A DNA stretch of 64,000 nucleotides from an uncultured Thermomicrobiaceae bacterium. Its GTDB lineage: Bacteria; Chloroflexota; Chloroflexia; Thermomicrobiales; Thermomicrobiaceae. Both the position numbers and the translations under genes were made by a program. Positions 1 through 64,000 of the stretch are shown piece by piece. The notes below the pieces were generated by a model. The model was not told where the DNA came from and ran no database searches. It saw nothing but the letters and a program-made list of their open reading frames with translations. The stretch's first letter is position 1; every line of letters begins with the position of its first letter. The stretch lies in the NCBI GenBank assembly GCA_938082375.1, contig CALKCJ010000015.1, forward strand, positions 62,001 through 126,000. The letters run 5' to 3'.

Positions 1-442
1 GCGTCAGGCAGTCGAGGCCCGACGAACCGCAGAGGAAATCACTTCCCCCGGAGGAGGTATACGCTGCACCCACACGCATTTCCGGCGTATACCGCCCCAG
101 GGGTCGTGCTGCACGTTTAAGAAGGGGGCACGGAGTGAAGACGAGAGGAGATAACTGCCCGCGAGGCCAGACCCCAGAGCCTCGGCTACCGCTCATACCG
201 ATCGTTGTCGGGTAGGACACCAGATGGGGCTTCGGTACGTCGCGCCCGTGTCGGACACGACCAGCGCTCGGCATCGGACACCTCCGCCTCTCACACCCCT
301 CACGCGACGCGCCCCCGGACTGACCGGGGGCGGAGGGCCGATACCGAACCCTACACTGCGGCCGGTCAGCCAGCGGGGTGACGTACTTGAGCTGGCGAGC
401 TCCCTGCTTCCACGCTGCTATCCCTCGACCACGCGACGCAGA
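1..442. other. Gene-free window start with dyad symmetry
   Basis: No reading frame here has a recognisable product on either strand. A perfect 9-bp inverted repeat, GGTATACGC at 56-64 and GCGTATACC at 85-93 with a 20-bp gap, is the clearest structure. A second hairpin, CGCCCCCGG at 310-318 and CCGGGGGCG at 324-332, lies beyond the end of the minus-strand operon and could slow transcription, but no T-run follows it. The TATAC-type dyad resembles a repressor site more than a terminator. Its target gene would lie outside the window. Confidence 0.4.
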
Positions 443-790
443 TCATGCCTCTGCCCCGTATCCGCCGTCAGACGGAGCAAGGAAGACAGATCCGCATTCG
501 CCTCGCCAGTCTACTGCACTGTGCCTTGGGGAGACAATCTCGACGTCTCGATCGCTCACTGCATATCGCCAACGACGCCACCGCACTTGTGGAACCAGCC
601 AGACCCAGAAAGGGACAGCAACAACCACTAGCAGCGGCGGCAGAAGGGCCAGAGGCCAGGGCAAATCGAGTCGCCAGGTAACCGCCGCGACGACAAGGGC
701 AACGGCAAGCGCCGCTGTCGCCGGTTTTCTCAGTGCTAGCCTATCCCACAATGTCGTCGTCACGCAATGCTTGTGTGCGAAGCGCCTCAA
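443..790 (-). pseudogene. Truncated PH-domain (YdbS/DUF304-like) membrane protein
   Basis: The 115-codon frame begins at a TTG that overlaps the MFS stop codon (TTGA), so it looks translationally coupled to the transporter upstream. Residues about 25-70 form two hydrophobic segments followed by RWRRWRYAVSDRDVEI, which matches the junction between the transmembrane pair and the beta-rich domain of bacterial PH-like (bPH2) membrane proteins. Family members continue for another 60-80 residues in that domain. Here the reading frame turns into low-complexity sequence and stops, and the other two frames do not restore the domain. I read it as a decayed gene or frameshift product. A functional short form cannot be excluded. 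Confidence 0.45.
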
Positions 791-2142
791 ACGCGGGATT
801 CGAAGGCGGGGCGGATCCGCTGCCGGTCTGCCCCTGGGAGTCTAATCGCCTGCCTGGCCATCAGACCAGACAGAGCGGTCAACAGGCCCACCGCCAGGAT
901 CGCCCAGCGCAACCCGAACGCGTCGGCGATGAGCCCGGCGGCCAGTGCGCCAACGGCGTAGCCGAGATCGCGCCAGAAGCGGTACACGCTCAGGGAACGT
1001 GCGCGCCACGTGGGGTGTGCCACATCTCCGACCGCTGCGAGCAGAGCCGGATAGACCATCGCTGTCCCGATTCCCAGCACGAGGCTACCAGCGATGCCGA
1101 CAGACAGCGGCGAGAGCCCCGTTGGATCGATACCGAGCCCGATCCAGACCAGCGCCAGCCCCTGCGCCCACATCCCCCAGACGATCAGCCCCTTGCGTCC
1201 CCAGCGGTCGCTCAGGTAACCGGTAACGAGCTGGCCGGTGCCCCACGTCACCGGATAGACCGCCTTGATCAGCCCGATGCCTTCGACATCGACGCCATGC
1301 ACGGCGAAGAAGAGCGGGAAGATACCCCACGACATGCCATCGTTGAGGTTGTTCACCAAGCCCGCCTGGCTTATCCCGAAGAGCGTGCGGTTACGCCAGC
1401 TCGTCAGGCGAAAGACCTCGCGGAAACTCAGCGCACCTCGCTCTACTGCGTCGCCCCTCTGGCTGCTGTCGCCCACCAGCGTGGCGCGGCGGGCCTCTTC
1501 CAGTGCGTGCTCCCGCGTCTCGCGGATGACCAGGATCGAAAGGACAAGACCGAGGACAGCATAGGCCACGCCCAGGTAGAACGGCTGTGGCCGCAGCCCG
1601 TAGACCGACGCCAGATAGCCGGTGGCAAAGGCGGTCAGCCCGACCGCCCCGTAGCCTGCCGCCTCGTTCAGACCCATCGCCAGCCCGCGCCGGGCCGGGC
1701 CGACCAGGTCGATCTTCATGATCACCGTCATCGACCACGCCAGCCCCTGGTTGATACCAAGTAGGACGTTCGCGGCGACAATCCATCCCCAGCTCGGCGC
1801 GAGCATGATCAGGAACGGTACCGGCAGCCCGACGAGCCAGCCGAGAGCCAGCACCTTCTTCCTTCCCCAGGAGTCAGCGAGCTGGCCGGACACGAGGTTA
1901 GCACAGGCCTTGACGATCCCGAAGCTGACGATGAACGAGGTCACCAGTGTGGTCGAGGCGACCCGGAACTCCTCGGCCCCGATTAGCGGCACCACCGTCC
2001 GCTCGAGGCCGACCATGCCGCCGACGAAGGCGTTTACGAGCACCAGCAGCGCAAACTGGCGCCAGTTCTGGCGGAGACCAAGCTGAATCGCCTCAACCGC
2101 TCTGCTCTCGCTGGCGAGCGCGTTGGAACTCTTCCGGCGCAT
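787..2142 (-). CDS. MFS transporter of the sulfur operon
   Basis: A 451-residue major facilitator superfamily permease with about 12 hydrophobic segments. The MFS signature loop appears as GQLADSWGRKK after helix 2 and again as GYLSDRWGRKG after helix 8, as expected for two homologous six-helix halves. The start is an ATG preceded by GGGGAGGAG. It is the third gene of a minus-strand operon after an ArsR-rhodanese regulator and a rhodanese-MBL protein, 24 bp from the latter. The context suggests export or import of a small thiol, sulfite or other sulfur compound, but the substrate cannot be read from sequence. A PH-domain remnant follows with a TTGA overlap. Confidence 0.85.
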   Translation of the reverse strand: MRRKSSNALASESRAVEAIQLGLRQNWRQFALLVLVNAFVGGMVGLERTVVPLIGAEEFRVASTTLVTSFIVSFGIVKACANLVSGQLADSWGRKKVLALGWLVGLPVPFLIMLAPSWGWIVAANVLLGINQGLAWSMTVIMKIDLVGPARRGLAMGLNEAAGYGAVGLTAFATGYLASVYGLRPQPFYLGVAYAVLGLVLSILVIRETREHALEEARRATLVGDSSQRGDAVERGALSFREVFRLTSWRNRTLFGISQAGLVNNLNDGMSWGIFPLFFAVHGVDVEGIGLIKAVYPVTWGTGQLVTGYLSDRWGRKGLIVWGMWAQGLALVWIGLGIDPTGLSPLSVGIAGSLVLGIGTAMVYPALLAAVGDVAHPTWRARSLSVYRFWRDLGYAVGALAAGLIADAFGLRWAILAVGLLTALSGLMARQAIRLPGADRQRIRPAFESRV

Positions 2143-2166
2143 CCCGGTGTCTCCTCCCCTCGGGAA

Positions 2167-3264
2167 TCAGCGCACTGCGCACCGGTTGGCGCCAGCTTCC
2201 AATGCCAAGAGCGTCTCGAGCTCTTCCGGCCAAGCGCCGGACTCGTTCAGCTCGACGATTCGGTGGTGGTTCGGCGGTGGCGGCGGGACACGCGCCAGCA
2301 CTGCGTCGACGAAGGCCGCCTCCGCAAGCGCGAGAAACTCGAGCCGGGCTACCAGCTCGGAGAGCTTGGCCGCCACCGGGCGGCCATCGAAATCTGGCGG
2401 CTCGGCCGAGTGACCAGGAAGCACCAGGGTGTCGGCGGAGAGTTCGTAGAGACGGCGCAACGAGCGGTAGAGCGCGCCTGCCCGCGCCCGCGCCTCGTCA
2501 CCGGTGGCTTCCAGATCGGGCCGGCCGACTCCTTCAGTGAACAGGGTGTCCCCGGTGAAGACGGCCCCGCCAGTCAGGACGTAGCACGTGCTCTCCCAGG
2601 TGTGCCCAGGTGTGTGCAGGGCCTGGAGCCAGGTTGTCCCAAGCTGGATCCGATCACCGTCCGAGAGCGCCTGGTAGGGATACCGGGCTCGATTGTTGGC
2701 CGGGAGATAAAGCGAGATGCCCAGCATCGCGCTCAGCCGACGAGCGCGCGAGAGGTGGTCAGCATGCACGTGGGTGTCGACAACTCCGGAAATCCGGGCT
2801 CCCTGAGCCTCGGCGATCGCGAGGTAGAGGTCAGGCTCGAGCGCCGGGTCGATGACCAGCGCCTCGGTCCCCGAGACGACCAGGTAGGAGAGTCACCCCT
2901 TGCCGGCTCGCCTGACCTGGACGATACGAACTGCCCGTGGCACCTCGATCTCCGCCAGGTTCCAGGCCAGGCTCCAGGCCCGCATGCCGCCCTCCAGCGA
3001 GTGGGCCTCGATGCCACGACTCCGGAGGTAGTCCGCGGCGAGGGCGCTGGTCTTGCCCGCCGCGCAGACGACCACCACCGGAACTCCTGCCGGGAGATCG
3101 AGAACGTCCAGCGGCCGGAAGTCTTCAGCCTTCACGGCGTCATAGGCATCGACCCAGCGGCTACGTGGGATAGCCCACTCCGCGCGCTCCTCCCGCGGGC
3201 GGATGTCGAGCAAGACCAAGGGCTCGCCACGCTCGAGCCGCTTTCGAAGCTCCTCACGCTGCAT
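2167..3264 (-). CDS. Rhodanese-MBL fusion with in-frame TGA; candidate selenoprotein
   Basis: Codons 1-123 encode a rhodanese domain with active-site loop CAAGKTS. Codon 124 is TGA (2893-2895), and the same frame continues to codon 365 as a metallo-beta-lactamase domain of the persulfide dioxygenase/glyoxalase II type: HVHADH at 165-170, HTPGH, FTGDTLF and PGHS. In related rhodanese-MBL proteins, as I recall the family, the junction reads GKGCLSYL. Here it reads GKG-TGA-LSYL, so TGA stands where TGC is expected. An 8-bp hairpin with a GGA loop begins 14 nt after the TGA. Neither half shows other damage, and a stand-alone MBL start would lose the first strand of the fold. Options are selenocysteine, a recent nonsense mutation, or a one-base sequence error. 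The gene overlaps the upstream regulator by 11 bp and has a GGAGG site. Confidence 0.6.
2860..2878 (-). promoter_or_regulatory. SECIS-like hairpin downstream of the in-frame TGA
   Basis: On the minus-strand RNA, positions 2878-2871 (CGUCUCGG) pair with 2867-2860 (CCGAGGCG) through eight consecutive base pairs, one a U-G wobble. They close a GGA loop at 2870-2868. The loop lies 23-25 nt after the TGA. That fits the known layout of bacterial SECIS elements, in which a hairpin inside the coding region presents guanines in its apical loop roughly 16-37 nt from UGA. GC-rich coding DNA makes hairpins easily by chance, so this supports but does not prove recoding. Confidence 0.35.
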
Positions 3265-3952
3265 CGTCGGTGCCTCCTCTCACTACCGGCAAGCCGAGCG
3301 CCCGCCAATCTGGCAACCCGAGTCGCAGCCGACGGGCCGTGAACCCCGCTTGGCGGAAAAGGGCGACTGCCTCGTCGGAGAAGATGCAGAACGGGCCGCG
3401 GCAGTACGCTACGATCTCGCGGTCACGCGGAAGTGTCTGCAAGATCTGCTCGATCTGCCCCGGCGGCACCGGCCGCGCACCCGGGATGTGGCCGGCGCGA
3501 TACTCCTCCACGGGGCGGACGTCAAGCAGCACAACCTCGCCCGTTTCGACGCGTCGCAGAAGCTCCGCGGCGTCGATCGCCTCGAGCTGATCGCGCTCGC
3601 CGAGGTACCGCTGGACGATCGCCGCGATCTCGGCCAGGCGCATCTCCGCGACGTCTCGCAGCGCTTGCCAGAGGTGGTACACCTGGTCACCGGCCAGCCG
3701 GTAGAAGATCCGGTTGCCCTCACGGCGCGTCTCGACCAGCCGGGCATGGGCAAGGATCCTCAGGTGCTGGGAGGCATTGGCGACCGACAGCCCCATCTCC
3801 TGCGCCAGGTCTTCGACGCTTCGCTCACGCTGGGCGAGGAGGTCGAGCATTTCGAGGCGGCGCGGACTGGCGAGGGCCTGCCCAACGCGCGCAAATTCCT
3901 GGTACAGCTCGTCTTTGAAGCGACGGTGTGTCGCGTGATCAAGTAGTTTCAT
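3254..3952 (-). CDS. ArsR-family regulator fused to rhodanese domain
   Basis: The 232-residue protein has a winged-helix ArsR domain at about residues 10-100, with recognition helix region SVANASQHLRIL, and a rhodanese domain at about 120-225 with active-site motif YCRGPFC. This fusion is known in Thermus, Deinococcus and Chloroflexi beside persulfide or sulfite genes. It is expected to sense reactive sulfur through the rhodanese cysteine and repress the operon. I chose the ATG at 3952, where the family similarity starts, over an upstream in-frame start at 4063 that would add 37 unrelated residues. The promoter at 3960-3988 places the transcription start almost on this ATG. The rhodanese-MBL gene follows with an 11-bp overlap. 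Confidence 0.9.
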   Translation of the reverse strand: MKLLDHATHRRFKDELYQEFARVGQALASPRRLEMLDLLAQRERSVEDLAQEMGLSVANASQHLRILAHARLVETRREGNRIFYRLAGDQVYHLWQALRDVAEMRLAEIAAIVQRYLGERDQLEAIDAAELLRRVETGEVVLLDVRPVEEYRAGHIPGARPVPPGQIEQILQTLPRDREIVAYCRGPFCIFSDEAVALFRQAGFTARRLRLGLPDWRALGLPVVRGGTDDAA

Positions 3953-3954
3953 GC

Positions 3955-3988
3955 TCAAGAGAGTACTTGAATTCCTGGGTGAAGTCAA
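3955..3988 (-). promoter_or_regulatory. Promoter and palindromic operator of the sulfur operon
   Basis: On the minus strand, TTGACT (3988-3983) is followed after exactly 17 bp by TACTCT (3965-3960). The -10 box fills the 6-bp centre of a perfect inverted repeat, TCAAG-N6-CTTGA (3955-3970). A bound dimer would cover the -10 region, as expected for ArsR autorepression. The predicted start of transcription falls within a few bases of the ATG at 3952, so the mRNA may be leaderless. Confidence 0.65.
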
Positions 3989-4174
3989 CCCCTCGTCACG
4001 CCAGCTGGCGATCAGCACCCCCGCGTTCGGGGCAGTCGCGCTGGCATTGCCCGGCACGAACACACCGCGGGCTCAACGCGGCTCCTACGGCATTGCCCGA
4101 CGCCCTGAGGGTACGCGCAACCGAGCGGCTCTCGGCTCTCACCCCGGCTTCGCCACGCCGCTCCCGCACCAGTG

Positions 4175-4234
4175 CCCTCACCCCGCCTTCGGCTCCCCTC
4201 TCCCGCTCAGCGGGAGAGGGGTCAGGGGTGAGGG
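4175..4234. repeat. Nested GC-rich palindrome in intergenic DNA
   Basis: Two nested inverted repeats share one centre: CCCTCACCCC (4175-4184) with GGGGTGAGGG (4225-4234), and inside it CCCCTCTCCCGCT (4195-4207) with AGCGGGAGAGGGG (4209-4221). Elements of the type CTCACCCC...CTCTCCCGC..GCGGGAGAG...GGGGTGAG occur as dispersed intergenic repeats in many GC-rich bacteria. It lies downstream of the minus-strand oxidoreductase gene and upstream of arsR, and could end transcription of the oxidoreductase gene. Confidence 0.6.
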
Positions 4235-4265
4235 AGGGTCACTTCCGGGAGCGGGAAGAGGGGAA

Positions 4266-5141
4266 TCAGCTCCGCTGCAGGCCGAGCTCCTGAGCCATCT
4301 GCCGGATCATGTCGATATGGGCACGCGGATCGGGCAGACCCATCCCCATCGTGTTGATACAGAGATGACTGGCACCGAGCGCTCGCCAGGCCTCGACGTC
4401 GCGCAGCCACTCCCCGCGCGGCACCTGTGCCAGCGTCAACCGCCCCTCGATCCCGAAGCTCGACGGGTCACGGCCCGCCTCCCGCACCCACTCGCGCATC
4501 TGTTCCACCATCTCGCGCAGGCGCGCGTCGGGCCGGATCTGCGGCATCCAGCCGTCGGCTAGCCGAGCAGCGCGGTGCTGGGCCACTTCGGACATGCCAC
4601 CGAGCCAGACCGGGATGGGTCGCTGCACTGGCAGCGGGTTGATCCCGACGGCGGGCAGCCGGTGCCAGCGTCCCTCGAAGGTCACGGTCTCCTGTGTCCA
4701 GAGGAGCCGCATCACCTGGATCTGCTCCTCTTCCCGCTTGCCGCGGTTGTGGAAGTTCTCGTTGAGCGCGATGTACTCGGCCTGGTTCCAGCCGACGCCG
4801 ACGCCGAGCCGCAGCCGCCCGCCGGACAGCACATCGACTTCGGCCGCCTGCTTCGCCACCAGCACGGCCTGCCGCTGGGGCAGGATGATCACCCCGGTCA
4901 CCAGCTCCAGTCGTCGCGTGATCCCGGCCAGATAACCAAAGAGCACCAGCGGCTCATGGAACTGGCTCTTCGAGGTGTAAGGGCCCGTCCAGCCGGGATA
5001 GCGCGAGACATCGACCCCGACAACGTGGTCATAGGCCAGGATATGGCTATAGCCCAGCTCCTCGGCTGCCTGTGCGTACTCCCGGATCACACCTGGGTCT
5101 GGCCCGATCTCGGTCTGCGGGAACACGAGCCCGATGCGCAT
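4266..5141 (-). CDS. LLM-class flavin (F420-type) oxidoreductase
   Basis: A 291-residue luciferase-like TIM-barrel protein. It opens with MRIGLVFPQTEIG and contains the strand-loop AYDHVVGVD, the family-typical RLRLGVGVGWNQAEY segment and PIPVWLGGMSE. These match LLM-class F420-dependent oxidoreductases in the TIGR03619-like group, which transfer hydride between F420 or FMN and small organic substrates. Cofactor and substrate are not determined by the motifs visible. The ATG at 5141 has GGGAGGGGGCAGG just upstream and begins exactly where the family does; the in-frame extension to 5291 looks untranslated. It appears monocistronic, downstream of the convergent repeat element. Confidence 0.85.
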   Translation of the reverse strand: MRIGLVFPQTEIGPDPGVIREYAQAAEELGYSHILAYDHVVGVDVSRYPGWTGPYTSKSQFHEPLVLFGYLAGITRRLELVTGVIILPQRQAVLVAKQAAEVDVLSGGRLRLGVGVGWNQAEYIALNENFHNRGKREEEQIQVMRLLWTQETVTFEGRWHRLPAVGINPLPVQRPIPVWLGGMSEVAQHRAARLADGWMPQIRPDARLREMVEQMREWVREAGRDPSSFGIEGRLTLAQVPRGEWLRDVEAWRALGASHLCINTMGMGLPDPRAHIDMIRQMAQELGLQRS

Positions 5142-5349
5142 CCTGCCCCCTCCCACCGCTCTACGCACTCGACCCCACTCGCCGCTCCAGTATGGCACGC
5201 GGAGGGCCGGAGCAGAGGCGAGGTTGGTAGTGCGGCGCCTGCTGGAGTGTACGGGAGAACAGCGAATCGAGCCGGCCCGGCGAGCCGCCAAAGCCGGCCG
5301 AGACCGCTGCCACCGGAGCCAGTGGGAAGCGGCAGACGTCTTCCGGAAA

Positions 5350-5388
5350 CAAAAAGCAAGCGCCCCGGCGGTTTCGTCGGGGCGCTTG
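5350..5388 (-). terminator. Intrinsic terminator of the hsp20 gene
   Basis: An 11-bp stem (CAAGCGCCCCG at 5357-5367 with CGGGGCGCTTG at 5378-5388) is followed on the minus strand by CTTTTT. It lies 13 bp after the hsp20 stop codon. Confidence 0.85.
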
Positions 5389-5400
5389 TTCGTTCGGTGG

Positions 5401-5874
5401 TTACTTGAGCGAGCCAGCGAGCGCCTTGTGCGCCTGCACCGGGATCCGCTTGATCCGAGCCTGCTCGACCTTGGGCAGCGTCAGCGTCAGGATGCCGTCC
5501 GCGAAGCTGGCCTGCGCGTGCTCGGCATCGACCGGTTCCGGCAAGGTGAAGGTCTCGGCAAACTCACCGGTGCCGATCTCGCGGCGGTACCACGTCAGCT
5601 TCTTCGCTTCGTCCTCGCTGAGCTGGTAGCCGCAGCGACCCCGGATGGTGAGCGTGTTCTGCTCGATGCTGACCTCGAGGTTCTCCGGGCTGGCGCCGGG
5701 AACCGCAATCTTCACTACCACAGCCTCACCCGTGTCGTAGATGTCCGTCGCCGGCCGATACGGCCACGGGCGAGCCACCAACGGCCGCGTGCGGCCGAAC
5801 GCCTCAGTGAAGATCCGATCGAGCTCGCTCCACATCCGCTCCATTTCCGTGAACGGGCTCCAGCGCTCCATCAT
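5401..5874 (-). CDS. Small heat-shock protein, Hsp20 family
   Basis: A 157-residue alpha-crystallin-domain chaperone. The N-terminal arm MERWSPFTEMERMWSELD is the usual bacterial sHSP start. The crystallin domain spans about residues 45-140, with GASPENLEV, LTIRGRC and the closing ADGILTLTLPK motif (the GxLxL element), and a C-terminal IKRIPV tail supplies the I-x-I/V-type anchor for oligomers. It holds unfolding proteins as an ATP-independent oligomer in the cytosol. Two adjacent ATGs occur; AAGGAGGG is 9 nt upstream of the first. A strong sigma-70 promoter and a terminator flank it, so it is a single-gene unit. No CIRCE element is present. Confidence 0.95.
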   Translation of the reverse strand: MMERWSPFTEMERMWSELDRIFTEAFGRTRPLVARPWPYRPATDIYDTGEAVVVKIAVPGASPENLEVSIEQNTLTIRGRCGYQLSEDEAKKLTWYRREIGTGEFAETFTLPEPVDAEHAQASFADGILTLTLPKVEQARIKRIPVQAHKALAGSLK

Positions 5875-5929
5875 CGCTCATAACCCTCCTTTCGCTTCGA
5901 CCTCACCGGCATCGCCCTTTCCGGTTTTA

Positions 5930-5958
5930 TATATAGCGATTTACATGACTTGTGTCAA
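5930..5958 (-). promoter_or_regulatory. Sigma-70-type promoter of hsp20
   Basis: On the minus strand a perfect TTGACA (5958-5953) and TATATA (5935-5930) are separated by 17 bp. The predicted start near 5923 leaves a 5' leader of about 50 nt with the strong ribosome site at its end. No CIRCE repeat overlaps the promoter. Confidence 0.8.
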
Positions 5959-6108
5959 GAGTAATTCGCTGTCTAAGGCATCATCAATGAGCGAGAAGGC
6001 GCATATCTCCACTTCGCCCACCGGCAGTCGCTCGAGGCCCGCGAGGGCTTCCACCTCAGTCAGAGAGTCGATACGATGGTCGGCGATATGACGATTGGAG
6101 ACAGGCTG

Positions 6109-6879
6109 ATGGAGACAGCGACGAGAGCCACGAGGACATCCAGCCCACGCGTCGTCGTCTCAGTGCACGACGTCGCCCCGGCGTACCTGACTGAGATCAG
6201 GTGGATTCTCAGTCGGCTCGACGAGCTGAACGCGTGGCCGCGGAGCTTGTTGGTCATCCCCTGTGCAAATGGGCAGGACGACATCCGTCGCTGCCCAGAG
6301 CTCGTTGCTCTTCTCTACCAGGAGATCCAGAAGGGATCCGAGGTCGTCTTGCACGGTTTTACTCATCGGCGCGTCGAAGCGTGGCGCGGATCGCCTCTGA
6401 CACGGGCTCGTGCGGCCCTCTTCGCGCGCCAGGTCGCAGAGTTCGCCAGCACGGGCTGGCCAGAACAGCGAGCGCGCCTACTGGCCGGACGCGCCGTGCT
6501 CCAGGACATCGGGATCGAGGTGAGCGGGTTCTGTCCGCCGGGATGGCTCTCTACACCGGAGCTGCCCGAGCTTCTCCGTGAAACGGGCTTCCGCTACCTC
6601 GTCGCGATGTCGTGGCTGCAGGATCTCGCGCACGGCCGGCGTATCCCCACGCCGTGGCTCGGCTACATCGGTACCGGCGGGCTGCGCGAGGAGTTGGTTT
6701 CGGTCGGCGCTGCGCTCCTCAGTCCCTGGCGGCGGCGCTCGAGAGTCATCTCGCTCTTTCTGCACCCACAAGGGGCCTCTTATTCTCCTGCCTGCGCTCG
6801 GGTTTTGCTGGAGTTGGCGAGGCTCCTGAGGGAGCGGAGACCAGTGAACTATGCCGAGCTGCTCAACCGGCCATCCTGA
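6109..6879 (+). CDS. DUF2334 polysaccharide deacetylase-like protein
   Basis: A 256-residue protein of the NodB-fold DUF2334 group. The first motif is VVVSVHDVAP (metal-ligand Asp region), followed by EVVLHGFTH, which supplies the two zinc-binding histidines, then GFCPPGW and the late ISLFLHPQ histidine. These are the usual deacetylase metal and catalytic positions, so hydrolysis of an N-acetyl sugar or a related bond is likely. There is no signal peptide, so it acts inside the cell. I prefer the ATG at 6109, which has TTGGAG upstream, to the ATG at 6076. The next gene starts 29 bp before this one ends, and the glycosyltransferase and YkoP partner suggest a glycolipid or envelope glycan pathway. 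Confidence 0.8.
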   Translation: METATRATRTSSPRVVVSVHDVAPAYLTEIRWILSRLDELNAWPRSLLVIPCANGQDDIRRCPELVALLYQEIQKGSEVVLHGFTHRRVEAWRGSPLTRARAALFARQVAEFASTGWPEQRARLLAGRAVLQDIGIEVSGFCPPGWLSTPELPELLRETGFRYLVAMSWLQDLAHGRRIPTPWLGYIGTGGLREELVSVGAALLSPWRRRSRVISLFLHPQGASYSPACARVLLELARLLRERRPVNYAELLNRPS

Positions 6880-7567
6880 GGTAAGTATCGTCATCCCCGC
6901 CCGCGACGAGGAGCGTCTTATTGGGCGTGCTCTGGAGTCGGTCACCTCTCAGAGCTGGCCGTTGGCCTGCCTCGAGGTGGTTGTGGTCGACAATGGCTCG
7001 CGCGATCGCACCGCCTCGGTCGTGCAAGCCTTCGCTGCAGGCGCGCCCGACCTCCGCGTCCGTTTGCTTCACGAGCCTGTCCCCGGCCGGGCACGCGCGA
7101 AGAATGCCGGCGCGCGGGCGGCGAGCGGGGAGCTCTTGATCTTTCTCGACGCCGATTCGGCTCTGGCTTCGGATCTCGTCGAACGAGTGATCGAAGCCTA
7201 CCACGGCGGCTGCCCTGCGGGAAGCATCCGGATCATCTCCGACTCGCCGGATCTCCTCGATCGAGCCTTCTTCGATCTGATGGAGTTCGGTAAACGTCTC
7301 TTCCATATCCGCGCTCAGATGTTTTACTGTTCTCGTACAATTTTTCTCGCGCTCGGCGGCTTTGACGAGCGCCTACACCTCGCGGAAGACCGAGATTTCC
7401 TGGTGCGGCTCGGACGATCGGGGGTACCGGTCTGTCACCTCAGCACGAGCTGGATCATGACGTCATCTCGCCGGCTTCACCGCCTGCCGCTCAGGTTGGG
7501 CCTGCTGACCACGTTCGGACGGTGGTTGCTCGCTCATCTTGGTATCGGTCGTTCCTGGCCCTATTAA
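6851..7567 (+). CDS. Family 2 glycosyltransferase
   Basis: A 238-residue GT-A enzyme. VSIVIPARDEERLI is the nucleotide-sugar binding strand, VVVDNGSRDRT the conserved second strand, FLDADS the DxD metal site, and LGGFDERLHLAEDRDFLVRL the acceptor-side ED motif. It has no long membrane segment and probably works at the inner membrane face. It overlaps the DUF2334 gene by 29 bp, and its own 3' end overlaps the YkoP-like gene by 46 bp, which indicates one translationally coupled unit. Donor and acceptor are not predictable; a lipid-linked or cell-wall glycan is suggested by the neighbours. Confidence 0.9.
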   Translation: MPSCSTGHPEVSIVIPARDEERLIGRALESVTSQSWPLACLEVVVVDNGSRDRTASVVQAFAAGAPDLRVRLLHEPVPGRARAKNAGARAASGELLIFLDADSALASDLVERVIEAYHGGCPAGSIRIISDSPDLLDRAFFDLMEFGKRLFHIRAQMFYCSRTIFLALGGFDERLHLAEDRDFLVRLGRSGVPVCHLSTSWIMTSSRRLHRLPLRLGLLTTFGRWLLAHLGIGRSWPY

Positions 7568-8199
7568 ACCGTTTCTTCTGGGCCTTGCTGCGGCTTGGCC
7601 GCGCTGGCGGCGGCCGTGCGGTCGGAGTGCTCAGTGTGTGGCTCGGCTGGGAGCGGCTCACGGATTGGTGGTGGCATCTGCGCACGCTCCGGCCGGACGG
7701 GATTTTCCGCTACCGGGTGGCAACCTACCGCGGTCGACCAGTCACGCTCGAGGATGGCAGCACCGTCAGGCCGGGTGACCGGATGATCGACCTTCACTTC
7801 GATAACCGGCGCCTGCTTCAAGCGGCGGCAGCCCCGTCCTCGACGCCGTGGAACCTGATGCGGATGGCGCGCGAAGACCTTCGAGCCCTGGCAGCGCTCG
7901 TGGAAGCGGGTGCTCTGGGTGAGGTGCGGGCAGTGCGTGGGGTCACGCTGTTCGCCCGTGCCGGCAGACGACTGGGCTTCGAGGTCAGGCCGCTGCCCGC
8001 GAACTGGTACACCCGTTTACAGCGGTTTTTCTTCGTCGGACTGCTCGCGGTCTACCACCCGCGCGGTTGGCAGGCAGCCGAACGCCTGCGCGAGCGCGGC
8101 TGGCCTGGCGAGGTCTGGATGAGCCGGCAACGACTGCTCCAGCTCTACAGCGCCCGGCGTGAGGCGACCTCGCCTGTCGCCCCCAGACGCGAAGACTAA
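7522..8199 (+). CDS. YkoP-like domain protein
   Basis: A 225-residue basic protein from a GTG start inside the glycosyltransferase gene. Residues about 50-200 resemble the YkoP domain known from Bacillus ykoP, where it sits beside glycosyltransferase and deacetylase genes, and from fusions to polysaccharide deacetylases. Visible features are a conserved GDRMIDLHFDN segment and a hydrophobic RFFFVGLLAVYHP stretch near residue 170. No catalytic motif is recognised. Conserved association with a deacetylase and a GT2 enzyme argues for an accessory role in glycolipid or envelope glycan assembly. The exact start is uncertain, because the frame is open further upstream. Confidence 0.65.
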   Translation: MVARSSWYRSFLALLNRFFWALLRLGRAGGGRAVGVLSVWLGWERLTDWWWHLRTLRPDGIFRYRVATYRGRPVTLEDGSTVRPGDRMIDLHFDNRRLLQAAAAPSSTPWNLMRMAREDLRALAALVEAGALGEVRAVRGVTLFARAGRRLGFEVRPLPANWYTRLQRFFFVGLLAVYHPRGWQAAERLRERGWPGEVWMSRQRLLQLYSARREATSPVAPRRED

Positions 8200-8245
8200 C
8201 GGCAGGCAGAGCGAGTGTTCCGACGAAGCCGGCGCCGAAGATGCC

Positions 8246-8761
8246 TCAGCGCCCGCTCGTCCTCTGACGCGGGAGACGACGCCCGGCCTGCTGTACAGGC
8301 TCCACCATCCGCGACCCGAAACCTTCAGCAGTGCCGAGCAGCCGCCTGAGTCCGTAAAGCTCGACAGCCAGGATACTGAGCGTCAGTACCGCAGAGACGA
8401 CGCACCACTGGCAGATTGCCCGGATCACCCAGATTTCGAGGTAGGTCAGGTACGCCGCATACAGGGTACCCGCGAGCGCGACGGCGAACGCCACGCTCGT
8501 CACGAGGTCACTGCGTTCCGCCCACCGCCAGCGCGCCACTCCAAGGCTCACCAGCGTGAGATACATCCCCGTGCCCAGCAGCGCGATCGGTATGCCACCG
8601 ATTTCGGCATACGGGCTGTTCTGCACCGTCTGGCAGTCGCCGACGCCGCAGACCAGGATTTCCTGCCGGTAGTGCGCCATGGTCAAATACCCGGCTACGC
8701 CGATTCCGGCCAGCGCGAGGATGAGTGAGAGCAGTTGCCAGCGTGCAAGCTGCCTGATCAT
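8246..8761 (-). CDS. Vitamin K epoxide reductase (VKOR) family protein
   Basis: A 171-residue integral membrane protein with four or five helices. It carries the loop cysteines CGVGDC, the conserved SPYAEIGGIPIALLG turn and the catalytic CQWC pair at the end of helix 4. In bacteria this enzyme reoxidises a periplasmic or extracytoplasmic DsbA-type thiol oxidase and passes electrons to quinone, replacing DsbB. The adjacent DsbA-like gene overlaps its start by 4 bp (ATGA), so the two are made together as one disulfide-forming pair. The C-terminal 25 residues are basic and not part of the family core. Confidence 0.93.
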   Translation of the reverse strand: MIRQLARWQLLSLILALAGIGVAGYLTMAHYRQEILVCGVGDCQTVQNSPYAEIGGIPIALLGTGMYLTLVSLGVARWRWAERSDLVTSVAFAVALAGTLYAAYLTYLEIWVIRAICQWCVVSAVLTLSILAVELYGLRRLLGTAEGFGSRMVEPVQQAGRRLPRQRTSGR

Positions 8762-9495
8762 GGGAGCTCCGCCTCGATCGCGGTCAGGATATCCTGGTAG
8801 TACCGGACTTGCACCTTCTTTCCGTTCACGAAGAACGTCGGGGTCGAATTCACCCCGAGCCCTTGCGCTTCTCGGTACATCGCCTCCACCTCGCCCCGGT
8901 GCTGGCGGCTGTTGACACAGGAGTCGAATTGCCTCACGTCCAGCCCCACGGCTTGGGCGATCTGCTTCAGGCGAGCTACGGTGAACGAGCCGACGTTCTC
9001 ACCACGCTGGTTGGCAAACAGGGCGTCGTGGTACTCCCAGAACTTGCCCTGATCCTGCGCACAGAAGGCCGCCTCGGCCGCGAGCTTCGACTCGTCGCCG
9101 ATAAAGGCGAAATCGCGGTACTCGAACCTGATCTTTCCGGTGGCAATGTAGTCTTGCACGAGCTGAGGGAAGAAGGCCTCCTTGAACCGGCGACAGGCCG
9201 GGCACTGGTAATCGCCCCATTCCACCACCAGCACCGGCGCATTCGGATTGCCGAGGACGCGCCCCTCTCGCGGGATAGCGTCGTAGTTGGAAGCGACAGT
9301 CGCCACCGGAGCTGACTCATCGCCTGAGGCTGGCCAGTTGGCCACGATTAGCACGAGGACGCCAATGACGGCCACTGCGACCGCACCGCCGAGAAACATC
9401 ATCTGCCGCCGGCGAATAGCCTGCTGCTCGGCCCGCCGACGCTGTACCCTGCGCGAAGTCTGGCCCCTTGCCTGCTCTCTCGACTTCGTCGACAT
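8758..9495 (-). CDS. Membrane-anchored DsbA-family thiol oxidase
   Basis: A 245-residue protein with a highly basic N-terminal tail, one transmembrane helix at about residues 33-53 and an extracytoplasmic thioredoxin-fold domain. VVEWGDYQCPACRRFKE contains the CPAC active site, and GVNSTPTFFVNGK the cis-proline loop. It would introduce disulfides into exported proteins and be recycled by the VKOR encoded next to it. The ATG at 9495 follows GGGGGGA and starts exactly at the basic tail; an in-frame extension to 9618 adds 41 unrelated residues. Two further cysteines (FCAQD, DSCVN) match the extra pair seen in many Gram-positive-type DsbA proteins. Confidence 0.92.
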   Translation of the reverse strand: MSTKSREQARGQTSRRVQRRRAEQQAIRRRQMMFLGGAVAVAVIGVLVLIVANWPASGDESAPVATVASNYDAIPREGRVLGNPNAPVLVVEWGDYQCPACRRFKEAFFPQLVQDYIATGKIRFEYRDFAFIGDESKLAAEAAFCAQDQGKFWEYHDALFANQRGENVGSFTVARLKQIAQAVGLDVRQFDSCVNSRQHRGEVEAMYREAQGLGVNSTPTFFVNGKKVQVRYYQDILTAIEAELP

Positions 9496-9575
9496 GTCGC
9501 AGTCTATCCCCCCAGCGTCGTACGCACACTCCCGCCCAATGGTAGCATGGTTCACGGAGTGAGCCAGAGCCACCC

Positions 9576-10058
9576 TCAAGAGTCGGGTGCCAAGCGTTCC
9601 AACCTCTGCCGGTACCAAGACACGAGAACTTCTTCGGCGACCACCTGCACCGCGGCCGCTGCCGGGATCGCGAGTACCGCGCCGGTGATCCCAAGCAGTT
9701 CCGCTCCCGCGAGGACTGCCACGAAAACTAGTACCGGGTCGAGATCGAGCTGCGACCCCATTCGATGAATGGGGAGATTACAAGCCCCTTGAGGTCCTGG
9801 ATCAGCACCGAACTGGCGACGGTCAGCGCCAGCGCGATCCACCGATCCGTCGCCGCGAGGATAAACAGCGGGACACGTGCCAGCCAGGTGCCTACCCGCG
9901 GGATGATCTCGCACACCGCTACGATGACGGCGAGCAGCGGGAAGGAGACACCGATCAGCCACAGCGTTCGTAGGTCAGCGCGCCCACGATCAGCATCACC
10001 GCCAGCTTGGCACCCACGTACTGCCTCAGCCAAAGCCAGATGCCGGTCAACGCATTTC
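9576..10058 (-). pseudogene. Broken AI-2E-family permease (C-terminal remnant)
   Basis: Three frames of the minus strand must be joined to recover one protein. 10058-9980 reads LTGIWLWLRQYVGAKLAVML, then a second frame gives GVSFPLLAVIVAVCEIIPRVG and IQDLKGLVISPF, and a third gives PVLVFVAVLAGAELLGITGA and VQVVAEEVLVSWYR. Order and motifs match the C-terminal third of AI-2E/PerM family permeases (about 350 residues), including the conserved IIPRVG and P-V-L segments. The N-terminal two thirds are absent and at least two frameshifts are present. Expression as a functional transporter is not credible unless sequencing errors explain both shifts. Confidence 0.75.
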
Positions 10059-10356
10059 GGGTCTACTTGCGGTATTCGCCAGGAGTCAGCTCCTGGACGG
10101 TACGCAGTCTGGTTCCTGGGCCTGGCCGAGTAGGCACCGCATCACGGTCGGTGATGGGGGTCGGGAGTCGCCTCGCTCATCATGGGGTGGGCGCCCTCTC
10201 CTCGTCCACAACGCCGGGGGTTCGGACTCGCTCGACTGTCTACACGATTGTCGCAGACAGGCGCACGCAGGCCAACGCTCCGGGAGCACACTTCGGTGAG
10301 CGTGGACACGGAGTCCGCGCCGCTTCTGTCGGCGCGGCAGATTTCGATTGGGGGAC
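10059..10356. other. Gene-free stretch before the structured RNA
   Basis: No protein-like frame is seen on either strand. A hairpin CCGCGCCG/CGGCGCGG at about 10316-10338 followed by a weak T-rich tract may end leftover transcription from the left. Otherwise the segment appears to be noncoding debris next to the broken permease. Confidence 0.4.
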
Positions 10357-10385
10357 TTGACACGGAGACAAAGATGTGGTGTACT
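10357..10385 (+). promoter_or_regulatory. Promoter of the 10.4-kb structured RNA
   Basis: TTGACA (10357-10362) and TGTACT (10380-10385) are separated by 17 bp. The expected start at about 10391 coincides with the 5' arm of the closing stem of the RNA described next. Confidence 0.6.
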
Positions 10386-10389
10386 TCAA

Positions 10390-10587
10390 GTGCGGTCCCG
10401 AGGAGTTGAGCTCGGACCGGCGAAGAGATCCGACTCGACCGGGAAGCCGGAAGAGTTGACCGTAGACCCGAAAGGGAAAGCGGCACCGGTACAGGTCAGC
10501 TCCGCCTGGCGAAAGCCAGAGGGGAGGTGAACTCCGAGGCCGGCGGAGAAGCCGGGATGAGTGAGGCCCGTCGGGGCCGCACTTTTT
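10390..10587 (+). ncRNA. Unclassified structured noncoding RNA, about 198 nt
   Basis: The segment has every boundary expected of a small RNA gene: a consensus promoter directly upstream, and a closing stem joining the first bases (GTGCGGTCCC, 10390-10399) to the last (GGGGCCGCAC, 10573-10582), followed by TTTTT. A local GGCCC/GGGCC hairpin at the 3' end can also act as terminator. Inside are several compact hairpins, two capped by GAAA tetraloops (CCC-GAAA-GGG and CTGGC-GAAA-GCCAG), plus CCGG-GAAG-CCGG and CCGGC-GGAGAA-GCCGG. None of the hallmarks I know for RNase P RNA, tmRNA, SRP RNA or common riboswitches is present. Frames through it are short and unlike proteins. A 6S-like role cannot be excluded from length alone. 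Confidence 0.6.
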
Positions 10588-10895
10588 CCCTCTTCCGACC
10601 AATCCGGCGGAAACCCGTCAGGCCAGCCCACCGAGCGAGTCGGAATCATCGCGGTCGGTACTCACCTCGCCGCCTCCTCTTGACAGGGATGGGGCTGATC
10701 CACTCTCAAATCGTAACCCCAGGGGGACTCGCCGATCGTTCCCGATAGTTAAGCAATCGTTATAGCATGATCAGAAAACCCGATAGCCTCGAACATTCGA
10801 TCCCTTGCATCACAGAGGCTGCTGCGCTATCCTACGCTGCTAACCGCTGCCCGCTCGGGAAGCCCGCGCAACGGCGCGCGAGCGAAGGAGGAGCT

Positions 10896-11125
10896 ATGGA
10901 CGCAGCGCTGCACTCGAGCGAGTTGGGGTGTCCCCTTTCATTACGCCTGTTAATGCCTGGGCGATCGACGGCGATCCCCTTCCACCACCCCAAAGCCTCC
11001 CCCATGCCCAGTACCCCCGGTAGGCGCGACGTTTGGCGCTGCAGTGGCGCCAGGACTACCTGGGGCCGGCTGAGGCGCTAGCTTCCAGACCGGCCGAGCT
11101 CACCGACCGGCAAGCCACACACTGA
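10896..11125 (+). pseudogene. Degraded small gene of unknown family
   Basis: An ATG at 10896 has a strong AAGGAGGAG site 4 bp upstream and starts MDAALHSSELG. After about 12 codons protein-like sequence continues only in another frame (FITPVNAWAIDGDPLPPPQ), then meets a TAG, and continues in that frame as RRLALQWRQDYLGPAEALAS to a TGA at 11123-11125. The composite looks like a real protein of about 75 residues that has suffered one frameshift and one stop. I do not recognise the family. Codon use after the shift is typical of the genome. Confidence 0.35.
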
Positions 11126-11373
11126 ACTAGCGGGCGCAACCGCCCCCACTCCCGTGTAGAGCACCGATCCTGAGCATCTCCACGGAGACCTAGCACGGGC
11201 CAGCGTCGGGCCGAGGGACAGGAGGATACGGAAAGCCTCCAAAGCGAAGAAGGACGGTAGCGGAACCGGGCAAAGGAGCGAACACAGGGGTAACCGAGGC
11301 TGACCCACGGGCAGCGCAGCCCGCGACGGAGCGGAGCTGCAACCTCGACGACGAGGGAAGGGAGTTGACCGCG
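11126..11373 (+). promoter_or_regulatory. Purine-rich leader region of gltB
   Basis: The 248 bp before gltB contain no open frame of interest. The final 150 bases are rich in GGA and AAG runs and include short dyads (for example GCAGC/GCTGC near 11310-11345). I compared it by eye with the glutamine (glnA) riboswitch because of a GGACGGTAGCGG stretch, but the pairing strand is absent, so no riboswitch is called. A GGGAG ribosome site precedes the ATG at 11374. Confidence 0.3.
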
Positions 11374-14300
11374 ATGCAGCGATCACACTGGGACGAACGC
11401 CTGGCACAGGCGCCGCTCTACCGACCGGAGTACGAGCATGACGCCTGCGGAACCGGCTTCGTGGCCGACCTCTCCGGCAGCCCCAGCCACCAGATCGTCC
11501 GGTACGCCCTCGAGGCGGTCGTCAATCTGACCCACCGGGGCGCGGTCGACGCGGATGCAAAGACCGGCGACGGGGCTGGGATCACCATTCAGCTCCCGCG
11601 CCGGCTGCTGGCCCGCGAACTGACGCGTCTGACTGGCCTCCAGCCCGATCCCACCGACCTGGCGGCCGGGCTGGTCTTCCTGCCGGCCCACGATCCGGCA
11701 GCCGCCGAAGCCTGCCAGGCTGCGCTCAACCAGGCCCTCGCTGCCCAGGGGACGCCGGCCCTGGCCTGGCGCCAGGTGCCAGTGCGGCCTGAGGTGCTCG
11801 GGCACAAGGCGCGCGAGACGATGCCGGCTATCTGGCAGGTGATCGCCGCCCGGCCGAGCGGGCTCGATACCCTCGAGTTCGAGCGGCGGCTCTACCTCGC
11901 CCGCCGGGTCGCCGAGCGCTTCGCAAAGGAGCACGGCATCGCCAGCTTCTTTGTCCCCTCGCTCTCCTGTCGCACGCTGGTCTACAAGGGGTTGTTCGTC
12001 GCCCGCGACCTGGGTGAGTTCTACCTGGATCTGCGCGATCCTGAGCTGGAGAGCGCGCTCGCGCTCTTCCACCAGCGCTACAGCACCAATACCTTCCCGA
12101 CCTGGCAACTCGCCCAACCCTTCCGCCGACTGGCCCACAACGGCGAGATCAACACGCTGCAGGGCAACCGTAACTGGATGCGCGCCCGCGAGCCAGAGCT
12201 CGCGTCCGAGGTCTGGGGCAAGCGGATCGCTAAGCTGCTGCCGCTCATCGACCCCGAGGGCAGCGACTCGATGAGCCTCGACAACGTCCTCGAGCTGATC
12301 GAACTGTCTGGACGTGACATCCTCCACGCCGTCGCCATGCTGATCCCCGAGGCCTGGGAGAACATGCCGGCGACGGACACGGACGTGCGCGGCTTCTACG
12401 CCTACCACGCCTGCTTGATGGAACCCTGGGACGGGCCGGCCGCGATCGCGTTCACCGATGGGCGGATCGCTGGCGCCGTGCTCGACCGCAACGGCTTGCG
12501 GCCGGCCCGCTACTCCGTCACTGACGACGGGCTGGTGGTGCTGGCCAGCGAGACCGGCGTCATCGACCTCAGCGGCCGGCAGGTTGTCGAGCGCGGGCGC
12601 CTGGGGCCGGGGCAGATGCTGGCAGTCGATGTCGAGACCGGGCAGCTCTGGCACAACGAGGAGATCAAGGCCCGGCTCGCTGCCCGGCAGCCCTACCGCG
12701 CGTGGGTACAATCCGGCTTCCACCGGCTCTCCGCGGCCCGATCCCACGCCAACGGGCACGAGCCCGACGCGAGCGGCCAGCTCACCCGCCAGATCGCCTT
12801 CGGCTTCAGCGCTGAGGACCTGCGGCTGGTGATCCACCCCATGGCAGCCGAAGCCAAGGAGCCGCTCTGGTCGATGGGCGACGACACGCCGCTCGCCGTA
12901 CTCTCCCGCTTCCCGCGTCCGCTGGCCCACTTCTTCCGCCAGCGCTTCGCCCAGGTCACCAACCCACCCATCGACCCGCTGCGCGAGAAGCTGGTGATGT
13001 CGCTCGACGTCTACCTTGGATCGCGCAAGAGCATGCTGGCCGAGACGCCGGAGCACGCCCGACTGTTGCATTTGCCCAGCCCGGTGCTGCTCGAGCCCGA
13101 CTTCGCCGCGCTCCAGGCACTGGACGCCCCGGAGCTCCGCCCGGTCACGCTTGCGGCTGTGTTCCCAGTTGCCGCCGGGCCAGGCGGGCTCACGGCCGCG
13201 CTCGAGGCGCTGCTCGAGCAGGCCGAGCGGGCGATCGACGAGGGCGCCACGATCTTGGTCCTGAGCGACCGCGGGGTCGACGCCGAGCACGCGCCCATCC
13301 CGATGCCGCTGGCGGTCGGTGGGGTACACCACCACCTGATCCGCGTCGGCAAGCGTATGCGTGCCTCCATCGTCTGCGACACCGGCGATAGCTGGGATGT
13401 CCACCAGGCGGCCGTGCTGATCGGCTACGGCGCCAGCGCGGTCCATCCGTACCTGGCGCTGGAGGCCGCCCGCGCCCTGGCCGGCACGCGCGGCTGCGAG
13501 GAGCTCAGCGCTGATGACTTGGCCGCCCGTTACAAGAAGTCGCTCGACGCTGGCCTGTTGAAGGTGATGTCCAAAATGGGCATCTCCACATTGGCCAGCT
13601 ACCAGGGTGCCCAGCTCTTCGAGATTATTGGACTGGCCCCAAAGGTAGTCGAGCGTTTCTTCACCGGCACGCCGGCCCGCCTGGCCGGGCTCGATCTCGC
13701 CGGCATCGCCGAGCGGGTGTTGCAGCGCCACCGCGAGGCCTACTCTGGTGACGCGACCAAGCTGCCCGACTACGGCCTGGTGCGCTTCCGCAAGGACGGC
13801 GAGTACCACGCCTTCAGCCCCACCACCGTACGGGCGCTCCAGGAGGTCGCCGAAAGCGGCGATCGGGATCGCTACCGCAACTTCGTCCGCCTGGTCGAAG
13901 AACGTGAGCCAGCGGCCCTGCGTGACCTGCTGGTCTTCAAGCCCACCACGCCGATCCCGCTTGCGGAGGTGGAGCCAGCCGAGGAGATCCGCCGCCGCTT
14001 CGTGGTCACGGCGATGTCGCTGGGCGCGCTCAGCCCCGAGGCGTTTCGCACCCTCGCGATCGCCATGAACCGGATCGGCGCCCGCAGCAACAGTGGCGAG
14101 GGTGGCGAGGATCCCGACTGGTACTATGAGCCGGGCCCGGACATCCCGCACAGCCGGATCAAGCAGGTGGCCTCGGGCCGTTTCGGCGTCACCACCGAGT
14201 ACCTGACGCGGGCCGACGAATTGGAGATCAAGATCGCCCAAGGCTCCAAGCCCGGGGAGGGCGGGCAGCTTCCGGCACACAAGGTGACCGCGCTGATCGC

Positions 14301-15906
14301 CCGGCTGCGCCACGCCGTGCCCGGCATCTCGCTGATCTCGCCGCCCCCGCACCACGACATCTACAGCATCGAAGACCTGGCCCAGCTCATTTACGATCTC
14401 AAGCAGGTGAACCCACGGGCGCGCGTCGGTGTCAAGCTGGTGGCCGAGGCCGGAGTGGGCACGATCGCCGCGGGCGTCGCCAAGGCCCACGCTGACTACA
14501 TCCTGATCAGCGGCCACGCTGGCGGCACCGGCGCTTCGCCGCTCTCGTCGATCAAGTACGCCGGTGTCCCGTGGGAGCTGGGCCTGGCTGAGACCCAGCA
14601 GACACTGGTGCTCAACGACCTGCGCAGCCGGGTGCGGCTGCGCACCGACGGCGGTCTCCAGACCGCCCGCGACGTCATCATCGCCGCGCTCCTCGGCGCC
14701 GAGGAGTTCGGCTTTGGCACCGCCGCGCTGGTCGCGATCGGCTGCGACATGGCCCGGCAGTGCCACCTGAATAGCTGCCCCACCGGCATCGCCACCCAGC
14801 GCGAAGACCTGCGCGCCCGCTTCAAGGGCACGCCCGAGCAGGTGATCAACTTCTTCACCCAGCTCGCGGAGGACGTCCGCCGCTACCTCGCGCAGCTCGG
14901 CGCCCGCTGCCTGGACGAGATCGTCGGCCGGGTCGAGCTACTGGAGCAGGCGAAGTGCAGCAATGGGCCGGGCGCCGCACTCGACCTCTCGCCGATCCTG
15001 GCTGCGCCGGGCGGGCCAGCTACCCCGCGGCGCTGCCTCCAGGAGCGGAACGACTTTGACGATGTCAGTGGCCCACCGCTCGATGAGCAGTTCCTCGAGC
15101 AGGCTCTGCCGGCGCTCGAGCAGGGCCGGCCGGTACAGATCACGGCCCCGGTGCGGAACCACCACCGGGCGGTTGGCGCTCGGCTGGCTGGCGCGCTCAG
15201 CCTGCGCTACGGCCGCGAGCGGCCGCCGGCCGGGCTGGTCGAGCTGCAGGTGACCGGGCAGGCCGGTCAGAGCTTCGGCGCCTGGTGCACCCATGGCCTG
15301 CGGCTGATCCTCGACGGTGAGGCCAATGACTACGTGGGCAAGGGAATGGCCGGCGGCGAGATCATCGTCCGGCCGATCGAGGAGCCAGTGGACGAGTCAC
15401 GCCCGCACGTGATCGTTGGCAACACGGTGCTCTACGGGGCGACCGGCGGCGAGCTCTATGTGGCCGGCCAGGCCGGCGAGCGCTTCGCGGTCCGCAACTC
15501 CGGCGCAGTCGCCGTCGTCGAGGGTGTCGGCGACCATGGGTGCGAGTACATGACCGCAGGAACAGTGGTCGTCCTCGGCGAGACCGGGCGTAACTTCGCC
15601 TCCGGCATGACCAACGGCGTCGCCTACGTGCTCGACCAGCATGGCCACTTCCCCGCTCGGTGCAACCCCCAGTACGTCGGGCTGGAGCGCGTGACCGAAC
15701 CTGAAGACGCCGAGCGGCTGCGCACACTGATCGAGCGGCACGTCGCCTGGACCGGCAGCCGGCGGGGGCAGCAGATCCTGGCCCGGTGGGAAGACTACCT
15801 GCCGCGCTTCTGGAAGGTCGTGCCGCACCCGGCGATTGAGGCACCGGCCAAGGAACCCGTGCGCCGCGCGCGCCAGGCCATGGCCACAGCGCCAGCCGCC
15901 GACTGA
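11374..15906 (+). CDS. gltB: Glutamate synthase large subunit
   Basis: A 1510-residue enzyme that makes two glutamates from glutamine and 2-oxoglutarate in ammonia assimilation. The N-terminal Ntn amidotransferase begins near ACGTGFVADL, whose Cys becomes the catalytic residue after propeptide removal. The central FMN/2-oxoglutarate synthase region (about residues 850-1180) contains GEGGEDPDWYYEPG, GEGGQLPAHKVT and SGHAGGTGASP, and the 3Fe-4S cysteines lie in CDMARQCHLNSCPTG. The C-terminal beta-helix GXGXG-type repeats close the protein. Length is normal for the family. I use ATG 11374, with GGGAG 10 nt upstream, not the TTG at 11365. No small subunit (gltD) lies beside it, so reductant delivery is by another locus or ferredoxin. 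PII and AmtB genes follow on the opposite strand. Confidence 0.97.
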   Translation: MQRSHWDERLAQAPLYRPEYEHDACGTGFVADLSGSPSHQIVRYALEAVVNLTHRGAVDADAKTGDGAGITIQLPRRLLARELTRLTGLQPDPTDLAAGLVFLPAHDPAAAEACQAALNQALAAQGTPALAWRQVPVRPEVLGHKARETMPAIWQVIAARPSGLDTLEFERRLYLARRVAERFAKEHGIASFFVPSLSCRTLVYKGLFVARDLGEFYLDLRDPELESALALFHQRYSTNTFPTWQLAQPFRRLAHNGEINTLQGNRNWMRAREPELASEVWGKRIAKLLPLIDPEGSDSMSLDNVLELIELSGRDILHAVAMLIPEAWENMPATDTDVRGFYAYHACLMEPWDGPAAIAFTDGRIAGAVLDRNGLRPARYSVTDDGLVVLASETGVIDLSGRQVVERGRLGPGQMLAVDVETGQLWHNEEIKARLAARQPYRAWVQSGFHRLSAARSHANGHEPDASGQLTRQIAFGFSAEDLRLVIHPMAAEAKEPLWSMGDDTPLAVLSRFPRPLAHFFRQRFAQVTNPPIDPLREKLVMSLDVYLGSRKSMLAETPEHARLLHLPSPVLLEPDFAALQALDAPELRPVTLAAVFPVAAGPGGLTAALEALLEQAERAIDEGATILVLSDRGVDAEHAPIPMPLAVGGVHHHLIRVGKRMRASIVCDTGDSWDVHQAAVLIGYGASAVHPYLALEAARALAGTRGCEELSADDLAARYKKSLDAGLLKVMSKMGISTLASYQGAQLFEIIGLAPKVVERFFTGTPARLAGLDLAGIAERVLQRHREAYSGDATKLPDYGLVRFRKDGEYHAFSPTTVRALQEVAESGDRDRYRNFVRLVEEREPAALRDLLVFKPTTPIPLAEVEPAEEIRRRFVVTAMSLGALSPEAFRTLAIAMNRIGARSNSGEGGEDPDWYYEPGPDIPHSRIKQVASGRFGVTTEYLTRADELEIKIAQGSKPGEGGQLPAHKVTALIARLRHAVPGISLISPPPHHDIYSIEDLAQLIYDLKQVNPRARVGVKLVAEAGVGTIAAGVAKAHADYILISGHAGGTGASPLSSIKYAGVPWELGLAETQQTLVLNDLRSRVRLRTDGGLQTARDVIIAALLGAEEFGFGTAALVAIGCDMARQCHLNSCPTGIATQREDLRARFKGTPEQVINFFTQLAEDVRRYLAQLGARCLDEIVGRVELLEQAKCSNGPGAALDLSPILAAPGGPATPRRCLQERNDFDDVSGPPLDEQFLEQALPALEQGRPVQITAPVRNHHRAVGARLAGALSLRYGRERPPAGLVELQVTGQAGQSFGAWCTHGLRLILDGEANDYVGKGMAGGEIIVRPIEEPVDESRPHVIVGNTVLYGATGGELYVAGQAGERFAVRNSGAVAVVEGVGDHGCEYMTAGTVVVLGETGRNFASGMTNGVAYVLDQHGHFPARCNPQYVGLERVTEPEDAERLRTLIERHVAWTGSRRGQQILARWEDYLPRFWKVVPHPAIEAPAKEPVRRARQAMATAPAAD

Positions 15907-16340
15907 GCACGTCACGCTGGAAACGAGCGCCGACAAGGAACCGCCCGCAGGAGTACCCCCTGCGGGCGGCCGCTGGGTGGGTACGCCTGAGCTCGAAGCG
16001 ACCGGCGTCACCGCGGCTTGATCCCGCTCGCCGGTACGAATCCGGTAGACCCGCTCCACGGGCAGTACAAAGATCTTGCCGTCACCGACCTGGCCGGTGC
16101 GCGCCGCATTCATAATGGCCTCGACCGTCGGCTCGACGAAGTGATCCGACACCCCGATTTCCAGCCGCACCTTCTGCGAGAGTTCCATCTTGATGGTCGT
16201 GCCGCGATAGGTCTCGACTTGCTCGGTCTCGCCGCCATGCCCGCGGGCCGGCGTGATAGTCAGCCCGCGGACCTCGGCCCGGAAGAGCGCCTCCAGCACG
16301 TCGTTGAGCTTCTCGGTGCGGACAATCGCGATGACGAGCT

Positions 16341-16344
<4 letters not shown>
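15397..16344 (-). CDS. glnB: Nitrogen regulatory protein PII, with no stop codon at the usual place
   Basis: Residues 1-115 are a complete PII protein: KLVIAIVRTEKLNDVL, T-loop HGGETEQVETYRGTT, the B-loop VGDGKIFV and the C-loop end RIRTGERDQAAVTPV. It binds ATP, ADP and 2-oxoglutarate, reports nitrogen status and gates AmtB. The start overlaps the amtB stop (ATGA) with GGAGGT before it, giving an amtB-glnB operon. Homologues stop at about 112-115 residues. Here the frame stays open for another 200 codons, through a terminator hairpin and then antisense across the last 510 bp of gltB. The working protein presumably ends near 16000. The extension has no domain I recognise. Confidence 0.85.
15941..15969 (-). 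terminator. Hairpin terminator between gltB and glnB
   Basis: CCGCCCGCAGG pairs with CCTGCGGGCGG around a 7-nt loop. On the minus strand the stem is followed by TTCCTTGT, so it fits glnB better than gltB. It lies inside the glnB frame because that frame has no stop codon before it. Confidence 0.65.
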
Positions 16345-17639
<1,295 letters not shown>

Positions 17640-17986
17640 CGTCGAGCACCTCTCCAACTTCGACTGCATCACGGCAGTCACGCACTCCCAGCAACTCCCC
17701 GACCGCCGGCTACGCGACACCCGTCGGCGCGCCACCGGCACCGCCGGAGGCGCTACGGTGGACGCGCCCACACGACCCGGGTGAGTGATCTCAGTTGTGC
17801 ACACGCCCAATATATCGGCTCCATTAGTGACCTCCGACAGCACTCTACCGGCCAGCGCAGCACGCGTCCAGGTTTGGACGACCAAATGAAGGACGAGATT
17901 TTATGCAGTGAGCACAACACACGCTCGGTAGATCGAGCGTGCCGCGATCGGACGGGAAGCGCTTGCACGACCCGCGGCGAACTGGT
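17640..17986. other. Divergent intergenic region amtB / MFS gene
   Basis: This holds the outward control regions of both genes. On the minus strand a TATATT at about 17812-17817 could serve as the amtB -10 box but has no convincing -35 partner. No palindrome typical of a known nitrogen regulator is evident. Confidence 0.35.
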
Positions 17987-17995
17987 TGCTATACT
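17987..17995 (+). promoter_or_regulatory. Extended -10 promoter of the MFS gene
   Basis: TGCTATACT is an extended -10 element (TGn plus TATACT). The predicted start at about 18002 gives a 5' leader near 20 nt ending at the GTG start with its G-rich ribosome site, which supports the short form of the protein. Confidence 0.6.
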
Positions 17996-18020
17996 CCGCG
18001 CCAGTACGGGGGGTGCAGAG

Positions 18021-19235
18021 GTGCCAGCAACCTTGGAGGGGTTCAGCCAGTGGCGACTCGCCCCGTTCCATCTCGGGGCGGCGGCCGGCCCGTTCGGCAA
18101 TGGCGGCATCCCGGTCTTCTTCCACATCCTGATGCAAACCTTCGGGGTCGACCGGGCCACGCTCTCGCTTGTGGTACCAGCCTACATGCTCGCCTATGCC
18201 GGCGTACAGCTCGTCTCTGGCAGCATCTCCGACCTGACCTCGCGGCGCTCCTCCGTCTTGCTCGGCTTCGCTAGCTACGGTGCCGCCACCTTCCTCTGCG
18301 GGCTCGCTCCCAGCTTCCCGGTCTTCCTCCTCGGCCAGGTACTCCAGGGCATCACCAACGCCTTCATGACCCCCATCCTGATGGCCACGCTCGGCGACGT
18401 GCTGCCGCCCCACCGCTACGGGCGCGCGATGGGCATCTTCTCCAGCACCAACCTCGCTGGCACCATGACGGGCGCAGTCGTCGCTGGCCTGCTCGCGCCG
18501 TTCGGCTGGCGGCTGTACTATGTCGTGGCGGCGCTGCTGAGCTGGGGGCTGGCCCTCTGGTTCTTGGCCTGGTTCCGGAGTTACGGCCGGGCGGTACCGG
18601 CACGGCATCGGCACGCTACCCTGCGTGGCGAGCTGGTGGCGATCTACCGAGCAATCGGCACCACCGTCCTGCTACTGGCCAGCCTCTCCTTCCTCGCGAG
18701 CGGCGCGATGCAGGGAGCGCAGTACCTCTTCGGCGAGGTGCTGCGCGAGCTCTGGGGCATAGCTACCGGCTCGACTGGCCTTATCCTTGCGGTGAACGGG
18801 CTGGCGGGCCTGTTCCTCGGCCCGGCGGCGGGATACCTTATCGAGCGGATCGGCGTTTACCGCGGGACGGCGGTCAGCACCGCCGGTATGGCCCTCTCGC
18901 TCCTCCTTATGGGGCTCGCGCCGTCTCCGCTTGCGTTCGCCCTTGGCAACTTTCTGCTCGGCGGCTTCGGCATCGGCACCTGGGCGGCGCTCAACACGCT
19001 CGCGATCCGCGCCGTCCCTGAGCTTCGGGGCACGGTCTCGGCTTACTTCGGCTCGGCCAAGTTCCTGGTGCGGGGCATCTCGCCACTCTGGTACACGACG
19101 CTCTACGAGCTGGCCGGCCCCCGCTCCATCTTCTTCGCGGCGGCCCTGACGGCAGTGCTGCTGCTCGTACCGCTGGCCGCTCTGCGCTCGCGTGTCCCGG
19201 AGTCCGCGCCGGAGGCAGCGCCGTTGGTCTCATGA
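18021..19235 (+). CDS. MFS transporter
   Basis: A 404-residue permease of the major facilitator superfamily with about 12 membrane helices. The N-terminal segment FHLGAAAGPFGNGGIPVFF, the loop GSISDLTSRRSSVLL and the mid-protein LQGITNAFMTPILM helix are typical of the 12-helix drug/metabolite group. The substrate is unknown. The frame is open from 17625, but the GTG at 18021 matches both the promoter and the family start, and the upstream part is not protein-like. Its stop codon shares the palindrome TCATGA with the stop of mutS on the other strand, so the two genes converge with a 6-bp overlap. Confidence 0.88.
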   Translation: MPATLEGFSQWRLAPFHLGAAAGPFGNGGIPVFFHILMQTFGVDRATLSLVVPAYMLAYAGVQLVSGSISDLTSRRSSVLLGFASYGAATFLCGLAPSFPVFLLGQVLQGITNAFMTPILMATLGDVLPPHRYGRAMGIFSSTNLAGTMTGAVVAGLLAPFGWRLYYVVAALLSWGLALWFLAWFRSYGRAVPARHRHATLRGELVAIYRAIGTTVLLLASLSFLASGAMQGAQYLFGEVLRELWGIATGSTGLILAVNGLAGLFLGPAAGYLIERIGVYRGTAVSTAGMALSLLLMGLAPSPLAFALGNFLLGGFGIGTWAALNTLAIRAVPELRGTVSAYFGSAKFLVRGISPLWYTTLYELAGPRSIFFAAALTAVLLLVPLAALRSRVPESAPEAAPLVS

Positions 19236-21842
19236 CCCATCGTCGCGCAGCCGCCGCTGTAGCTCGTAAAGGGTCGTCAGCGCCTCGATCGGCGAGAGGG
19301 CTTCGATATCGAGCCGTTTCAATTCCTCAAGCACCGGGTGCGGCGGCGCGAAGAGCGTGAGCTGCACGGCCATCGCTGGCTCGCGCTCCATCGCCGCGCG
19401 GCGCTGGCGACGCTCGCTCTGGCTCGCGCTTTCGAGCTCAGCCAGAATCTCCCGCGCCCGCCGAAGCACCGCACGCGGCAGGCCGGCGAGCTGGGCCACG
19501 TGGATCCCATAGCTCTTGTCGGCACCGCCAGGAACCACGCGATGCAAAAAGACCACCCGTTCTCCCTCCTCAAGCACCTCGACCCGGTAGTTCTTCACCC
19601 GCGGCAGCACGCGCTCCAGAGCGGTCAGCTCGTGGTAGTGGGTCGCGAAAAGGGTGCGGCAACCCAGCCGGCTGCTGTTGTGCAGGTGTTCGACCACCGC
19701 GCGGGCGATCGCCAGGCCGTCGTAGGTGCTGGTGCCCCGGCCGATCTCGTCGAGCACCACGAGCGAGCGCCGGGTCGCATGGTGCAGGATGGTCGCCGTT
19801 TCGATCATTTCGACCATGAAGGTACTCTGGCCGCTGGCGATGTCGTCCTGCGCGCCGATGCGCGTGAAGATGCGATCGACCAGCCCGATGCGCGCCCGCT
19901 GGGCTGGGACGAAGGAGCCGATCTGCGCTAGGAGCACGATCAGGGCGACCTGCCGGAGATAGGTGGACTTGCCCGCCATGTTCGGGCCGGTCAGGACAAC
20001 GATCTGCTGCTCCTCGGTATCGAGCCGGGTATCGTTGGGCACGAAGCTCCCAGAATCCAGCGCGAGTTCCACAACCGGATGGCGGCCGCCGACGATTTCG
20101 ATCGCCGTGCTCTCGTCCACCTCCGGGCAAACGTAGCGGTGCCGCACCGCTACCTCGGCCAGGCTGGCGAGCGCGTCGAGCTGCGCCAGCTGGTAGGCGA
20201 CCCGCCGCACGCGATCGGCCGCGGCCGCCACCTCGGCCAGCAGCCGGCGATAGACCTCGGACTCTAGCTCGGCGATCCGCTCCTCGGCGTGGAGTACCCG
20301 GCTCTCGTACTCCTTCAGCTCTGGCGTGATATAGCGCTCAGCACCCACCAGCGTCTGCTTGCGCTGGTAATGGGGAGGGACCAGCGATCGGTTGGCGTTG
20401 CTGACCTCGATGTAGTAGCCGAAGACCTTGTTGTAGCCCACCTTCAGCGATCGAATACCGGTGCGCTCCCGCTCAGCCTGCTCCAGCCCAGCGATCCACT
20501 CGCGCGCCTGCCGCGAGGCGGTGCGTAGCCCATCGAGCTCCGGGCTGAAGCCGGGCCGGATAGCCGGCGCCTGGCCGAGGGTTGCCGGTGGGTCATCGAC
20601 GAGCGCCGCGTCGATGACCCGCACCAGGTCGTGGCACTCCGGGAGGACTGCCAGCGCTGCCAGCTCCGGCGCCGGGGCCAGCGCCTCGCGGAGCGCCGGC
20701 AGCGCGGCCAGAGAACGCCCGAGGCTAGCCAGCTCGCGGGGGCCAGCCGCGCCAGTGACGACCCGGTTGATCAGCCGTTCTAGGTCGGCTACCTGGCCCA
20801 GGAGCTCCCGCAGCCGGACCCGCGCCAGCGCTTGGCGCACCAGCACGCCGACCACACCTTGCCGCTTCCGGATCTCCTCGAGGTCGAGCAGCGGCTGGCC
20901 AACCCAACGGCGCAAAAGTCGCGCACCCATCGGTGTCCGGGTTTGGTCGAGCACCGCGATGAGCGAGTGGCGGCGGTCACCGCGACTGCTCTCGGTCAAT
21001 TCGAGGTTGCGGCGCGTCTGGGCGTCGAGCGTCATGTAGTGATCCAGGCTGTAGGTGCTCAGCTCGACGATCTGGGCCAGGCTACCCATCTGGGTCTCGC
21101 TCAGGTACTGGAGCAGCGCGCCGGCCGCCCGGATCGCCAGTGGCTTCCCGGCACAGCCGAATGCCTCGATCGTCTCGACCTCGAAATGCTCCTTGAGCGC
21201 CCGTTCAGCAGCGTAGAACCGCCAGTTCCCCGGGTCGGTCGGCGTCACGTACGTGCCTTCCGGGATTGTGGTAGCCAGCAGGTCAGGCTCGTCACTCTGG
21301 CCGAGCGCCGGGCGCACCACCTCTGCCGGGGCGAGCCGCAGCAGCTCGCGCTGTAGCGCGGCCGCGGCTTCTTCCGGCCGCTCGGCTACGATCTCGGTGG
21401 TCGCGAACTCCCCGGTCGAAAGGTCAGCGGCGGCCAGCCCTGCCCGCTCGCCTTCCAGCAGCACCGCCGCGATATAGGTGTTGCGGCTGGCTTCGAGCAT
21501 TGCGGGGTCGGTCACGGTGCCGGGCGTGACCACTCGAGTCACCCGCCGCTCGACGAGGTGTCGGCCGTCCGGCTCGCCGATCTGGTCACAGACCGCCACC
21601 TTATGCCCGGCGGCGACCAGGCGGGCGATGTAGCTCTCGGCTGCATGGCAGGGGATACCCGCCATCGGCACGCGTTGGCCGCGGCCCATCTCCCGCGATG
21701 TGAGCGTGATGTCGAGCACCGAAGCAGCCAGCCGGGCATCGTCGTCGAAGGTCTCGTAGAAGTCGCCTAAGCGGAAGAAGACGATGACGTCGGGGAACTG
21801 TCGCTTGATAGCCAGGTACTGGCGCCGGATCGGCGTGCTCAT
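19230..21842 (-). CDS. mutS: DNA mismatch repair protein MutS
   Basis: An 870-residue MutS1 protein of normal length. Near the N-terminus the mismatch-wedging F-x-E motif appears as GDFYETF. The ABC ATPase domain (around residue 600 on) has Walker A TGPNMAGKST, the Q-loop and signature region ASGQSTFMVEM, Walker B SLVVLDEIGRGTSTYDG and the H-loop FATHYHEL. The protein scans DNA as a dimer and recruits MutL on mismatches. The first ATG, with GGAGAGG upstream, matches the family start. No mutL is adjacent. It ends convergently against the MFS gene. Confidence 0.97.
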   Translation of the reverse strand: MSTPIRRQYLAIKRQFPDVIVFFRLGDFYETFDDDARLAASVLDITLTSREMGRGQRVPMAGIPCHAAESYIARLVAAGHKVAVCDQIGEPDGRHLVERRVTRVVTPGTVTDPAMLEASRNTYIAAVLLEGERAGLAAADLSTGEFATTEIVAERPEEAAAALQRELLRLAPAEVVRPALGQSDEPDLLATTIPEGTYVTPTDPGNWRFYAAERALKEHFEVETIEAFGCAGKPLAIRAAGALLQYLSETQMGSLAQIVELSTYSLDHYMTLDAQTRRNLELTESSRGDRRHSLIAVLDQTRTPMGARLLRRWVGQPLLDLEEIRKRQGVVGVLVRQALARVRLRELLGQVADLERLINRVVTGAAGPRELASLGRSLAALPALREALAPAPELAALAVLPECHDLVRVIDAALVDDPPATLGQAPAIRPGFSPELDGLRTASRQAREWIAGLEQAERERTGIRSLKVGYNKVFGYYIEVSNANRSLVPPHYQRKQTLVGAERYITPELKEYESRVLHAEERIAELESEVYRRLLAEVAAAADRVRRVAYQLAQLDALASLAEVAVRHRYVCPEVDESTAIEIVGGRHPVVELALDSGSFVPNDTRLDTEEQQIVVLTGPNMAGKSTYLRQVALIVLLAQIGSFVPAQRARIGLVDRIFTRIGAQDDIASGQSTFMVEMIETATILHHATRRSLVVLDEIGRGTSTYDGLAIARAVVEHLHNSSRLGCRTLFATHYHELTALERVLPRVKNYRVEVLEEGERVVFLHRVVPGGADKSYGIHVAQLAGLPRAVLRRAREILAELESASQSERRQRRAAMEREPAMAVQLTLFAPPHPVLEELKRLDIEALSPIEALTTLYELQRRLRDDGS

Positions 21843-22176
21843 GCGGAAACCTCTCCGGGCAGGCTGTCGTCCTCTCCATACTCACTAGCCATAGTGTACG
21901 GACAAAGTAGACCGGATGCACTGCGCGGGCGAATGCTGCGGAGGGAATCCTGGCACGGCGAGAAGCCCGCTGCCTGGCGGGAGTACTCCACTCCCAAGGG
22001 TGCGACGCGCCAACCGAGTTCTTCCGGCTGTCGGTAACCGTCAGCCTCACAGTGAAAGTGGTCTGAGCGCCCGCGGTCGCTCTTGCTACACCCGACCACC
22101 AAGCGCTCGGCAACTCGCCCGCCGCGTCGCATCCAGACAAGGCGAGCGAGGCAGGATCAATCTGAGCAAGAAACAC

Positions 22177-22205
22177 TTGACACGGCCTGACCCTGATGCT
22201 ATGTT
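22177..22205 (+). promoter_or_regulatory. Promoter of the metX transcript
   Basis: TTGACA (22177-22182), 17-bp spacer, TATGTT (22200-22205). Transcription would start about 20 bp before the SAM-I riboswitch aptamer. Confidence 0.75.
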
Positions 22206-22231
22206 TTCCTATGACAACACGATAGACGCCG

Positions 22232-22336
22232 GCGCTCATCCAGAGTGGTGGAGGGAACGGCCCGAAGAAGCCCGGCAACCAGCGCGCATGCGCCAGGTGC
22301 CAATGCCGGCGGAGCGAGGCTCCGCACGATGAGCGC
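22232..22336 (+). ncRNA. SAM-I (S-box) riboswitch
   Basis: Closing stem P1 is formed by GCGCTCATC (22232-22240) and GATGAGCGC (22328-22336). Between them are the SAM-I core sequences GGAGGGAACGGCCCGAAGAAGC, with CCCGGCAACC following directly (about 22251-22280), and GGTGCCAATGCC (22296-22307). The GATGAG closing strand is diagnostic. Binding of S-adenosylmethionine stabilises P1 and favours the terminator at 22350-22375, shutting off metX when methionine is abundant. Confidence 0.93.
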
Positions 22337-22349
22337 GGTAAGACAGAAG

Positions 22350-22375
22350 CCCTCCACCGTGCGTGGAGGGTTTTT
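22350..22375 (+). terminator. SAM-controlled terminator before metX
   Basis: CCCTCCAC (22350-22357) and GTGGAGGG (22363-22370) form a stem followed by TTTTT, 14 bp after the aptamer. It is the expression platform of the riboswitch. Confidence 0.9.
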
Positions 22376-22521
22376 GGTCCCTCCACACCGGACAACCGAG
22401 CAGCCTGCGAGAGCGGCGCGCTGGCGCGCCGCTTGGGGGAGAGCGTTCACGCGAGGAAGGGTCTTCTCGGGAGATGAAGTGCGGCCAGGGGAAGCCGCCG
22501 CGGAGCTGGAGGGTGTAACGA

Positions 22522-23637
22522 ATGACCACAACCGCCGCCCCATGTACCGTCCAGATCGCTCGGATCGCGACGCCGGAGCACCCGTTCGTCACCGAGCACG
22601 GCGCGGTGCTCCCGGTCGTCGAGATCGCCTACGAGACCTGGGGCACGCTGAGCCCACAGCACGACAACGTCGTCCTGATCGCCCATGCGCTGACCGGCAG
22701 CAGCCACGTGACACCGCACTTCCCCGGCGACTCCCCTGGCTGGTGGGATCCGATGGTCGGCCCGGGCTGTCCCATCGATACCGACCGCTTTTTCGTGATT
22801 TGCCCCAACATGCTCGGCAGTTGCTACGGCTCCACCGGCCCCCGCTCGATCGACCCAGCCACTGGCCGCCGCTACAATCTCCGCTTCCCGTATATTACGG
22901 TGCGTGACATCGTGGCCACGCAGGCCCGGCTGCTCGATCTGCTCGGCATCAAGCGGCTGCGTGCGGTGCTCGGCGGCTCACTCGGCGGGATGCAGGCGCT
23001 GGAGTGGGCTGCGATGTTCCCTGAGCGTGTGGAACGCGTGATCCCGATCGCCGTCGGCGGCCGCTTCAGCGACCAGGGCATCGCCTACAACGAAGTGCAG
23101 CGGCGCGCGATCATGCTCGATCCCGCCTGGAAGAACGGCCAGTACGAGGACGGCGAGGGGCCGGCGACCGGTCTGGCCATCGCCCGGATGCTGGGCGTAA
23201 TCACCTACCAGTCCGACGAGCTGATGACCGCCCGCTTCGACCGGCGTGAGGAGGCTCGCTACACCGCCTGGCCGGAATTCCTCTGTCGCTACGACGTCGA
23301 AGGGTATCTCCACTACCAGGGCGAGAAGCTGGTACGCCGCTTCGACGCGAACAGCTACCTGTACCTCACCCGGGCCATGGACTCACACGACCTGGGACGC
23401 GGCCGCGGCGGCTACGAGGCGGGCCTCGCCCGGATTCGAGCCCGGTTGCTCGCTATCGGCATCCGCTCCGACATCCTCTTCTGGCCAGACCAGGTGCGCG
23501 ACCTGGCCGAGCGGCTGCGGCGGCTAAGGAAGGACGCCGAGTACTGGGAGCTCGATTCGCCCAACGGGCACGACGCTTTCCTCAAGGACTTCGACCAAAT
23601 CGGCCCGGTGATCCAGGAGTTTCTCGACCGGCCATAG
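22522..23637 (+). CDS. metX: Homoserine O-acetyltransferase (MetX family)
   Basis: A 371-residue alpha/beta-hydrolase-fold acyltransferase that activates homoserine for methionine synthesis. LIAHALTGSSHV and PNMLGSCYGSTGP are family signatures, the nucleophile Ser is in GGSLGGMQALEW, and the catalytic His is in NGHDAFL near the C-terminus. The family includes acetyl- and succinyl-transferring members; acetyl is the default for a bacterial MetX, but the acyl group is not settled by the motifs visible. A GGAGGG site precedes the ATG. The SAM-I riboswitch upstream confirms the methionine role. The homoserine dehydrogenase gene lies just downstream on the other strand. Confidence 0.93.
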   Translation: MTTTAAPCTVQIARIATPEHPFVTEHGAVLPVVEIAYETWGTLSPQHDNVVLIAHALTGSSHVTPHFPGDSPGWWDPMVGPGCPIDTDRFFVICPNMLGSCYGSTGPRSIDPATGRRYNLRFPYITVRDIVATQARLLDLLGIKRLRAVLGGSLGGMQALEWAAMFPERVERVIPIAVGGRFSDQGIAYNEVQRRAIMLDPAWKNGQYEDGEGPATGLAIARMLGVITYQSDELMTARFDRREEARYTAWPEFLCRYDVEGYLHYQGEKLVRRFDANSYLYLTRAMDSHDLGRGRGGYEAGLARIRARLLAIGIRSDILFWPDQVRDLAERLRRLRKDAEYWELDSPNGHDAFLKDFDQIGPVIQEFLDRP

Positions 23638-23664
23638 CCCAGCCCGACTATACCCGACCCCGGC

Positions 23665-24666
23665 TCATGCGGGCCTGATGTCCGGCGTTAGAACGCCTCC
23701 AAAACGCACGGCGTCGACGATGTCGCTGACGATCGCGCTCGCGGTCGGCTGCGGGCCAGCCCCCTGCCCGTAGAGCACCACCGGCCCGACCCGATCGCCG
23801 GTGAGCTCCACCGCGTTGTAGTTCAGCCGTACGTGAGCCAACAGGTCATCGCCAGGAACGAACTCCGGCGCGACCCGCAGTCGCCACTCCCCTTCGTCGA
23901 GCTCCGCGCCAGCGATCAGCTTGATCGCGCCGCCCCGCGCCCGCGCCTCGGCAATGTGCTCCGGCGTCACCCCGGCGATGCCGACACGGTCGACCCGCTC
24001 CGGCCGGATGTGCCGTCCGGCCGCCAGCGAGGCCAGGATCGCCAGCTTGTAGGCCGCGTCGTAGCCCTCGACGTCAGCCGTCGGGTCGGGCTCGGCGTAG
24101 CCCAGCCGCTGGGCCTCCTGTAGAGCCTCCGCATACGCGGTGCCCTGCTCGGCCATCTGGGTAAGGATGTAGTTCGTCGTGCCGTTGAGGATACCGCGGA
24201 TCCGAGTTACCCGGTTGACTGCGAGGATCTGGCGCAGGCTGACCATCAGCGGGATGCCGCCACCGACGCTGGCCTCGAAGAGCAGCGCGCGGCCGGACGC
24301 TCGTGCCGCAGCAGCAAGCTCGGCAAAGTGTTTCGCCAGCGCCTCCTTGTTGGCGGTGACAACGTGTTTCTCCGCCTGAAGCGAGCGATGTAGGTAGCTC
24401 GCGGCCGGCTCTTCCCCGCCCATCGCCTCGACCACGACCTCTACCCGGTCGTCGCTGAGCACATCGTCGAGCTCGGTCGTAGCAATCTCTGGGGGCAAGC
24501 CCACCTGGACGACGCGCGCGCGCGAACGGGCCAGCGCCCGCCGCACCACCAGGCGGACGCCGGTGCGGGCTTCGATGACGTCTCCCTGCTCAGCGATCGT
24601 TCTGGCCACCGCTCCGCCGACCGTGCCGACGCCCAGCAGTGCGACCCCGACCTCCCAGCTCGCCAT
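23665..24666 (-). CDS. hom: Homoserine dehydrogenase, short form
   Basis: A 333-residue NAD(P)-dependent enzyme that reduces aspartate semialdehyde to homoserine. The Rossmann motif is VALLGVGTVGGAV. EAMGGEEPA and VTANKEALA belong to the cofactor site, and GILNGTTNYIL with the ADVEGYDAAYKLAILAS catalytic helix is the homoserine dehydrogenase signature. It lacks the C-terminal ACT domain found in threonine-inhibited forms of about 430 residues, so allosteric threonine control is probably missing. The ATG at 24666 follows GGGAGGAG. It is divergent from asd and convergent with metX, linking all three steps at one locus. Confidence 0.94.
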   Translation of the reverse strand: MASWEVGVALLGVGTVGGAVARTIAEQGDVIEARTGVRLVVRRALARSRARVVQVGLPPEIATTELDDVLSDDRVEVVVEAMGGEEPAASYLHRSLQAEKHVVTANKEALAKHFAELAAAARASGRALLFEASVGGGIPLMVSLRQILAVNRVTRIRGILNGTTNYILTQMAEQGTAYAEALQEAQRLGYAEPDPTADVEGYDAAYKLAILASLAAGRHIRPERVDRVGIAGVTPEHIAEARARGGAIKLIAGAELDEGEWRLRVAPEFVPGDDLLAHVRLNYNAVELTGDRVGPVVLYGQGAGPQPTASAIVSDIVDAVRFGGVLTPDIRPA

Positions 24667-24701
24667 GCGCTCCTCCCTTCCACAGCTCGGCTCGTAGTCG
24701 C

Positions 24702-24730
24702 TTGACGCCTCTCCGGTGCACTGGTAGAGT
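24702..24730 (+). promoter_or_regulatory. Promoter of the asd leader transcript
   Basis: TTGACG (24702-24707), 17-bp spacer and TAGAGT (24725-24730). The expected start at about 24736 coincides with the first arm of a long stem in the leader. Confidence 0.65.
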
Positions 24731-24735
24731 GTCTG

Positions 24736-24900
24736 CAAGGCGGTGACAGCGTACGGGCTGTCAGCGTTGCAGGCAAGCAGGGAGAGCGGAGAGGCCATGA
24801 GGCACCCCGCACAGCGCACCGGGATGGTGACGACTACTCCGCCCGCCGGCGTACGGGCGGGCAGCGCCACCTGATGCGCTGAATCCCGAGAGGCAGTACG
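24736..24900 (+). promoter_or_regulatory. Structured leader RNA upstream of asd
   Basis: The transcript begins with a nested stem: CTGCAA (24733-24738) with TTGCAG, enclosing TGACAG with CTGTCA. Further along, AGCGCA and CGGGAT (about 24812-24824) can pair with TGCGCT and ATCCCG (about 24875-24888) on either side of the small open frame. A GC stem (CCGCCCG/CGGGCGG) lies between. The layout is that of a regulatory leader ending in the terminator at 24901. It does not match the lysine, SAM or T-box consensus as I know them, so class and ligand are open. Confidence 0.5.
24797..24874 (+). CDS. Possible 25-residue leader peptide of asd
   Basis: An ATG with GGAGAG 6 nt upstream encodes 25 residues, including a run of three threonine codons (GMVTTTPP). 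It ends at a TGA 27 bp before the terminator. Aspartate semialdehyde dehydrogenase feeds threonine, methionine and lysine synthesis, so ribosome stalling at Thr codons would be a sensible sensor. Three consecutive Thr codons are modest evidence. The frame could also be a by-product of a riboswitch leader. Confidence 0.4.
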   Translation: MRHPAQRTGMVTTTPPAGVRAGSAT

Positions 24901-24935
24901 CCGGCAGAGGTGCTCACCTCTGCCGGTTTTGTTTT
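24901..24935 (+). terminator. Leader terminator (attenuator) of asd
   Basis: CCGGCAGAGGTG (24901-24912) pairs with CACCTCTGCCGG (24915-24926) and is followed by TTTTGTTTT. It lies 44 bp before asd, inside the transcript starting near 24736, so it must be conditional. Confidence 0.88.
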
Positions 24936-24978
24936 GGTCGACGGCCAGTAGCCGCGGCCGGGAAGGAGGAAAGGGCCT

Positions 24979-26034
24979 GTGAGCGATCGGATCGACGTCG
25001 CGATTTTGGGTGCGACGGGCAGCGTGGGGCAGCGATTCGTGCAGCTCCTCGCCGGTCATCCCTGGTTCCGGGTGGCCGAGCTAGTCGGCAGCGAGCGCTC
25101 GGCCGGCAAGCCGTACCAGGAGACGTGCGACTGGCGGGTCAGCAGCGCCCCGCCGGACGAAGTGCGTGGCCTCAAGGTCAAGCATTACGAGGAACCGCTG
25201 CTGAGCACTGTCGTCTTCTCCGCCCTCCCAGGAGGGCTGGCCGGCCCGATCGAAGAGGGGCTGGCAGCCGAGGGAAAGCGGGTCTTCACTAACGCCCGCG
25301 ACCACCGGATGGATCCCGATGTGCCACTGATGATCCCCGAGGTGAACCCAGACCACGCAGCGGCCATCGAGCGCCAGCGCCGCGAGCGCGGCTGGCGAGA
25401 CGGCTTTATCGTCGCCAACCCCAACTGCTCGACCATCCACCTGGTACTGGCGCTCAAGCCGATCCACGATGCCTTCGGCATCGAGCAGGGGATCGTCACC
25501 ACGCTCCAGGCCGCCTCGGGGGCCGGCTATCCCGGCGTGCCGTCGCTCGACCTGATCGACAACGTCATCCCCCACATCGGCGGCGAGGAGGAGAAGATTG
25601 AGAGCGAGTCGCGCAAGATCCTGGGACACTGGGCAGACGGCCGTTTTGAGGACGCACCCCTTACGTTAAGCGCCCACTGCAACCGGGTACCGGTGCGCGA
25701 CGGCCACATGGAGACGGTCAGCCTGAAGTTGGCACAGCCAGCCTCGCCGCAAGAAGTTGCCAACGTCCTCGCCGAGTTTCGCGCTCGGCCACAGGAACTC
25801 GGCCTGCCCACGGCGCCGGCTCGCCCGGTCGTCGTGCTCGACCAGCCCGACCGGCCACAGCCCGTGCTCGACCGCGACGTCGAGCGGGGCATGGCCTCGG
25901 TCGTGGGGCGAATACGCCCCTGCCCCGTCTTCGACGTCCGCTTCGTGGTACTGGGGCACAACACAATCCGCGGCGCCGCCGGCGCTTCTATCCTGAACGC
26001 CGAACTGCTCTTCCGCGAGGGCTGGCTCGGCTGA
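24979..26034 (+). CDS. asd: Aspartate-semialdehyde dehydrogenase
   Basis: A 351-residue enzyme reducing aspartyl phosphate to the semialdehyde, the branch intermediate for lysine, methionine, threonine and isoleucine. The NADP site is ILGATGSVGQRFVQLL, and the active-site cysteine is in ANPNCSTIHL. SAHCNRVPVRDGH is the substrate-binding region and GHNTIRGAAG closes the fold. Together these resemble the archaeal/fungal-type ASADH rather than the E. coli type. Translation starts at GTG after GGAAGGAGG. A leader with an attenuator precedes it and a strong terminator follows. hom is transcribed divergently. Confidence 0.95.
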   Translation: MSDRIDVAILGATGSVGQRFVQLLAGHPWFRVAELVGSERSAGKPYQETCDWRVSSAPPDEVRGLKVKHYEEPLLSTVVFSALPGGLAGPIEEGLAAEGKRVFTNARDHRMDPDVPLMIPEVNPDHAAAIERQRRERGWRDGFIVANPNCSTIHLVLALKPIHDAFGIEQGIVTTLQAASGAGYPGVPSLDLIDNVIPHIGGEEEKIESESRKILGHWADGRFEDAPLTLSAHCNRVPVRDGHMETVSLKLAQPASPQEVANVLAEFRARPQELGLPTAPARPVVVLDQPDRPQPVLDRDVERGMASVVGRIRPCPVFDVRFVVLGHNTIRGAAGASILNAELLFREGWLG

Positions 26035-26050
26035 AGTCCTACTACACGTG

Positions 26051-26090
26051 CCTAGCGGGGGTGCGGGTCTTTGCACCCCCGCTAGGTTCT
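26051..26090. terminator. Strong terminator between asd and the solute-binding gene
   Basis: A perfect 14-bp stem, CCTAGCGGGGGTGC (26051-26064) with GCACCCCCGCTAGG (26073-26086), is followed by TTCT. It separates two convergent genes and probably serves both. Confidence 0.85.
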
Positions 26091-26134
26091 CCCAGACTCA
26101 GATCACCGCTGAAACCGTACCTGGGTGCTCGCTA

Positions 26135-28030
26135 TCACTTCCGTCTCCAGTTCTTGACGTCCCAGAGATCCGAGGCATACGGCGTCGGGTTGATGCCGGT
26201 GAGCTGGTTAGAGACGACCGCGACGCTGTTCCGGGCGATGATCCCGATGTCGGCGACGTCGTTGACGACCAACCGCTGCATGTCGAGGAAGAGCGGCGTG
26301 TACTTGTCAGGGTCGATCTCCTGCTCGACCTGGGTGTAGAGCCGGTTGAACTCCTCGTTCTGGTACCGGATCACGTTCGGGCGGTGCCAGTCATTGGAGC
26401 GTTGGGCAATATCCTTCTCCGGATCTCGCGACAGGTAACGCTTGTACCAGAGGATCGGGAAGAGGCCGGCGCTGTTCGTCCACATGCCCAGGTCGTACTC
26501 ACCACGGTTGAGCGTGTCTGGGTTGCCAGGATCGCCAGAGAAGAAGACCTTGGCGTCGACCGCCTTGATTTGGATGTTGATTCCGATCTTGGCCAGGTCC
26601 GCTTTGACGATCTCCTGAGTCTTCTGGCGCACCGCGTTGGTCGAGGTCATCCACAGCCAGTCCATCCGCCGACCGTTCAGCACGCGGATGCCGTCCGGGC
26701 CAGGGGTGGCACCGACCTCGTCCAGGAGCTGAGCGGCCTTCTCCAGGTTGAACTCCCATCTGAGGTCCTTTGGCATGAACTGCTTGTTCGAGTTGAGCGT
26801 GAGCGCCGTAGCGGTCCCACCCGGGCCATAGAGCTGCTCGGCGATGACATCCCGCTGGATCGAGAGCGCTAGTGCCTTTCGAACCTTCAACTCCTTGAAG
26901 TGCGGGTGCGGCACGCTGTAGTGCGCCTTCTCGCCATTCACTTCGGTCTGCGGGTCGGCGTGCATAATCTCGATCCGCTCGGTCCCACCACCGGGGGTTG
27001 ACCGGATCTTGCCAAGGCCAGCCGCCTCCATCTGCTTGAGGATCGTCGGTTCGACCTGGATATTCCAGGCGTAGTCCATCTCACCGGTCTGCAGCACCGC
27101 TCGCGCCGCGCTGGCCGCGTCGCCACCGCCCTTCAAGGTGATGGTGTCGAAGAACGGCTTGCCCGGATCCCAGTAGTCCTGGTTGATCTCGTAGATCACC
27201 ACATCGCCCGGCGTGAACGACTTCACCTTATACGGCCCAGTGCCGATCGGCTGCAGGTTGAAGGGGGCCTCCTTGGATCGGGTACCGACGTACTCTTTCA
27301 GAGCGTGCTCCGGCAAGATCATCCCTGCGGGACCAGTGAAAATTTGGAACCAGCCAGCCCACGGCGTCTTAAAGTTGACCTTCACAGTGTACTCGTCGAT
27401 CACCTCGACCGACTTAACTGGATCGTACGTACCGAACGTGGTCGCCGCCGTCTCGGGGTTCGAAAGATAGTCGAAGGTGAACTTCACGTCCTTGGCCGTA
27501 AAGGGGGTGCCGTCGTGCCACTTCACGTCCTGGCGCAGTTTCCAGGTCACGCTCAGGCCATCCGGCGAGACCATCCCGTTTTCGAGGCTCGGGAGCGGCT
27601 CGGCCGCCAGCGCCGGTACGAGGTTGCCGTCGATGTCGAGGTCGGCCAGCGGTTCAAGGACGACGCGCGAGGCGTCGAAGTCTTTCGTGCCGCTGGACAG
27701 GTGCGCATTCAGGATCGTCGGCGCCTGCCACCAGAGCAGCCGCAACTCACCGCCACCGCCGCGCTGCGCAGCCGGCTGCTCGGTCGCCACTGGTTGCGGC
27801 GTCGCGGCGGCGGCTGGCGTCTGAGCAGGTGACGGCTGCTGCACTTGCGGAGTCTGCGCAGCTGGCGCCTGGGTCGGTGTGACCTCCTGGCCGCGGCAGG
27901 CTGCGAGCAAAGCGGCCAGCGACGACGCGCTCAGCCCGAGCGCGGCTCCACGCTTGAGGGCCTGCCGACGCGTGATGCGCCCCTAGGCCGCTGCCTCCAA
28001 GAGCTCCGCGAAAGTCTTGTGCACCTGCAT
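26135..28030 (-). CDS. Tat-type lipoprotein, oligopeptide-like solute-binding protein, with in-frame amber codon
   Basis: From the ATG at 28030, preceded by AGGAGGAG, the frame encodes MQVHKTFAELLEAAA, then TAG at codon 16 (27983-27985), then GRITRRQALKRGAALG with a twin-arginine motif and the lipobox LLAAC (Cys45). The rest is an intact family 5 binding protein: LSVTWKLRQDVKWHDGTPF, PIGTGPYKVKSF and a C-terminal GIIARNSVAVV region. The expected product binds peptides or similar ligands at the outer membrane face. Only this one codon is wrong. If the amber is real, translation must reinitiate inside the signal peptide (TTG at 27910), which would lose Tat export. No permease or ATPase genes are adjacent. 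Confidence 0.75.
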
Positions 28031-28406
28031 CTCCTCCTACCATCGTGCTGGCTCGGTGGCCAGTCGGCACAACAAACGAGCTCCCTCGGCCCTGGAGGGC
28101 TTCGGGGGCGGTGCAAGAAACGCAGAACGTTACCAGGCTGAGTGTGCTTCCTCTGCCCAGCTCCGACCCGACGGGGCCGTGTGCCCAAGACAAAGCTATG
28201 CACGCTCACCGGTGCGATGAACCAGCCCTCTCGGTGTCCAGCCCTGTACAGCTCTCGGCGAGCATCATACAGGATTCGGTAACAGTTGTATAGATGCACC
28301 GACCCGACCGCGTTCAGCGACACCGAGAGCACGCTTCAGAACAGCGGTTTTTGCATAGCCCGCGCAGGCTCTAGCGGACAGGTGGGCTGAACTGGGCGGA
28401 TAAGAC
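28031..28406. other. Divergence-free intergenic stretch upstream of the binding protein
   Basis: The segment is the 5' region of the minus-strand binding-protein gene and the 3' flank of cimA. A TATGAT on the minus strand near 28267-28272 could be its -10 box, but the -35 match is weak. No coding frame with a product is seen. Confidence 0.35.
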
Positions 28407-30017
<1,611 letters not shown>

Positions 30018-30042
30018 CGCCTGGCTCCTTTCCATGTACAGC

Positions 30043-30078
30043 TAAAACCTAGCGGCCTCCCGTTCTGGGGAGGCCGCT
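30043..30078 (-). terminator. Attenuator terminator of cimA
   Basis: On the minus strand, AGCGGCCTCCC (30078-30068 complement) and GGGAGGCCGCT (30061-30051 complement) form an 11-bp stem followed by AGGTTTT. It ends 26 bp before the GTG start of cimA and 30 bp after the leader peptide stop. Confidence 0.85.
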
Positions 30079-30107
30079 CGAACGTCGATCGCTTCCTAGT
30101 CGTACGG

Positions 30108-30248
30108 TCAACCGAGCCTGGGCGAGCCCCTCCCCAACGCCGAAAGCCCCGCCACGCGGGGCCGAATAATGCCAATAATAATCGCAGCGCCCCGGCTCAC
30201 GCGGGCCAGGGTCGCGAGCGTACCAGCTTGGGGATGCCCATCTCGCAT
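30108..30248 (-). CDS. Isoleucine-rich leader peptide of cimA
   Basis: An ATG at 30248 with GGGGAG upstream opens a 46-codon frame. Codons 23-28 read Ile-Ile-Ile-Gly-Ile-Ile, all five as ATT, which is a rare codon in this GC-rich genome. The frame stops at 30108, just before the terminator stem. A competing hairpin (GCCCCGC/GCGGGGC) begins directly after the Ile codons. This is the classic layout of ribosome-stalling attenuation: charged Ile-tRNA lets the terminator form, Ile shortage stalls the ribosome and allows read-through into citramalate synthase. Confidence 0.75.
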   Translation of the reverse strand: MRDGHPQAGTLATLARVSRGAAIIIGIIRPRVAGLSALGRGSPRLG

Positions 30249-30303
30249 GATACTCTCCCCATCTACGACGGCTAGTGGCAGCCTACTACAGACACGGTCG
30301 AGG

Positions 30304-30309
30304 TGTCAA
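30304..30309 (-). promoter_or_regulatory. -35 element for the cimA leader
   Basis: A perfect TTGACA on the minus strand (30309-30304). An 18-bp spacer leads to TAGGCT, a weak -10 box. The transcript would start about 30 nt before the leader peptide ATG. Confidence 0.5.
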
Positions 30310-30471
30310 GCCCGAGCGCCCGAACCTGCGCGGCATCAGCGAGACTTTGGTCGTCACACGCGAGCCCGGTTGCAAAGAAGAGTTGCCTCGCCGTCGCTTG
30401 CTCATCCCGCTGGCGGCATGCCCCTCACCAACACCCGCGCTCCATGCGCCGCATGGCCCCGGCGCCCGAGC

Positions 30472-32076
30472 CTACAGCGGAAAACAGACCGGCACGTCGA
30501 TGAGCGTCGGCCGGTCACGCTTCGTCGCTTCCACAACCGACTCGGCAAGCTCCTCCGGCGAGCCGGCCCGCACGGCCGGGATGCCATACGACGCTGCCAG
30601 CGCGACAAAGTCGGGGTTCACCAGGTCAACGGCGATGAAGCGCCGGTCGTACTCCCGCGCCTGTGCCTCCTTGACAGCGGTATAGGCCGAGTCGTCGAAG
30701 ATGACGATGGGGATGCCAAGCCGGAACTGCACGGCCGTGGCGAGTTCCTGCATCGTGTACTGGAAGCCACCGTCGCCCACCGCCGCCACCACCGTAGCCT
30801 CGGGACGCGCGATCTTAGCCCCGATCGCCGCTGGCAGCGCGAAGCCGAGCGTGCCGTAGCCAGTGGGGAAGAAGTAGGTGCGCGGCTGATAGACCGGATA
30901 GTGCCGGTTGCCAACGTAGCACATCATGGTCATGTCGTTGACCAGGATGCCATCCCTCGGGATCGCCGCACGCAGGGCTCGCATCCAGGCGGTGTGCTCG
31001 TGCCCCCATGACGAGGCAAGCGCTTGTCGCTTAACCTCCTCGACCTCGGCGACCGGCCAGGATGCCTTGCGAACCCCGCGCGACCGTAGCGCCTCCAGCA
31101 AGGCCCTGGCTGTCTCGCGCGCGTCGGCGACGATCGCCTGCGTCGGACAGTAGTTCCGTAGGATCTCTCGTGGATCGACGTCCACGCGGACCATCGTAAC
31201 AGGCAGTGGCATCTTTCCATCCGCGGTGTCTTGCGCGCCCAGCTTCGAGCCGAAGACCAGTGCCAGGTCTGCCTGTCGCAGCAGCCGGTCGACGGCATTG
31301 CCTGCTTCCCAGAGGGTGCCCAGGCAGAGCGGATGGTCCTCCGGCACAGCCCCCTTGCCCTGGATGCTGGTGAGCACCGGGGCCCCGAGCTGCTCGGCCA
31401 ACGCGACCAGCTCGGCGCTCGCCTCGTTGGCCACCGCGCCGCCGCCGCAGTAGAGGATGATCCGGCTCGCCCGCTCGATCGCCGCCGTCGCGAGCTCGAC
31501 TGCCGCTGCCGGTGGCGCCTGCCGATCCAACTGGACCGGACCAATCGACTCGAGGTCGACCTCGCCGTAGCCGCCCAGCACATCGAGCGGCACTTCGACG
31601 TAGGCCGGGCGCGGTCGTCCATGTGCCATCTGGCAGAACGCCTCGGCGATCAGCGCCGGAACTTCGTCGACCCGGCGAGCGCGACGGGCCCACTTGGTCA
31701 CCGCGCGCATCACGCCGAGCTGATCCTTCAGATCATGCAAGTGGCCGAGCATCTGTCCTTGCCACGGCTGGGCCACGTTCGAAGCAACCACCAGCACCGG
31801 TGAGGAGTCGGCATAGGCCTCGCCGATCGGGGTGGCGACATTGGTGACCCCTGGGCCGGTGATCACGATCGCGACGCCCGGGCGGCCAGAGGCGCGCGCA
31901 TAGCCGTCTGCCATGAACCCGGCTCCCTGCTCGTGTCGCGCCAACACGTGGCGGATCGGCGAGTCGTACAGCGCATCGTAGATCTCGAGCGTGTGGACAC
32001 CGGGGATGCCAAAGACGACCTCCACACCCAGCCGCTCTAAGCTACGGACAACTGCTTCACCACCTTGCACTCGCAC
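30472..32076 (-). CDS. ThDP-dependent decarboxylase/acetolactate synthase-like enzyme
   Basis: A 534-residue thiamine-diphosphate enzyme with the three-domain POX/AHAS fold. FGIPGVHTLEIYDAL and RHEQGAGFMADGYARA hold the catalytic glutamate, the middle domain is around residues 190-330, and VGDGGFQYTMQELATAVQF is the ThDP/magnesium motif, ending with DDSAYTAV. The N-terminal HTLEIYDAL wording resembles 5-guanidino-2-oxopentanoate decarboxylase (AruI)-type and benzoylformate decarboxylase-like proteins more than AHAS. No AHAS small subunit is adjacent. The 2-oxoacid substrate is undetermined. It starts at GTG after AGGAG. It lies upstream of cimA on the same strand, about 220 bp before the cimA leader, and probably has its own transcript. 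Confidence 0.8.
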   Translation of the reverse strand: MRVQGGEAVVRSLERLGVEVVFGIPGVHTLEIYDALYDSPIRHVLARHEQGAGFMADGYARASGRPGVAIVITGPGVTNVATPIGEAYADSSPVLVVASNVAQPWQGQMLGHLHDLKDQLGVMRAVTKWARRARRVDEVPALIAEAFCQMAHGRPRPAYVEVPLDVLGGYGEVDLESIGPVQLDRQAPPAAAVELATAAIERASRIILYCGGGAVANEASAELVALAEQLGAPVLTSIQGKGAVPEDHPLCLGTLWEAGNAVDRLLRQADLALVFGSKLGAQDTADGKMPLPVTMVRVDVDPREILRNYCPTQAIVADARETARALLEALRSRGVRKASWPVAEVEEVKRQALASSWGHEHTAWMRALRAAIPRDGILVNDMTMMCYVGNRHYPVYQPRTYFFPTGYGTLGFALPAAIGAKIARPEATVVAAVGDGGFQYTMQELATAVQFRLGIPIVIFDDSAYTAVKEAQAREYDRRFIAVDLVNPDFVALAASYGIPAVRAGSPEELAESVVEATKRDRPTLIDVPVCFPL

Positions 32077-32185
32077 GGTCCAGCTCCTTTCTTTCTCGCA
32101 TATCCCAGGTAGCGCCCTGCCGCGCGATTATTCCATGAGACATCTCTAACCCGCTCGGCAGGCTGCGGCCTCTGGGCGAATGGGC

Positions 32186-32194
32186 TGGTACACT
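32186..32194 (+). promoter_or_regulatory. Extended -10 promoter of the deacetylase gene
   Basis: TGGTACACT is an extended -10 element. Transcription would start near 32201, about 30 nt before the ATG with its GGGGGAG site. Confidence 0.5.
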
Positions 32195-32229
32195 GCGATC
32201 CTGCGTGAGCGCGTAGACGGGGGAGCAGT

Positions 32230-33240
32230 ATGCAGCGGCTGGCAGCTCACCTTGCGGTGATTGGCCTGATAATGACGCTCTTCCTCTTGGGAAGCCCGCT
32301 CAACCTTCGCGGATTACCCCGCACCACTAACGCAGCGGTGGCACCAGGCACGTCCCATACGCCCCAAACGACGACGCCAGTAACCAGCTCGTCAACCGGG
32401 CGGCAGCGACCAGGCTGGCTGGTTCCCACCATGGAGCAGCGGTTGATGAACCTCAATGACGCGCCGCCGCAGGCGGCTGTAGGCCCCACGTCGACTCCGG
32501 TAGCCCAGCCGGTCGAGCCGACAGTATCAGCCTCAGCCTCGTTGGCCGTGTCGACAGTGACCCAAAGCGTCCCGATCCTGATGTACCACTACATTCGGCC
32601 CAAACCCGGACCCGATGATCCACTCGGCCAGAGGCTCTCGGTGGAGCCGCAGGAATTTGCACGCGAGATGGACTGGCTAGCCGAACACGGCTTCACCACT
32701 TTGACCTTGGCTGAGTACGGCGAAGCCCGCGCCGGACATCATCAGCTCCCCCTCCGACCGGTCGTCCTCACCTTCGACGATGGCTACCGAGACTTCTACA
32801 TCAATGCGTGGCCGATTCTGCTGACCCACCACTTCAAGGCTACGGTCTTTGTGATCACCGGTGTAGTCGGGAGCCCCCAATACATGACATGGGACATGCT
32901 CCGGGAGCTCGACCGCTCCGGCCTCGTGGAGGTTGCCGGCCACTCGGTACATCACCTCGACCTGACACAGCTCAACGCTTCCGCATTGGTGAGCGAGGTG
33001 ACAGGCTGCGCACACGCCATTGCTCAGGAACTTGGTCACTCCCCGGTATCGTTCGCTTACCCTGCTGGCCGCGTGAACGACGCCGTCGTCTCAGCGGTAC
33101 GTGCCGCAGGCTTCCACTTCGCTGTCACGACCAAACCGGGGGCTGCTGACGCGTCCGATCCTCTTTTGCTCCTCCCGCGGCTTCGTGTGCGCGGCGACAC
33201 AACCCTAGGCGAGTTCGCTGCGATCCTCTCGCCTTCCTAG
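32230..33240 (+). CDS. Secreted polysaccharide deacetylase
   Basis: A 336-residue protein with an N-terminal signal or anchor segment (residues 5-23) and a Pro/Thr/Ser-rich linker to about residue 110. The NodB domain follows: ILMYHYIRPK, LTFDDGY (the catalytic base and metal Asp), GHSVHHLDL (metal histidines), FAYPAGR and the closing strand region. It would remove acetyl groups from cell-wall or surface glycan outside the membrane. It is transcribed alone from an extended -10 promoter. A second, larger deacetylase of related type lies 500 bp downstream. Confidence 0.9.
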   Translation: MQRLAAHLAVIGLIMTLFLLGSPLNLRGLPRTTNAAVAPGTSHTPQTTTPVTSSSTGRQRPGWLVPTMEQRLMNLNDAPPQAAVGPTSTPVAQPVEPTVSASASLAVSTVTQSVPILMYHYIRPKPGPDDPLGQRLSVEPQEFAREMDWLAEHGFTTLTLAEYGEARAGHHQLPLRPVVLTFDDGYRDFYINAWPILLTHHFKATVFVITGVVGSPQYMTWDMLRELDRSGLVEVAGHSVHHLDLTQLNASALVSEVTGCAHAIAQELGHSPVSFAYPAGRVNDAVVSAVRAAGFHFAVTTKPGAADASDPLLLLPRLRVRGDTTLGEFAAILSPS

Positions 33241-33738
33241 AGCGACAGGCAGCGTGCCCTATGTGAGGGACTCCGTCGTCACCTGCCCCGCATGAACCAT
33301 TCCCCGGGCTTTCGGAGGTGACCAAAACGGTGCGGTGCCGAGCCGTTCCAGTGCCCATACGACTGCCTGGCCACCCTTGATCCGCCTTGCCACGCCCGCA
33401 CCCTCCCAACTCACGGCCTCGAGCCGGTACAGGACGCCGCGCAGTATACCCACGGGTCGAGCGTTCACCGCTGGACTCGCAGTGCACTCGATCGTCCTAG
33501 CCGAAATAACGAACCCGGGATCGGTCGGCCGGTGTGCGCAGTACTGTTCTGGAGAAGCCGGAAGTGTATTTCGAACGTTATCTGTCGGTGAGACGGTAGC
33601 TCCCCGTCTCACACAGTGAGTGCCGCCATGAAACGGGGGCTACGTCGCAAGCAGCGTCGGCCGCCGAGCGTCTCGACCTCAGCTTTTTCGCTCGCCGCCG
33701 CACCGTTGAAGGCGGTGATTTGGGAAGGAATCGTGACG
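33241..33738. other. Intergenic stretch with a trace of a ThDP-enzyme gene
   Basis: On the minus strand about 33335-33396 reads ARRIKGGQAVVWALERLG, which resembles the first helix of the ThDP enzyme encoded at 30.5-32 kb (VQGGEAVVRSLERLG). Nothing downstream continues the similarity, so it may be a remnant of a duplicated gene or chance. No other gene or clear promoter is seen; the ribosome site for the next gene lies at the right end. Confidence 0.3.
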
Positions 33739-35103
33739 ATGGGCAGAGCCTTCTTCTCCAGACGGTTGTCTCGCGTGCTCTCGCTCATCCTGCTGGCGAT
33801 GACAGTACGGCTCGGCGCCTGGCCGCCTGCGAGAGTTTCAGCAGCCCCGTCGACCGTGTACTTTCCTCAGACCGGCCATCACGTCGGCGAGCCCTTCCTC
33901 AGCTATTGGTTTCGACACGGCGGCATCAGGATCTTCGGCTACCCGGTCAGCGAGCCGCTGACCGATGCTGCCAGCGGGCTGACAGTGCAGTACTTCGAGC
34001 GCGCTCGCTTCGAGCACTATCCAGAGTGCGGCAGCTCCTGTGAGGTCATGCTTACCCGGGTGGGAGCTCTGCTGACCGAAGGACGGCCTGAGCCGGCATT
34101 CCTGCCGCTGGCGCTCGATCCCTTATCGGCCACGACGCCTGACCGCCGTTACTTTCCCGAGACCGGCCATACCTTGGCCTATGGCTTTAAACGCTTCTGG
34201 GAGAAGAATGGCGGGCTGGCCATCTTCGGCTTTCCCATCTCTGAAGAACTCTCCGAGATCGACGTGGCGACCGGCCGAGCCTTCACCGTGCAGTACTTCG
34301 AGCGTGCCCGTTTCGAGTGGCACCCGGAGCTGGCAGGGACACCGTACGAAGTTCAGCTCGGGCTTCTCGGTACGGCGCTCGCCCACCGCGATGGCATCGA
34401 CACTCTGCCGGTGGCTCGCCAGGAGGGGGTGGCCGATTACTCGCCAGACCTGTTCCAGCGCGCTTTCCGGATGCCGATCCTGATGTACCACCAGGTGGGA
34501 GAACCGGCCGGCCGGTATCGAATCCCACTCTGGAAGTTCGAGCAGCAGTTGGATTGGCTACTCGGTCACGGCTACACTCCGATCACGATGACGCAGATGT
34601 TCGACGCTCTTCTGCGTGGAGGCCCATTGCCCGAACGCCCGGTAGCCATCACCTTCGACGATGGAAGCCCACGGCAGTGGCAGGCAGCGATGGCACTCAA
34701 CGCCCGCGGGATGGTGGCGACCTTCTTCGTAGTCCCCGGTCGCGGTGGCTTGAGCCCGGAACAGATCCGCGCGCTCGCTGAGCAGGGGCACGAGATCGGC
34801 TCGCACTCCCTGACGCATTCCAACCTCCGTCTCATCTCCGATGAGCAGCTTTGGGCCGAAGTCTGGCTGAGCAAGGCCCGGCTGGAGCAGATCACCGGCC
34901 ATGCAGTGGGCTACTTCGCGTACCCCGACGGCGAGTACGACGCGCGGGTGATAGCGGCAGTGCAGGCAGCCGGCTACGACGGGGCACTCGCGGCCTGGGG
35001 CGGTACCGGATGCTCGCCGGAGCGTCGCTGGGCGGAGCCGCGCGTCGAGATCTCTGGCCTGATCAGCCTGGAGCAGTTTGCCTGGTACGTCGAGCACTTC
35101 TAG
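33739..35103 (+). CDS. Secreted deacetylase with two YFPxTGH-type repeats
   Basis: A 454-residue exported protein. After a signal peptide (to about residue 35) come two copies of a repeat of about 90 residues, each opening YFP-x-TGH and ending with YFERARFE-x-(H/Y)PE. The NodB deacetylase domain follows, with PILMYHQVGEPA, AITFDDGSPRQW, EIGSHSLTHSNL and YFAYPDGEYD. The repeat is common in exported Chloroflexota proteins and probably binds wall or surface glycan, but its ligand is not known. In the catalytic motif TFDDGS replaces the more usual TFDDGY. I chose ATG 33739 with GGAAGGA upstream; a GTG six bases earlier is possible. Confidence 0.85.
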   Translation: MGRAFFSRRLSRVLSLILLAMTVRLGAWPPARVSAAPSTVYFPQTGHHVGEPFLSYWFRHGGIRIFGYPVSEPLTDAASGLTVQYFERARFEHYPECGSSCEVMLTRVGALLTEGRPEPAFLPLALDPLSATTPDRRYFPETGHTLAYGFKRFWEKNGGLAIFGFPISEELSEIDVATGRAFTVQYFERARFEWHPELAGTPYEVQLGLLGTALAHRDGIDTLPVARQEGVADYSPDLFQRAFRMPILMYHQVGEPAGRYRIPLWKFEQQLDWLLGHGYTPITMTQMFDALLRGGPLPERPVAITFDDGSPRQWQAAMALNARGMVATFFVVPGRGGLSPEQIRALAEQGHEIGSHSLTHSNLRLISDEQLWAEVWLSKARLEQITGHAVGYFAYPDGEYDARVIAAVQAAGYDGALAAWGGTGCSPERRWAEPRVEISGLISLEQFAWYVEHF

Positions 35104-35177
35104 GAGACGAAGCCGTCACAGCAATGTAGGCTGATGTCGGCCACGTCTCGACTCGGCGCCAAACGCGGACGGCACCC

Positions 35178-36902
35178 CTACCCATCGGCCGAGGCGAGAA
35201 GCTCCAGCGACGACGTGCGGATGCGCTGCAGCATGACGACGCGTTCCTGGTCATGCGCCGGGCGCGGCCGGTGGTAGTCCTCGATCATCACCGGTTCGAG
35301 CGAGAACGTGAGCAGCCGCGTGCCTGAGAAGCGGAGCCGCAAAATCACCCCTTGCTTCGTTTCCAGAGACCATTCCTGGTCGAAGACGAAGTTGGCCAGC
35401 GAGTAAAAGATAGGCCTCCCTCGGTAGAACTCGACCCCCTGCAGCCAGTGCGGGTGTGAGCCGAGTACCAGCGTCGCCCCCGCGTCGATTGCTGCCCGCG
35501 CGATCCGTCGCTGCTCCTCTGTGGGCACCAGCGTGTACTCGATACCCCAGTGGAAGAAGGGGATCACGATATCGGCCAGACCGGCTGCCGCAGAGACGTC
35601 CTCGATGACGTATTCAACCGCCAGCGGCGCCGTGCCCGGCCAATCCTCGCCCGCCCCGTACCAGGCCGCACTGATGCCATCGTAGCCCAACAGCGCGATC
35701 GTCGTGCCGGCTACGTCGAGGAGCGCCGGCCGCCTGGCCTCCGCGAGCGTCTCTCCGATGCCGCAGTGCGCGATGCCATGGGCTTGCAGGGTCGCCAGCG
35801 TGTCGCGCATGCCCTGCACGCCGAAGTCCATGCTGTGGTTGTTGGCCAGCGACACGGCGTCGATCCCGGCCAGGAGCAGACCCTCGACGGCCTGGGGGAA
35901 GGTCATGAACCGCATGGTGAAGGGATCATCCGGCGGCGCGAACGACGACGTCAGCGCGCACTCGAGGTCGGCGACAGTGAGGTTGGCCCCAACGAGCAGC
36001 GGCGCAACTGCCCGAAACGGGGCGGCCCAGTCGCCGCTCCGCGCCATGATACGGTGTACAGTACGTCCGAGGATGATGTCACCGGCCACGGCTACCGTCA
36101 AAGTCGGTTCCAGTGCCTGCTGCGGGAGCTGAGCAGCCACCTCCCAGATGATGCCCTGCAGGGCATCGCTCCCCTCGACCACCAGGCGCTCGCTGAGGCC
36201 GGCGCGGGCCAGCTCATCCGCTGAAAGGTCGAGCGGGTCATGGCCATCGAGCCACAGTGCCCGCATCTCCGGTTTGAGCTCGGCTCGCTCGACGACCGCC
36301 AGGCCGCCGGGCCGCGTCAAAAGGAACTCGGCGCAGGACTGTGGATCGCTCGCCTCGTGGGCAGCCCCAGAGAGTTCAAGGCCGCCGTTCCGCAGGCTCA
36401 CCAGTTCGACGGCCAGCGGCTCCGGTGAGCCCAGCGCCTGCCAATCCAAGATCGTGCCGTTCAAAAGTCCGCCCAGCGTCTCGCTTGAGATGCCGCGCAC
36501 CAGATTCCAGTGGGACGCCACCGGCACGAAGGTGCGTTCGGCCAGGGTCAGCGCGCCAGTTGAGCCAGGTGCCCGCCGGAGGCGCACGCTCGCCTGCTCC
36601 GGCGCATCGACGCGCACCGCCTGCCACCCCTGCGGGAGCGCCTCGGCCAGCGATACCGTGAAGGCTTCCGCCCGGGGTGCGAAAGATGCCGGGAGGCCCG
36701 GCTCGCTCCAGACGAGGAGCTCGCGTGACACCCCGGCCGGCCGACGACGTGCCTGGGCAGCGCGGCGGCGACCGACCGCCGGCTTCGGCGAGGCTTCCAA
36801 GCTTGGGGCCGGGGAAGGCGGCGACTGGTGGCTGCGGCAGGCCGCGAGGAACAGGCCACCGAGCGAGCCCAGCAACTGGCGCCGGCTGAGTCGCGCAGGC
36901 AT
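35178..36902 (-). CDS. CapA-type protein with N-terminal binding-protein-like domain
   Basis: A 574-residue Tat-type lipoprotein (SRRQLLGSLGG, lipobox LAAC at about residue 21). Residues about 60-270 resemble a periplasmic phosphate-binding-like module (ASHWNLVRGIS, LLNGTILDW). Residues about 280-550 are a CapA/PgsA metallophosphatase-fold domain with VAGDIILGRTVHRIM, LANNHSMDFG, PFFHWGIEYT and GSHPHWLQG. CapA proteins act in poly-gamma-glutamate export or as surface phosphoesterases. The two-domain form is less common. It is the last gene of a minus-strand run after a UlaG-like hydrolase (23 bp) and a creatininase-family gene. Confidence 0.85.
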   Translation of the reverse strand: MPARLSRRQLLGSLGGLFLAACRSHQSPPSPAPSLEASPKPAVGRRRAAQARRRPAGVSRELLVWSEPGLPASFAPRAEAFTVSLAEALPQGWQAVRVDAPEQASVRLRRAPGSTGALTLAERTFVPVASHWNLVRGISSETLGGLLNGTILDWQALGSPEPLAVELVSLRNGGLELSGAAHEASDPQSCAEFLLTRPGGLAVVERAELKPEMRALWLDGHDPLDLSADELARAGLSERLVVEGSDALQGIIWEVAAQLPQQALEPTLTVAVAGDIILGRTVHRIMARSGDWAAPFRAVAPLLVGANLTVADLECALTSSFAPPDDPFTMRFMTFPQAVEGLLLAGIDAVSLANNHSMDFGVQGMRDTLATLQAHGIAHCGIGETLAEARRPALLDVAGTTIALLGYDGISAAWYGAGEDWPGTAPLAVEYVIEDVSAAAGLADIVIPFFHWGIEYTLVPTEEQRRIARAAIDAGATLVLGSHPHWLQGVEFYRGRPIFYSLANFVFDQEWSLETKQGVILRLRFSGTRLLTFSLEPVMIEDYHRPRPAHDQERVVMLQRIRTSSLELLASADG

Positions 36903-36925
36903 CGCCGCACCCCGACGCGTCGGCT

Positions 36926-37573
36926 CTAGCGGCCGGCCGGGTTCAAGAGACGCACCTCCACCCCCTCCGGAGCAAGCCGGGCGAGCTTCTGCGCGTCCTC
37001 CACCGAGCCGGCGATACTCCCGTAGTGCATCGGGATGACCACCCGCGGGCGGATCCGGCGCACCGCCTCCGCCGCCTCCTCCGCGGTCATCACATAGGTG
37101 CCGCTCACAGGCAGGAAGGCGAAGTCGACCGGCCCGATCTCGTCCATTTCCGGGATGACGTCGGTGTCGCCAGCGAAATAGAACCGCAGGCCGTCGACCT
37201 CGAAGACGAACCCGACGTGCTGGCTCTCCCGGGGATGGAACGGCACCCCGGGGCTGCGGAACTTGTTCACGTTATAGGCCGGTACCGCCCGCACGCTCAG
37301 CTCGCCGTGCCGCGCGCTGTGCCCGGGGGCGAGCGTCGTCACTGGTGGGGCGAGCTTCTTCGCGGCCGGCGGGCTGGCGAACACGACTGTGCTCTTGGTG
37401 CGGATCTTGCCGATATCGTCGCTTGAGAGGTGGTCACCGTGGTCGTGGCTCACCATCAGCACGTCGGCCGGCGGCTGGCCCGGCGGGAGATGGTACGGAT
37501 CAAGGTAGATGCGCAACCCTCCCACCTCGACGCGAAACGCTGATTGGGCATACCAGACGATCTGTGGTTCCAC
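36926..37573 (-). CDS. UlaG-like metallo-beta-lactamase-fold hydrolase
   Basis: A 215-residue single-domain MBL protein. The metal motif is SHDHGDHLS, followed by LAPGHS, FAGDTDVIPEM and the late IPMHYGSIAGS histidine. The shape matches the UPF0173/UlaG-like group of metal-dependent hydrolases, whose substrates are mostly unknown. It has no signal peptide and is cytosolic. It lies between a creatininase-family gene (41 bp upstream) and the CapA gene (23 bp downstream) on the same strand, so the three are probably one transcript, although no shared pathway is evident. Confidence 0.85.
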   Translation of the reverse strand: MEPQIVWYAQSAFRVEVGGLRIYLDPYHLPPGQPPADVLMVSHDHGDHLSSDDIGKIRTKSTVVFASPPAAKKLAPPVTTLAPGHSARHGELSVRAVPAYNVNKFRSPGVPFHPRESQHVGFVFEVDGLRFYFAGDTDVIPEMDEIGPVDFAFLPVSGTYVMTAEEAAEAVRRIRPRVVIPMHYGSIAGSVEDAQKLARLAPEGVEVRLLNPAGR

Positions 37574-37614
37574 GGTTCACCTCCTCGGTCACTGAGCAGG
37601 CGTAAGCTTGTCCC

Positions 37615-38421
37615 TCAGGAGAGCTGCCTGTGTGGATTCCTCTCCACCAGGATCTCCATCCCCTCGCGAGATGCCAGGGCTTCCAGCACCGCCTGGCGCA
37701 CCATCCGTGCATGAGCAGCGAAGAGCTGCTCATCCTCCTCGGCAGTCGCTCGCGCTGGGTCACCGAAGTTGCCCAATGGGCTCCCGGCTTCGCCGAACGT
37801 CCGCGCTCCGGCATAAAGCTGGGCCGGCAGGTCGATCCACTGCGGAGGCAAGCCCTCGAGCGCGGCAAAGCGCATCGCCTCAGGGTCAGCCGCGAGCAGG
37901 AGCGAGGTCTCGTAGCTACCGGCATGGTGCGCTCCACGGCAAAACTTTTCTGACAGCGAGGCGGCCCGACGCGCCTCACGCTTGTCGGGGAAGGGGATCG
38001 GCACTCCAGTCGCGCACTGCGCGGCCTCGGCAGCCGTCGGCACGGCCGCGACGTGGGCTGGCTCGCGATGCGCGTTACAGATGCCGATCGCCCGGTATCC
38101 CTGGGCGCTCAGGTGCGCCAGCACGCTGGATAGGTAGGCTTCGAAAGCATCCGGATCGGCTGAGCTGGTGCCTCGGTAGCAGGTGCCCACGAAGCTGACT
38201 CGGTAGGCGATCACCGCCAGCACGAGCGCGGGTAAGCCATCACGCTCGAGCAAGGCTGCCGCGCGAGCGGCCATCTCCTGCGCGATGCGCACGTCAGTAT
38301 CAAGTGAGCGGTGCGGCCCGTGCGCCTCCATTGCTCCGACCGGCAGCAAACCGACCGGCTGTTGCCGAAGCAGGCCTGCCGCCTCCTGCCACGTCAGCTC
38401 AGCGAGCAGCCACACCGTCAT
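37615..38421 (-). CDS. Creatininase-family amidohydrolase
   Basis: A 268-residue protein of the creatininase superfamily, which includes creatinine amidohydrolase, the F420 and riboflavin-pathway amidases and MftE. The first metal motif is PVGAMEAHGPHRSLDTD (Glu, His, Asp ligands), and AHHAGSYETSLLLA contains the later metal Glu region. These positions are intact, so a metal-dependent C-N hydrolase is likely. The substrate is not determined: no mycofactocin, creatine or F420 genes are nearby. It begins a minus-strand run with the UlaG-like and CapA genes. Confidence 0.8.
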   Translation of the reverse strand: MTVWLLAELTWQEAAGLLRQQPVGLLPVGAMEAHGPHRSLDTDVRIAQEMAARAAALLERDGLPALVLAVIAYRVSFVGTCYRGTSSADPDAFEAYLSSVLAHLSAQGYRAIGICNAHREPAHVAAVPTAAEAAQCATGVPIPFPDKREARRAASLSEKFCRGAHHAGSYETSLLLAADPEAMRFAALEGLPPQWIDLPAQLYAGARTFGEAGSPLGNFGDPARATAEEDEQLFAAHARMVRQAVLEALASREGMEILVERNPHRQLS

Positions 38422-38524
38422 TGGCGTCCTTCCGGTACGGTTCTCTGCTCGTCACTCTAGCGGAGCGCCTGCTCGTGTCAAGCACGCTTTCCGCCTGTTA
38501 CCCTGGCACGAGACGACCAGCGCC

Positions 38525-38533
38525 TGATATAGT
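38525..38533 (+). promoter_or_regulatory. Extended -10 promoter of darA
   Basis: TGATATAGT is an extended -10 element, giving a start near 38540 and a 5' leader of about 34 nt. Confidence 0.5.
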
Positions 38534-38573
38534 CCCCCCGGTATGACGTTGGGCGCTGGTGAACCGAGGCGCG

Positions 38574-38903
38574 ATGAAGCTCCTGATCGCGATCGTCCAA
38601 GATTACGATGCAAACCAGCTCCTCGCAGCGCTTGCCCAGGCCGGCTTTCGGGCGACGCGGATCGCGAGCTCTGGAGGCTTTCTGCGCACCGGCAACACGA
38701 CGCTCCTCATCGGCACAGATGCCGCCCTGGTGCCACAGGCGCTCAGCATCATCGAAGAGAACTGCCGGGAGCGAACCGAATCCGTGCCACCAGAGATCGT
38801 CGGCGACCTCCACGAGTGGTACCCGCCGAACCTGGTGGAGGTCGTGGTCGGCGGCGCCACCGTGTTCATCGTCCCGGTCGAGCGGTTCGAGCGGATCGAA
38901 TGA
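38574..38903 (+). CDS. darA: Cyclic-di-AMP receptor, PII-like (DarA/PstA family)
   Basis: A 109-residue PII-like trimer protein. KLLIAIVQDYDANQLL is the N-terminal strand-helix, ATRIASSGGFLRTGNTTLL the characteristic GGFLRxGNTT ligand-binding loop, and VVVGGATVFIVPVERFERI the C-terminal strand. The family (DUF970) binds cyclic di-AMP between subunits and signals to targets that are still mostly unknown. I take ATG 38574, where the family starts, rather than a GTG at 38559. The next gene overlaps its stop by 4 bp (ATGA), so the small partner is made with it. Confidence 0.93.
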   Translation: MKLLIAIVQDYDANQLLAALAQAGFRATRIASSGGFLRTGNTTLLIGTDAALVPQALSIIEENCRERTESVPPEIVGDLHEWYPPNLVEVVVGGATVFIVPVERFERIE

Positions 38904-39175
38904 CCATGCTCGCGGCTGCGTTGACCCGCTTGCACAGCGCGCGCTTGCTCCGGCGCTACCTGGCAGCCGGCGCGCTCGCCTTCGACCTGCTCTGGGGGAC
39001 AGCTCCGCCTCAGCCGCAGTGGTTGCAGCGTGCCAGCCCAGCGCTGTGGCTGAGCGACCCGCGAGTGGACGAGTACGGCTGGCACGCTGGTGAGCTTATC
39101 CTCACCCCAGGACACCGGCTCGTCCTCACCGTGCCGGACACTGCAGTGCACCCTGGACAACCCTGGGTGAACTGA
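38900..39175 (+). CDS. Uncharacterised 91-residue protein coupled to darA
   Basis: The ATG overlaps the darA stop codon, which strongly suggests real translation. The protein has a basic N-terminal helix (LTRLHSARLLRRYLAAGALAFDLLW), a Pro/Trp-rich middle and a short beta-like end (ELILTPGHRLVLTVPD). No conserved domain is recognised. The stretch from about residue 20 to 33 could be a weak amphipathic or membrane helix. Its position suggests a target or partner of the cyclic-di-AMP receptor, but that is inference. A terminator follows about 150 bp downstream. Confidence 0.6.
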   Translation: MTMLAAALTRLHSARLLRRYLAAGALAFDLLWGTAPPQPQWLQRASPALWLSDPRVDEYGWHAGELILTPGHRLVLTVPDTAVHPGQPWVN

Positions 39176-39323
39176 GCCCGACGCACTCCTTCACCAGAAG
39201 ATATCGACGCCCGTTAACGCGCGCCCACGTCACCGGTTAGCGCGCTGCGCACGCCGCTAGCGCTAGGCCAAATCTCAGACAGGCGGAAACCAGACGACAA
39301 AAGCCAGCTTCGAATAAGGCAGG

Positions 39324-39351
39324 CTGCCCGGCGCTCAGCAGCCGGGCAGCG
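39324..39351. terminator. Hairpin after the darA unit
   Basis: GCTGCCCGGC (39324-39333) and GCCGGGCAGC (39342-39351) form a perfect 10-bp stem. No long T-run follows on either strand. It lies between the convergent darA unit and the SWIM gene. The rest of 39176-39443 shows nothing else. Confidence 0.5.
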
Positions 39352-39443
39352 TCACGTTCGGTGAGGTCGAAAGATCGATCAGGCATCGCCGGCCGCGCTG
39401 CGAGCTGGTCCGCAGGCCGGCGAATGCGCGGGAGGGGTCAAGG

Positions 39444-39716
39444 TCAGCTATACAGCGGCTGCGTGCCGCTGGCTGGTACGTCCTCCGGGATCATCGGCGC
39501 CAAAATCCGCTCGAGCGCCATAATATGGCTGCAGGTGCCGAGGCCAAGCGTGGTGAAGGAGTGGCAGGTGCATGTCCACTGCTTATCCTGGAAGCGAACG
39601 TCGTAGGTATCATGCTCGCCGCGGAAGCGGACGTGGAGCGACTGAAGCTGAGCCCGGTGCGGCTCAGCCGCATAGCGCCGGGCTTTCTCGATCTTGCCGA
39701 TCAGCGCCGAGTTCAT
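39444..39716 (-). CDS. Small SWIM zinc-finger protein
   Basis: A 90-residue protein. After about 40 basic residues comes WTCTCHSFTTLGLGTCSHIMA, which holds the SWIM pattern C-x-C-x(n)-C-x-H for one zinc ion. SWIM domains mediate DNA or protein contacts; stand-alone forms of this size are uncharacterised. The ATG at 39716 has AAAGGAG 9 nt upstream. The frame is open much further up, but that part is not protein-like. The gene stands alone, divergent from the mobA operon. Confidence 0.8.
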   Translation of the reverse strand: MNSALIGKIEKARRYAAEPHRAQLQSLHVRFRGEHDTYDVRFQDKQWTCTCHSFTTLGLGTCSHIMALERILAPMIPEDVPASGTQPLYS

Positions 39717-40025
39717 CGATGTGTCTCCTTTCACCAGCTCATGCCGATCTCCTGCCACCGGATCGCGCCCGTGGCGCGTATACGTTCCAAAACTGACGAG
39801 CACCAGGCGACGCAATGCCTGGTGCTCGCTCACCCGCTCGCTCTGCTTGTGGACGGCGGTGCACGGTCGGCGTCCTCTCGGCCTCTGGTGACCATCAATT
39901 GCAGTATACCGTACCCCCTTAGCCATCGCCAATGCAGGCACGAGCGCGTCGATACGAGGCCGCTACCCAGCGAGGTACCGGTACAATGGAGGCGAGAGAC
40001 TGGCAGCAGACTGGGGAGCCAGGGG
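39717..40025. other. Divergent region with 11-bp hairpin, SWIM / mobA
   Basis: GAGCACCAGGC (39798-39808) pairs with GCCTGGTGCTC (39817-39827). On the minus strand the stem is followed by GTCAGTTTT, so it is terminator-like and lies upstream of the SWIM gene. It could end a transcript from the right or act as a leader element. A TACAAT at about 39982-39987 is the best -10 candidate for mobA. Confidence 0.4.
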
Positions 40026-40655
40026 GTGAAGCTGAGCATCGCGGTGCTCGCTGGCGGCCAGAGCCGCCGGATGGGCAAGGACAAGGCCCTTCTAGACTTC
40101 CTCGGCGAGCCACTCCTCGGCCGTGTACTCCGCCGTGTGAGCCCGCTGACCGATGACCTCTTCATCGTTGCGGCCGGACGGCTCGAGTACGAGTGCTTCA
40201 ATGTTCGGCAGGTTCCTGATCGCGTGCCGGGTACGGGAGCACTCGGAGGAATCTTCACCGCCATCGCCGAGGCGCGGCACGAGCGATGCCTCGTGCTCGC
40301 TTGCGATCTGCCGTTCGTGAACCCTGAGCTCCTGCGGTTTATGGCCGAGCAGCCTTTCGACTACGACGTGCTGATCCCAACACTTGCGGCGGAGCGGAGC
40401 GAGCAGGGCGGGCAAGAAACGCTCGAAACCCTCCACGCGGTTTACGGCCGCGCTTGCCTGCCCGCCATCGAGCGACAACTGCAGGCTGGCTATTACAAGG
40501 TCATCGGCTTCTTCCCTGACGTGCGGGTACGCCGGTTACCAGAGGAACTCGTTCGTCGCTTCGATCCGGAGCTCCTCTCGTTCTTCAATGCGAACACGCC
40601 CGAGTCGTACGCGTGGGCCCTTGAGCGGGCACGCGACTCGGCGACGCAACACTAG
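40026..40655 (+). CDS. mobA: Molybdenum cofactor guanylyltransferase
   Basis: A 209-residue nucleotidyltransferase. AVLAGGQSRRMGKDKALL is the GTP-binding signature of MobA, VPGTGALGGIFTAI follows the second strand, and LACDLPFVNPELL carries the metal Asp. It joins GMP to molybdopterin to make the dinucleotide cofactor used by DMSO-reductase-type enzymes. Translation starts at GTG after GGGGAG. Two genes follow within 12 and 26 bp on the same strand (gamma-glutamyltransferase family, SAM hydrolase family). These are functionally unrelated by known biochemistry, but the spacing indicates one operon. Confidence 0.92.
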   Translation: MKLSIAVLAGGQSRRMGKDKALLDFLGEPLLGRVLRRVSPLTDDLFIVAAGRLEYECFNVRQVPDRVPGTGALGGIFTAIAEARHERCLVLACDLPFVNPELLRFMAEQPFDYDVLIPTLAAERSEQGGQETLETLHAVYGRACLPAIERQLQAGYYKVIGFFPDVRVRRLPEELVRRFDPELLSFFNANTPESYAWALERARDSATQH

Positions 40656-40667
40656 AAGGGAGGGGAG

Positions 40668-42299
40668 ATGCCCGCGCCGCCAGTGCGCCTTTTCGCCGAG
40701 CAAGCCGGGCGACCGGTGGTGATGGGCCGACGTGGTGCCGTCTCGGCTGGTCATCCGCTGGCCTCGCTCGCCGGGCTGGAGATCCTGCAGCGTGGCGGCA
40801 ACGCGGTCGACGCCGCCGTCGCGGTGGCCGCCGCGCTCAACGTTGTGGAGCCGCACATGTCAGGACTCGGCGGCGACCTCTTCGCGCTGGTCTATGAGGG
40901 AAAAACAGGGCGCGTCCACGCAGTCAACGGCAGCGGCCCGGCCCCGCAAGCGGCGACCATCGAGCGCTTCGCCAGTGGGATCCCGGAGCGAGGCCCGCTC
41001 AGCGCTTCAGTGCCTGGCGCGTTCTCCGCCTGGGTCACGCTGCTCCAGCAGTGGGGTCGGCTCGATCTGGACGTCACCCTCGAACCAGCGATCCGGCTGG
41101 CATCCGAGGGTTTTCCGGTCAGCCACAACCTGGCCGCATACCTCGAAGCCTATCGCCCCCTGCTCTCGACGCACCAACCGACCGCAGCGATCTTCTTACC
41201 TCACGGCCAGGCTCCGACGCCAGGCCAGGTGCTGGTACAACCCGAGCTTGCGCGCACCTTCGACCTCCTGGCCCGCGGTGGACACGAGGCATTCTACCAG
41301 GGCCCCGTGGGACGGGAAATCGCGCGCGCCTGCACTGCTGCCGGCGGCCTGCTCGATGAGGCCAGCCTCAGCGGATTCCACGCCGAGGTGGCCGAACCGC
41401 TCTCGGTCTCGTACCGCGGCTACCAAGTCTTTGTCCCTCCTCCCAACTCGTCCGCGCACGTGCTGCTTCAGGAACTCTTGATGCTCTCCACGTTCGATCT
41501 TGCGAGTTACCGCCCGCTCTCGCCTGAACTGATCCACCTGATGGTCGAGATCAAGAAGCTCGCTTTCGAAGACCGGGAAGCGTACAACGGCGACCCGCGC
41601 TTCACGGGCTCGCTTCCGGACTTCTTGCTCAGCCTCGAGTACGCCCGGGAACGCGTCACCCTCATTGACCCCCGGCAGGCCCGAAGCGCGCGAGCCCTAG
41701 CCAGCCAGCAGGAAGGCAACACCACCTATTTCGCCGTGGCTGATCGTGACGGCAACGTCGTCTCGGTCACCGCCAGCATCAACATGGCGTTCGGTTCTTG
41801 CTTCGTCGCGGGCTCGACCGGTATCCTCCTCAACAACCGGATGACGTACTGGCACCTCGATCCAGGCCACCCGAACGCCCTCGCGCCCGGCAAGCGCGTG
41901 CGCCATACCGTCAGTCCGGCATTAGTCCTGCGCGACGATTCAGTCCTCGCCATCGGCACCCCCGGGAGCGACGGCCAGGTACAGACGATTTTCCAGGTAC
42001 TGGTACACCTAATCGACTATGGCTTCCCGCTGCAGCCGGCGGTCGAACTTCCGCGCTGGCGCAGCTTCACTCGCGGCCACGAGTCGAACTGGCCTCACGG
42101 CCACCGCGACGAGCTACAGGTAGAAGCCCGAATGCCCAACCAGACGATCGAAGGGCTGCAGGCCCGCCGGCACGCTGTCGTCCGGTTGGGTAAGTGGGGC
42201 CCGATCGGCTCCTGCCAGGCCATCCAATTCAGGCGAGCGGAAGGGGTCTTCCAGGCGGCCGCCGATCCCCGTTCGGACGCGTACGCCATCGCCTGGTAG
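40668..42299 (+). CDS. Gamma-glutamyltransferase family protein
   Basis: A 543-residue Ntn-hydrolase-fold protein. GGNAVDAAVAVAAALNVVEPHMSGLGGD is the conserved N-terminal region (split here: GGNAVDAAVAV, SGLGGD). The autoprocessing site with the nucleophile Thr is GNTTYFAVAD, and LNNRMTYW and GTPGSDGQVQTI lie in the small subunit. Classical enzymes have TTH after the glycine; TTY here places it with the family's broader amidase/acylase members. No signal peptide is present, so it is probably cytosolic. Substrate is unclear. GGGAGGGGAG precedes the ATG. Confidence 0.85.
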   Translation: MPAPPVRLFAEQAGRPVVMGRRGAVSAGHPLASLAGLEILQRGGNAVDAAVAVAAALNVVEPHMSGLGGDLFALVYEGKTGRVHAVNGSGPAPQAATIERFASGIPERGPLSASVPGAFSAWVTLLQQWGRLDLDVTLEPAIRLASEGFPVSHNLAAYLEAYRPLLSTHQPTAAIFLPHGQAPTPGQVLVQPELARTFDLLARGGHEAFYQGPVGREIARACTAAGGLLDEASLSGFHAEVAEPLSVSYRGYQVFVPPPNSSAHVLLQELLMLSTFDLASYRPLSPELIHLMVEIKKLAFEDREAYNGDPRFTGSLPDFLLSLEYARERVTLIDPRQARSARALASQQEGNTTYFAVADRDGNVVSVTASINMAFGSCFVAGSTGILLNNRMTYWHLDPGHPNALAPGKRVRHTVSPALVLRDDSVLAIGTPGSDGQVQTIFQVLVHLIDYGFPLQPAVELPRWRSFTRGHESNWPHGHRDELQVEARMPNQTIEGLQARRHAVVRLGKWGPIGSCQAIQFRRAEGVFQAAADPRSDAYAIAW

Positions 42300-42325
42300 C
42301 CAGGCAGGCCGGAAGGAGTCATGCC

Positions 42326-43141
42326 ATGGCGAGCGAGGACTCCTGGAAACCCAGCGGCATCGTCACCCTGCTTAGCGATTTCGGACTGAGCGACAACTAT
42401 GTCGGGCAGGTGAAAGGCGTGATCCTGTCTCTGGCGCCCGAGGCGCACCTCGTTGACCTGACCCACGGCGTTCCACCCCAAGACGTGTTGGAAGGGAGTT
42501 TCCAGCTCGCCACCGCCTGGGAAGCGTTCCCAGCCGGAACCGTTCATCTGGCTGTTGTCGACCCCGGGGTCGGCACCGAGCGCCGTGCCATCGCCTGGCT
42601 CGCCGCTGGCCACTGCTTCGTGACGCCGGACAACGGCTTGGGTACGCTGGTCTTCCAGCAGCAGTCACCCACACTCGCCATCCTGCTCGATCGCCACGAG
42701 TTCTTCCGCAGGCCAGTCTCGCGGACATTTCACGGGCGCGACCTGTTTGCGCCCATCGTTGCCCGGCTCGTCACGGGATACCCTCTTGACGCCCTCGGCA
42801 CGCGGATCGATCCTCACTCGCTCGTTCGGCTAGACGTGGAACCGGTGCGTCGCGTCGGCAACCGGACAACCGGCCCGGTCGTCTCCATCGACCACTTCGG
42901 CAACTGCCGGACGCTGATCCGGCCTGAGCACCTCCCGGCTGCACCGGAGCGCGTTGTCGTCCGGTGCAGTGCGGCGCGCATCCGCGGCATTGTACCCGCC
43001 TTCGGGGCCGTGCCTCCCGGGCGGACACTGGCCGTGTTCGGCAGTCATGGCGGTCTAGAGATCGCGGTACGCGAAGGGAACGCCGCGCGTGCGTGGGAGA
43101 TCAGCCGCGGCACTCCCGTCGAGGTAATCGCCGAGGGATAA
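42326..43141 (+). CDS. SAM hydroxide adenosyltransferase (DUF62 family)
   Basis: A 271-residue protein of the fluorinase/chlorinase-related family that splits S-adenosylmethionine to adenosine and methionine with water. VTLLSDFGLSDNYVGQVKGV is the conserved N-terminal motif, with LTHGVPPQDV, VVDPGVGTERRAI and PDNGLGTL next. TFHGRDLFAPIVARL and IDHFGNCRTLI complete the site. The loop insertion specific to fluorinase is not seen, so hydrolysis is the expected reaction. I chose ATG 42326 with GGAAGGAG upstream. An overlapping ATG five bases earlier is in a different frame. Confidence 0.9.
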   Translation: MASEDSWKPSGIVTLLSDFGLSDNYVGQVKGVILSLAPEAHLVDLTHGVPPQDVLEGSFQLATAWEAFPAGTVHLAVVDPGVGTERRAIAWLAAGHCFVTPDNGLGTLVFQQQSPTLAILLDRHEFFRRPVSRTFHGRDLFAPIVARLVTGYPLDALGTRIDPHSLVRLDVEPVRRVGNRTTGPVVSIDHFGNCRTLIRPEHLPAAPERVVVRCSAARIRGIVPAFGAVPPGRTLAVFGSHGGLEIAVREGNAARAWEISRGTPVEVIAEG

Positions 43142-43179
43142 CTTGACACGCTCCCGAAAGGAGCGACATCAGTGCGCAC

Positions 43180-43188
43180 TGGTATACT
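43180..43188 (+). promoter_or_regulatory. Extended -10 promoter of a small membrane-protein gene
   Basis: TGGTATACT is an extended -10 element. A small hairpin, CGCTCC/GGAGCG, lies just upstream at about 43150-43166. A TTGACA at 43143-43148 is too far away (34 bp) to be its -35. Confidence 0.5.
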
Positions 43189-43269
43189 CCGAGGGAGCGT
43201 GACCGGCGCTCGGCGCCGGCAGCGCGGATGGGTCGATCGATGATCGAGCGGACAGGAAGAGCCGAAACG

Positions 43270-43530
43270 ATGGCGCGCCGGCAACAGCGCACGATGCCCC
43301 ATCGCCGACCACCAAAGCGCCGCGCAACGCCCACCAGCCCGGGGCAGGTACGTCGGGAGACTCTCGCAACTGAGCGCGCTCTCCAGCCTTCCGGGACGAC
43401 GAGTATCCACTCGCCTTGGGGGCGCGTCGACGAGGAGTACGCCATCATCCGGGCCGACCTGAAGCGGCTCCTCGTGCTCACCGGGTTGATCTTCATCCTG
43501 TTAATCGCGCTGACCGTGCTTCTGCGCTAG
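43270..43530 (+). CDS. Small basic protein with C-terminal membrane anchor
   Basis: An 86-residue protein. Residues 1-45 are highly basic (RRQQRTMPHRRPPKRRA), then WGRVDEEYAIIRADLKR, then a single hydrophobic helix LLVLTGLIFILLIALTVLL at the extreme C-terminus. The topology would be a tail anchor with a positively charged cytosolic part. No family is recognised. AGGAAG lies 10 nt before the chosen ATG; a longer start at 43228 is possible. It is followed by a hairpin terminator. Confidence 0.65.
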   Translation: MARRQQRTMPHRRPPKRRATPTSPGQVRRETLATERALQPSGTTSIHSPWGRVDEEYAIIRADLKRLLVLTGLIFILLIALTVLLR

Positions 43531-43579
43531 CTCGCTGGCCTGCCCCTTACCATCGGCTGAAGGTACGCGCCAAAGACGG

Positions 43580-43606
43580 CTGGCCCGGGCCTCGCCCCCG
43601 GGCCAG
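43580..43606. terminator. Bidirectional hairpin terminator
   Basis: CTGGCCCGGG (43580-43589) pairs with CCCGGGCCAG (43597-43606). It lies between two convergent genes. No strong T-run follows on either strand. Confidence 0.5.
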
Positions 43607-43643
43607 GTGACCACAACGCCAGCTCGTCACGGCAGTGGAGAGG

Positions 43644-44534
43644 TCAGCCCAACTGGGGTTCCTCGTCAATGTCCAGGTCGGCGATCAGCGGTTCCTCGCC
43701 GGTGAGAAGCTCCTCGCCCACCTCTTCCTCGACGAGTTCTTCTTCCTCCGCTTCGACCAGTTGCTCCGCCTCGATCTCTTCCTCTTCCTCCAGCAGCTCT
43801 TCGACTTCTTCTTCGCGGCCTAGCCACTCCGCCTCACGCAGGTAAGGGCGCGGAGCGGCGATCTTCGCCTGGCGTGGAAAGGACGGCCGCTCAAGTTGGT
43901 CGGGACTGCGGAACATCTCGCGCAAGATGACCCGGAGCGTGTCGCCGGTGAGCGAGATGACGTAGACACGGTAGCGGTTGCCGAGGCGAATGAACTCGAG
44001 CAGCCGCTGGCTGAGCCAGTGCTCGAGTTGGCCTAACCGAGTACCCTCCAGGTCACAGACCAGAACCGTATCGTCTTCGATTCGCAGCTCGAGCTCCTGG
44101 CCAGGAAAGAACCGGGCCAGCAAAGCAGGAGCTGCAGGTCGCACCAGGTCAGTCACATAGGTCTTACCGACCTCCTCCACGAAGACATCGGCGCGCGGCC
44201 GCACGGCTACCGTGCCGCTGGCCGCGCCGAGCTCGGATGCCAGCCCGGTGAGCCACTCGAGGCGGTGCACGTTGCGCTTGGCAATTTGGTTCGTCGGGTC
44301 GAGTTCCAGCGCCCGCTCGTACATCTGCTTCGCCTCAGCGATGTGGCCAAGCTCGGTTAGCGCGCGGCCCAGCCGGTTATGCGCAGCCACGTCGCGCGGC
44401 GTCAGTTCGAGAATTTTCCGGTTGATCTCTACCGCCTCCGCCCAGCGCCCTTCGAGTGCGAACTGCTTTGCCGCAGCGGTCAGCCTTCGCACGAGGCGGC
44501 GCTCCTGGTTGACCTGACTGGGCATCGATGCCAT
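43644..44534 (-). CDS. TPR-repeat protein with acidic C-terminal tail
   Basis: A 296-residue cytosolic protein. Residues about 15-90 form two tetratricopeptide repeats (AEAVEINRKILELTPRD, AEAKQMYERALELDPTN). The middle, about 130-230, is an unassigned alpha/beta region. The tail from about 245 on is almost pure Glu with a few hydrophobic residues (REEEVEELLEEEEEIEAEQ). TPRs mediate protein contacts; the acidic tail could mimic nucleic acid or bind a basic partner. GGAGGGG precedes the ATG at 44534. It starts 6 bp after the miaB stop on the same strand, so it is probably co-transcribed with miaB. Confidence 0.8.
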   Translation of the reverse strand: MASMPSQVNQERRLVRRLTAAAKQFALEGRWAEAVEINRKILELTPRDVAAHNRLGRALTELGHIAEAKQMYERALELDPTNQIAKRNVHRLEWLTGLASELGAASGTVAVRPRADVFVEEVGKTYVTDLVRPAAPALLARFFPGQELELRIEDDTVLVCDLEGTRLGQLEHWLSQRLLEFIRLGNRYRVYVISLTGDTLRVILREMFRSPDQLERPSFPRQAKIAAPRPYLREAEWLGREEEVEELLEEEEEIEAEQLVEAEEEELVEEEVGEELLTGEEPLIADLDIDEEPQLG

Positions 44535-44539
44535 GCGTG

Positions 44540-45949
44540 CTATCCCCTCCCAGTTGCCGAACACTCTTTCGACAATTCTCGTTCTCGATTCGTCACGCCC
44601 TCTCCAGCGTCGATGACCGGTTTCCCGAGCAAGTACCACGGGCTGGCCTCGGTGACCCGCACGGTCACAAGCCTCCCTTTCCATTCACCCGGGGCATCGA
44701 AGAAGACGAGCGTGTTTCCGCGCGTACGACCCCGCCAGCGACCCTTGGCCATCCCGTCCACCAAGACCTCGACCTCAGCGCCGATATACTGCTGGTTGCG
44801 CTCTCGAGAGATCCGCTCCTGCAACACCTCGATCGCACGGTGACGCCGCCACTTTTCCGCTCGCGGCACATCGTCATCCCACCGCGCGGAGAGCGTCCCC
44901 GGCCGTGGCGAATACATCGCCACGTGCACCTTGTCGAACCGGATTTCGTCCAGTAGTCGGTACGTCGCCTCGAACCGCTCCTCGGTCTCTCCGGGGAAGC
45001 CCACAATAATATCGGTCGAGAGCGTAACGCCGGGGATCGTCCCACGGATCTTTTCGATCCGCTCGCGGTAGTACTCGACCGTGTATGTCCGGCGCATCCG
45101 GCGCAACACTTCGTTGTCTCCTGCTTGCACCGGCAGGTTGACGTGCTCGCAGACCTTCGGCAACTCGGCGATGGCTTCGACCAGTTTGTCGCCGAAGTAT
45201 TTCGGGTGCGACGTCAGGAAGCGGATGCGCTCGATCCCCTCGACCTCATGGACTGCCGCCAGCAGGTCAGCCAGGTCGGGCTGGCCTGGGAGGTCATGGC
45301 CGTAGGCATTCACCGTCTGGCCGAGCAGGGTCACCTCCTTGACCCCGCGGGCGGCGAGCCGTTGAACCTCGGCGACCACCTGGGCCACGGGACGACTGCG
45401 CTCACGTCCTCGCCGGTACGGCACGATACAGTACGAGCAGACGAAGTTGCACCCGTAGATGACCGGCACGAATGCGGTCACGTCCGGGTCGGCCTGTCCC
45501 TCGTCGTAGTAGTGCGGCAGCTCCGCCAGGTCGAAGTCGACCTCCTGCAGTTCAGGCGCGATCTCGACCAAACGCTCAAACTCCGACGGCCCATAGAACA
45601 GGTCGACATAGGGGAAACGCTCGGCCAGCTTCGGATGCTGGCCGGTGACCAGGCAACCGGTCACCGCGATGCGTAGTTCAGGCTTGCGACGCTTGAGGCG
45701 CGCCAGGGAACCGATATGGCCCACAGCCTTGTCTTCCGCTTGCTGTCGCACGACGCACGTATTGACGATGATGACGTCGGCTTCCTCCTCCACCGATGCG
45801 GGGAGATAACCCGCCTGCCGCAGCAGGGCGGCGGCCTTCGCGGATTCGGCCTCGTTCATCTGGCAACCGATCGTCCAGATGTAAAAACGCTTGATTCCGA
45901 GATCCGGCTCACTGGTCGGCCGAGTGAGCGATTGCACGAGCACGGACAC
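44540..45949 (-). CDS. miaB: tRNA-2-methylthio-N6-dimethylallyladenosine synthase
   Basis: A 469-residue radical-SAM methylthiotransferase. The N-terminal UPF0004 domain has three cluster cysteines (WTIGCQMNEAES, VNTCVVRQQAEDKA, TGCLVTG). The radical-SAM domain has GCNFVCSYCIVPYRRGRERS, and a TRAM domain closes the protein (about residues 385-450). It adds a methylthio group to A37 of tRNAs reading UNN codons, using two 4Fe-4S clusters. I chose GTG 45949 with GCGGAGG 7 nt upstream, rather than the open frame to 45988. It is co-directional with the TPR gene. Confidence 0.94.
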   Translation of the reverse strand: MSVLVQSLTRPTSEPDLGIKRFYIWTIGCQMNEAESAKAAALLRQAGYLPASVEEEADVIIVNTCVVRQQAEDKAVGHIGSLARLKRRKPELRIAVTGCLVTGQHPKLAERFPYVDLFYGPSEFERLVEIAPELQEVDFDLAELPHYYDEGQADPDVTAFVPVIYGCNFVCSYCIVPYRRGRERSRPVAQVVAEVQRLAARGVKEVTLLGQTVNAYGHDLPGQPDLADLLAAVHEVEGIERIRFLTSHPKYFGDKLVEAIAELPKVCEHVNLPVQAGDNEVLRRMRRTYTVEYYRERIEKIRGTIPGVTLSTDIIVGFPGETEERFEATYRLLDEIRFDKVHVAMYSPRPGTLSARWDDDVPRAEKWRRHRAIEVLQERISRERNQQYIGAEVEVLVDGMAKGRWRGRTRGNTLVFFDAPGEWKGRLVTVRVTEASPWYLLGKPVIDAGEGVTNRERELSKECSATGRG

Positions 45950-46326
45950 GAGCAAGCCTCCGCGACGAACTCGGCGGACAACGCACACCGAGAAAGTATA
46001 GCGGATCGACGGCGGTCAGACTGCAACCGATCGGGCGCCCAGACGTTGGAACCAAAGGGGGTAGGCGCCAAGGGAAGGGGAGACCCGGGCTTGCACTCTT
46101 GGGCAAGCGAAAGGGCTCCAATCGACGCGCCAGTTCTCAACGAACTGGCGCGTCAGCTGCTGAGAGATAACCCCTGAAGCGGGTCGTACCACCCGCTGAC
46201 CGTTCAAGCTGCCTGTGCTACCATAGCTGACCGATGGTGACTCCAGGCCCCGACGACGTGTCCTCGTGCAGTTCCGGATCGAGCACCGTTTCGTATCGGG
46301 GCCACGCCACGACGGGAGGGGAACGC
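45950..46326. other. Divergent region with 12-bp hairpin, miaB / Cys4 protein
   Basis: GACGCGCCAGTT (46124-46135) and AACTGGCGCGTC (46143-46154) form a perfect 12-bp stem with a 7-nt loop and no T-run after it. A TATACT on the minus strand (46000-45995) is a good -10 box for miaB. No tRNA or protein gene is visible. Confidence 0.45.
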
Positions 46327-47376
46327 GTGTCGCATCGCCGGTGTGGGACCTGCCGCTATTTCGAGGAGGGGGGACTTGCCGGCTCCGGATGGTGCCGACA
46401 CCCCCAGCGACGTGACCTACAGCACATGGTGCTGGTACGCCGAAGCGAGCTCGCCTGCCGGACCGGCTGGGATCAAGACCTCTGGGAACCGAAAGGCGAA
46501 GAGCACGACCTCCCGCTGCTCACCGCCATCAGCAGCCAGGATACGCTCGCTGTCGAGCGGCCGGCAGTCCAGCCTCCACGCGTGGGCGAGCCCGCCGGAG
46601 CTGGCCGAGGGTCTCTCCCCCCGGTGAACGTACCGGGCCAGGACACGGGGAGCGGCCCGCGCGAGGCTGCCCGGATGGTTCCAGCACGCCCCTCGACCGG
46701 TGCCCGCGCTGCACGGTTGCAGCCGGTAGTCGGTACCCAAGAAGCCGAACGGCGGCCTTTGAATCCCCTGGTGCCCGGCGCACGAGACTCAGCCACCGGG
46801 GCTCGGACCGCGGCCGCTGGGTCGCCGGACGCACCGTTCGCCCCCTGGCCCTTGGCCGACCCGAAACGCGACGCTCGCGATCCACGGGCCACCGAGCCCA
46901 CAGGCTCGGCTGGAGCGGACGAAACCGAGCCACCCTGGCTTGCGCGGCACGGCTGGCAACAGAGCGGTGCGACCGAGCCATTCCACCTGCCCGAGGTGTC
47001 GGCGCCAGAAGATCTCGCAGAGGTCGAAGATGGGTACGACGCTGACGAGGCAAGCCCGGTGGCCGCCATCTCGCTCCGCGTAGACGGACTCCCCTCCCTC
47101 CCGCAGTGCTGCCGCACATGCCGCGATTTTCGCCCGATCGGTGACGGCAGCCAGGGCTGGTGCGGCAACCCTTACGCCTTCCCGGAGCGCACTAGGGTGA
47201 TGGCCGACGATCTGGCTTGCTACAGTTCACTGGGATCCTGGTGGCTGCCCACCGATGACTGGTGGCTCCAGCAAGCAGATATCAGCCACCACGGGATGCC
47301 AACACCGCACGTCGACGAATACCTGCGGCAGTTGCGCGCTGAGCGAGAGCGGGCTCGCCGGCGGGTGGGTTCCTAG
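46327..47376 (+). CDS. Unknown protein with two Cys4 modules
   Basis: A 349-residue protein with the same module at both ends. The N-terminal copy is C-x2-C-R-Y-F-x(8)-GWC-x-HP...ELACR; the C-terminal copy is C-x2-C-R-D-F-x(9)-GWC-x-NP...DLACYSS-x-WW. Each has four cysteines spaced for one metal or cluster. Between them lies a low-complexity Pro/Ala/Arg-rich linker of about 200 residues with no fold apparent. No known family is recognised. GTG 46327 follows GGAGGGG; an ATG at 46234 would add a low-complexity tail. The RodZ-like gene follows 44 bp later on the same strand. Confidence 0.7.
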   Translation: MSHRRCGTCRYFEEGGLAGSGWCRHPQRRDLQHMVLVRRSELACRTGWDQDLWEPKGEEHDLPLLTAISSQDTLAVERPAVQPPRVGEPAGAGRGSLPPVNVPGQDTGSGPREAARMVPARPSTGARAARLQPVVGTQEAERRPLNPLVPGARDSATGARTAAAGSPDAPFAPWPLADPKRDARDPRATEPTGSAGADETEPPWLARHGWQQSGATEPFHLPEVSAPEDLAEVEDGYDADEASPVAAISLRVDGLPSLPQCCRTCRDFRPIGDGSQGWCGNPYAFPERTRVMADDLACYSSLGSWWLPTDDWWLQQADISHHGMPTPHVDEYLRQLRAERERARRRVGS

Positions 47377-47396
47377 CTGGTTAGGCATGCCTGACT

Positions 47397-47410
47397 CCCG
47401 ATCGATCGGG
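47397..47410. promoter_or_regulatory. 14-bp perfect palindrome before the RodZ-like gene
   Basis: CCCGATCGATCGGG lies 9 bp before the ATG and partly beside the AGGGGGAC ribosome site. It could be an operator or a hairpin that hides the ribosome site. Confidence 0.4.
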
Positions 47411-47419
47411 TAGGGGGAC

Positions 47420-48259
47420 ATGGGGGAATTTGGCGACTTCCTGAAGAACGCCCGGGCCTACAAGGGGGTGACGCTGCGCGACGCAGAGCGCGCGACCCGC
47501 ATCCACCGCCGCTACCTCGCCGCACTGGAGAACGAAACCTTCGACGAGTTGCCACCACTCACCTATGCCCGCGGCATCGTTCGCACCTACGCGCAGTACC
47601 TCGGCCTCGACCCGGTGAGCGTGCTCGCGATGTTCGAGAACGCCCACGGGCAGCGCAGCGGCGGCTTCCGCGTCGTCCCGGCCGTGAAGCCCATCCAAGC
47701 TCCCACGCACTGGGCACCAAACTTTGCCATTATCGCCTTCATGGTCGTGATGTCGGCGGTCGTCTTCGCCTGGCTCTACAGCGCTTACCTGGCCCCGCCA
47801 GCCATGCCCGCGACTCCGACGGTCGCACCCCCGTCGCTCCAGACCCCAGGCACGCTCGTGGAAGCCAGTCAGGCGGCGACTGTTGCCGCTGGCGGGGCAC
47901 AGGTGACACCAGTGCCGACACCTTCGCCCGCGCCCCTGGAGCAGGCTCCTGCGCCTACCGAGTCGGCCGCTTCAACCGCGAACCCTCTCGAGCCGGTGCC
48001 GACCAACCCGGCGAACCAGTCGCACACATTCGAGGTCGTGGCCGAGGACCGCGTCTGGGTGCAAGTGACCATCGACGGTCAGGTCGTCCTCGCCGAGACC
48101 CTGGCGGCGGGCGCGCGGCGCAGTTTCACCGGGTCCGAGATGCATGTCGTCTCTGGCAATGCGCCACTCGTTCGTGTCATTGTCGACGGTGTCGACCAGG
48201 GCCTGCTCGGCTCCCGGTGGGACGACGAGGCCACGTTCCCTCGACCGAGCGGACCGTGA
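47420..48259 (+). CDS. RodZ-like cell-shape protein
   Basis: A 279-residue bitopic membrane protein. Residues 1-75 are a Cro/C1-type helix-turn-helix region (FGDFLKNARAYKGVTLRDAE, IHRRYLAALENETFDELP, ARGIVRTYAQYLGLDP). One membrane helix lies at about 100-118, then a Pro/Ala/Thr linker and a C-terminal DUF4115/RodZ beta-domain (FEVVAEDRVWVQVTIDGQVV). RodZ links MreB filaments to the wall-synthesis machinery through the cytosolic HTH domain. No mreB gene is in the window. The gene converges with the lipid-kinase gene. Confidence 0.88.
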   Translation: MGEFGDFLKNARAYKGVTLRDAERATRIHRRYLAALENETFDELPPLTYARGIVRTYAQYLGLDPVSVLAMFENAHGQRSGGFRVVPAVKPIQAPTHWAPNFAIIAFMVVMSAVVFAWLYSAYLAPPAMPATPTVAPPSLQTPGTLVEASQAATVAAGGAQVTPVPTPSPAPLEQAPAPTESAASTANPLEPVPTNPANQSHTFEVVAEDRVWVQVTIDGQVVLAETLAAGARRSFTGSEMHVVSGNAPLVRVIVDGVDQGLLGSRWDDEATFPRPSGP

Positions 48260-48289
48260 CGAGCCTTGTCCCCAGGTCAGCTCGCCCCT

Positions 48290-49195
48290 TCAGCCTTCAC
48301 GCACCCCTCGTACCGATGCCGGCACGACCACCGTCAGCGCAGCCGGCTGCACCGTGACCGAGAGACTGCCCTGCCCAAGATAGTCACCATCGATCTCGAC
48401 CGGAGCTGGGGGTGTCGCCTGGATCTCGATCGTCCGCCCGCGGAGCTGTTGGACGTGCCGCGAGCGAGTCACCCGCCCCGCCAGCACCCAGAGACCCAGC
48501 GTCACCCAGTCGAAGAAGTACACCGGGGAGTAGATGCAGACGTCGAGCAGGCCATCGTCCGGCCGGATGTCCTGGCCCACCTCGAATCTTGGGTGCACGA
48601 GAAAGGGCCCGTTCGCTACCAGCACGGTACGCGCGGTCGTCTCGACCACCGTGTCGTCCACCGTGACCGTCACTCGCCATGGGCCGTCTTGCAGGTGGCG
48701 CAGGCCTGGCGGGAGATAGCCGGCCCAGGCCACGAACCGCTTGACTGTCGCCGGGGCGTCGCGGACGATCAGCGCGTCGACACCGACGCCTCCGAGAAAG
48801 AGCAGTGCCCGTTCGCCGGTGCAGCCTACGTCCAACCGGCGCAGCCGGGTCGGGCCGGCCAGCACACGTGCAGCCGCGAGCAGGTTCGCAGGCATACCGA
48901 GCAGGCGGGCAACATGGTTGGTCGAACCACCTGGCAGGACAGCGAGCCGCGCCGTCGTGCCGAGCAGGCCGGTCGCAACGCGGCTCACTGTGCCATCGCC
49001 CCCGACGGCGATTACCGTCTCGGCTGCTTCGGCCGCCTCCCGAGCCAACTGGGCGATCTCGTCCGGTCGATCGCACTCGACTACGCGCAGCGCCCAGCGT
49101 TGGGCGAGCACGGCCACGAGCCGGTCGATCTGGCCAGGGCGCAACCGCCCCGCGTGCGGATTCACAATCATGACGGCTGGCGGACGCACGCTCAT
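48290..49195 (-). CDS. Diacylglycerol/sphingosine kinase family protein
   Basis: A 301-residue DAGK catalytic-domain protein. AVMIVNPHAG is the first strand, VIAVGGDGTVSRVATGLL the nucleotide-binding GGDGT motif, LAVLPGGSTNHVARLLG the second glycine loop, and VEIDGDYLG the C-terminal lid. It would phosphorylate a lipid at the inner membrane face. The usual family motif ends GTGNDFAR; here the wording GGSTNHVARLLG differs at the N-D positions, so lipid specificity is uncertain. Its start overlaps the stop of the upstream Vms1-like gene (ATGA), giving an operon with that gene and a 36-residue membrane peptide. Confidence 0.88.
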   Translation of the reverse strand: MSVRPPAVMIVNPHAGRLRPGQIDRLVAVLAQRWALRVVECDRPDEIAQLAREAAEAAETVIAVGGDGTVSRVATGLLGTTARLAVLPGGSTNHVARLLGMPANLLAAARVLAGPTRLRRLDVGCTGERALLFLGGVGVDALIVRDAPATVKRFVAWAGYLPPGLRHLQDGPWRVTVTVDDTVVETTARTVLVANGPFLVHPRFEVGQDIRPDDGLLDVCIYSPVYFFDWVTLGLWVLAGRVTRSRHVQQLRGRTIEIQATPPAPVEIDGDYLGQGSLSVTVQPAALTVVVPASVRGVREG

Positions 49196-50361
49196 GACCC
49201 GGTCGCGGGAGCGACCCGGAACCGGAGGATAGCGCCGATGCCGCCGAGCTTAGCGAGCTGCTCTTGCTGATCGCGCTCGGTCAGGAACACCAAGTTCGCG
49301 TGCTGGCGGTAGGCGTTGGCGTACACCTCCGGCACGATATTGGCGACACGCCGAACCGGCCCGCCGCAGTAAAGGCAGAGTTCCGGGCTTTCCTCCGCTG
49401 GTGGCTGCACCACGCCACAGTGCAGGCAGTACGCTCCCGGCGCCTCCAGCCGGTCGTCCATGATGAGGCTTAGCACGTTCCCCATTTGCAGCGCCTCGAT
49501 CACCTTCGCCAGGCCGGTCACGCCCATGTCGTTCCCCAGTGCCTCGTGGCGCAGCAGGTCGAGATAGCGCTGCTTCTCTTGCCGAACCCACTCGCGGAGA
49601 ATCTTCGCGGCCTCCTCCCGCACCTGTTTCGCGGTGGCCTCCATCAGCACATAGAACGTGCCGATATAGCGCTCGCGCACATAGGGGTGCAGGTACTCGA
49701 GGAAGTCGCTCACCACCTCGTGGGGCCCGGCGATGATCAGGAACCGAAACGGCTCCTGCTCGAAGAGAGAGAACAGATCAATCGCCAGCCGCTTGAAGTG
49801 CTGGTGGACATGCTCCTCGATATGCCGCTGGAAGCGAGCCTGCGACCATCCGCCCTGCTCGTGCTGGCCCGGTACCCCCTGGTCGAGCTTGACTGCCCGC
49901 TCGCTGAACTCGCTCAGATGCCCGGTGAAGATCCGCGCCCGGTCGCGTGAGACTAGACAGACACAGAGCGGCTCGTACTGCTCGAGCATCCGTACCAGCG
50001 GAGCGATAGCCGGCCGGAAGTCGACCGCGATGTAGTTGCCTACCTCACGGGGCGTCTCGTAAACCTCCCACAGGCCAGCCTGCGAGCTGGCGAAGAGCGC
50101 GACGCCCTGCCCGAACTCGTCGCCGTGGTCACGAAAGAAAATACGGATACGTTCCAAGTCGGCTTCGATGGCCTCGACTTGCGCCCGGCTCAGTTCAATC
50201 CCGGGACTCTCTGACGCCTGCCTGAGCAAGTTCTTCAGCCGGGTCGAGTAGTGGTCATCGGTGATGTGTTCCTGGTCAACGCGCAAATACAAGCTGATGA
50301 CCGGCCACTGGGGACTGTGGTAGCTCGCAAGGCGCTCGACGGCCTGTCTGGTGATATGCAC
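49192..50361 (-). CDS. Bacterial eRF1/Vms1-like release factor homologue (VLRF1/baeRF type)
   Basis: A 389-residue protein related to the bacterial and archaeal eRF1-fold 'baeRF/VLRF1' families linked to rescue of stalled ribosomes. The loop that in eRF1 or Vms1 carries GGQ appears as EQGGWSQARFQRHIEEH near residue 170, with Trp in place of Gln. A later CLHCGVVQPPAEESPELCLYCGG is a four-cysteine zinc ribbon. The middle domain (about 190-290) is alpha/beta. It starts at GTG after AGGAGG. The upstream gene encodes a 36-residue membrane peptide and the downstream gene a lipid kinase; the relation between them is unexplained. Confidence 0.75.
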   Translation of the reverse strand: MHITRQAVERLASYHSPQWPVISLYLRVDQEHITDDHYSTRLKNLLRQASESPGIELSRAQVEAIEADLERIRIFFRDHGDEFGQGVALFASSQAGLWEVYETPREVGNYIAVDFRPAIAPLVRMLEQYEPLCVCLVSRDRARIFTGHLSEFSERAVKLDQGVPGQHEQGGWSQARFQRHIEEHVHQHFKRLAIDLFSLFEQEPFRFLIIAGPHEVVSDFLEYLHPYVRERYIGTFYVLMEATAKQVREEAAKILREWVRQEKQRYLDLLRHEALGNDMGVTGLAKVIEALQMGNVLSLIMDDRLEAPGAYCLHCGVVQPPAEESPELCLYCGGPVRRVANIVPEVYANAYRQHANLVFLTERDQQEQLAKLGGIGAILRFRVAPATGS

Positions 50362-50406
50362 GCTGGCCTCCTGCTTCTCCGCACCTGTCTATCGGCTGAA
50401 CACGCC

Positions 50407-50517
50407 TCAGGCCGACTCCTCCGGCCCGAAGATCCGCTCGACGATGTAGTTAGCCAACCAGGTGGCCACCGCAGCAAGCACCAGGCTCAAGATGCCCCTG
50501 ACCAGGTTTCGCGCCAT
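50407..50517 (-). CDS. 36-residue single-span membrane peptide
   Basis: An ATG with GGAAAGGA 8 nt upstream opens a 36-codon frame. The peptide has a short basic start (MARNLVRG), one hydrophobic helix (ILSLVLAAVATWLANYIV) and an acidic end (GPEESA). Small ORFs with this profile and a strong ribosome site are often real regulatory or anchoring peptides. It lies 46 bp before the Vms1-like gene on the same strand, so it is probably the first gene of that operon. Confidence 0.65.
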   Translation of the reverse strand: MARNLVRGILSLVLAAVATWLANYIVERIFGPEESA

Positions 50518-50700
50518 GCAGCTCGTCCTTTCCCTCTTCCCCTGAACTCGGTCGTCATTTCGTCATCTTCATTGTTCGCAGGTCCAGTCTACCATGCTCG
50601 CCTGGGAGTATCGGAGCGCGCCAGCGCGCCGGAGGCTCGCGCTCTAGGGCAGGCGCGAGAGCCCACTAAAGTGCCACACCATTCCAGGCAGCGACAGAGC

Positions 50701-50722
50701 GGGGCCGCCGTGCGACGGCCCC
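50701..50722. terminator. Hairpin after the surface-protein gene
   Basis: GGGGCCG and CGGCCCC form a 7-bp stem around CCGTGCGA. It lies downstream of the minus-strand repeat protein; no long T-run follows. The interval 50518-50772 holds no gene. Confidence 0.45.
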
Positions 50723-50772
50723 GGGGTACATTCAGTAAGGAGCTATTGCGCACCGAACAGGTGACACGTCCC

Positions 50773-53700
50773 CTACTTCAGCTTGAAGTAGGCCGAAACG
50801 GACGAGCCGTCTCGCAAAGCCACGGTCACCAGGAAGCACTTGCTGGCACCCCTCTTCGGCGTCTGCCAGTTGTAGATGAACTGGCCGGCCGTCGTGTCGT
50901 AGCGCAGGCTGGTGCCACCTGTGGGGCTAGTCTCGACCTCAGCCTCCATCGCTTCTCCTTTGTCACAAGTTACGGGCGTGGCCTGCAGCGGCTGCACGAC
51001 GACGTCGGTGTCAGTTACCTCGGTGTTCCCCTTGAACACCTCGAACTTCAGTGGTACCGTCGAGCCCGCCTTGACCACGTTGTAGACCAGCGTACTCCCG
51101 CTCGACATGTCCACCGGCGCGTAGAAGCCGCGCAGCGTCCAGGAGAGCACGGTGTAGTGGATCGTGATCGACGCCACGTTGCCCGCGTTGTCGGTGGCCT
51201 GCGCCGTCAACGTGTACGCGCCGACCGCTGTCCCGTACCCGCTCACCGTGCACCCGCCGTTCACCCCTGAGAGGGCGTCAGTGGCCGAGCAGGTGGGGGC
51301 AGGCGGCACGTCACCCCAGTAGAACGACTGACCCTCGCTGATACTTGCGCCAGGCCACTGGAGCGTGATCGCCGGCGGCGTGCGGTCGATCTTGACCTCG
51401 GCCGACTTCGCCACTTCGATGTTGTCGGCGTTGTCGACACTCCAGAAGTTCAGGGTGTGGATGCCCTCGTCGCTGACCGTGACCGTCGTGCCGCTCTGGA
51501 TCACTCCGCCGTCGAGCTGCCAGTAGGTCTGCGCCACGCCGGACAGGTTGTCGGTCGCGGGCAGGTTGACTGTGACGCTAGCGGCGTTCGTCCATCCCGG
51601 CGGAGCGTCGGAACTCGTCGTCGGTGGTTTCAGGTCGATGTTGATCCCATCCACCGTGGCGGAGCTGGTGTTGCCAGCGTTGTCCGTCGCCGTCCCCGTC
51701 ACTGACTGGCCCGCGCCCTCGCTCGAGAGGGTGACCGGTTCGGTGCAGCTCGCAATCCCGGACTCATCATCCTGACAATAGAACTCCACAGTGACCGGGG
51801 TGTTGTTCCAACCATTAGTGTTGGGATGCGGAAACCTGAAGCCGGTGATCTGTGGCGGAATGTTATCGATCTTGAGTGTAATCGCGTTGTCGGCCGCCGA
51901 GCTGTCCTCGGCATTGTCGGCCTTGTCCACGCTCCAGAACCGGATCTCGTGCACACCGCCGAGGCTGAACGTGAACGGGCCGGTGTATACCTGCGGTGAG
52001 CCGCCGTCCACGGCGTAGTAGGTCGCAGCGATGCCGGAAAGGTTATCCATCGCGTTCAGGGTGACGGTCACCGGTCCGGCATACCAACCGCTCGGCAGCG
52101 GAGCCGGTACCGAGGCGGTCGTGCTCGGCGGCGTGCGATCGATCTTGATCCCGCTTACCGTGACGTTCGTAGTGTTACCGGCCAGGTCGCTGACCGAGGC
52201 GCTGGCCGAAAGGTCATCGCCCTCGCCGGTGATAGTTGAATCGCCGGGCACCGTACTTTGGTCGATCCCGGAGAGCGCGTCGCTCGCCGTCCAGTGGATG
52301 GTCACGTCCGTGTTGTACCAGCCGTAGGAGTTAGCCGGCGTGGTCGGCGCGCCGATCAGTGTGGGCGGCGTCTTGTCGATGTTGATGTTGTTCACCGTCG
52401 CTGAGGCGACGTTATCGGCGTAATCGACCGCCGTGCCGATGACGGACTGGCCAGCCCCTTCAGTGCTCACCGTAAGCGGGCCAGGGCAGCTCGCAATACC
52501 CGAGAGCGCATCGAAGCAGGTGAAGCTGACGACCACGTCGGCGTTGTACCAGCCGTGCGCGTTCGGCGTGCGGTCTGGGCTGGCCGAGATCGCCGGTGGC
52601 GTCATGTCGATGTTGACCGTCGCCGTGTCCTGGGCCTTGTTGCCGGCATTGTCCACCGCCTCGCCGGTGACGTGCTGGTTCGCCCCTTCTGTGCTCACCG
52701 TCACTGGGCTAGAGCAGCTCGCGATGCCGGAGAGGTTGTCCGTGCAGATGAACGTCACCGTGACTGCGGTGTTGTTCCAGCCGTTCGCGTTCGGGTTCGG
52801 CGTGAGCGTGTGCACGATGCTTGGCGGCGTCAGGTCGATCTTGACCTCGGCCGTGTTCGTCGCTTCGATGTTCCCGGCGTTGTCGACGCTCCAGAAGCTC
52901 AGCGTATGGTTGCCCTCCGTCGTTATCGAAACCGAGGTGCCGCTCTGTACCGGCCCGCCGTCGAGCTGCCAGTAGGTCTGCGCCACGCCGGACAGGTTGT
53001 CCGATGCGCTCAGCGTCAGGCTCACCGGCATATTCGTCCAGCCTGACGGTACCTTCGCCGTCGTGGTGGGCGGTGTGCGGTCGATGTTGACACTCAGGCT
53101 GTTGGCCGTCGTCGTGTTGCCCGCCTTGTCGCTCACGCTGGCGGTCGCGAACAGCCCGGTGCCCTCGCCGGTGATCACCGAATCGCCAGGTACCATGCTC
53201 GGGTCGATCCCGGAGAGTGCGTCGCTCGCCGCCCAGTGGATAGTGACGTCGCCGTTGTACCAGCCCTTGGCGTTCGGCGGGGTCGTCGGCGCACCACTAA
53301 GCGTCGGTGGCGTCTTGTCGATGTTGATACCGCTTACCGTCGTCAAGGCACCATTGTCGGCGTTGTCCACCGCCGTGCCGATGACGGACTGGTGTGCGCC
53401 CTCCGTGCTGAGCACCTGGGTGCCGGTGCAGCTCCTAATACCGGAGAGCGTATCGGAGCAGGTGAAGCTCACCGTCACGTCGCTGTTGTTCCAACCAAAG
53501 CTGTTCGGAGCGGGCGAGCGGCTGCCGCTGATCGTCGGCTGTGTCTTGTCAAGCTTGACCGTCACCGTTCCGGTTCCGGTGTTGCCGACGCGGTCGGTTG
53601 CAGTCGCTGAGCGGGTCACGCCGCTCGTCTCGGTCGTGACCGTGTCGGTCGCTGGGGACGGCCCGCTGGCCACGCCGGAGCCGCTATCGGTTGCCGACCA

Positions 53701-54216
53701 GGTGATGGTGACGTCGCTGTTGTTCCAGCCGGCGGCGTTGGGAGCAGGTGAGAGGGTACCAGTGACCAAGGGCGGGGTGTTATCGGCGACGTACGAGGCC
53801 ATGTCTTGCCCTAACTGTTGGTTGCAGCCTTTGTTGCGGTAGGCGGTCACGGTGACGGTGCGCGTGCCGTCGCCGCTCCCGGCCATGAAGCTAAAGCTCC
53901 AGCTCGACTTGTCCGTGTTGGATGTCTGAGTGGCCGAATGGGCACCAGTCACCACGACGCAGCGGGTGTCGTTGCTGGTGGTGACGCTAAGTGTCAGCGG
54001 GGCACCCTGCTTAGCGTAGAGCGTGCCGCCGACCATTGCCGTCCCGGCACCGCCAGTGAAGCTGGCCGAGACGACCGAAGCGGCTGCCGCTGCCGGCGCC
54101 CCGGCCGGGGCCAGCGCAGGCGCCAGCAAGCCGAGCGCGAGCAGGGTCACCACCAGCAGGTTCAGGCCATACGACCGGAACGTGACAGGCTGGATTCTCA
54201 CTCGCCTATCGATCAT
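50773..54216 (-). CDS. Large secreted protein with about eleven Ig-like repeats and PxKF end
   Basis: An 1147-residue exported protein. After a signal peptide (LLVVTLLALGLLAPALAPA) comes a tandem array of beta-sandwich repeats of 75-105 residues, each starting near a (V/I)(K/N)IDxTPPxxxG linker and containing GWxNxxVTV and SGIAxC or DNLSGVAQTYW segments. About eleven linkers are visible. The C-terminus (about 1050-1147) matches the PxKF-type domain with STLVYNVVKAGSTVPLKFEVF and a final SVSAYFKLK. Such proteins build stalks for adhesion or S-layer attachment. The ATG at 54216 follows GAGGGGG. The repeats alternate two types, one with and one without a Cys pair. Confidence 0.85.
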   Translation of the reverse strand: MIDRRVRIQPVTFRSYGLNLLVVTLLALGLLAPALAPAGAPAAAAASVVSASFTGGAGTAMVGGTLYAKQGAPLTLSVTTSNDTRCVVVTGAHSATQTSNTDKSSWSFSFMAGSGDGTRTVTVTAYRNKGCNQQLGQDMASYVADNTPPLVTGTLSPAPNAAGWNNSDVTITWSATDSGSGVASGPSPATDTVTTETSGVTRSATATDRVGNTGTGTVTVKLDKTQPTISGSRSPAPNSFGWNNSDVTVSFTCSDTLSGIRSCTGTQVLSTEGAHQSVIGTAVDNADNGALTTVSGINIDKTPPTLSGAPTTPPNAKGWYNGDVTIHWAASDALSGIDPSMVPGDSVITGEGTGLFATASVSDKAGNTTTANSLSVNIDRTPPTTTAKVPSGWTNMPVSLTLSASDNLSGVAQTYWQLDGGPVQSGTSVSITTEGNHTLSFWSVDNAGNIEATNTAEVKIDLTPPSIVHTLTPNPNANGWNNTAVTVTFICTDNLSGIASCSSPVTVSTEGANQHVTGEAVDNAGNKAQDTATVNIDMTPPAISASPDRTPNAHGWYNADVVVSFTCFDALSGIASCPGPLTVSTEGAGQSVIGTAVDYADNVASATVNNINIDKTPPTLIGAPTTPANSYGWYNTDVTIHWTASDALSGIDQSTVPGDSTITGEGDDLSASASVSDLAGNTTNVTVSGIKIDRTPPSTTASVPAPLPSGWYAGPVTVTLNAMDNLSGIAATYYAVDGGSPQVYTGPFTFSLGGVHEIRFWSVDKADNAEDSSAADNAITLKIDNIPPQITGFRFPHPNTNGWNNTPVTVEFYCQDDESGIASCTEPVTLSSEGAGQSVTGTATDNAGNTSSATVDGINIDLKPPTTSSDAPPGWTNAASVTVNLPATDNLSGVAQTYWQLDGGVIQSGTTVTVSDEGIHTLNFWSVDNADNIEVAKSAEVKIDRTPPAITLQWPGASISEGQSFYWGDVPPAPTCSATDALSGVNGGCTVSGYGTAVGAYTLTAQATDNAGNVASITIHYTVLSWTLRGFYAPVDMSSGSTLVYNVVKAGSTVPLKFEVFKGNTEVTDTDVVVQPLQATPVTCDKGEAMEAEVETSPTGGTSLRYDTTAGQFIYNWQTPKRGASKCFLVTVALRDGSSVSAYFKLK

Positions 54217-54374
54217 CGAAACGTCCCCCTCTTCTTGAGCAGGAGCAGCAGTACCCACAGCGATGCCGATACACCGATCAGATGCGGGATCTGCGCATAG
54301 GAGCAAAGGTCCTCACGTCCCGTGCGCCCTCCCTCGCCAGCTCCTCACCCAGAAGCCACTGCCAGAAAAGAAAT
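54217..54374. other. Upstream region of the repeat protein
   Basis: Holds the ribosome site (GAGGGGG) of the minus-strand repeat-protein gene and presumably its promoter. No clear -35/-10 pair is visible and no gene is seen. Together with the adjacent terminator, the gap to the next gene is about 309 bp. Confidence 0.35.
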
Positions 54375-54399
54375 CCCGGCCGCTGCATCAGCGGCCGGG
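54375..54399 (-). terminator. Intrinsic terminator of the receiver-like gene
   Basis: CCCGGCCGCTG pairs with CAGCGGCCGGG in an 11-bp stem with a 3-nt loop. On the minus strand it is followed by ATTTCTTTTCT. It ends transcripts from the small receiver-like gene. Confidence 0.85.
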
Positions 54400-54525
54400 T
54401 GCGCCACTGGCTCAGCGCGGGCCAGGCGCCCAGGCTACGGCCCGCGCGTCATCGCCTCCGCGTCTTCTGTCCACATACTAGTCGTTCAGCTCGCTGGCGC
54501 AATCCCGCAAATGAGCTACCGGACG

Positions 54526-54867
54526 CTAGCTCATTGATGGGATATCGCCTAGCGCGTCGATCAGCCCCAGCATCCCGGCCAGATCCAGGCGCGTGACCTC
54601 TCGGCACCGCCCGCCGAGCGCGACCATAGCCCGCTCTTCCTCGTCGGGGCAGAGCAGTACCCAGGCGCCGGCGCGCACCCGCACGGTCTCGCTGGCCCGG
54701 CTGCAGATGACCAGGTCGGGAGCCAATCGCTCGACAAGGTCGTCGAGGTCGCTCGGCTCAACGACCAGCGCTTGCACCTGCGGCCGCAGCGCCTGGAGCG
54801 CCGCCGCCAGCACGTCACGGTAGGCGCGCGGCTCGTTGGCGATCAGGATGCGGCGTGGTCTCACCAT
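54526..54867 (-). CDS. Degenerate response-regulator-like protein
   Basis: A 113-residue protein whose start, RRILIANEPRAYRDVLAAALQ, resembles the first strand and helix of a receiver domain, and whose PDLVICSRAS resembles the strand that normally ends with the phosphorylated Asp. The Asp is replaced (ICS), and the acidic pair after strand 1 is reduced to NEP. It is therefore unlikely to be phosphorylated by a kinase. It may bind a partner or be decaying. ATG 54867 follows GGGAAG. It lies 189 bp after the LuxR-type regulator gene on the same strand. Confidence 0.6.
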   Translation of the reverse strand: MVRPRRILIANEPRAYRDVLAAALQALRPQVQALVVEPSDLDDLVERLAPDLVICSRASETVRVRAGAWVLLCPDEEERAMVALGGRCREVTRLDLAGMLGLIDALGDIPSMS

Positions 54868-54930
54868 GCGCTTCCCTGCCCATCGGCCCAACACCGAGCA
54901 CCCGCGCTGGCGGGCGCCGGCGTGACCATC

Positions 54931-54988
54931 TAAGCCCTCGCTTCAGGCTAGCCTCCGGGTAAGCCCTCGCTTCAGGCTAGCCTCCGGG
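54931..54988. repeat. Tandem duplication of a 29-bp unit
   Basis: Two exact copies of a 29-bp unit starting TAAGCCCTCGC and ending CCTCCGGG lie end to end at 54931-54959 and 54960-54988. It is in noncoding DNA between the receiver-like gene and the LuxR regulator. A longer array is not present here. Confidence 0.8.
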
Positions 54989-55055
54989 CTGATCGCAGTC
55001 ATCCTTGAATTGAGGGAGTCTCGCCTGGCTCAAATGAGCTAGCGGCGGGCGCCGG

Positions 55056-55712
55056 TCACGTGATGGTGACGAAGCCATGCCGCAGTGCGACGATTAGGGC
55101 CTGGAGCCGCGATCCCACCCCCAGCTTGCCCAGGATGTTCACCATGTGCGTCCGCACGGTCTCGACACTGATCTGCAGGCGCTGGGCGATCTCCTTGTCG
55201 GACAGGCCCTCCGCCAGCGCCTGGAGCACGTCGCGCTCGCGCGGTGTGAGCCTCGCCAGCGCCGTTCTCGCCTCCAGATCCCGCGCTCGCCGCTCTCCTG
55301 CCAGTCGCAGCAGCTCGAGCACCTCTCCTGGGGAGAGCAGGTGCTCGCCGGCGTACAGGCGCCTGATCGCGTCGATGATCTGGTCGAGGCTGGCCGATTT
55401 GTGCAGCACGCCGGCCGCACCGGCCTCGATCGCCTCAGCCCAGCGCCGGCGATCTGCCTGCGCCGTGACCACCAGCACCAGCGCATGCGGGTTGAGCACC
55501 CGCATGTCGCGGATCAGCTCCACGCCGTCGCCGTCCGGTAGCCCGAGGTCGACAACGGCGATGTCGACGCTCCCCGCGCCCTGGATGGCCTGGCGCGCCT
55601 CGGCGAGCGTGCCGGCCTGCCCGGTGACGGTCATGTCCGGTTCGCGCTCCAGCATGAAGGCGAGCGGCTGGCGAAACAGCGCGTGGTCGTCGACCAACAG
55701 GATGCGGATCAC
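55056..55712 (-). CDS. NarL/LuxR-family response regulator
   Basis: A 218-residue two-domain regulator. The receiver has the acidic pair in LLVDDHALFRQ, the phospho-acceptor in DIAVVDLGLPDGDG, TAQ after strand 4 and the conserved Lys in VLHKSAS. The LuxR-type DNA-binding domain is LTPRERDVLQALAEGLSDKEIAQRL with SVETVRTHMVNILGKLG. Phosphorylation would come from the kinase encoded immediately upstream; the two genes overlap by 4 bp (GTGA). It starts at GTG 55712. Targets are unknown; the palindrome-bearing promoter at 57.6 kb is a candidate. Confidence 0.92.
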   Translation of the reverse strand: MIRILLVDDHALFRQPLAFMLEREPDMTVTGQAGTLAEARQAIQGAGSVDIAVVDLGLPDGDGVELIRDMRVLNPHALVLVVTAQADRRRWAEAIEAGAAGVLHKSASLDQIIDAIRRLYAGEHLLSPGEVLELLRLAGERRARDLEARTALARLTPRERDVLQALAEGLSDKEIAQRLQISVETVRTHMVNILGKLGVGSRLQALIVALRHGFVTIT

Positions 55713-57346
55713 TCCACCGCCTCCAGCTCGAAGGAGAAGGCCGAACCAGCACCAACTTGCGAGCGCACGGTGAGATCCGACCCGTGCGCCTGGACGATGC
55801 GGCGAGAGAGGTAGAGGCCAAGCCCCAGCCCGCCGGCCCCGCGCTCACGGCTGTGGCGCCCCCGATGGTACTTCTCGAAAATACGCTCCAGTTCCTCCGG
55901 CGGGATTCCATACCCCTGATCGACGACCTCAATCCGCACGCGGCTGCCCTCGCAGAGAGCACGGAGCTCGATCGGCGTCTTCGGATGAGAGTACGTCGCG
56001 GCGTTGTTGAGCAGGTTACGCAGCACCTGGCCGATGCGCTCCGGGTCGGCCCAGACCTGGCCACGCGCCTCGACGACCGTCTTCACCGGGTGATCGCCGG
56101 GCAGCGTCCGGGCGAAGGCGGCGGCCTCGGCCAGCAAGGCATCGATCGGTACTGGCTGCCGGTTGACGGCGAAATCGGCCCGCTCGAGGTGAGCAGCGGC
56201 CTGCACCTCCGCTATCAGCGAGTTGAGGAGGTCAACCTCAGTCCGGATGGCTGCCAGCGCCTGGCGCTGCTCTTCGGGATCCAGTGCGCCCGTTGCCAGC
56301 ATCTCAGCGAAGGCACGGATTGCCGCCAGCGGTGAGCCGAGCTCATGAGCCACCATCGCGGTGAAGTCGGCCCGCAGCGCCGCCAGTTCCTCCAGCCGCG
56401 CGGAGTACTCGCGCTCAGCTGCCAGCAGCGCGGCCCGCTCGGCCGCGATCCGGCGCAGTTCGAGCACACCGCCGACGACGACCACGGCGGCGAAGCCAAG
56501 GCGCAGGAGGTTGGCAGTGGTCAAAACCGGGCTGTAGGCAGAGGGCCAGAAGAGATTGTGGAGCTGCGAGCCGGCGAGCAACGTCATCGCGGCCACGAGC
56601 CAGATTCCTAGGCGGCCGGTCGAGAGGTGGCGGACGGCGCCAGCGACCGCGACCAGCGCCAGCCCGAGCGGGACGGCCGAGAGCGCCCAGTGCCAACCGG
56701 TCAGGCCGCGCAGCGGCGTCTCGCCCTGCGCGGCAGCCGCCTCTAGGTCCTCGACTTCGACCAGTCGGGGCAGGTAGTGCCCGGCGGCGAGGGTCAGCCC
56801 GCCGAGCACAACGAATAGGGTCAGGCTGAGCGCGAAGGCGCTCCGGTTGAACCACGGAGGCGTCGCCGGTGCCAGACCGATGACGAAAAGCCCTCCGGCG
56901 ACGCTCCAGGTGACGAGCGACGCGTACATCGAGGCGTTAAGGTCCAAGCTGTCGCCCGCGAGCGGGAGCAGGAACCCGTAGACGAACCGACCCAGCCCGA
57001 GCACCACCAACCCGGCGCCGACCCACCGTAGCCGCACTCGGTAGCGGTCGTCGGGAACCAGAAAGAGCACCAGCGCGCCGAACAGCCACGCCAGCGCCGA
57101 GGCCGCCTCCACTCCGGCCTGCGCCGACGGCGCCAGCACGGCGAAGCGGATCGGCTCGATTACGAACACCAGCGCCGCCCAGCCAAGCACCAGCAAGGCC
57201 AGCAGCGCGAAGGTGATCCAGGCGGCCCAGGTGCCGCCATGCTCGCTCGCGACGCCCCCGGCCTGCGCAGGTGCACCACCGCTGGTGGACGCCGCTGTGG
57301 ACGTTTGCCAGAGCTGACCCCGGTTGCCGGTAAGCCCAGCCTTCAC
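55709..57346 (-). CDS. Membrane sensor histidine kinase
   Basis: A 545-residue kinase. Eight to nine hydrophobic helices (about residues 40-310) form an uncharacterised membrane sensor. HisKA follows with AHELGSPLAAIRAFAEML (phospho-acceptor His), then HATPase_c with NLLNNAATYSHP (N box), VVDQGYGIPPEEL and GGLGLGLYLSRRIVQ (G boxes). The stimulus is not predictable. I chose GTG 57346 after AAGGAGG; the frame upstream to 57439 is Arg/Gly-rich and not family sequence. It overlaps its response regulator by 4 bp and forms a two-gene unit. Confidence 0.9.
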   Translation of the reverse strand: MKAGLTGNRGQLWQTSTAASTSGGAPAQAGGVASEHGGTWAAWITFALLALLVLGWAALVFVIEPIRFAVLAPSAQAGVEAASALAWLFGALVLFLVPDDRYRVRLRWVGAGLVVLGLGRFVYGFLLPLAGDSLDLNASMYASLVTWSVAGGLFVIGLAPATPPWFNRSAFALSLTLFVVLGGLTLAAGHYLPRLVEVEDLEAAAAQGETPLRGLTGWHWALSAVPLGLALVAVAGAVRHLSTGRLGIWLVAAMTLLAGSQLHNLFWPSAYSPVLTTANLLRLGFAAVVVVGGVLELRRIAAERAALLAAEREYSARLEELAALRADFTAMVAHELGSPLAAIRAFAEMLATGALDPEEQRQALAAIRTEVDLLNSLIAEVQAAAHLERADFAVNRQPVPIDALLAEAAAFARTLPGDHPVKTVVEARGQVWADPERIGQVLRNLLNNAATYSHPKTPIELRALCEGSRVRIEVVDQGYGIPPEELERIFEKYHRGRHSRERGAGGLGLGLYLSRRIVQAHGSDLTVRSQVGAGSAFSFELEAVE

Positions 57347-57538
57347 GGCGTCGTCTCTGCCTCCTTGTCTCCCACGCGGCAATGACGGACTGGGGTTACC
57401 CAGTCTTCCACGTCGCATGCCCCCTGGCACGTGGCACACTCGGTCGGCCGCACGGCCCCGCTCTGAACACCATTCGACTCATACGATAGTAGACGACGCT
57501 CAGTCGCTCAATAGCCGGCAAGACCTCACGGAACGCGA

Positions 57539-57559
57539 GTTCTCGCGGTTTCCGAGAAC
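57539..57559. promoter_or_regulatory. 7-bp inverted repeat upstream of the kinase gene
   Basis: GTTCTCG-N7-CGAGAAC is perfect. It lies 190 bp from the kinase start and 100 bp from the lipoprotein promoter, in a shared divergent region of about 380 bp (57347-57726). A regulator dimer is the likely ligand. Confidence 0.5.
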
Positions 57560-57640
57560 AGTGCGCCTTTCGTCACCCGGCCTCCCACGTCGTGCGAGGC
57601 AGGGGTGAGGCTGAGTGAGGCTCTCCATACCCCCAAGTGC

Positions 57641-57688
57641 TTGACAGGGAAGTTCGGCCCAACTATCTTACTTCGCGGGTAAGATAGT
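57641..57688 (+). promoter_or_regulatory. Lipoprotein promoter with overlapping 10-bp palindromic operator
   Basis: TTGACA (57641-57646) and TATCTT (57664-57669) are 17 bp apart. The -10 box lies within the left arm of a perfect inverted repeat, ACTATCTTAC (57662-57671) and GTAAGATAGT (57679-57688), separated by 7 bp. A bound dimer would cover the -10 and start site, the arrangement of a classical repressor operator. Confidence 0.75.
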
Positions 57689-57726
57689 GAGCGGATCAGT
57701 TCAGCGTGAGTGGGCTCGCCTCGCCC

Positions 57727-58503
57727 ATGAGAGTACACGCCCTAGTAGTTGCTGCTGCGTTCCTGCTCGGAGTGCTGACCGGCTGCCGGGTGAGCATCAA
57801 CATCGGTTCCGGGGATGAGTCGCCCACCCTGACGCCACCAGCCGTCGTTGCATCTCCGGCTACGAGTGAGGCCAGCCCGCAACCCGGGCGCTCCCCAGTG
57901 CCGAGCCCCATCTCGACTCCGCGCCAGGCAGAATCACCGACCATCCCCCCGACACCGACCTTCGCGCCCACTCCGACTCCACCTCCACCGCCCCCTTCCC
58001 CGACTCCTCCACCACCGCCTCCTACGCCCACGCCAGGCTTCGTCGTCGGGCGCAGCACTGTCCAGGATTGGCTGGGTGACGCGACCGACGAGCAGGGGCA
58101 GGGGCCACCGGTCGCTCTGCCGGTCGACCTGAAAGCGGTCACCCTGGAGAGCGACGGCGAGCAGCTTCAGATGACGTTCGAGGCGGAGGTGCCGATCTCA
58201 GAGACGCTGCCGCCGGGTGTCGAACTCCTCTACAACGTCTTCTTCGATGTCGAGGGCGGCTGGTCGCTGGTGTTGAAAGGCACGAACGCGGGCTGGGAGA
58301 TCTGGGCCAGCGACGGGGTACAGGTCATCGACGTCCCAAACGCTGTGGGCGACTGGTCGCACGACTGGTTCGTCGTGCGTGTCCCTTGGGCCTGGATCCC
58401 CTTTCTCGCCCCTGAGCAGTTCCACTGGTCGGTGCGGGCTGACTGGCTGGAAGGGGAATGGCACTGGTTCGACATGACCGACACGGCCGTTTTCCCGTCG
58501 TGA
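57727..58503 (+). CDS. Lipoprotein with proline-rich linker
   Basis: A 258-residue exported lipoprotein. MRVHALVVAAAFLLGVLTGC is a textbook signal peptide with lipobox LTGC (Cys20). A Pro/Thr/Ser-rich linker (TPTPPPPPPSPTPPP) runs to about residue 100, and a globular domain of about 145 residues follows, rich in Trp (GWSLVLKG, GWEIWASDG, WVRADWLEG-like segments). The domain wording recalls surface sugar-binding or DOMON-like beta-sandwiches, but I do not assign a family. ATG 57727 gives a clean signal peptide; GTG 57706 is also in frame. It is controlled by the operator-bearing promoter just upstream. Confidence 0.7.
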   Translation: MRVHALVVAAAFLLGVLTGCRVSINIGSGDESPTLTPPAVVASPATSEASPQPGRSPVPSPISTPRQAESPTIPPTPTFAPTPTPPPPPPSPTPPPPPPTPTPGFVVGRSTVQDWLGDATDEQGQGPPVALPVDLKAVTLESDGEQLQMTFEAEVPISETLPPGVELLYNVFFDVEGGWSLVLKGTNAGWEIWASDGVQVIDVPNAVGDWSHDWFVVRVPWAWIPFLAPEQFHWSVRADWLEGEWHWFDMTDTAVFPS

Positions 58504-58551
58504 TGTCCCAGCCTGGTCACCAGCACGTCCAGCTCGGGCACTGACCGGCCA

Positions 58552-58568
58552 GGCACGTTGGCCGTGCC
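58552..58568. promoter_or_regulatory. Dyad in the hydrogenase upstream region
   Basis: GGCACG-N5-CGTGCC is a perfect 6-bp dyad upstream of the hydrogenase operon. The 218-bp region 58504-58720 otherwise has no convincing -35/-10 pair. Possibly an operator. Confidence 0.35.
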
Positions 58569-58626
58569 TACTGCCAGACTGGATCTCGTACCGAATCCCG
58601 CCTGCTTTGCAGCCAGGAGGTGTATC

Positions 58627-58698
58627 ATGGGGGTGGCATCATCCGCTTGTCGTGCGGCCGCAGTGGCAACCTGGACACGAGCGCCAGCTCGGCGCTGA
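58627..58698 (+). CDS. Possible 23-residue upstream ORF of the hydrogenase operon
   Basis: An ATG with a near-perfect AGGAGGTGTATC ribosome site encodes 23 residues (MGVASSACRAAAVATWTRA...) and stops 22 bp before the hydrogenase GTG start. The peptide matches nothing I know and has no run of one amino acid. It may be a chance frame whose ribosome site helps load ribosomes, or a real regulatory uORF. Confidence 0.3.
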   Translation: MGVASSACRAAAVATWTRAPARR

Positions 58699-58720
58699 AG
58701 TGCTGTTCTCTGGAGTACCG

Positions 58721-59854
58721 GTGAGCCAGCTGAGTGTCCTTGATTCGCGAGACCTGCCTGAGCTACTCGTCGCCCTGCAGCGGTACGGCTACCGCGTCGT
58801 AGGCCCGACTCGCCGTGACGGAGCGATCGTGTACGACGAGCTCGTCTCAGCCGCAGACTTGCCGATCGGCTGGACCGACGAGCAGGAGGCAGGTCACTAC
58901 CGGTTGAAGCGCCGTGAGGACGATGCGGTCTTCGCCTACGCCGTGGGACCGCACTCCTGGAAGCGCTTCCTTCACCCGTCGCCGCTGATCCTCTGGCGCG
59001 CCCGGCGCACCGCGGTTGGCGTCTCGATCGAGACGCCAACGGAGGAACTGCCCCGCCTCGCACTCTTCGGCGTGCGCTCCTGCGACCTGCACGCGATCGC
59101 CGTCCTGGATCGGGTACTCCGCGGCGGCCCGTTCGTCGACCCATACTATGCCGAGCGCCGGTCGCGGGTCTTCGTCGTCGCCATCAACTGCGGTCATTTC
59201 AGCCCCAGCACCTGTTTCTGCGTCTCGATGGGAACTGGGCCGAAGGCGACGTTCGGGTTCGACCTTGCGCTCACCGAAGTGTTGGAGCCTGGCAGGCACG
59301 CGTTCGTGGTGGAGGTCGGAACCGAGGAGGGGGCCGAGGTCTTGCGCCAGGTACCCCACCGCACGGCCGAACCGTGGGAGCGAGCGGCGGCTGAGCACGT
59401 GGTCAAGAGGACAGCGGCTCGCATGGGGCGAAGACTGGAGACTGCCGGGCTCAAAGAGGCGCTCTACGCCAACCTCGAGCATCCCCGCTGGGACGACGTG
59501 GCCCAGCGTTGCCTTACCTGCGGGAACTGCACCATGGTCTGCCCCACGTGCTTCTGCTTCACGGTCGAAGACCGAACGGACTTGACAGGGACAGTCACCG
59601 AGCGCGTCCGGCGGCTCGATGTCTGCTTCACCACCGAGTTCACCTACACCGCTGGCAAGCCTCTACGCCAGAGTGCCCGCTCGCGCTATCGCCAGTGGCT
59701 CACCCACAAGCTTGGAAGCTGGGGCGACCAGTTCGGTGTCTCCGGCTGCGTCGGCTGCGGCCGCTGCATCACCTGGTGTCCGGTCGGCATCGACATGACC
59801 GAAGAAGCGGCAGCCATCCGCAGCCCAAGCGAGCCGGGAGAGCGGACGAGATGA
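58721..59854 (+). CDS. hydB: Group 3b NiFe hydrogenase beta subunit (4Fe-4S)
   Basis: A 377-residue iron-sulfur subunit of the cytosolic NADP-linked (sulf)hydrogenase. The C-terminal half has two cluster motifs, [16 protein letters not shown] and [16 protein letters not shown]. The N-terminal half is the family domain with [17 protein letters not shown]. It passes electrons between the small subunit and the FAD-containing gamma subunit. Translation starts at GTG 58721 after CTGGAG, where family similarity begins; the frame open to 58607 is not conserved. The next gene overlaps its stop by 4 bp (ATGA). This opens a seven-gene operon. Confidence 0.9.
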
Positions 59855-60324
59855 GCGACCACACGCCAGCCGAGATCCTCGGCTCCCACCCATTCACTGC
59901 CGACCTCAGCGATGAGGATCGCGCGCAGCTCGCCAAGCTGGCCCGCCTGGGCGTCTACGACCCGGACGACTATTTGCTCCGGGAAGGCCAGCCAGCCACT
60001 GCGTTCTACCTGATTGTCGAGGGCCTGGTCTCGATCGAGCTGTTCATCCCTGGCCACGGCCCGAGACCGTTACAGACTGTCGAGGGCGGGAGCGCTGTCG
60101 GCTGGTCATGGATGCTCGCGCCCAGCCGCTGGGAGTTCGACGCCCGTGCCCTTGAGCGCACCACCGCGCTCATCCTCGACGGCGAGCGGCTGCGTGACCT
60201 GTTCGTCGAGGACTGCTGCCTCGGGCTACGCATCGCCCACCGCCTGCTGTTCGTCGTCGCTGAGCGGTTGAAGGCAGCCCGTCTCCAACTGCTCGACCTC
60301 TACGGCCCGCCGCGGGAGCTCTGA
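59851..60324 (+). CDS. Cyclic nucleotide-binding domain protein of the hydrogenase operon
   Basis: A 157-residue protein with one cNMP-binding beta-barrel: [31 protein letters not shown] and [24 protein letters not shown] (the phosphate-binding cassette region), followed by a helix. There is no helix-turn-helix, so it is not a CRP/FNR transcription factor. Such stand-alone proteins recur between the beta and gamma genes of group 3b hydrogenases. A role as a ligand-sensing accessory or docking subunit is plausible but unproven. Both ends overlap neighbours (ATGA before; stop/start sharing after), so it is made in step with the complex. Confidence 0.85.
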
Positions 60325-61184
60325 TGCGAGAGCCCAGTAGCGCACCACCACCCGGCGCCAACCCGTACATCCCTGTTCCATTTCGCGTCTCCGGCCGCCG
60401 ACGCGAGACGGCAGATACCGTGACGCTCCGGCTCCGGTCACCTACCGGCGATAGTCTGCCCTTTAAGCCTGGCCAGTTTATGATGCTCTACGTCTTCGGG
60501 GTTGGCGAAGTGCCGATCTCCGTGAGCGGTAGGCCGAGGCGTGCGGACATCTTGGAACACACAGTTCGCGCGGTCGGCCCGGTCACCCGTCGGCTCGCTG
60601 CTCTCCGGCGAGGCGATTGGGTCGGTGTCCGTGGCCCGTTCGGGCAGGGATGGCCTCTGGCGCTGGCTGAGGGGTTCGACGTCCTCCTGGTCGCCGGTGG
60701 GCTCGGCCTCGCCCCGCTCCGCTCAGCACTGCTCCAGATCCTCGCCCAGCGTGACCGATACCGGCGGGTGACGGTGCTCTACGGAGCCCGCAGCCCGGCT
60801 GACTTGCTCTACCGGCTCGACCTCACCCGCTGGCAGCAACGCCCCGACCTCGAGCTGAGGGTCACCGTCGACCGCGCGGACGAGCGCTGGCGGGGGCAGA
60901 TCGGTGTCGTGCCAGCGCTCATCGCGCAGGTCGAGCGACAGTTCGAGCCGACCCGGACTGTCGCCCTGGTCTGCGGGCCGGAGGTGATGATGCGCTTTAC
61001 CGTCCGGGAGCTACAAAAGCGTGGTGTGCCCGACGACCTGATCTACCTCTCGCTGGAGCGAAACATGAAGTGCGCGCTCGGGCTGTGTGGCCACTGCCAG
61101 TTTGGCCCGGCGTTCATCTGCAAGGACGGGCCGGTGATGCCGTTCAGCCGTCTCGCCCCATTCAGCGAGATTCGCGAGTTGTAA
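60324..61184 (+). CDS. hydG: Group 3b NiFe hydrogenase gamma subunit (FAD/NAD(P))
   Basis: A 286-residue flavoprotein of the ferredoxin-NADP reductase fold. An FAD-binding barrel (about 15-110) has [22 protein letters not shown], the NAD(P) domain has [17 protein letters not shown] and [15 protein letters not shown], and a C-terminal 2Fe-2S-type cluster region is [21 protein letters not shown]. It exchanges electrons with NADP(H), the soluble partner of the hydrogenase. Its stop overlaps the ATG of the small-subunit gene. Confidence 0.92.
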
Positions 61185-62089
61185 TGGGAAGAGAGGGAGC
61201 CGTGGCCGGGCGACGCCGCAAGCCCAAGTTGGCCATCTGGAAGTTCGCGAGTTGCGACGGCTGCCAGCTCACCCTGCTGGACTGCGAGGACGAGCTGCTG
61301 GCCATTGCCGGGGAATTCGAGATCGCCTACTTCCTGGAGGCCTCACGCGCGGTGGTCGCGGGCCCGTACGACCTCTCGCTGGTCGAAGGGAGTATCACGA
61401 CTCCCGAGGAGGTCGAGCGCATCCGCGAGATCCGCCGGCAGAGCCGGGTGTTGGTGGCGATGGGCGCCTGCGCGACCGCGGGCGGAATCCAGGCGCTGAG
61501 GAACTTCGCGGATGTCGGCGGGTTCAAGCGGGTCGTCTACGCGACGCCCGAGTACGTGAGGACGCTGGAGCACTCGCTCCCCGCGTCGGCGTACGTGTCG
61601 GTCAACTTCGAGCTCCCGGGGTGCCCGCCCAGCCGCAGCCAGGTGCTCGATCTGCTCGACGCTTTCCTGCACGGTCGCCGCCCTCGGATCCCCGCGCATA
61701 GCGTTTGCATCGACTGCAAGCGCCAGGGTATCGTCTGCGTGATGGTGGCTGAGGGGATCCCGTGCCTCGGCCCGGTCACCAGAACCGGCTGCGGGGCGCT
61801 CTGCCCACGCTATCGCCGGGGCTGCTACGGGTGCTTCGGCCCGATGGAGACCCCCAACACGGAGAGCCTCAGTGCCTGGTTCACGCACCGCTCGGGGTTG
61901 GCCCCCGAGCGCCTGATGCCCCTGTACCGCTCCTTCAACGCGGCGGCTTCCGCCTTCCAGGAAGCCAGCGTGCGCTATGCCACGCCCGACCAGGCGCAGC
62001 AGGCGACTGAAACCTTCTGGGCTCGGGCGTTCGCAAAGGGGAAGGACTTCGATGGCAGAGAGCAAGCGCCGGCTGACGATCAAGGTTGA
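61184..62089 (+). CDS. hydD: Group 3b NiFe hydrogenase small subunit (delta)
   Basis: A 301-residue iron-sulfur subunit. [19 protein letters not shown] carries the proximal-cluster cysteines together with MGACATAGG and ELPGCPPS. The C-terminal half supplies further cluster ligands ([37 protein letters not shown]). It forms the electron path from the NiFe centre. ATG 61184 overlaps the preceding stop; GTG 61202 with GAGGGAG is an alternative start. It overlaps the large-subunit gene by 38 bp. No Tat signal is present, so the enzyme is cytosolic. Confidence 0.93.
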
Positions 62090-63368
62090 CGCCCTGGCAA
62101 GAGTCGAGGGCGAGGGCGCGCTTGTGCTGAGGCTGCGCAACGGCCAGGTAGAAGACGTCCGGCTGACCATCTACGAGCCACCGCGCTTCTTCGAGGCCCT
62201 CCTGCGGGGCCGTCACTACGCCGAAGCGCCGGACATCACGGCCCGCATCTGCGGGATCTGCCCGGTGGCCTACCAGATGAGCGCGTGCAACGCGCTGGAA
62301 AGCCTGTTCCACGTGGAGATCCCCCCAGAGCTGCGCCTGCTCCGCCTGCTGCTCTACTATGCCGAGTGGATCCAGAGCCACACGCTCCACGTCACGCTGC
62401 TGCACGCGCCCGACTTCCTCGGCTTCGACAGCGTCGTCCAGATGGCCGAGGCGTACCCTGACCTGGTTCAGCAGGCGCTGCAGCTCAAGAAGACGGGTAA
62501 CCGGCTGCTGGCCCTGATCGGTGGGCGTGAGATTCACCCGATCAATGTGCGGGTGGGCGGCTTCTACGCTGTACCCCGGCCCAGCGAGCTGCTCGAGCTG
62601 CGTGATCCACTCCGGCGCGCGCTGGAGCACGCCCTGGAGCTAGCGCGTTGGGTCGCGGGGTTCGAGTTCCCCGACCTCGAGCTAGACTACGAGTTCGTCG
62701 CCCTGCGCCACCCTGACGAGTACGCGATCCTCGACGGGCGCATCGTCTCGAACCGGGGAATCGATATCCCGGTCAGCCGGTTCGACGAGACGTTCGTCGA
62801 GAGCCAGGTACCATACTCGACCGCGCTGCGCTACGAGGTCGACGGACGTGGCAGCTACCTCGCGGGGCCGCTCGCCCGGTTCAACCTCAACTTCTCGCAG
62901 CTCTCGCCGCTCGCCAGAGAGACCGCGCGCGAGACAGGGATCTCGCCGCCGGTACGCAACCCCTTCAAAAGCATCGTCGTGCGAAGCGTGGAGATCGTCC
63001 ACGCGCTCGAGCAGTCGCTGGCGCTGATCGAGCGCTACGAACCGCCCGCGCGCCCCTTCGTCGACTGCACCATACGAGCGGGAATTGGGTATGGGGCAAG
63101 CGAGGCACCGCGGGGGATCCTGTATCACCGGTACGAGGTCAGCACGGACGGGACTGTCCTCGACGCGCGCATCGTGCCGCCCACGGCTCAGAACCAGAAG
63201 CAGATCGAGGAAGATCTGCGGCACCTGGCGCCCCTCGCGATCCGGCTGCCCAAGGAGCGCGCGACCTGGCTCTGCGAGCAGGCTATCCGCAACTACGACC
63301 CTTGCATTTCCTGCGCCACACACTTCCTGCACCTCGAGATCGAGGAGATGACAGGCAGCACACGGTAA
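62052..63368 (+). CDS. hydA: Group 3b NiFe hydrogenase large subunit (alpha)
   Basis: A 438-residue catalytic subunit. The N-terminal nickel motif is [20 protein letters not shown], and the C-terminal one is DPCISCATH at residues 416-424. The four cysteines bind nickel and the Fe(CN)2CO unit. The 14 residues after His424 form the usual peptide removed by the maturation protease, and that gene follows immediately. All cysteine codons are TGC/TGT, so it is not a NiFeSe enzyme. Oxidises or evolves H2 with NADP(H), and may reduce sulfur. Translation starts inside the small-subunit gene. Confidence 0.95.
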
Positions 63369-63895
63369 TGGCTGGAGATGCCCTGGTCATCGGCATCGGG
63401 AACGAGCTGCGCGGCGACGACGGGGTAGGCCTGTGGGTGGCTCGCCGGATCGCTGCCACCTCCTGGCCAGGAGTCACGGCTATCGCGCTGGAAGCGAGCG
63501 ACCCTTCCGTGCTACTGCAGGCCTGGGCCGGGGCGGAGCGCGTGTACATTGTGGATGCAATCACGGCGCCGCTACCGCCCGGGAGTATTGTCCGGCTCGA
63601 TCTTTCGCGTCACCCCGAGGCGGGGGCCTTGCCTACCGTGTCGAGCCACGGCCTGGGCCTCGCTGAGGCGATCGCGCTCGGGCGAGCGCTTGGAGGTATG
63701 CCCCATCGCATCACGCTGTACGGCGTGGTCGGCCGCGACTTCGCGTATGGCACCGCTCTGTCGCCCGATGTCATGAGGGCGGCCCAGCAGGTGGTCAATC
63801 GCCTGCGTTGGGCGATCAGAAGGAGTCAGCGAGCCGATGCACGAGCACGCCCTGGCACGGAGTCTCGTCCGGCAGGTTCTCCGGCTCGCGGCTGA
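63368..63895 (+). CDS. Hydrogenase maturation protease
   Basis: A 175-residue HyaD/HycI-type endopeptidase. It opens with ALVIGIGNELRGDDGVGLWVA, containing the nickel-sensing Glu and Asp, and later has VDAITAPLPPG and SSHGLGLAEAIAL with the metal His. It cleaves the C-terminal peptide of the large subunit once nickel is inserted. The ATG overlaps the large-subunit stop, as befits a dedicated protease. The last 25 residues are Arg/Ala-rich and overlap the next gene by 59 bp. Confidence 0.93.
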   Translation: MAGDALVIGIGNELRGDDGVGLWVARRIAATSWPGVTAIALEASDPSVLLQAWAGAERVYIVDAITAPLPPGSIVRLDLSRHPEAGALPTVSSHGLGLAEAIALGRALGGMPHRITLYGVVGRDFAYGTALSPDVMRAAQQVVNRLRWAIRRSQRADARARPGTESRPAGSPARG

Positions 63896-64000
63896 GCAGC
63901 AGGCTGAGCGGGTGTATCGGGTGACCGTGCGGCTCGGCGCATTGAGCCACAGTGATCCCGAGACACTACGAGGACACTTCGAGCGGGAGGCACGCACGAC
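63837..64000 (+). CDS. hypA: Hydrogenase nickel-insertion protein HypA (partial)
   Basis: The first 54 codons run to the window edge. The start MHEHALARSLVRQVL has the N-terminal Met-His-Glu in which His2 binds nickel, and VYRVTVRLGALSHSDPE is the conserved strand and loop. The zinc-ribbon half lies outside the window. It delivers nickel with HypB during large-subunit maturation. AAGGAG occurs 15 nt before the ATG, within the protease gene. Confidence 0.88.
   Translation, partial: MHEHALARSLVRQVLRLAAEQQAERVYRVTVRLGALSHSDPETLRGHFEREART

Follow-up and report, generated by a model that had tools for sequence, protein, structure and literature searches.

The TGA at codon 124 of a rhodanese–metallo-beta-lactamase (MBL) fusion gene, located in a 64,000-nucleotide stretch of a Thermomicrobiaceae genome (the window), is very probably decoded as selenocysteine (Sec) by the genome's own SelA, SelB, SelC and SelD, aided by a downstream stem-loop, to yield a full-length selenoprotein of 365 residues. 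This assignment, which draws on comparative sequence analysis, is favored because the Sec machinery is present, because the column is otherwise Cys, and because the same TGA is kept, in an intact gene, in two bacteria of another phylum. The independent recurrence of TGA at codon 124 is the decisive point and the strongest evidence. An earlier note on this DNA had raised Sec as a possibility, and that suggestion is now supported by the machinery, the Cys column and the same-codon TGA in independent genomes with constraint on the sequence that follows it. The gene and its main features are located as follows.

2167..3264, minus strand: rhodanese-MBL fusion gene, 365 codons with the in-frame TGA counted, ending in TGA at 2167-2169.
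2893..2895, minus strand: in-frame TGA, codon 124, the proposed selenocysteine, in the context GKG-U-LSYL; a Cys column in relatives.
2971..3255, minus strand: rhodanese domain, residues 4-98 (Pfam Rhodanese).
2410..2898, minus strand: metallo-beta-lactamase domain, residues 123-285, with HxHxDH, H221, D239 and H285 (Pfam Lactamase_B).
3064..3066, minus strand: rhodanese catalytic Cys67, from the alignment of relatives; the column is TGA in L071.
2179..2181, minus strand: C-terminal Cys362 (LEAGANRCA), from the alignment; L131 has TGA in this column, probably as an ordinary stop.

The frame runs from the ATG at 3264 to the stop at 2169-2167 with the TGA at codon 124 as its single interruption, which confirms the description of an otherwise intact 365-codon frame in the earlier note. 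Both Pfam domains, Rhodanese and Lactamase_B, are recovered on read-through. The catalytic motifs, also reported there as kept in both domains, are present as the rhodanese loop CAAGKTS (C67) and the seven metal-site residues H165, H167, D169, H170, H221, D239 and H285 (motif HVHADH). The TGA lies inside a conserved frame with homology on both flanks, and intact full-length relatives exist. The first MBL strand follows immediately on the rhodanese domain and begins with residue 124, at which Sec would replace a near-invariant Cys. An AlphaFold model of the fusion protein has a pLDDT of 88; a PHROGs search returned no match. As to the caution that other genes in the window are broken, ten other TGA read-through frames in the 64 kb were scanned, and a Pfam domain extended across the TGA in none of them.

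The genome from which the window derives (3.36 Mb in 61 contigs, 99.97% complete) contains all four of selA, selB, selC and selD, which the earlier note had proposed as a check. The hits are to selA (532 bits), selB (347 bits), selD (368 bits) and a tRNA-Sec with anticodon TCA (73.5 bits). The SelD gene (G000:C39 = L020, ~3 to 1061), which has lost its 5′ end at a contig edge, is itself a selenoprotein gene with one internal TGA (L020 48-50) in the known place, ASCAG-U-AGKL; this genome therefore very probably reads TGA as Sec at other sites as well. The presence of the machinery discriminates little, as it is common in genomes with the fusion gene (selA in 34 of 51 searched genomes holding a relative).

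Comparison with relatives bears out the proposal that TGA stands in for a conserved Cys in GKGCLSYL. Codon 124 specifies Cys (TGC or TGT) in 98 of 99 relatives and is TGA in the remaining one, L065; residue 124 is likewise Cys in a nine-row alignment, and a second gene with TGA at this codon outside the window is L165. Only three in-frame stops occur among the 99 relatives, each of them TGA and each at a conserved Cys column (67, 124 or 362). One of the two patterns used in the contig search for relatives included Cys124 itself, and that search was therefore biased against TGA forms. Elsewhere in the alignment, L027 (G008) has a metal site of HxHxCH instead of HxHxDH, and L028 (G048) has Arg at the rhodanese catalytic Cys position.

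The nearest relative, G003 (88% identity; its contig is the same as that of MAG Tumba.bins.21, Thermomicrobiaceae), has TGT at codon 124, despite a genome that also encodes selA, tRNA-Sec and a TGA-containing SelD. The Cys codon in so close a gene would fit an assembly or sequencing error, in which codon 124 would really be TGC or TGT and encode the ordinary Cys protein, the more so as a single assembly represents the species of the window, and one wrong base would suffice. We consider this quite unlikely: the G003 gene offers 88 possible one-base nonsense changes, just one of which falls at codon 124, so the error would have had to strike that site, a codon also TGA in two other genomes, and in a genome with a full Sec machinery. 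Decoding of codon 124 as Trp or another amino acid was rejected on account of the Cys column. Such recoding, or leaky read-through that inserts Trp or a similar residue, is exceedingly improbable, as the fusion gene itself ends in TGA (2167-2169), the tRNA-Sec has the TCA anticodon, and the TGA sits in a Cys column rather than a Trp column; no support for it was found in this analysis.

Sec at codon 124 is most strongly indicated by two actinobacterial genomes. L065 derives from Actinobacteria isolate 28 (G450), and a search of 39 genomes from its class identified three relatives of the fusion gene: L065 itself, L165 in a second species (G469), also with TGA, and L164, a Cys form whose protein is identical to L074 from a record labelled Rubrobacter. 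G450 and G469 thus belong to one actinobacterial class, in a phylum other than that of the window, and have TGA at exactly codon 124, so that within this family the TGA is conserved in more than one species. The L065 and L165 proteins are 80% identical, with dN/dS at 0.14 upstream of the TGA and 0.29 downstream; the latter points to purifying selection on the part beyond the TGA, which most likely is translated. Synonymous changes are absent from the first 17 codons past the TGA, the earliest occurring at codon +18, whereas one third of identical-residue codons differ gene-wide (P ~0.004 for 16 unchanged codons at the gene-wide mean rate). A 32-nt identical run, among the two longest in the gene, begins exactly at the TGA. 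Such silent-site conservation is as expected for a SECIS within the coding region. In both G450 and G469 the SelD contains a single internal TGA. The search for selA gave no hit in G469, which may reflect an assembly gap. Most of the 39 genomes in the class likewise carry a SelD with exactly one internal TGA, and Sec use looks widespread there.

These data also bear on a recent nonsense mutation, by which the gene would be an emerging pseudogene or would yield nothing beyond a rhodanese of 123 residues, perhaps together with a partial MBL domain translated from a downstream restart. Decaying copies do occur in the window's own family (L185, G016:C33, with several stops; L033, G011:C1, frame-split), and a GTG-started frame is available at 2769..2167. 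The start of that frame, however, falls within the metal motif, leaving out both the first MBL strands and the ligand H165; there is no second lesion across the 365 codons; dN/dS between the window and G003 is low on both sides of the TGA (~0.11 and ~0.22), although a very recent event would still fit these values; and two other species retain TGA at codon 124. We regard a nonsense mutation as quite improbable, and decoding of the codon as Sec as the preferred reading.

A hairpin follows the TGA.

2858..2881, minus strand: SECIS-like stem-loop with an 8-bp stem, GGA loop at 2868-2870, unpaired U17 at 2879 and two basal pairs (RNAfold; weak alone).

The 8-bp hairpin with a GGA loop exists as the earlier note had described it: RNAfold pairs 2860-2867 with 2871-2878, leaves a U unpaired at position 17 and places two further pairs below, with 22 nt between the TGA and the loop. 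Published rules for bacterial SECIS (bSECIS) elements call for a loop of 3-9 nt with G in one of the first two positions, a stem of 4-16 bp, a spacing of 16-37 nt and an MFE <= -7.5 (PMC13188914), and the window hairpin conforms to them. The same rules are also satisfied at 13% of codon positions matched for GC content, in 13 of 43 Cys homologues matched in the same way, and in G003, whose gene has TGT. The fold is no more stable than that of shuffled sequences (z = -0.6), and when the flank is extended to 71 nt, only the top five pairs of the hairpin survive in the minimum-energy fold. A U-bulged hairpin in the same register is found at 0.3% of GC-matched codon positions, by a criterion picked after the hairpin had been seen; its source was the hairpin of E. 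coli fdhF, which we take the window element to resemble. The U-bulged form recurs in L071, which fails the published bSECIS rules as coded, and in the actinobacterial TGA pair the 8-bp stem is instead plain and closed by a GGUC loop. The Rfam model SECIS_1 (RF00031) matched nothing; this null is uninformative since the controls went unmatched as well. Following the null tests on GC-matched positions and Cys homologues, the hairpin was rejected as decisive evidence; it is weak evidence, compatible with Sec decoding and no proof of it.

The two remaining in-frame stops among the relatives fall at other Cys columns. In L071 (Anaerolineae Bin_81R, G451), TGA takes the place of the codon for the rhodanese catalytic Cys67 (at 5190-5192), in a genome with selA and tRNA-Sec; no selD was detected in G451 at E 1e-40, which may be due to an assembly gap. 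L131 (Bacteroidota) has TGA at the Cys362 column (GANR*AIS, ~3328-3330), four codons before the gene end. It was rejected as a further Sec site, as neither selA nor tRNA-Sec scores over the cut-off, no selD was found, the fold downstream of the TGA reaches only -3.5 kcal/mol and the gene ends four codons later; the TGA there is probably an ordinary earlier stop that gives a slightly shortened protein. A tree of 89 proteins places the window beside the Cys-form G003 and the actinobacterial TGA pair beside a Cys form, and requires three separate changes between Cys and Sec. Separately, two rhodanese genes with an internal TGA stop occur in the window's own order (L182, G038:C120, ~9317-9592, LYCA*LNEH; L183, G044:C207, ~206-484, AYCT*PDEA), both of which resemble rhodanese form 3, the known LYCAU selenoprotein.

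The genes on either side of the fusion gene suggest a context for the enzyme.

3254..3952, minus strand: ArsR-family HTH plus rhodanese protein, upstream, overlapping the fusion gene by 11 bases; adjacent in many relatives.
787..2142, minus strand: MFS transporter, downstream; MFS homologue in relatives' loci.

The gene order is widely conserved: of the 94 relatives' loci that extend more than 1 kb downstream, 82 contain an MFS homologue, mostly immediately downstream and on the same strand. The operon is intact around the TGA-form genes. The ArsR-rhodanese protein scores 57 bits against BigR, under the cut-off of 155. The regulator and gene context suggest stress from sulfide or sulfite, in parallel with bigR/blh (PMC5823870). 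The fusion enzyme would then be part of a sulfur-stress operon composed of an ArsR-rhodanese sensor, the enzyme and an MFS exporter, and its function may lie in persulfide or sulfite chemistry. Rhodanese Cys67 may take up sulfane sulfur, the MBL metal centre could oxidise or hydrolyse the resulting persulfide, and Sec124 might serve as a faster or more oxidation-resistant thiol in the relay from Cys67 to the metal. It is conceivable, if somewhat doubtful, that Cys was swapped for Sec independently at positions 67 and 124 because the two thiols belong to a single sulfur relay, with a selenylsulfide or selenopersulfide intermediate, that feeds the MBL metal centre, in which case an MBL-fold selenoenzyme would act on sulfane sulfur or selenium.

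Should Sec124 hold, an MBL-fold enzyme would join the selenoproteins, and Cys124 and Cys67 would be marked as the thiols likely to be reactive in a widespread sulfur operon, no characterised member of which was found. The 2026 inventory of 119 selenoprotein families, five rhodanese forms among them, contains no MBL or sulfur-dioxygenase selenoprotein (PMC13188914), and a literature search restricted to open-licence papers, in which absence is no proof, found no relevant MBL selenoprotein. Gene finders split the fusion protein in two. The G003 and window proteins provide a natural Cys/Sec pair, 88% identical, with which to ask what selenium buys.

The best structural and sequence matches of the fusion protein are 3tp9, the CstB-like 3r2u, BpPRF fusions and ETHE1, which are persulfide dioxygenases, several of them with rhodanese partners, and the window protein has the MBL fold with the His/Asp metal-ligand set of such enzymes. 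Fusions of the CstB, Blh and BpPRF type (PDB 3r2u, 3tp9, 5ve3-5ve5) share the same two kinds of fold and the MBL metal-ligand pattern, and the bigR/blh operon has a BigR-like ArsR regulator upstream, as in the window (PMC5823870). The domain order differs, however, with the rhodanese first in the window fusion, and in 3tp9 it is His16 that aligns with the Sec124 position. Curated scores are far under the cut-offs for both Blh (NF040641, 51.4 bits vs 625) and GloB (TIGR03413, 88.5 bits vs 200.8), and the protein is therefore filed as neither. By way of comparison, two cysteines, C87 and C224, have been found essential in AcPDO (PMC6060420). The known rhodanese selenoproteins, forms 1-5 (UxxS, UxxG, CxU/NF041203, TsoB NF045694; PMC13188914 Table 1), likewise have a rhodanese domain with Sec in place of Cys; the Sec of L071, at the rhodanese catalytic Cys in U-G-A-G, fits their UxxG motif, whereas the window Sec differs in being outside the rhodanese loop, at the start of the MBL domain of a rhodanese-MBL fusion. 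Further counterparts are the Cys-form rhodanese-MBL fusions of the same operon, which occur in Thermomicrobiota, Chloroflexota, Gemmatimonadota, Acidobacteriota and Bacteroidota and are orthologous to the window gene by sequence (up to 88%) and gene order, with a Cys codon at position 124.

Follow-up and report, generated by a model that had tools for sequence, protein, structure and literature searches.

The window, by which we mean the whole 64,000-nucleotide stretch of DNA analysed here, derives from an uncultured Thermomicrobiaceae bacterium. It contains an intergenic region that separates gltB (glutamate synthase, 11365-15906) from a disrupted gene for an AI-2E permease, the latter on the opposite strand. 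The permease gene (AI-2E family, PF01594; window 9576-10133, minus strand) is split between frames, and an intact copy of 386 aa lies at the same place in the related genome G002. Between the two genes lies a predicted structured RNA, hereafter copy A, with the following features:

10357-10362 (+): -35 promoter element, TTGACA
10380-10385 (+): -10 promoter element, TGTACT, after a 17-nt spacer
10390-10587 (+): structured non-coding RNA of ~195 nt (copy A), identified by its fold and by covariance-model matches across the order
10390-10401 (+): closing helix P1, 5' strand (GUGCGGUCCCGA)
10402-10421 (+): inner closing helix (GAGU) and P2 (CCGGC, 10417-10421), 5' side; P2 is backed by covariation
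10429-10456 (+): 5' strand of the J helix (UCCG, 10429-10432, pairing with 10544-10547) and hairpin P4 (10433-10456, GAAG loop), from the minimum free energy (MFE) fold
10457-10485 (+): hairpin P5, with a purine internal loop and a GAAA cap, from the MFE fold; the loop drifts between GAAA and GCAA within the genus
10486-10543 (+): hairpin P6, GAAA cap, from the MFE fold; includes the Shine-Dalgarno (SD)-like segment GGGGAGGUGA at 10521-10530, a motif kept in a subset of copies
10551-10569 (+): P2 (GCCGG, 10551-10555) and inner closing helix, 3' side, from P2 covariation and the fold
10571-10582 (+): closing helix P1, 3' strand (UCGGGGCCGCAC), with the same covariation support as the 5' strand
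10583-10587 (+): terminal U-run (U5)

Promoter, ends and fold of copy A

An earlier note on this DNA had proposed that a consensus promoter precedes a stand-alone RNA of about 198 nt. The promoter TTGACA-N17-TGTACT is indeed present at that place, matching the consensus at 6/6 positions of the -35 element and 4/6 of the -10 element. A generic promoter scanner that requires A at position 2 of the -10 element did not list it, though it is conserved in homologues. Among the 52 copies with readable upstream sequence, the -35 element reads TTGACA in 51 and TTGACG in one, where 7 of the 52 had been collected with a pattern demanding TTGACA and the rest had not. The first T of the -10 element is kept in 50/52 copies and the last T in 49/52, and the closing helix stands at a near-fixed distance from the promoter. 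The spacer measures 17-18 nt in all 41 tabulated copies. In copy A the predicted transcription start, 7 nt past the -10 element, falls at 10390-10393, so that the 5' end of the transcript would be flush with the closing helix.

The MFE of copy A is -113.0 kcal/mol, as against -77.3 ± 4.2 kcal/mol in 200 dinucleotide shuffles, none of which was as stable (z = -8.4). Similarly, z is below -3 in 54 of the 55 copies of the order. A stem joining the two ends, which the earlier note had put at 10 bp, is present but longer, with 12 bp (10390-10401 with 10571-10582). It runs directly into the U5 that had likewise been pointed out. In most of the 41 tabulated copies the closing helix is likewise followed by a U-rich tail, and P1 and the U-run together form a probable intrinsic terminator. 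Towards the interior, P1 continues as a purine-looped rod (10402-10421 with 10551-10569) that ends in P2. Beyond P2, a UCCG/CGGA helix in the MFE structure of copy A encloses three hairpins capped, in order, by GAAG, GAAA and GAAA, which bears out the GAAA-capped hairpins noticed before and adds the GAAG loop. A hairpin equivalent to P4 is found in the folds of other genera. In family f1 the apical loops drift mainly among GNRA tetraloops, which makes a compact tertiary structure of the RNA plausible.

Open reading frames on the minus strand across the copy A region gave no Pfam match, and copies from congeners differ by single-base insertions and deletions; copy A is therefore non-coding. With a promoter and a putative terminator of its own, a conserved fold with compensatory changes and no coding potential, copy A agrees with the earlier proposal and has, to judge from its sequence, the make-up of a stand-alone gene for a structured RNA.

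Other candidate RNA elements occur in the window as well. The long leader of gltB (~10840-11365, plus strand) has a translation that is partly common to congeners ('ALHSSELG'), looks non-coding, and is possibly a separate cis-regulatory element, without an Rfam match. A SAM riboswitch lies at 22233-22335 (plus strand, 85 bits). A c-di-GMP-II riboswitch, unexpected in this phylum, lies at 54384-54468 (minus strand, 60.8 bits), just upstream of a 1177-aa open reading frame for a secreted repeat protein (50773-54306).

Distribution and covariation in the Thermomicrobiales

Copy A, which the earlier note described from this sequence alone, is one member of a multi-copy family spread through its order. 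A blastn search recovered the RNA at 91-94% identity in the three other genomes of its genus, Thermalbibacter (g1; G001 is T. longus CFH 74404), and, split into two pieces, in a second genus. Between Thermalbibacter genomes the identity is 91-95% for the RNA itself, compared with 44-83% for the 400 bp on each side. A covariance model built from five sequences matched 18 of the 21 genomes of the family, with second copies in most genera, and a model of 27 sequences extended the matches to other families of the order. With the final model, built from 41 sequences, the RNA was found in 36 of the 158 class genomes. Every one of these belongs to the Thermomicrobiales, and the 97 class genomes outside this order yielded none. 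Carriers thus make up 36 of the 61 Thermomicrobiales genomes and 22 of the 28 high-quality ones (≥90% complete, ≤5% contaminated). The E-values of these models are rough. Some copies may also have been lost to the strict filters of the large searches, and absence from some Thermomicrobiales genomes is thus not firm. A pattern that joined the -35 box to the two strands of the closing stem was also run against the genomes of 84,980 species of bacteria and archaea. It returned 21 stretches, of which 20 were from Thermomicrobiales or were copies already placed there and one was a false positive. Hence, the RNA appears confined to the Thermomicrobiales, an order whose members are mostly heat-loving.

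Several matches were discarded. A match in Gemmatimonadota (L093) had no U-run and an unpaired outer closing stem, while L076, L078 and L079 lacked both closing stem and promoter and resembled coding sequence. A mobile or phage origin was rejected, as phage and plasmid records gave no match and no viral contig carried the promoter-plus-RNA pattern.

The RNA usually occurs at two paralogous loci per genome. The source genome is among the many with two copies, and its second copy lies at G000:C23:1371-1564. Carriers include the culturable strains Thermalbibacter longus and Thermomicrobium sp. CFH 73360 (genus g6), and genome G004 is probably Sphaerobacter thermophilus.

The pairing of the closing helix is under clear selection. 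Over 41 copies, 98.3% of the cells in the alignment of this helix hold standard pairs and 50 cells show two-sided compensatory changes, a level reached by none of 500 shuffles; controls in which the helix was slid along the sequence were only 29-47% paired. P2 shows two-sided changes in 4 of its 5 pairs (27 copies), and even between congeners CCGGC/GCCGG is replaced by CCAGC/GCUGG. The interior of the RNA differs greatly between clades, and its alignment across clades is uncertain, so that conclusions on the interior were drawn within clades. Two-sided changes affect 22 of the 43 pairs predicted for clade f3 (18 copies) and 16 of the 42 pairs for genera g2 and g4. Two internal hairpins of the f3 RNAs have freely covarying stems, and both carry the loop GCGGGG, invariant over the 18 copies; this repeated loop is seen at L111, L112, L113, L117-L119, L121 and other f3 loci. 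Both the conservation and the covariation that the earlier note had suggested looking for in related genomes are therefore strong.

Inside this covarying closing helix lies a nearly invariant core, CCGANGAG/CUCGUCGG, in which CCGA-N-GAG faces CUC-G-UCGG. The position N opposite G forms G.G in 29 copies, U.G in 7 and C-G in 5, and is never A. Since the core is conserved beyond what pairing requires, we infer that it is recognized by a partner. Part of the sequence conservation of P1 could also serve termination or RNA stability.

A short hairpin RNA of 87-91 nt in Thermomicrobium and g4 genomes, which ends in a U-rich tail, resembles the longer RNA in its closing motif (CCCCGACGAUUCGAGG...GGAUCGUCGGGG) and is possibly a second small-RNA family. 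Its loci are:

L063 1501-1587, L074 1501-1591 and L065 1501-1588 (-): short hairpin RNA

Known RNA classes and regulatory alternatives

The earlier note saw no signature of a known RNA class, and the database searches concur. Rfam 15 gave nothing at the gathering score at the copy A locus, and permissive scans of copy A and 16 divergent homologues gave weak matches far below the cutoff. In the open-access literature that we searched, we found no account of an RNA of this kind from the order. Together with the covariation and the distribution described above, this makes it almost certain that the RNA is a genuine family, new to Rfam.

One alternative is a diverged house-keeping RNA, whether 6S RNA, SRP RNA, RNase P RNA or Y RNA. 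A length of ~200 nt, paired ends and one or two copies per genome recall 6S RNA, and a search for 6S RNA detected none in g1, g3 and g6. A replacement of 6S RNA was suggested by this gap in the own genus of copy A, but was rejected, because Sphaerobacter-type and f3 carriers have 6S RNA at separate loci. Such loci are present in 42 of the 61 genomes of the order, including the carriers G004, G041 and G054, and the 6S covariance model (RF00013) matched neither the copy A locus nor the 16 homologues. Moreover, the fold is branched and lacks the 6S bubble. The source genome also has its own RNase P RNA (G000:C24:10011-10363, E 7e-30, a little short of the gathering score), with no Rfam match to this class at the copy A locus, and its own SRP RNA (G000:C15:32161-32260, 75.4 bits). 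ARAGORN found no tmRNA within the window. The Ro-binding helix of Y RNAs carries GGUCCGA, and GGUCCCGA in the closing helix resembles it. This resemblance was only a lead, as Ro/TROVE protein (PF05731) was found in 0/21 genomes of the family and in 4/61 of the order. A house-keeping origin is consequently most improbable.

The genomic neighbours vary. In g1 the copies adjoin gltB or a glnA pair, and in g3 one copy adjoins a glnA pair. Elsewhere the neighbours are a thrC-like gene (g6 copy A), rsmI (g2 and g4), pyruvate kinase (g2 copy b) and a TypA-like GTPase (one f2 genome); gltB was named from Pfam matches and the other genes from their translations. The location upstream of gltB or glnA in g1 and g3, on the same strand, together with the U-run directly after the closing helix, might suggest a riboswitch-like leader or attenuator in which the closing helix would act as a regulated terminator ahead of the next gene. 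Against this stands the lack of a fixed same-strand downstream gene: the RNA persists while its neighbours change between genera, and the downstream gene is convergent in g2, g4, g6 and g3 copy A. A cis leader, of gltB for example, is thereby excluded for most copies, and we consider it very unlikely as a general explanation.

An alternative explanation might be a base-pairing RNA that acts in trans on mRNAs, perhaps those of nitrogen assimilation. This would be in line with a stand-alone gene with promoter and terminator, and with copies near gltB in g1 and directly upstream of the glnA pair in g1 and g3. However, nearly all of the RNA is paired, a conserved long single-stranded seed is missing, and the neighbours in most other genera are unrelated. 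An Hfq-dependent mode of action was rejected, as Hfq (PF17209) had no above-cutoff match in any of the 21 family genomes. Overall, base pairing with mRNAs seems unlikely.

The SD-like segment GGGGAGGUGA raises the question of whether the RNA interacts with the ribosome or with 16S rRNA. The g1 and g3 A copies and both g6 copies (g1A, g3A, g6A, g6B) keep a run of 10-11 nt complementary to the anti-SD tail of 16S rRNA (G-U pairs allowed) at an equivalent place, whereas other clades have 4-8 nt and the mean over all copies, 7.4, compares with 7.0 in shuffles. The segment is also paired in the predicted fold, which, with the clade comparison, makes a 16S-directed role quite improbable. Translation from this motif was rejected, because no start codon follows at a proper spacing.

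Finally, the many hairpins might point to a sponge for CsrA of the CsrB/RsmY type, all the more so because CsrA is encoded in 13 of the 21 family genomes, including the source genome. Yet GGA motifs are not generally enriched compared with shuffles and, outside g6, are missing from the apical loops altogether. Furthermore, genus g4 keeps the RNA in 5/5 genomes but has no CsrA match, and two of these genomes are 98% complete. We therefore give a CsrA sponge very little credence.

Possible function and comparison with known RNAs

The explanation that we favour, although we regard it as no more than an even call, is that the RNA acts in trans as the RNA component of a ribonucleoprotein with a regulatory or scaffold task. 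Transcription from its own strong sigma-70-type promoter would yield a presumably abundant molecule, closed by a single helix of its 5' and 3' ends, and this helix, with the U-run, would probably double as terminator. The invariant core of the helix could then be the docking site for a protein of this lineage. The multi-hairpin body, rebuilt from clade to clade with repeated modules, may offer sites at which a second partner binds or may sequester that partner, in a manner akin to 6S RNA or protein-sponge RNAs, presumably with a regulatory outcome. Some points argue against the ribonucleoprotein reading. The interior diverges between clades, so that one shared partner of the body is only putative. 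In addition, the presence of glnA beside one copy in two genera, and of gltB in one genus, could mean a narrower role in nitrogen metabolism.

A bolder version of the ribonucleoprotein reading, which we consider doubtful, is a lineage-specific RNA machine. Here an order-wide particle, made up of a dedicated protein seated on the invariant closing helix and of hairpin bodies that differ by clade, would serve a regulatory or scaffolding function without known counterpart. Such particles would possibly assemble into multimers, given the two identical GCGGGG loops in f3 copies.

Large structured RNAs are uncommon in bacteria, and several that are known have proved to serve functions that nobody had expected. 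The Thermomicrobiales RNA family satisfies the usual comparative standards for such RNAs (covariation, promoter, terminator, orthologues and paralogues), and its occurrence in culturable strains makes its function testable. An invariant, blunt closing helix that probably doubles as terminator, combined with a freely rebuilt body and duplicated in most genera, may offer a clean case for studying the evolution of an RNA scaffold whose docking site stays fixed.

Among known RNAs, 6S RNA has much in common with the Thermomicrobiales RNA, as besides size, paired ends and copy number it has its own promoter and acts in trans, as proposed here. In contrast, 6S RNA is a rod with a central bubble, whereas the Thermomicrobiales RNA has a multi-branched body and an invariant closing-helix sequence and co-resides with a separate 6S gene. 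Bacterial Y RNAs likewise combine a conserved sequence in the closing helix with a variable remainder. Their Ro site has a bulge, whereas the closing helix described here is fully paired and all 21 family genomes lack a TROVE/Ro protein. Chloroflexi-1 RNA (RF01698), also a candidate structured RNA from this phylum, differs in that neither its model nor any other in Rfam matches the Thermomicrobiales RNA; it was reported only from Chloroflexus aggregans (PMC2864571).

The raiA motif or ModT is an orphan structured bacterial RNA (PMC11706538), to which the Thermomicrobiales RNA may also be compared.

Other orphan, stand-alone structured RNAs of bacteria are OLE, ROOL and GOLLD. Like these and ModT, the Thermomicrobiales RNA is conserved, is predicted to be independently transcribed, has an elaborate fold and lies among neighbours that are uninformative on its function. 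It differs from all four in being unrelated by Rfam scans, restricted to one order, smaller, and present as two paralogues per genome.

Follow-up and report, generated by a model that had tools for sequence, protein, structure and literature searches.

What controls cimA, the citramalate synthase gene, in this uncultured Thermomicrobiaceae bacterium? In the window, by which we mean the whole 64,000-nt stretch of DNA that was analysed, the gene is preceded by a short open reading frame (ORF) rich in isoleucine codons and by GC-rich hairpins, which a first-pass annotation had read as a ribosome-stalling attenuator. Comparison with relatives, whose leaders have the isoleucine codons, a like geometry and pairings that exclude one another, supports this reading. 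Judging from the sequences, the leader very probably puts cimA under ribosome-mediated transcription attenuation in response to isoleucine.

Layout of the cimA leader

The elements of the leader follow one another in the order promoter candidate, ribosome site, ORF, hairpin 1, region 2, stop codon and GC-rich hairpin. They are located as follows:

30304-30309 (-): TTGACA, candidate -35 element, found by eye; TTGACA or TTGACG is at the equivalent place in relatives
30280-30285 (-): TAGGCT, candidate -10 element, found by eye, 18 nt spacer from the -35; kept in relatives
30255-30260 (-): GGGGAG, candidate Shine-Dalgarno sequence of the leader ORF
30108-30248 (-): leader peptide ORF, 46 codons, ATG to TGA, from the ORF list; Ile-rich counterparts in all family members with cimA
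30165-30182 (-): putative regulatory Ile block, ATT ATT ATT GGC ATT ATT, unique in the window
30146-30162 (-): hairpin 1, GCCCCGC-GTG-GCGGGGC, near-invariant in two alignments; putative pause hairpin
30129-30140 (-): region 2, GCGTTGGGGAGG, 5' strand of the antiterminator; pairs with CCTCCCC(AG)AACG at 30073-30061
30051-30078 (-): regions 3 and 4, terminator hairpin AGCGGCCTCCC-CAGAAC-GGGAGGCCGCT, -25.3 kcal/mol; conserved in relatives
30043-30050 (-): imperfect U-tract, AGGTTTTA, 4 T in 8
28407-30035 (-): cimA, citramalate synthase, TIGR00977 match of 692.6 bits (cut-off 450)

The leader ORF and its start signals thus sit between a candidate promoter and cimA, as would be expected of an attenuator. 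At the same position in relatives, TTGACA or TTGACG is followed 17-18 nt on by TAGGCT or a similar sequence; a consensus scan of 29900-30500 listed neither a promoter nor a terminator.

The 46-codon frame described in the first-pass annotation, with ATT at five of six consecutive codons, is present (30248-30108, block 30182-30165), and its 46-aa peptide reads MRDGHPQAGTLATLARVSRGAAIIIGIIRPRVAGLSALGRGSPRLG. The annotation had also placed a competing hairpin right after the Ile codons. A hairpin is indeed there (30162-30146), but the competitor is the next strand (30140-30129), with which hairpin 1 shares nothing.

The product of the downstream gene is a TIGR00977 equivalog, and the leuA gene of the same genome sits at a different locus; with Ile codons ahead of cimA, the amino acid presumed to be sensed matches the pathway, as had been claimed. 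The CimA protein is 96% identical to that of Bacterium HR26, the nearest named genome. The true start of cimA may be the GTG at 30017 rather than the ATG at 30035, because AAGGAG (30030-30025) is positioned for the GTG.

Directly upstream of the leader, the window encodes a thiamine-diphosphate enzyme of the acetolactate synthase superfamily (30472-32076, minus strand; above the NF005712 cut-off), and coding DNA resembling it precedes the leader in several relatives (e.g., L003, L005, L007, L009, L011 and L012). Elsewhere in the window are a cyclic di-GMP-II riboswitch (54384-54468, minus strand; RF01786, 60.8 bits) and an aspartate-semialdehyde dehydrogenase gene (24979-26034, plus strand) that matches asd_EA (TIGR00978) far better than asd_B.

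Conservation of the Ile codons and of the pairings

The family set consisted of 15 genomes with cimA from four genera of the same GTDB family, the window genome included. Fourteen of the leaders were read adjoining cimA. In G015 the gene is truncated where its contig ends, so its row (L016) was dropped, and the leader was read from another contig (L121) that runs into the cimA start.

An Ile-rich leader, with four or five Ile in eight residues, is present at all 15 cimA loci. The comparison of relatives had been set beforehand as the test that could refute the attenuator, and the leader came through it. At least four Ile in eight residues occurred in 15 of 15 family leaders. The same threshold was reached by none of 64 cimA upstream regions from the other families in this class, and by 83 (1.7%) of 4,860 shuffled upstream sequences. 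Summed over the 15 leaders, the Ile codons are 50 ATT, 21 ATC and no ATA. A run of codons for the amino acid of the cimA pathway is therefore conserved, as an attenuator would require.

It might be argued that the frame is there by chance, lying over a spacer or a constitutive terminator, and 46 codons alone would be unremarkable in GC-rich DNA. The conservation in every family member with cimA refutes this explanation, and the shuffles also speak against it, so that we find it hardly credible. When the 265-nt leader was shuffled 20,000 times with its dinucleotides preserved, five Ile in seven ORF residues never arose (the maximum was four, reached seven times), and the block is the only site in the 64-kb window, all frames of both strands considered, where five or more of six codons are Ile. 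ATT is uncommon, as had been stated: 30 long ORFs from the window contain 585 Ile codons, of which 60 are ATT, 510 ATC and 15 ATA. The overall fold of the leader is only mildly better than that of the shuffles (z -1.58).

The geometry is conserved as well. The last Ile codon lies 29-33 nt from region 2 in all 15 leaders, and the stop codon is 3-18 nt past region 2, also in all 15; in the window the distance is 18 nt, at which masking of region 2 would be borderline.

The peptide itself is a different matter. The residues past the Ile block (RPRVAG) are conserved in many family members, which might suggest that a nascent IIxII peptide arrests the ribosome by its specific sequence, in response to a signal other than the isoleucine supply. 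We consider this very improbable. In G005 an additional G within hairpin 1 puts the sequence past the Ile block into another frame, by which the downstream peptide is altered and the RNA arms are retained; upstream of the block the peptides vary among the members. Furthermore, the ilvB and leuA leaders described below carry other residues that match their own pathways, and the peptides before cimA in family f35 and in an Anaerolineae genome are unrelated except for Ile.

What the family does retain, as the first-pass annotation had asked to be checked, is the alternative stems. In the predicted RNA fold before region 4 is made, regions 2 and 3 form at least eight pairs in 13 of the 15 leaders, the exceptions being G005 with two pairs and G018 with none. 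The 2:3 duplex was equalled by no more than three of 300 shuffles in 11 of the 15 leaders, and by 13 of 300 in the worst case. Some of the antiterminator changes are paired: CGTT/AACG in G000 and G003 corresponds to CGCT/AGCG in G001 and G002. In genus g4 the helix is extended on the other side, e.g., GGGAGGCATC with GATGCCTCCC in G010. The predicted folds and the paired changes both indicate that the antiterminator and terminator pairings are mutually exclusive, which is another property of an attenuator.

Known RNA families do not cover the leader. Rfam gave no match over it at the gathering threshold and, up to an E-value of 10, three matches that were all below gathering; a T-box core or stem I was absent at gathering and at permissive thresholds. 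Likewise, four of the leader peptides matched no NCBIfam family at E-values up to 1.

Proposed mechanism and the question of the terminator

The trp, his and ilvGMEDA attenuators of enterobacteria have a leader peptide rich in codons for the end product, and the position of the ribosome decides the outcome. The cimA leader resembles them in its end-product codons and in its alternative antiterminator and terminator. It differs in its target, cimA, in its weak U-tract and in hairpin 1, which looks like a pause hairpin and not like a 1:2 lock.

We infer the stalling, pausing, termination and isoleucine response of the leader to take the following course. The polymerase would probably pause at hairpin 1 and wait there for a ribosome to move into the leader ORF; on its arrival the ribosome would melt the hairpin. 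With Ile-tRNA plentiful, the ribosome would pass the Ile block and reach the stop codon, where it would mask region 2; regions 3 and 4 would then pair and transcription would end ahead of cimA. With Ile-tRNA short, the ribosome would stall on the Ile codons, over the foot of hairpin 1, and region 2 would be free to take region 3 as it emerges, so that the terminator would be blocked and cimA made.

Because hairpin 1 and region 2 have no strand in common, hairpin 1 probably serves as a pause hairpin by which polymerase and ribosome stay synchronized. The same property provides a point against the attenuator: when no ribosome is present, hairpin 1 leaves region 2 unlocked, and therefore an untranslated leader should read through, unlike that of trp.

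The chief doubt, and the weak point of the attenuator reading, is the U-tract. The first-pass annotation had described a strong terminator before cimA, which is correct for the stem (about -25 kcal/mol), but the tail after it is AGGTTTTAG and, as noted above, the consensus scan listed no terminator. Four of the eight tail positions are T in the window, and the remaining 11 leaders from genera g1, g3 and g6 have 0-4. By contrast, the SAM riboswitch of the window (22233-22335, plus strand; RF00162, 85 bits) is followed by a hairpin with a clean TTTTT. The members of genus g4 have long U-tracts at the equivalent place; the T counts recorded for them are underestimates, since the script took the U-tract as belonging to the stem. 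In genera g1 and g6 the T-runs of the T-box terminators are comparably short, and this softens the objection of the poor U-tract without removing it.

These poor U-tracts, found in most family members, together with the untranslated RNA between the end of the leader ORF and cimA, would fit a system with the same leader and the same sensing whose output is assisted by Rho, i.e., the GC-rich hairpin would pause the polymerase for Rho, or else would alter mRNA stability. We regard such an output as unlikely, although it deserves to be taken seriously. Long U-tracts are present at the equivalent place in the g4 members and in the Anaerolineae leader, and exclusive 2:3 and 3:4 pairings would be needless for Rho.

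Since the hairpin is no more than about 40 nt away from the cimA start and ribosomes coming off the leader could reinitiate, control might also be exerted on translation, with translation of the leader opening or closing the cimA start. This is a good deal less probable than a Rho-assisted output. Both the AAGGAG and the start codon are outside the hairpin, and the g4 and Anaerolineae U-tracts point to transcription.

Sister leaders and other lineages

If cimA has a transcription attenuator that reads Ile codons, it may not be the only branched-chain gene of the family with a codon-reading leader. Candidate leaders rich in Ile, Leu and Val precede ilvB at 18 of 18 family loci, by a motif that was loose, and the 2:3 complementarity was reached by no more than three of 200 shuffles at 11 of the 18. 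These candidates (L142; L130-L147) have a GAGCCTCCC...GGGAGGCTC hairpin and lie within about 400 nt of ilvB.

For leuA, a T-box core followed by a Leu-rich leader was found at 13 of 17 loci; three of the remaining loci, from genus g4, were unreadable and one (L168) had only 80 nt upstream. L168 was dropped, as were five g4 leuA rows in which the gene motif was not found (L152, L153, L157, L347 and L348). The 2:3 complement beat the shuffles (at most three of 200) at only three of the 13 leuA loci and at none of seven loci of family f35; in this shuffle test of the sister and f35 leaders the script chose the wrong upstream ORF or hairpin at several loci (for example, L158, L167, L321, L188 and L131), and these rows are kept in the counts.

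By Rfam, the leuA T-box scores 105.6 bits in G004, over gathering, and 89.6 bits against a threshold of 93 in the window genome, just under it. In both alignments the specifier would presumably be CUC, leucine, by the usual rule. A T-box directly followed by a Leu-codon leader with its own hairpins can be seen at L002 (the window's own genome, C19, about 995-1480), L112-L114 and L116-L118. Thus leuA seems to carry two different sensors of one amino acid, leucine, in series. Like the cimA leader, the leuA T-box (RF00230) of the same genomes ties a branched-chain gene to the charging state of a tRNA; the T-box reads the tRNA directly, whereas the cimA leader has no T-box match. It would appear from these leaders that every branch of the pathway in this family is regulated through codons for what that branch makes.

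No Ile leader was seen before an ilvA-like gene at any of the four loci with the gene motif (seven were tried); three of the four are from the genus of the family that lacks cimA. A search of 21 family genomes with TIGR01127 (threonine deaminase) gave matches just below the cut-off and none over it, and so ilvA may still be present.

Do the three leaders have a common origin? Of 14 cimA leaders, 12 went into an RNA model, R1; L014 and L015 were omitted because the aligner misplaced their terminators. R1 matches leuA leaders with E-values of 3e-6 to 3e-4 and an Ile/Leu/Val leader in G236 with an E-value of 6e-5. The G236 leader heads a run of genes reading ilvB-ilvC-leuA-leuC-leuB-cimA, where the names other than cimA were assigned by eye. 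This run (L367, G236:C4:423000-434900, and L148), with leader peptide MFVPLVLLNLVLVVLLSLLVIIIGKEPARVGKAASTGW, is possibly the ancestral arrangement.

The R1 matches to leuA leaders and G236 suggest, though they do not prove, that a single operon leader gave rise to several re-coded copies. Under this scenario, which is quite possible though somewhat short of probable, the ilvB, leuA and cimA attenuators descend from the leader of a former ilv-leu-cimA operon; when the operon broke up, each piece would have kept a copy of the switch, with the codons re-set to the product of the branch, namely Ile in the case of cimA, Leu in that of leuA and all three amino acids in that of ilvB, and leuA would have either acquired or retained a leucine T-box. 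Among the weak R1 matches in the phylum, G236 is an ilvB leader; G431, G405 and G445 are not leaders by their surroundings and were set aside. L115, L119, L120, L122-L124, L126, L127 and L129 from the class search were set aside likewise.

Outside the family, 243 cimA upstream regions were examined (64 from the class, 79 from named genomes and 100 sampled from the phylum, with some overlap possible between the sets) for at least four Ile in eight residues of a short ORF within 350 nt. Ten of them pass, where about four would be expected by chance from the 1.7% of shuffles. Six of the ten belong to family f35, i.e., six of the seven f35 loci that were read; in the seventh, L344, the Ile run is shorter. 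In these six (L321, L322, L329, L340, L345 and L346) cimA is preceded by short ORFs rich in Ile and by hairpins resembling terminators, the RNA sequence being unrelated, and in L340, L345 and L346 the Ile codons themselves are within a potential hairpin. Three more of the ten (L221, L222 and L224) look like chance on reading. Rows were dropped for too little upstream sequence (L072, L258, L285 and L288), for a stretch beyond the leader (L286) and for a gene motif that was not found (L356).

The last of the ten, the uncultured Anaerolineae genome mentioned above (L188), has a canonical attenuator before cimA: MSAGLIASPNSIIIRIIAGISISIIRYMETLAVGRE is followed by GGTTGGGAGA, which pairs with TCTCCCAACC, and by the terminator CCCACCGGTTCTCCCAACCGGTGGGTTTTTATTTT with a textbook U-tract. 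A relative has the same hairpin on a contig that ends before the ORF.

Similar leaders are known from another phylum. PMC10272879 and PMC11857589 describe, for the Corynebacterium ilvBNC uORF (ilvB-II motif), a leader peptide with Ile, Leu and Val codons and a terminator plus antiterminator. It shares with the cimA leader a leader peptide and terminator/antiterminator ahead of a branched-chain gene, and differs in phylum, gene and RNA sequence and in reading three amino acids; it is closer to the ilvB leaders of the family than to the cimA leader. According to PMC1262725, Actinobacteria have leader peptides before ilvB and leuA, as this family does, some with parts of the attenuator missing; the LEU element of the same source is a pseudoknot whose mechanism is doubted, unlike the cimA leader. 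The main text of PMC1262725 does not mention cimA or Chloroflexi.

In open-licence PMC full text, we found no description of a leader peptide or attenuation for cimA or citramalate synthase, nor any for leader peptides in Chloroflexi or for a tandem of T-box and leader peptide at leuA. These papers do not contradict the earlier statement that Ile-codon attenuation at cimA is undescribed, and we provisionally consider it so in print. The mechanism is classic; for the present, it is the gene, cimA, and the phylum that appear to be new.

In conclusion, codon-reading attenuation can now be placed, with the confidence expressed above, on the citramalate route to isoleucine, and in a deep phylum. 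The poor U-tracts pose a testable question about how transcription terminates in such lineages. The three leaders of a single genome, each with the codons of its own branch, would provide a natural experiment on how codons track the output of a pathway.
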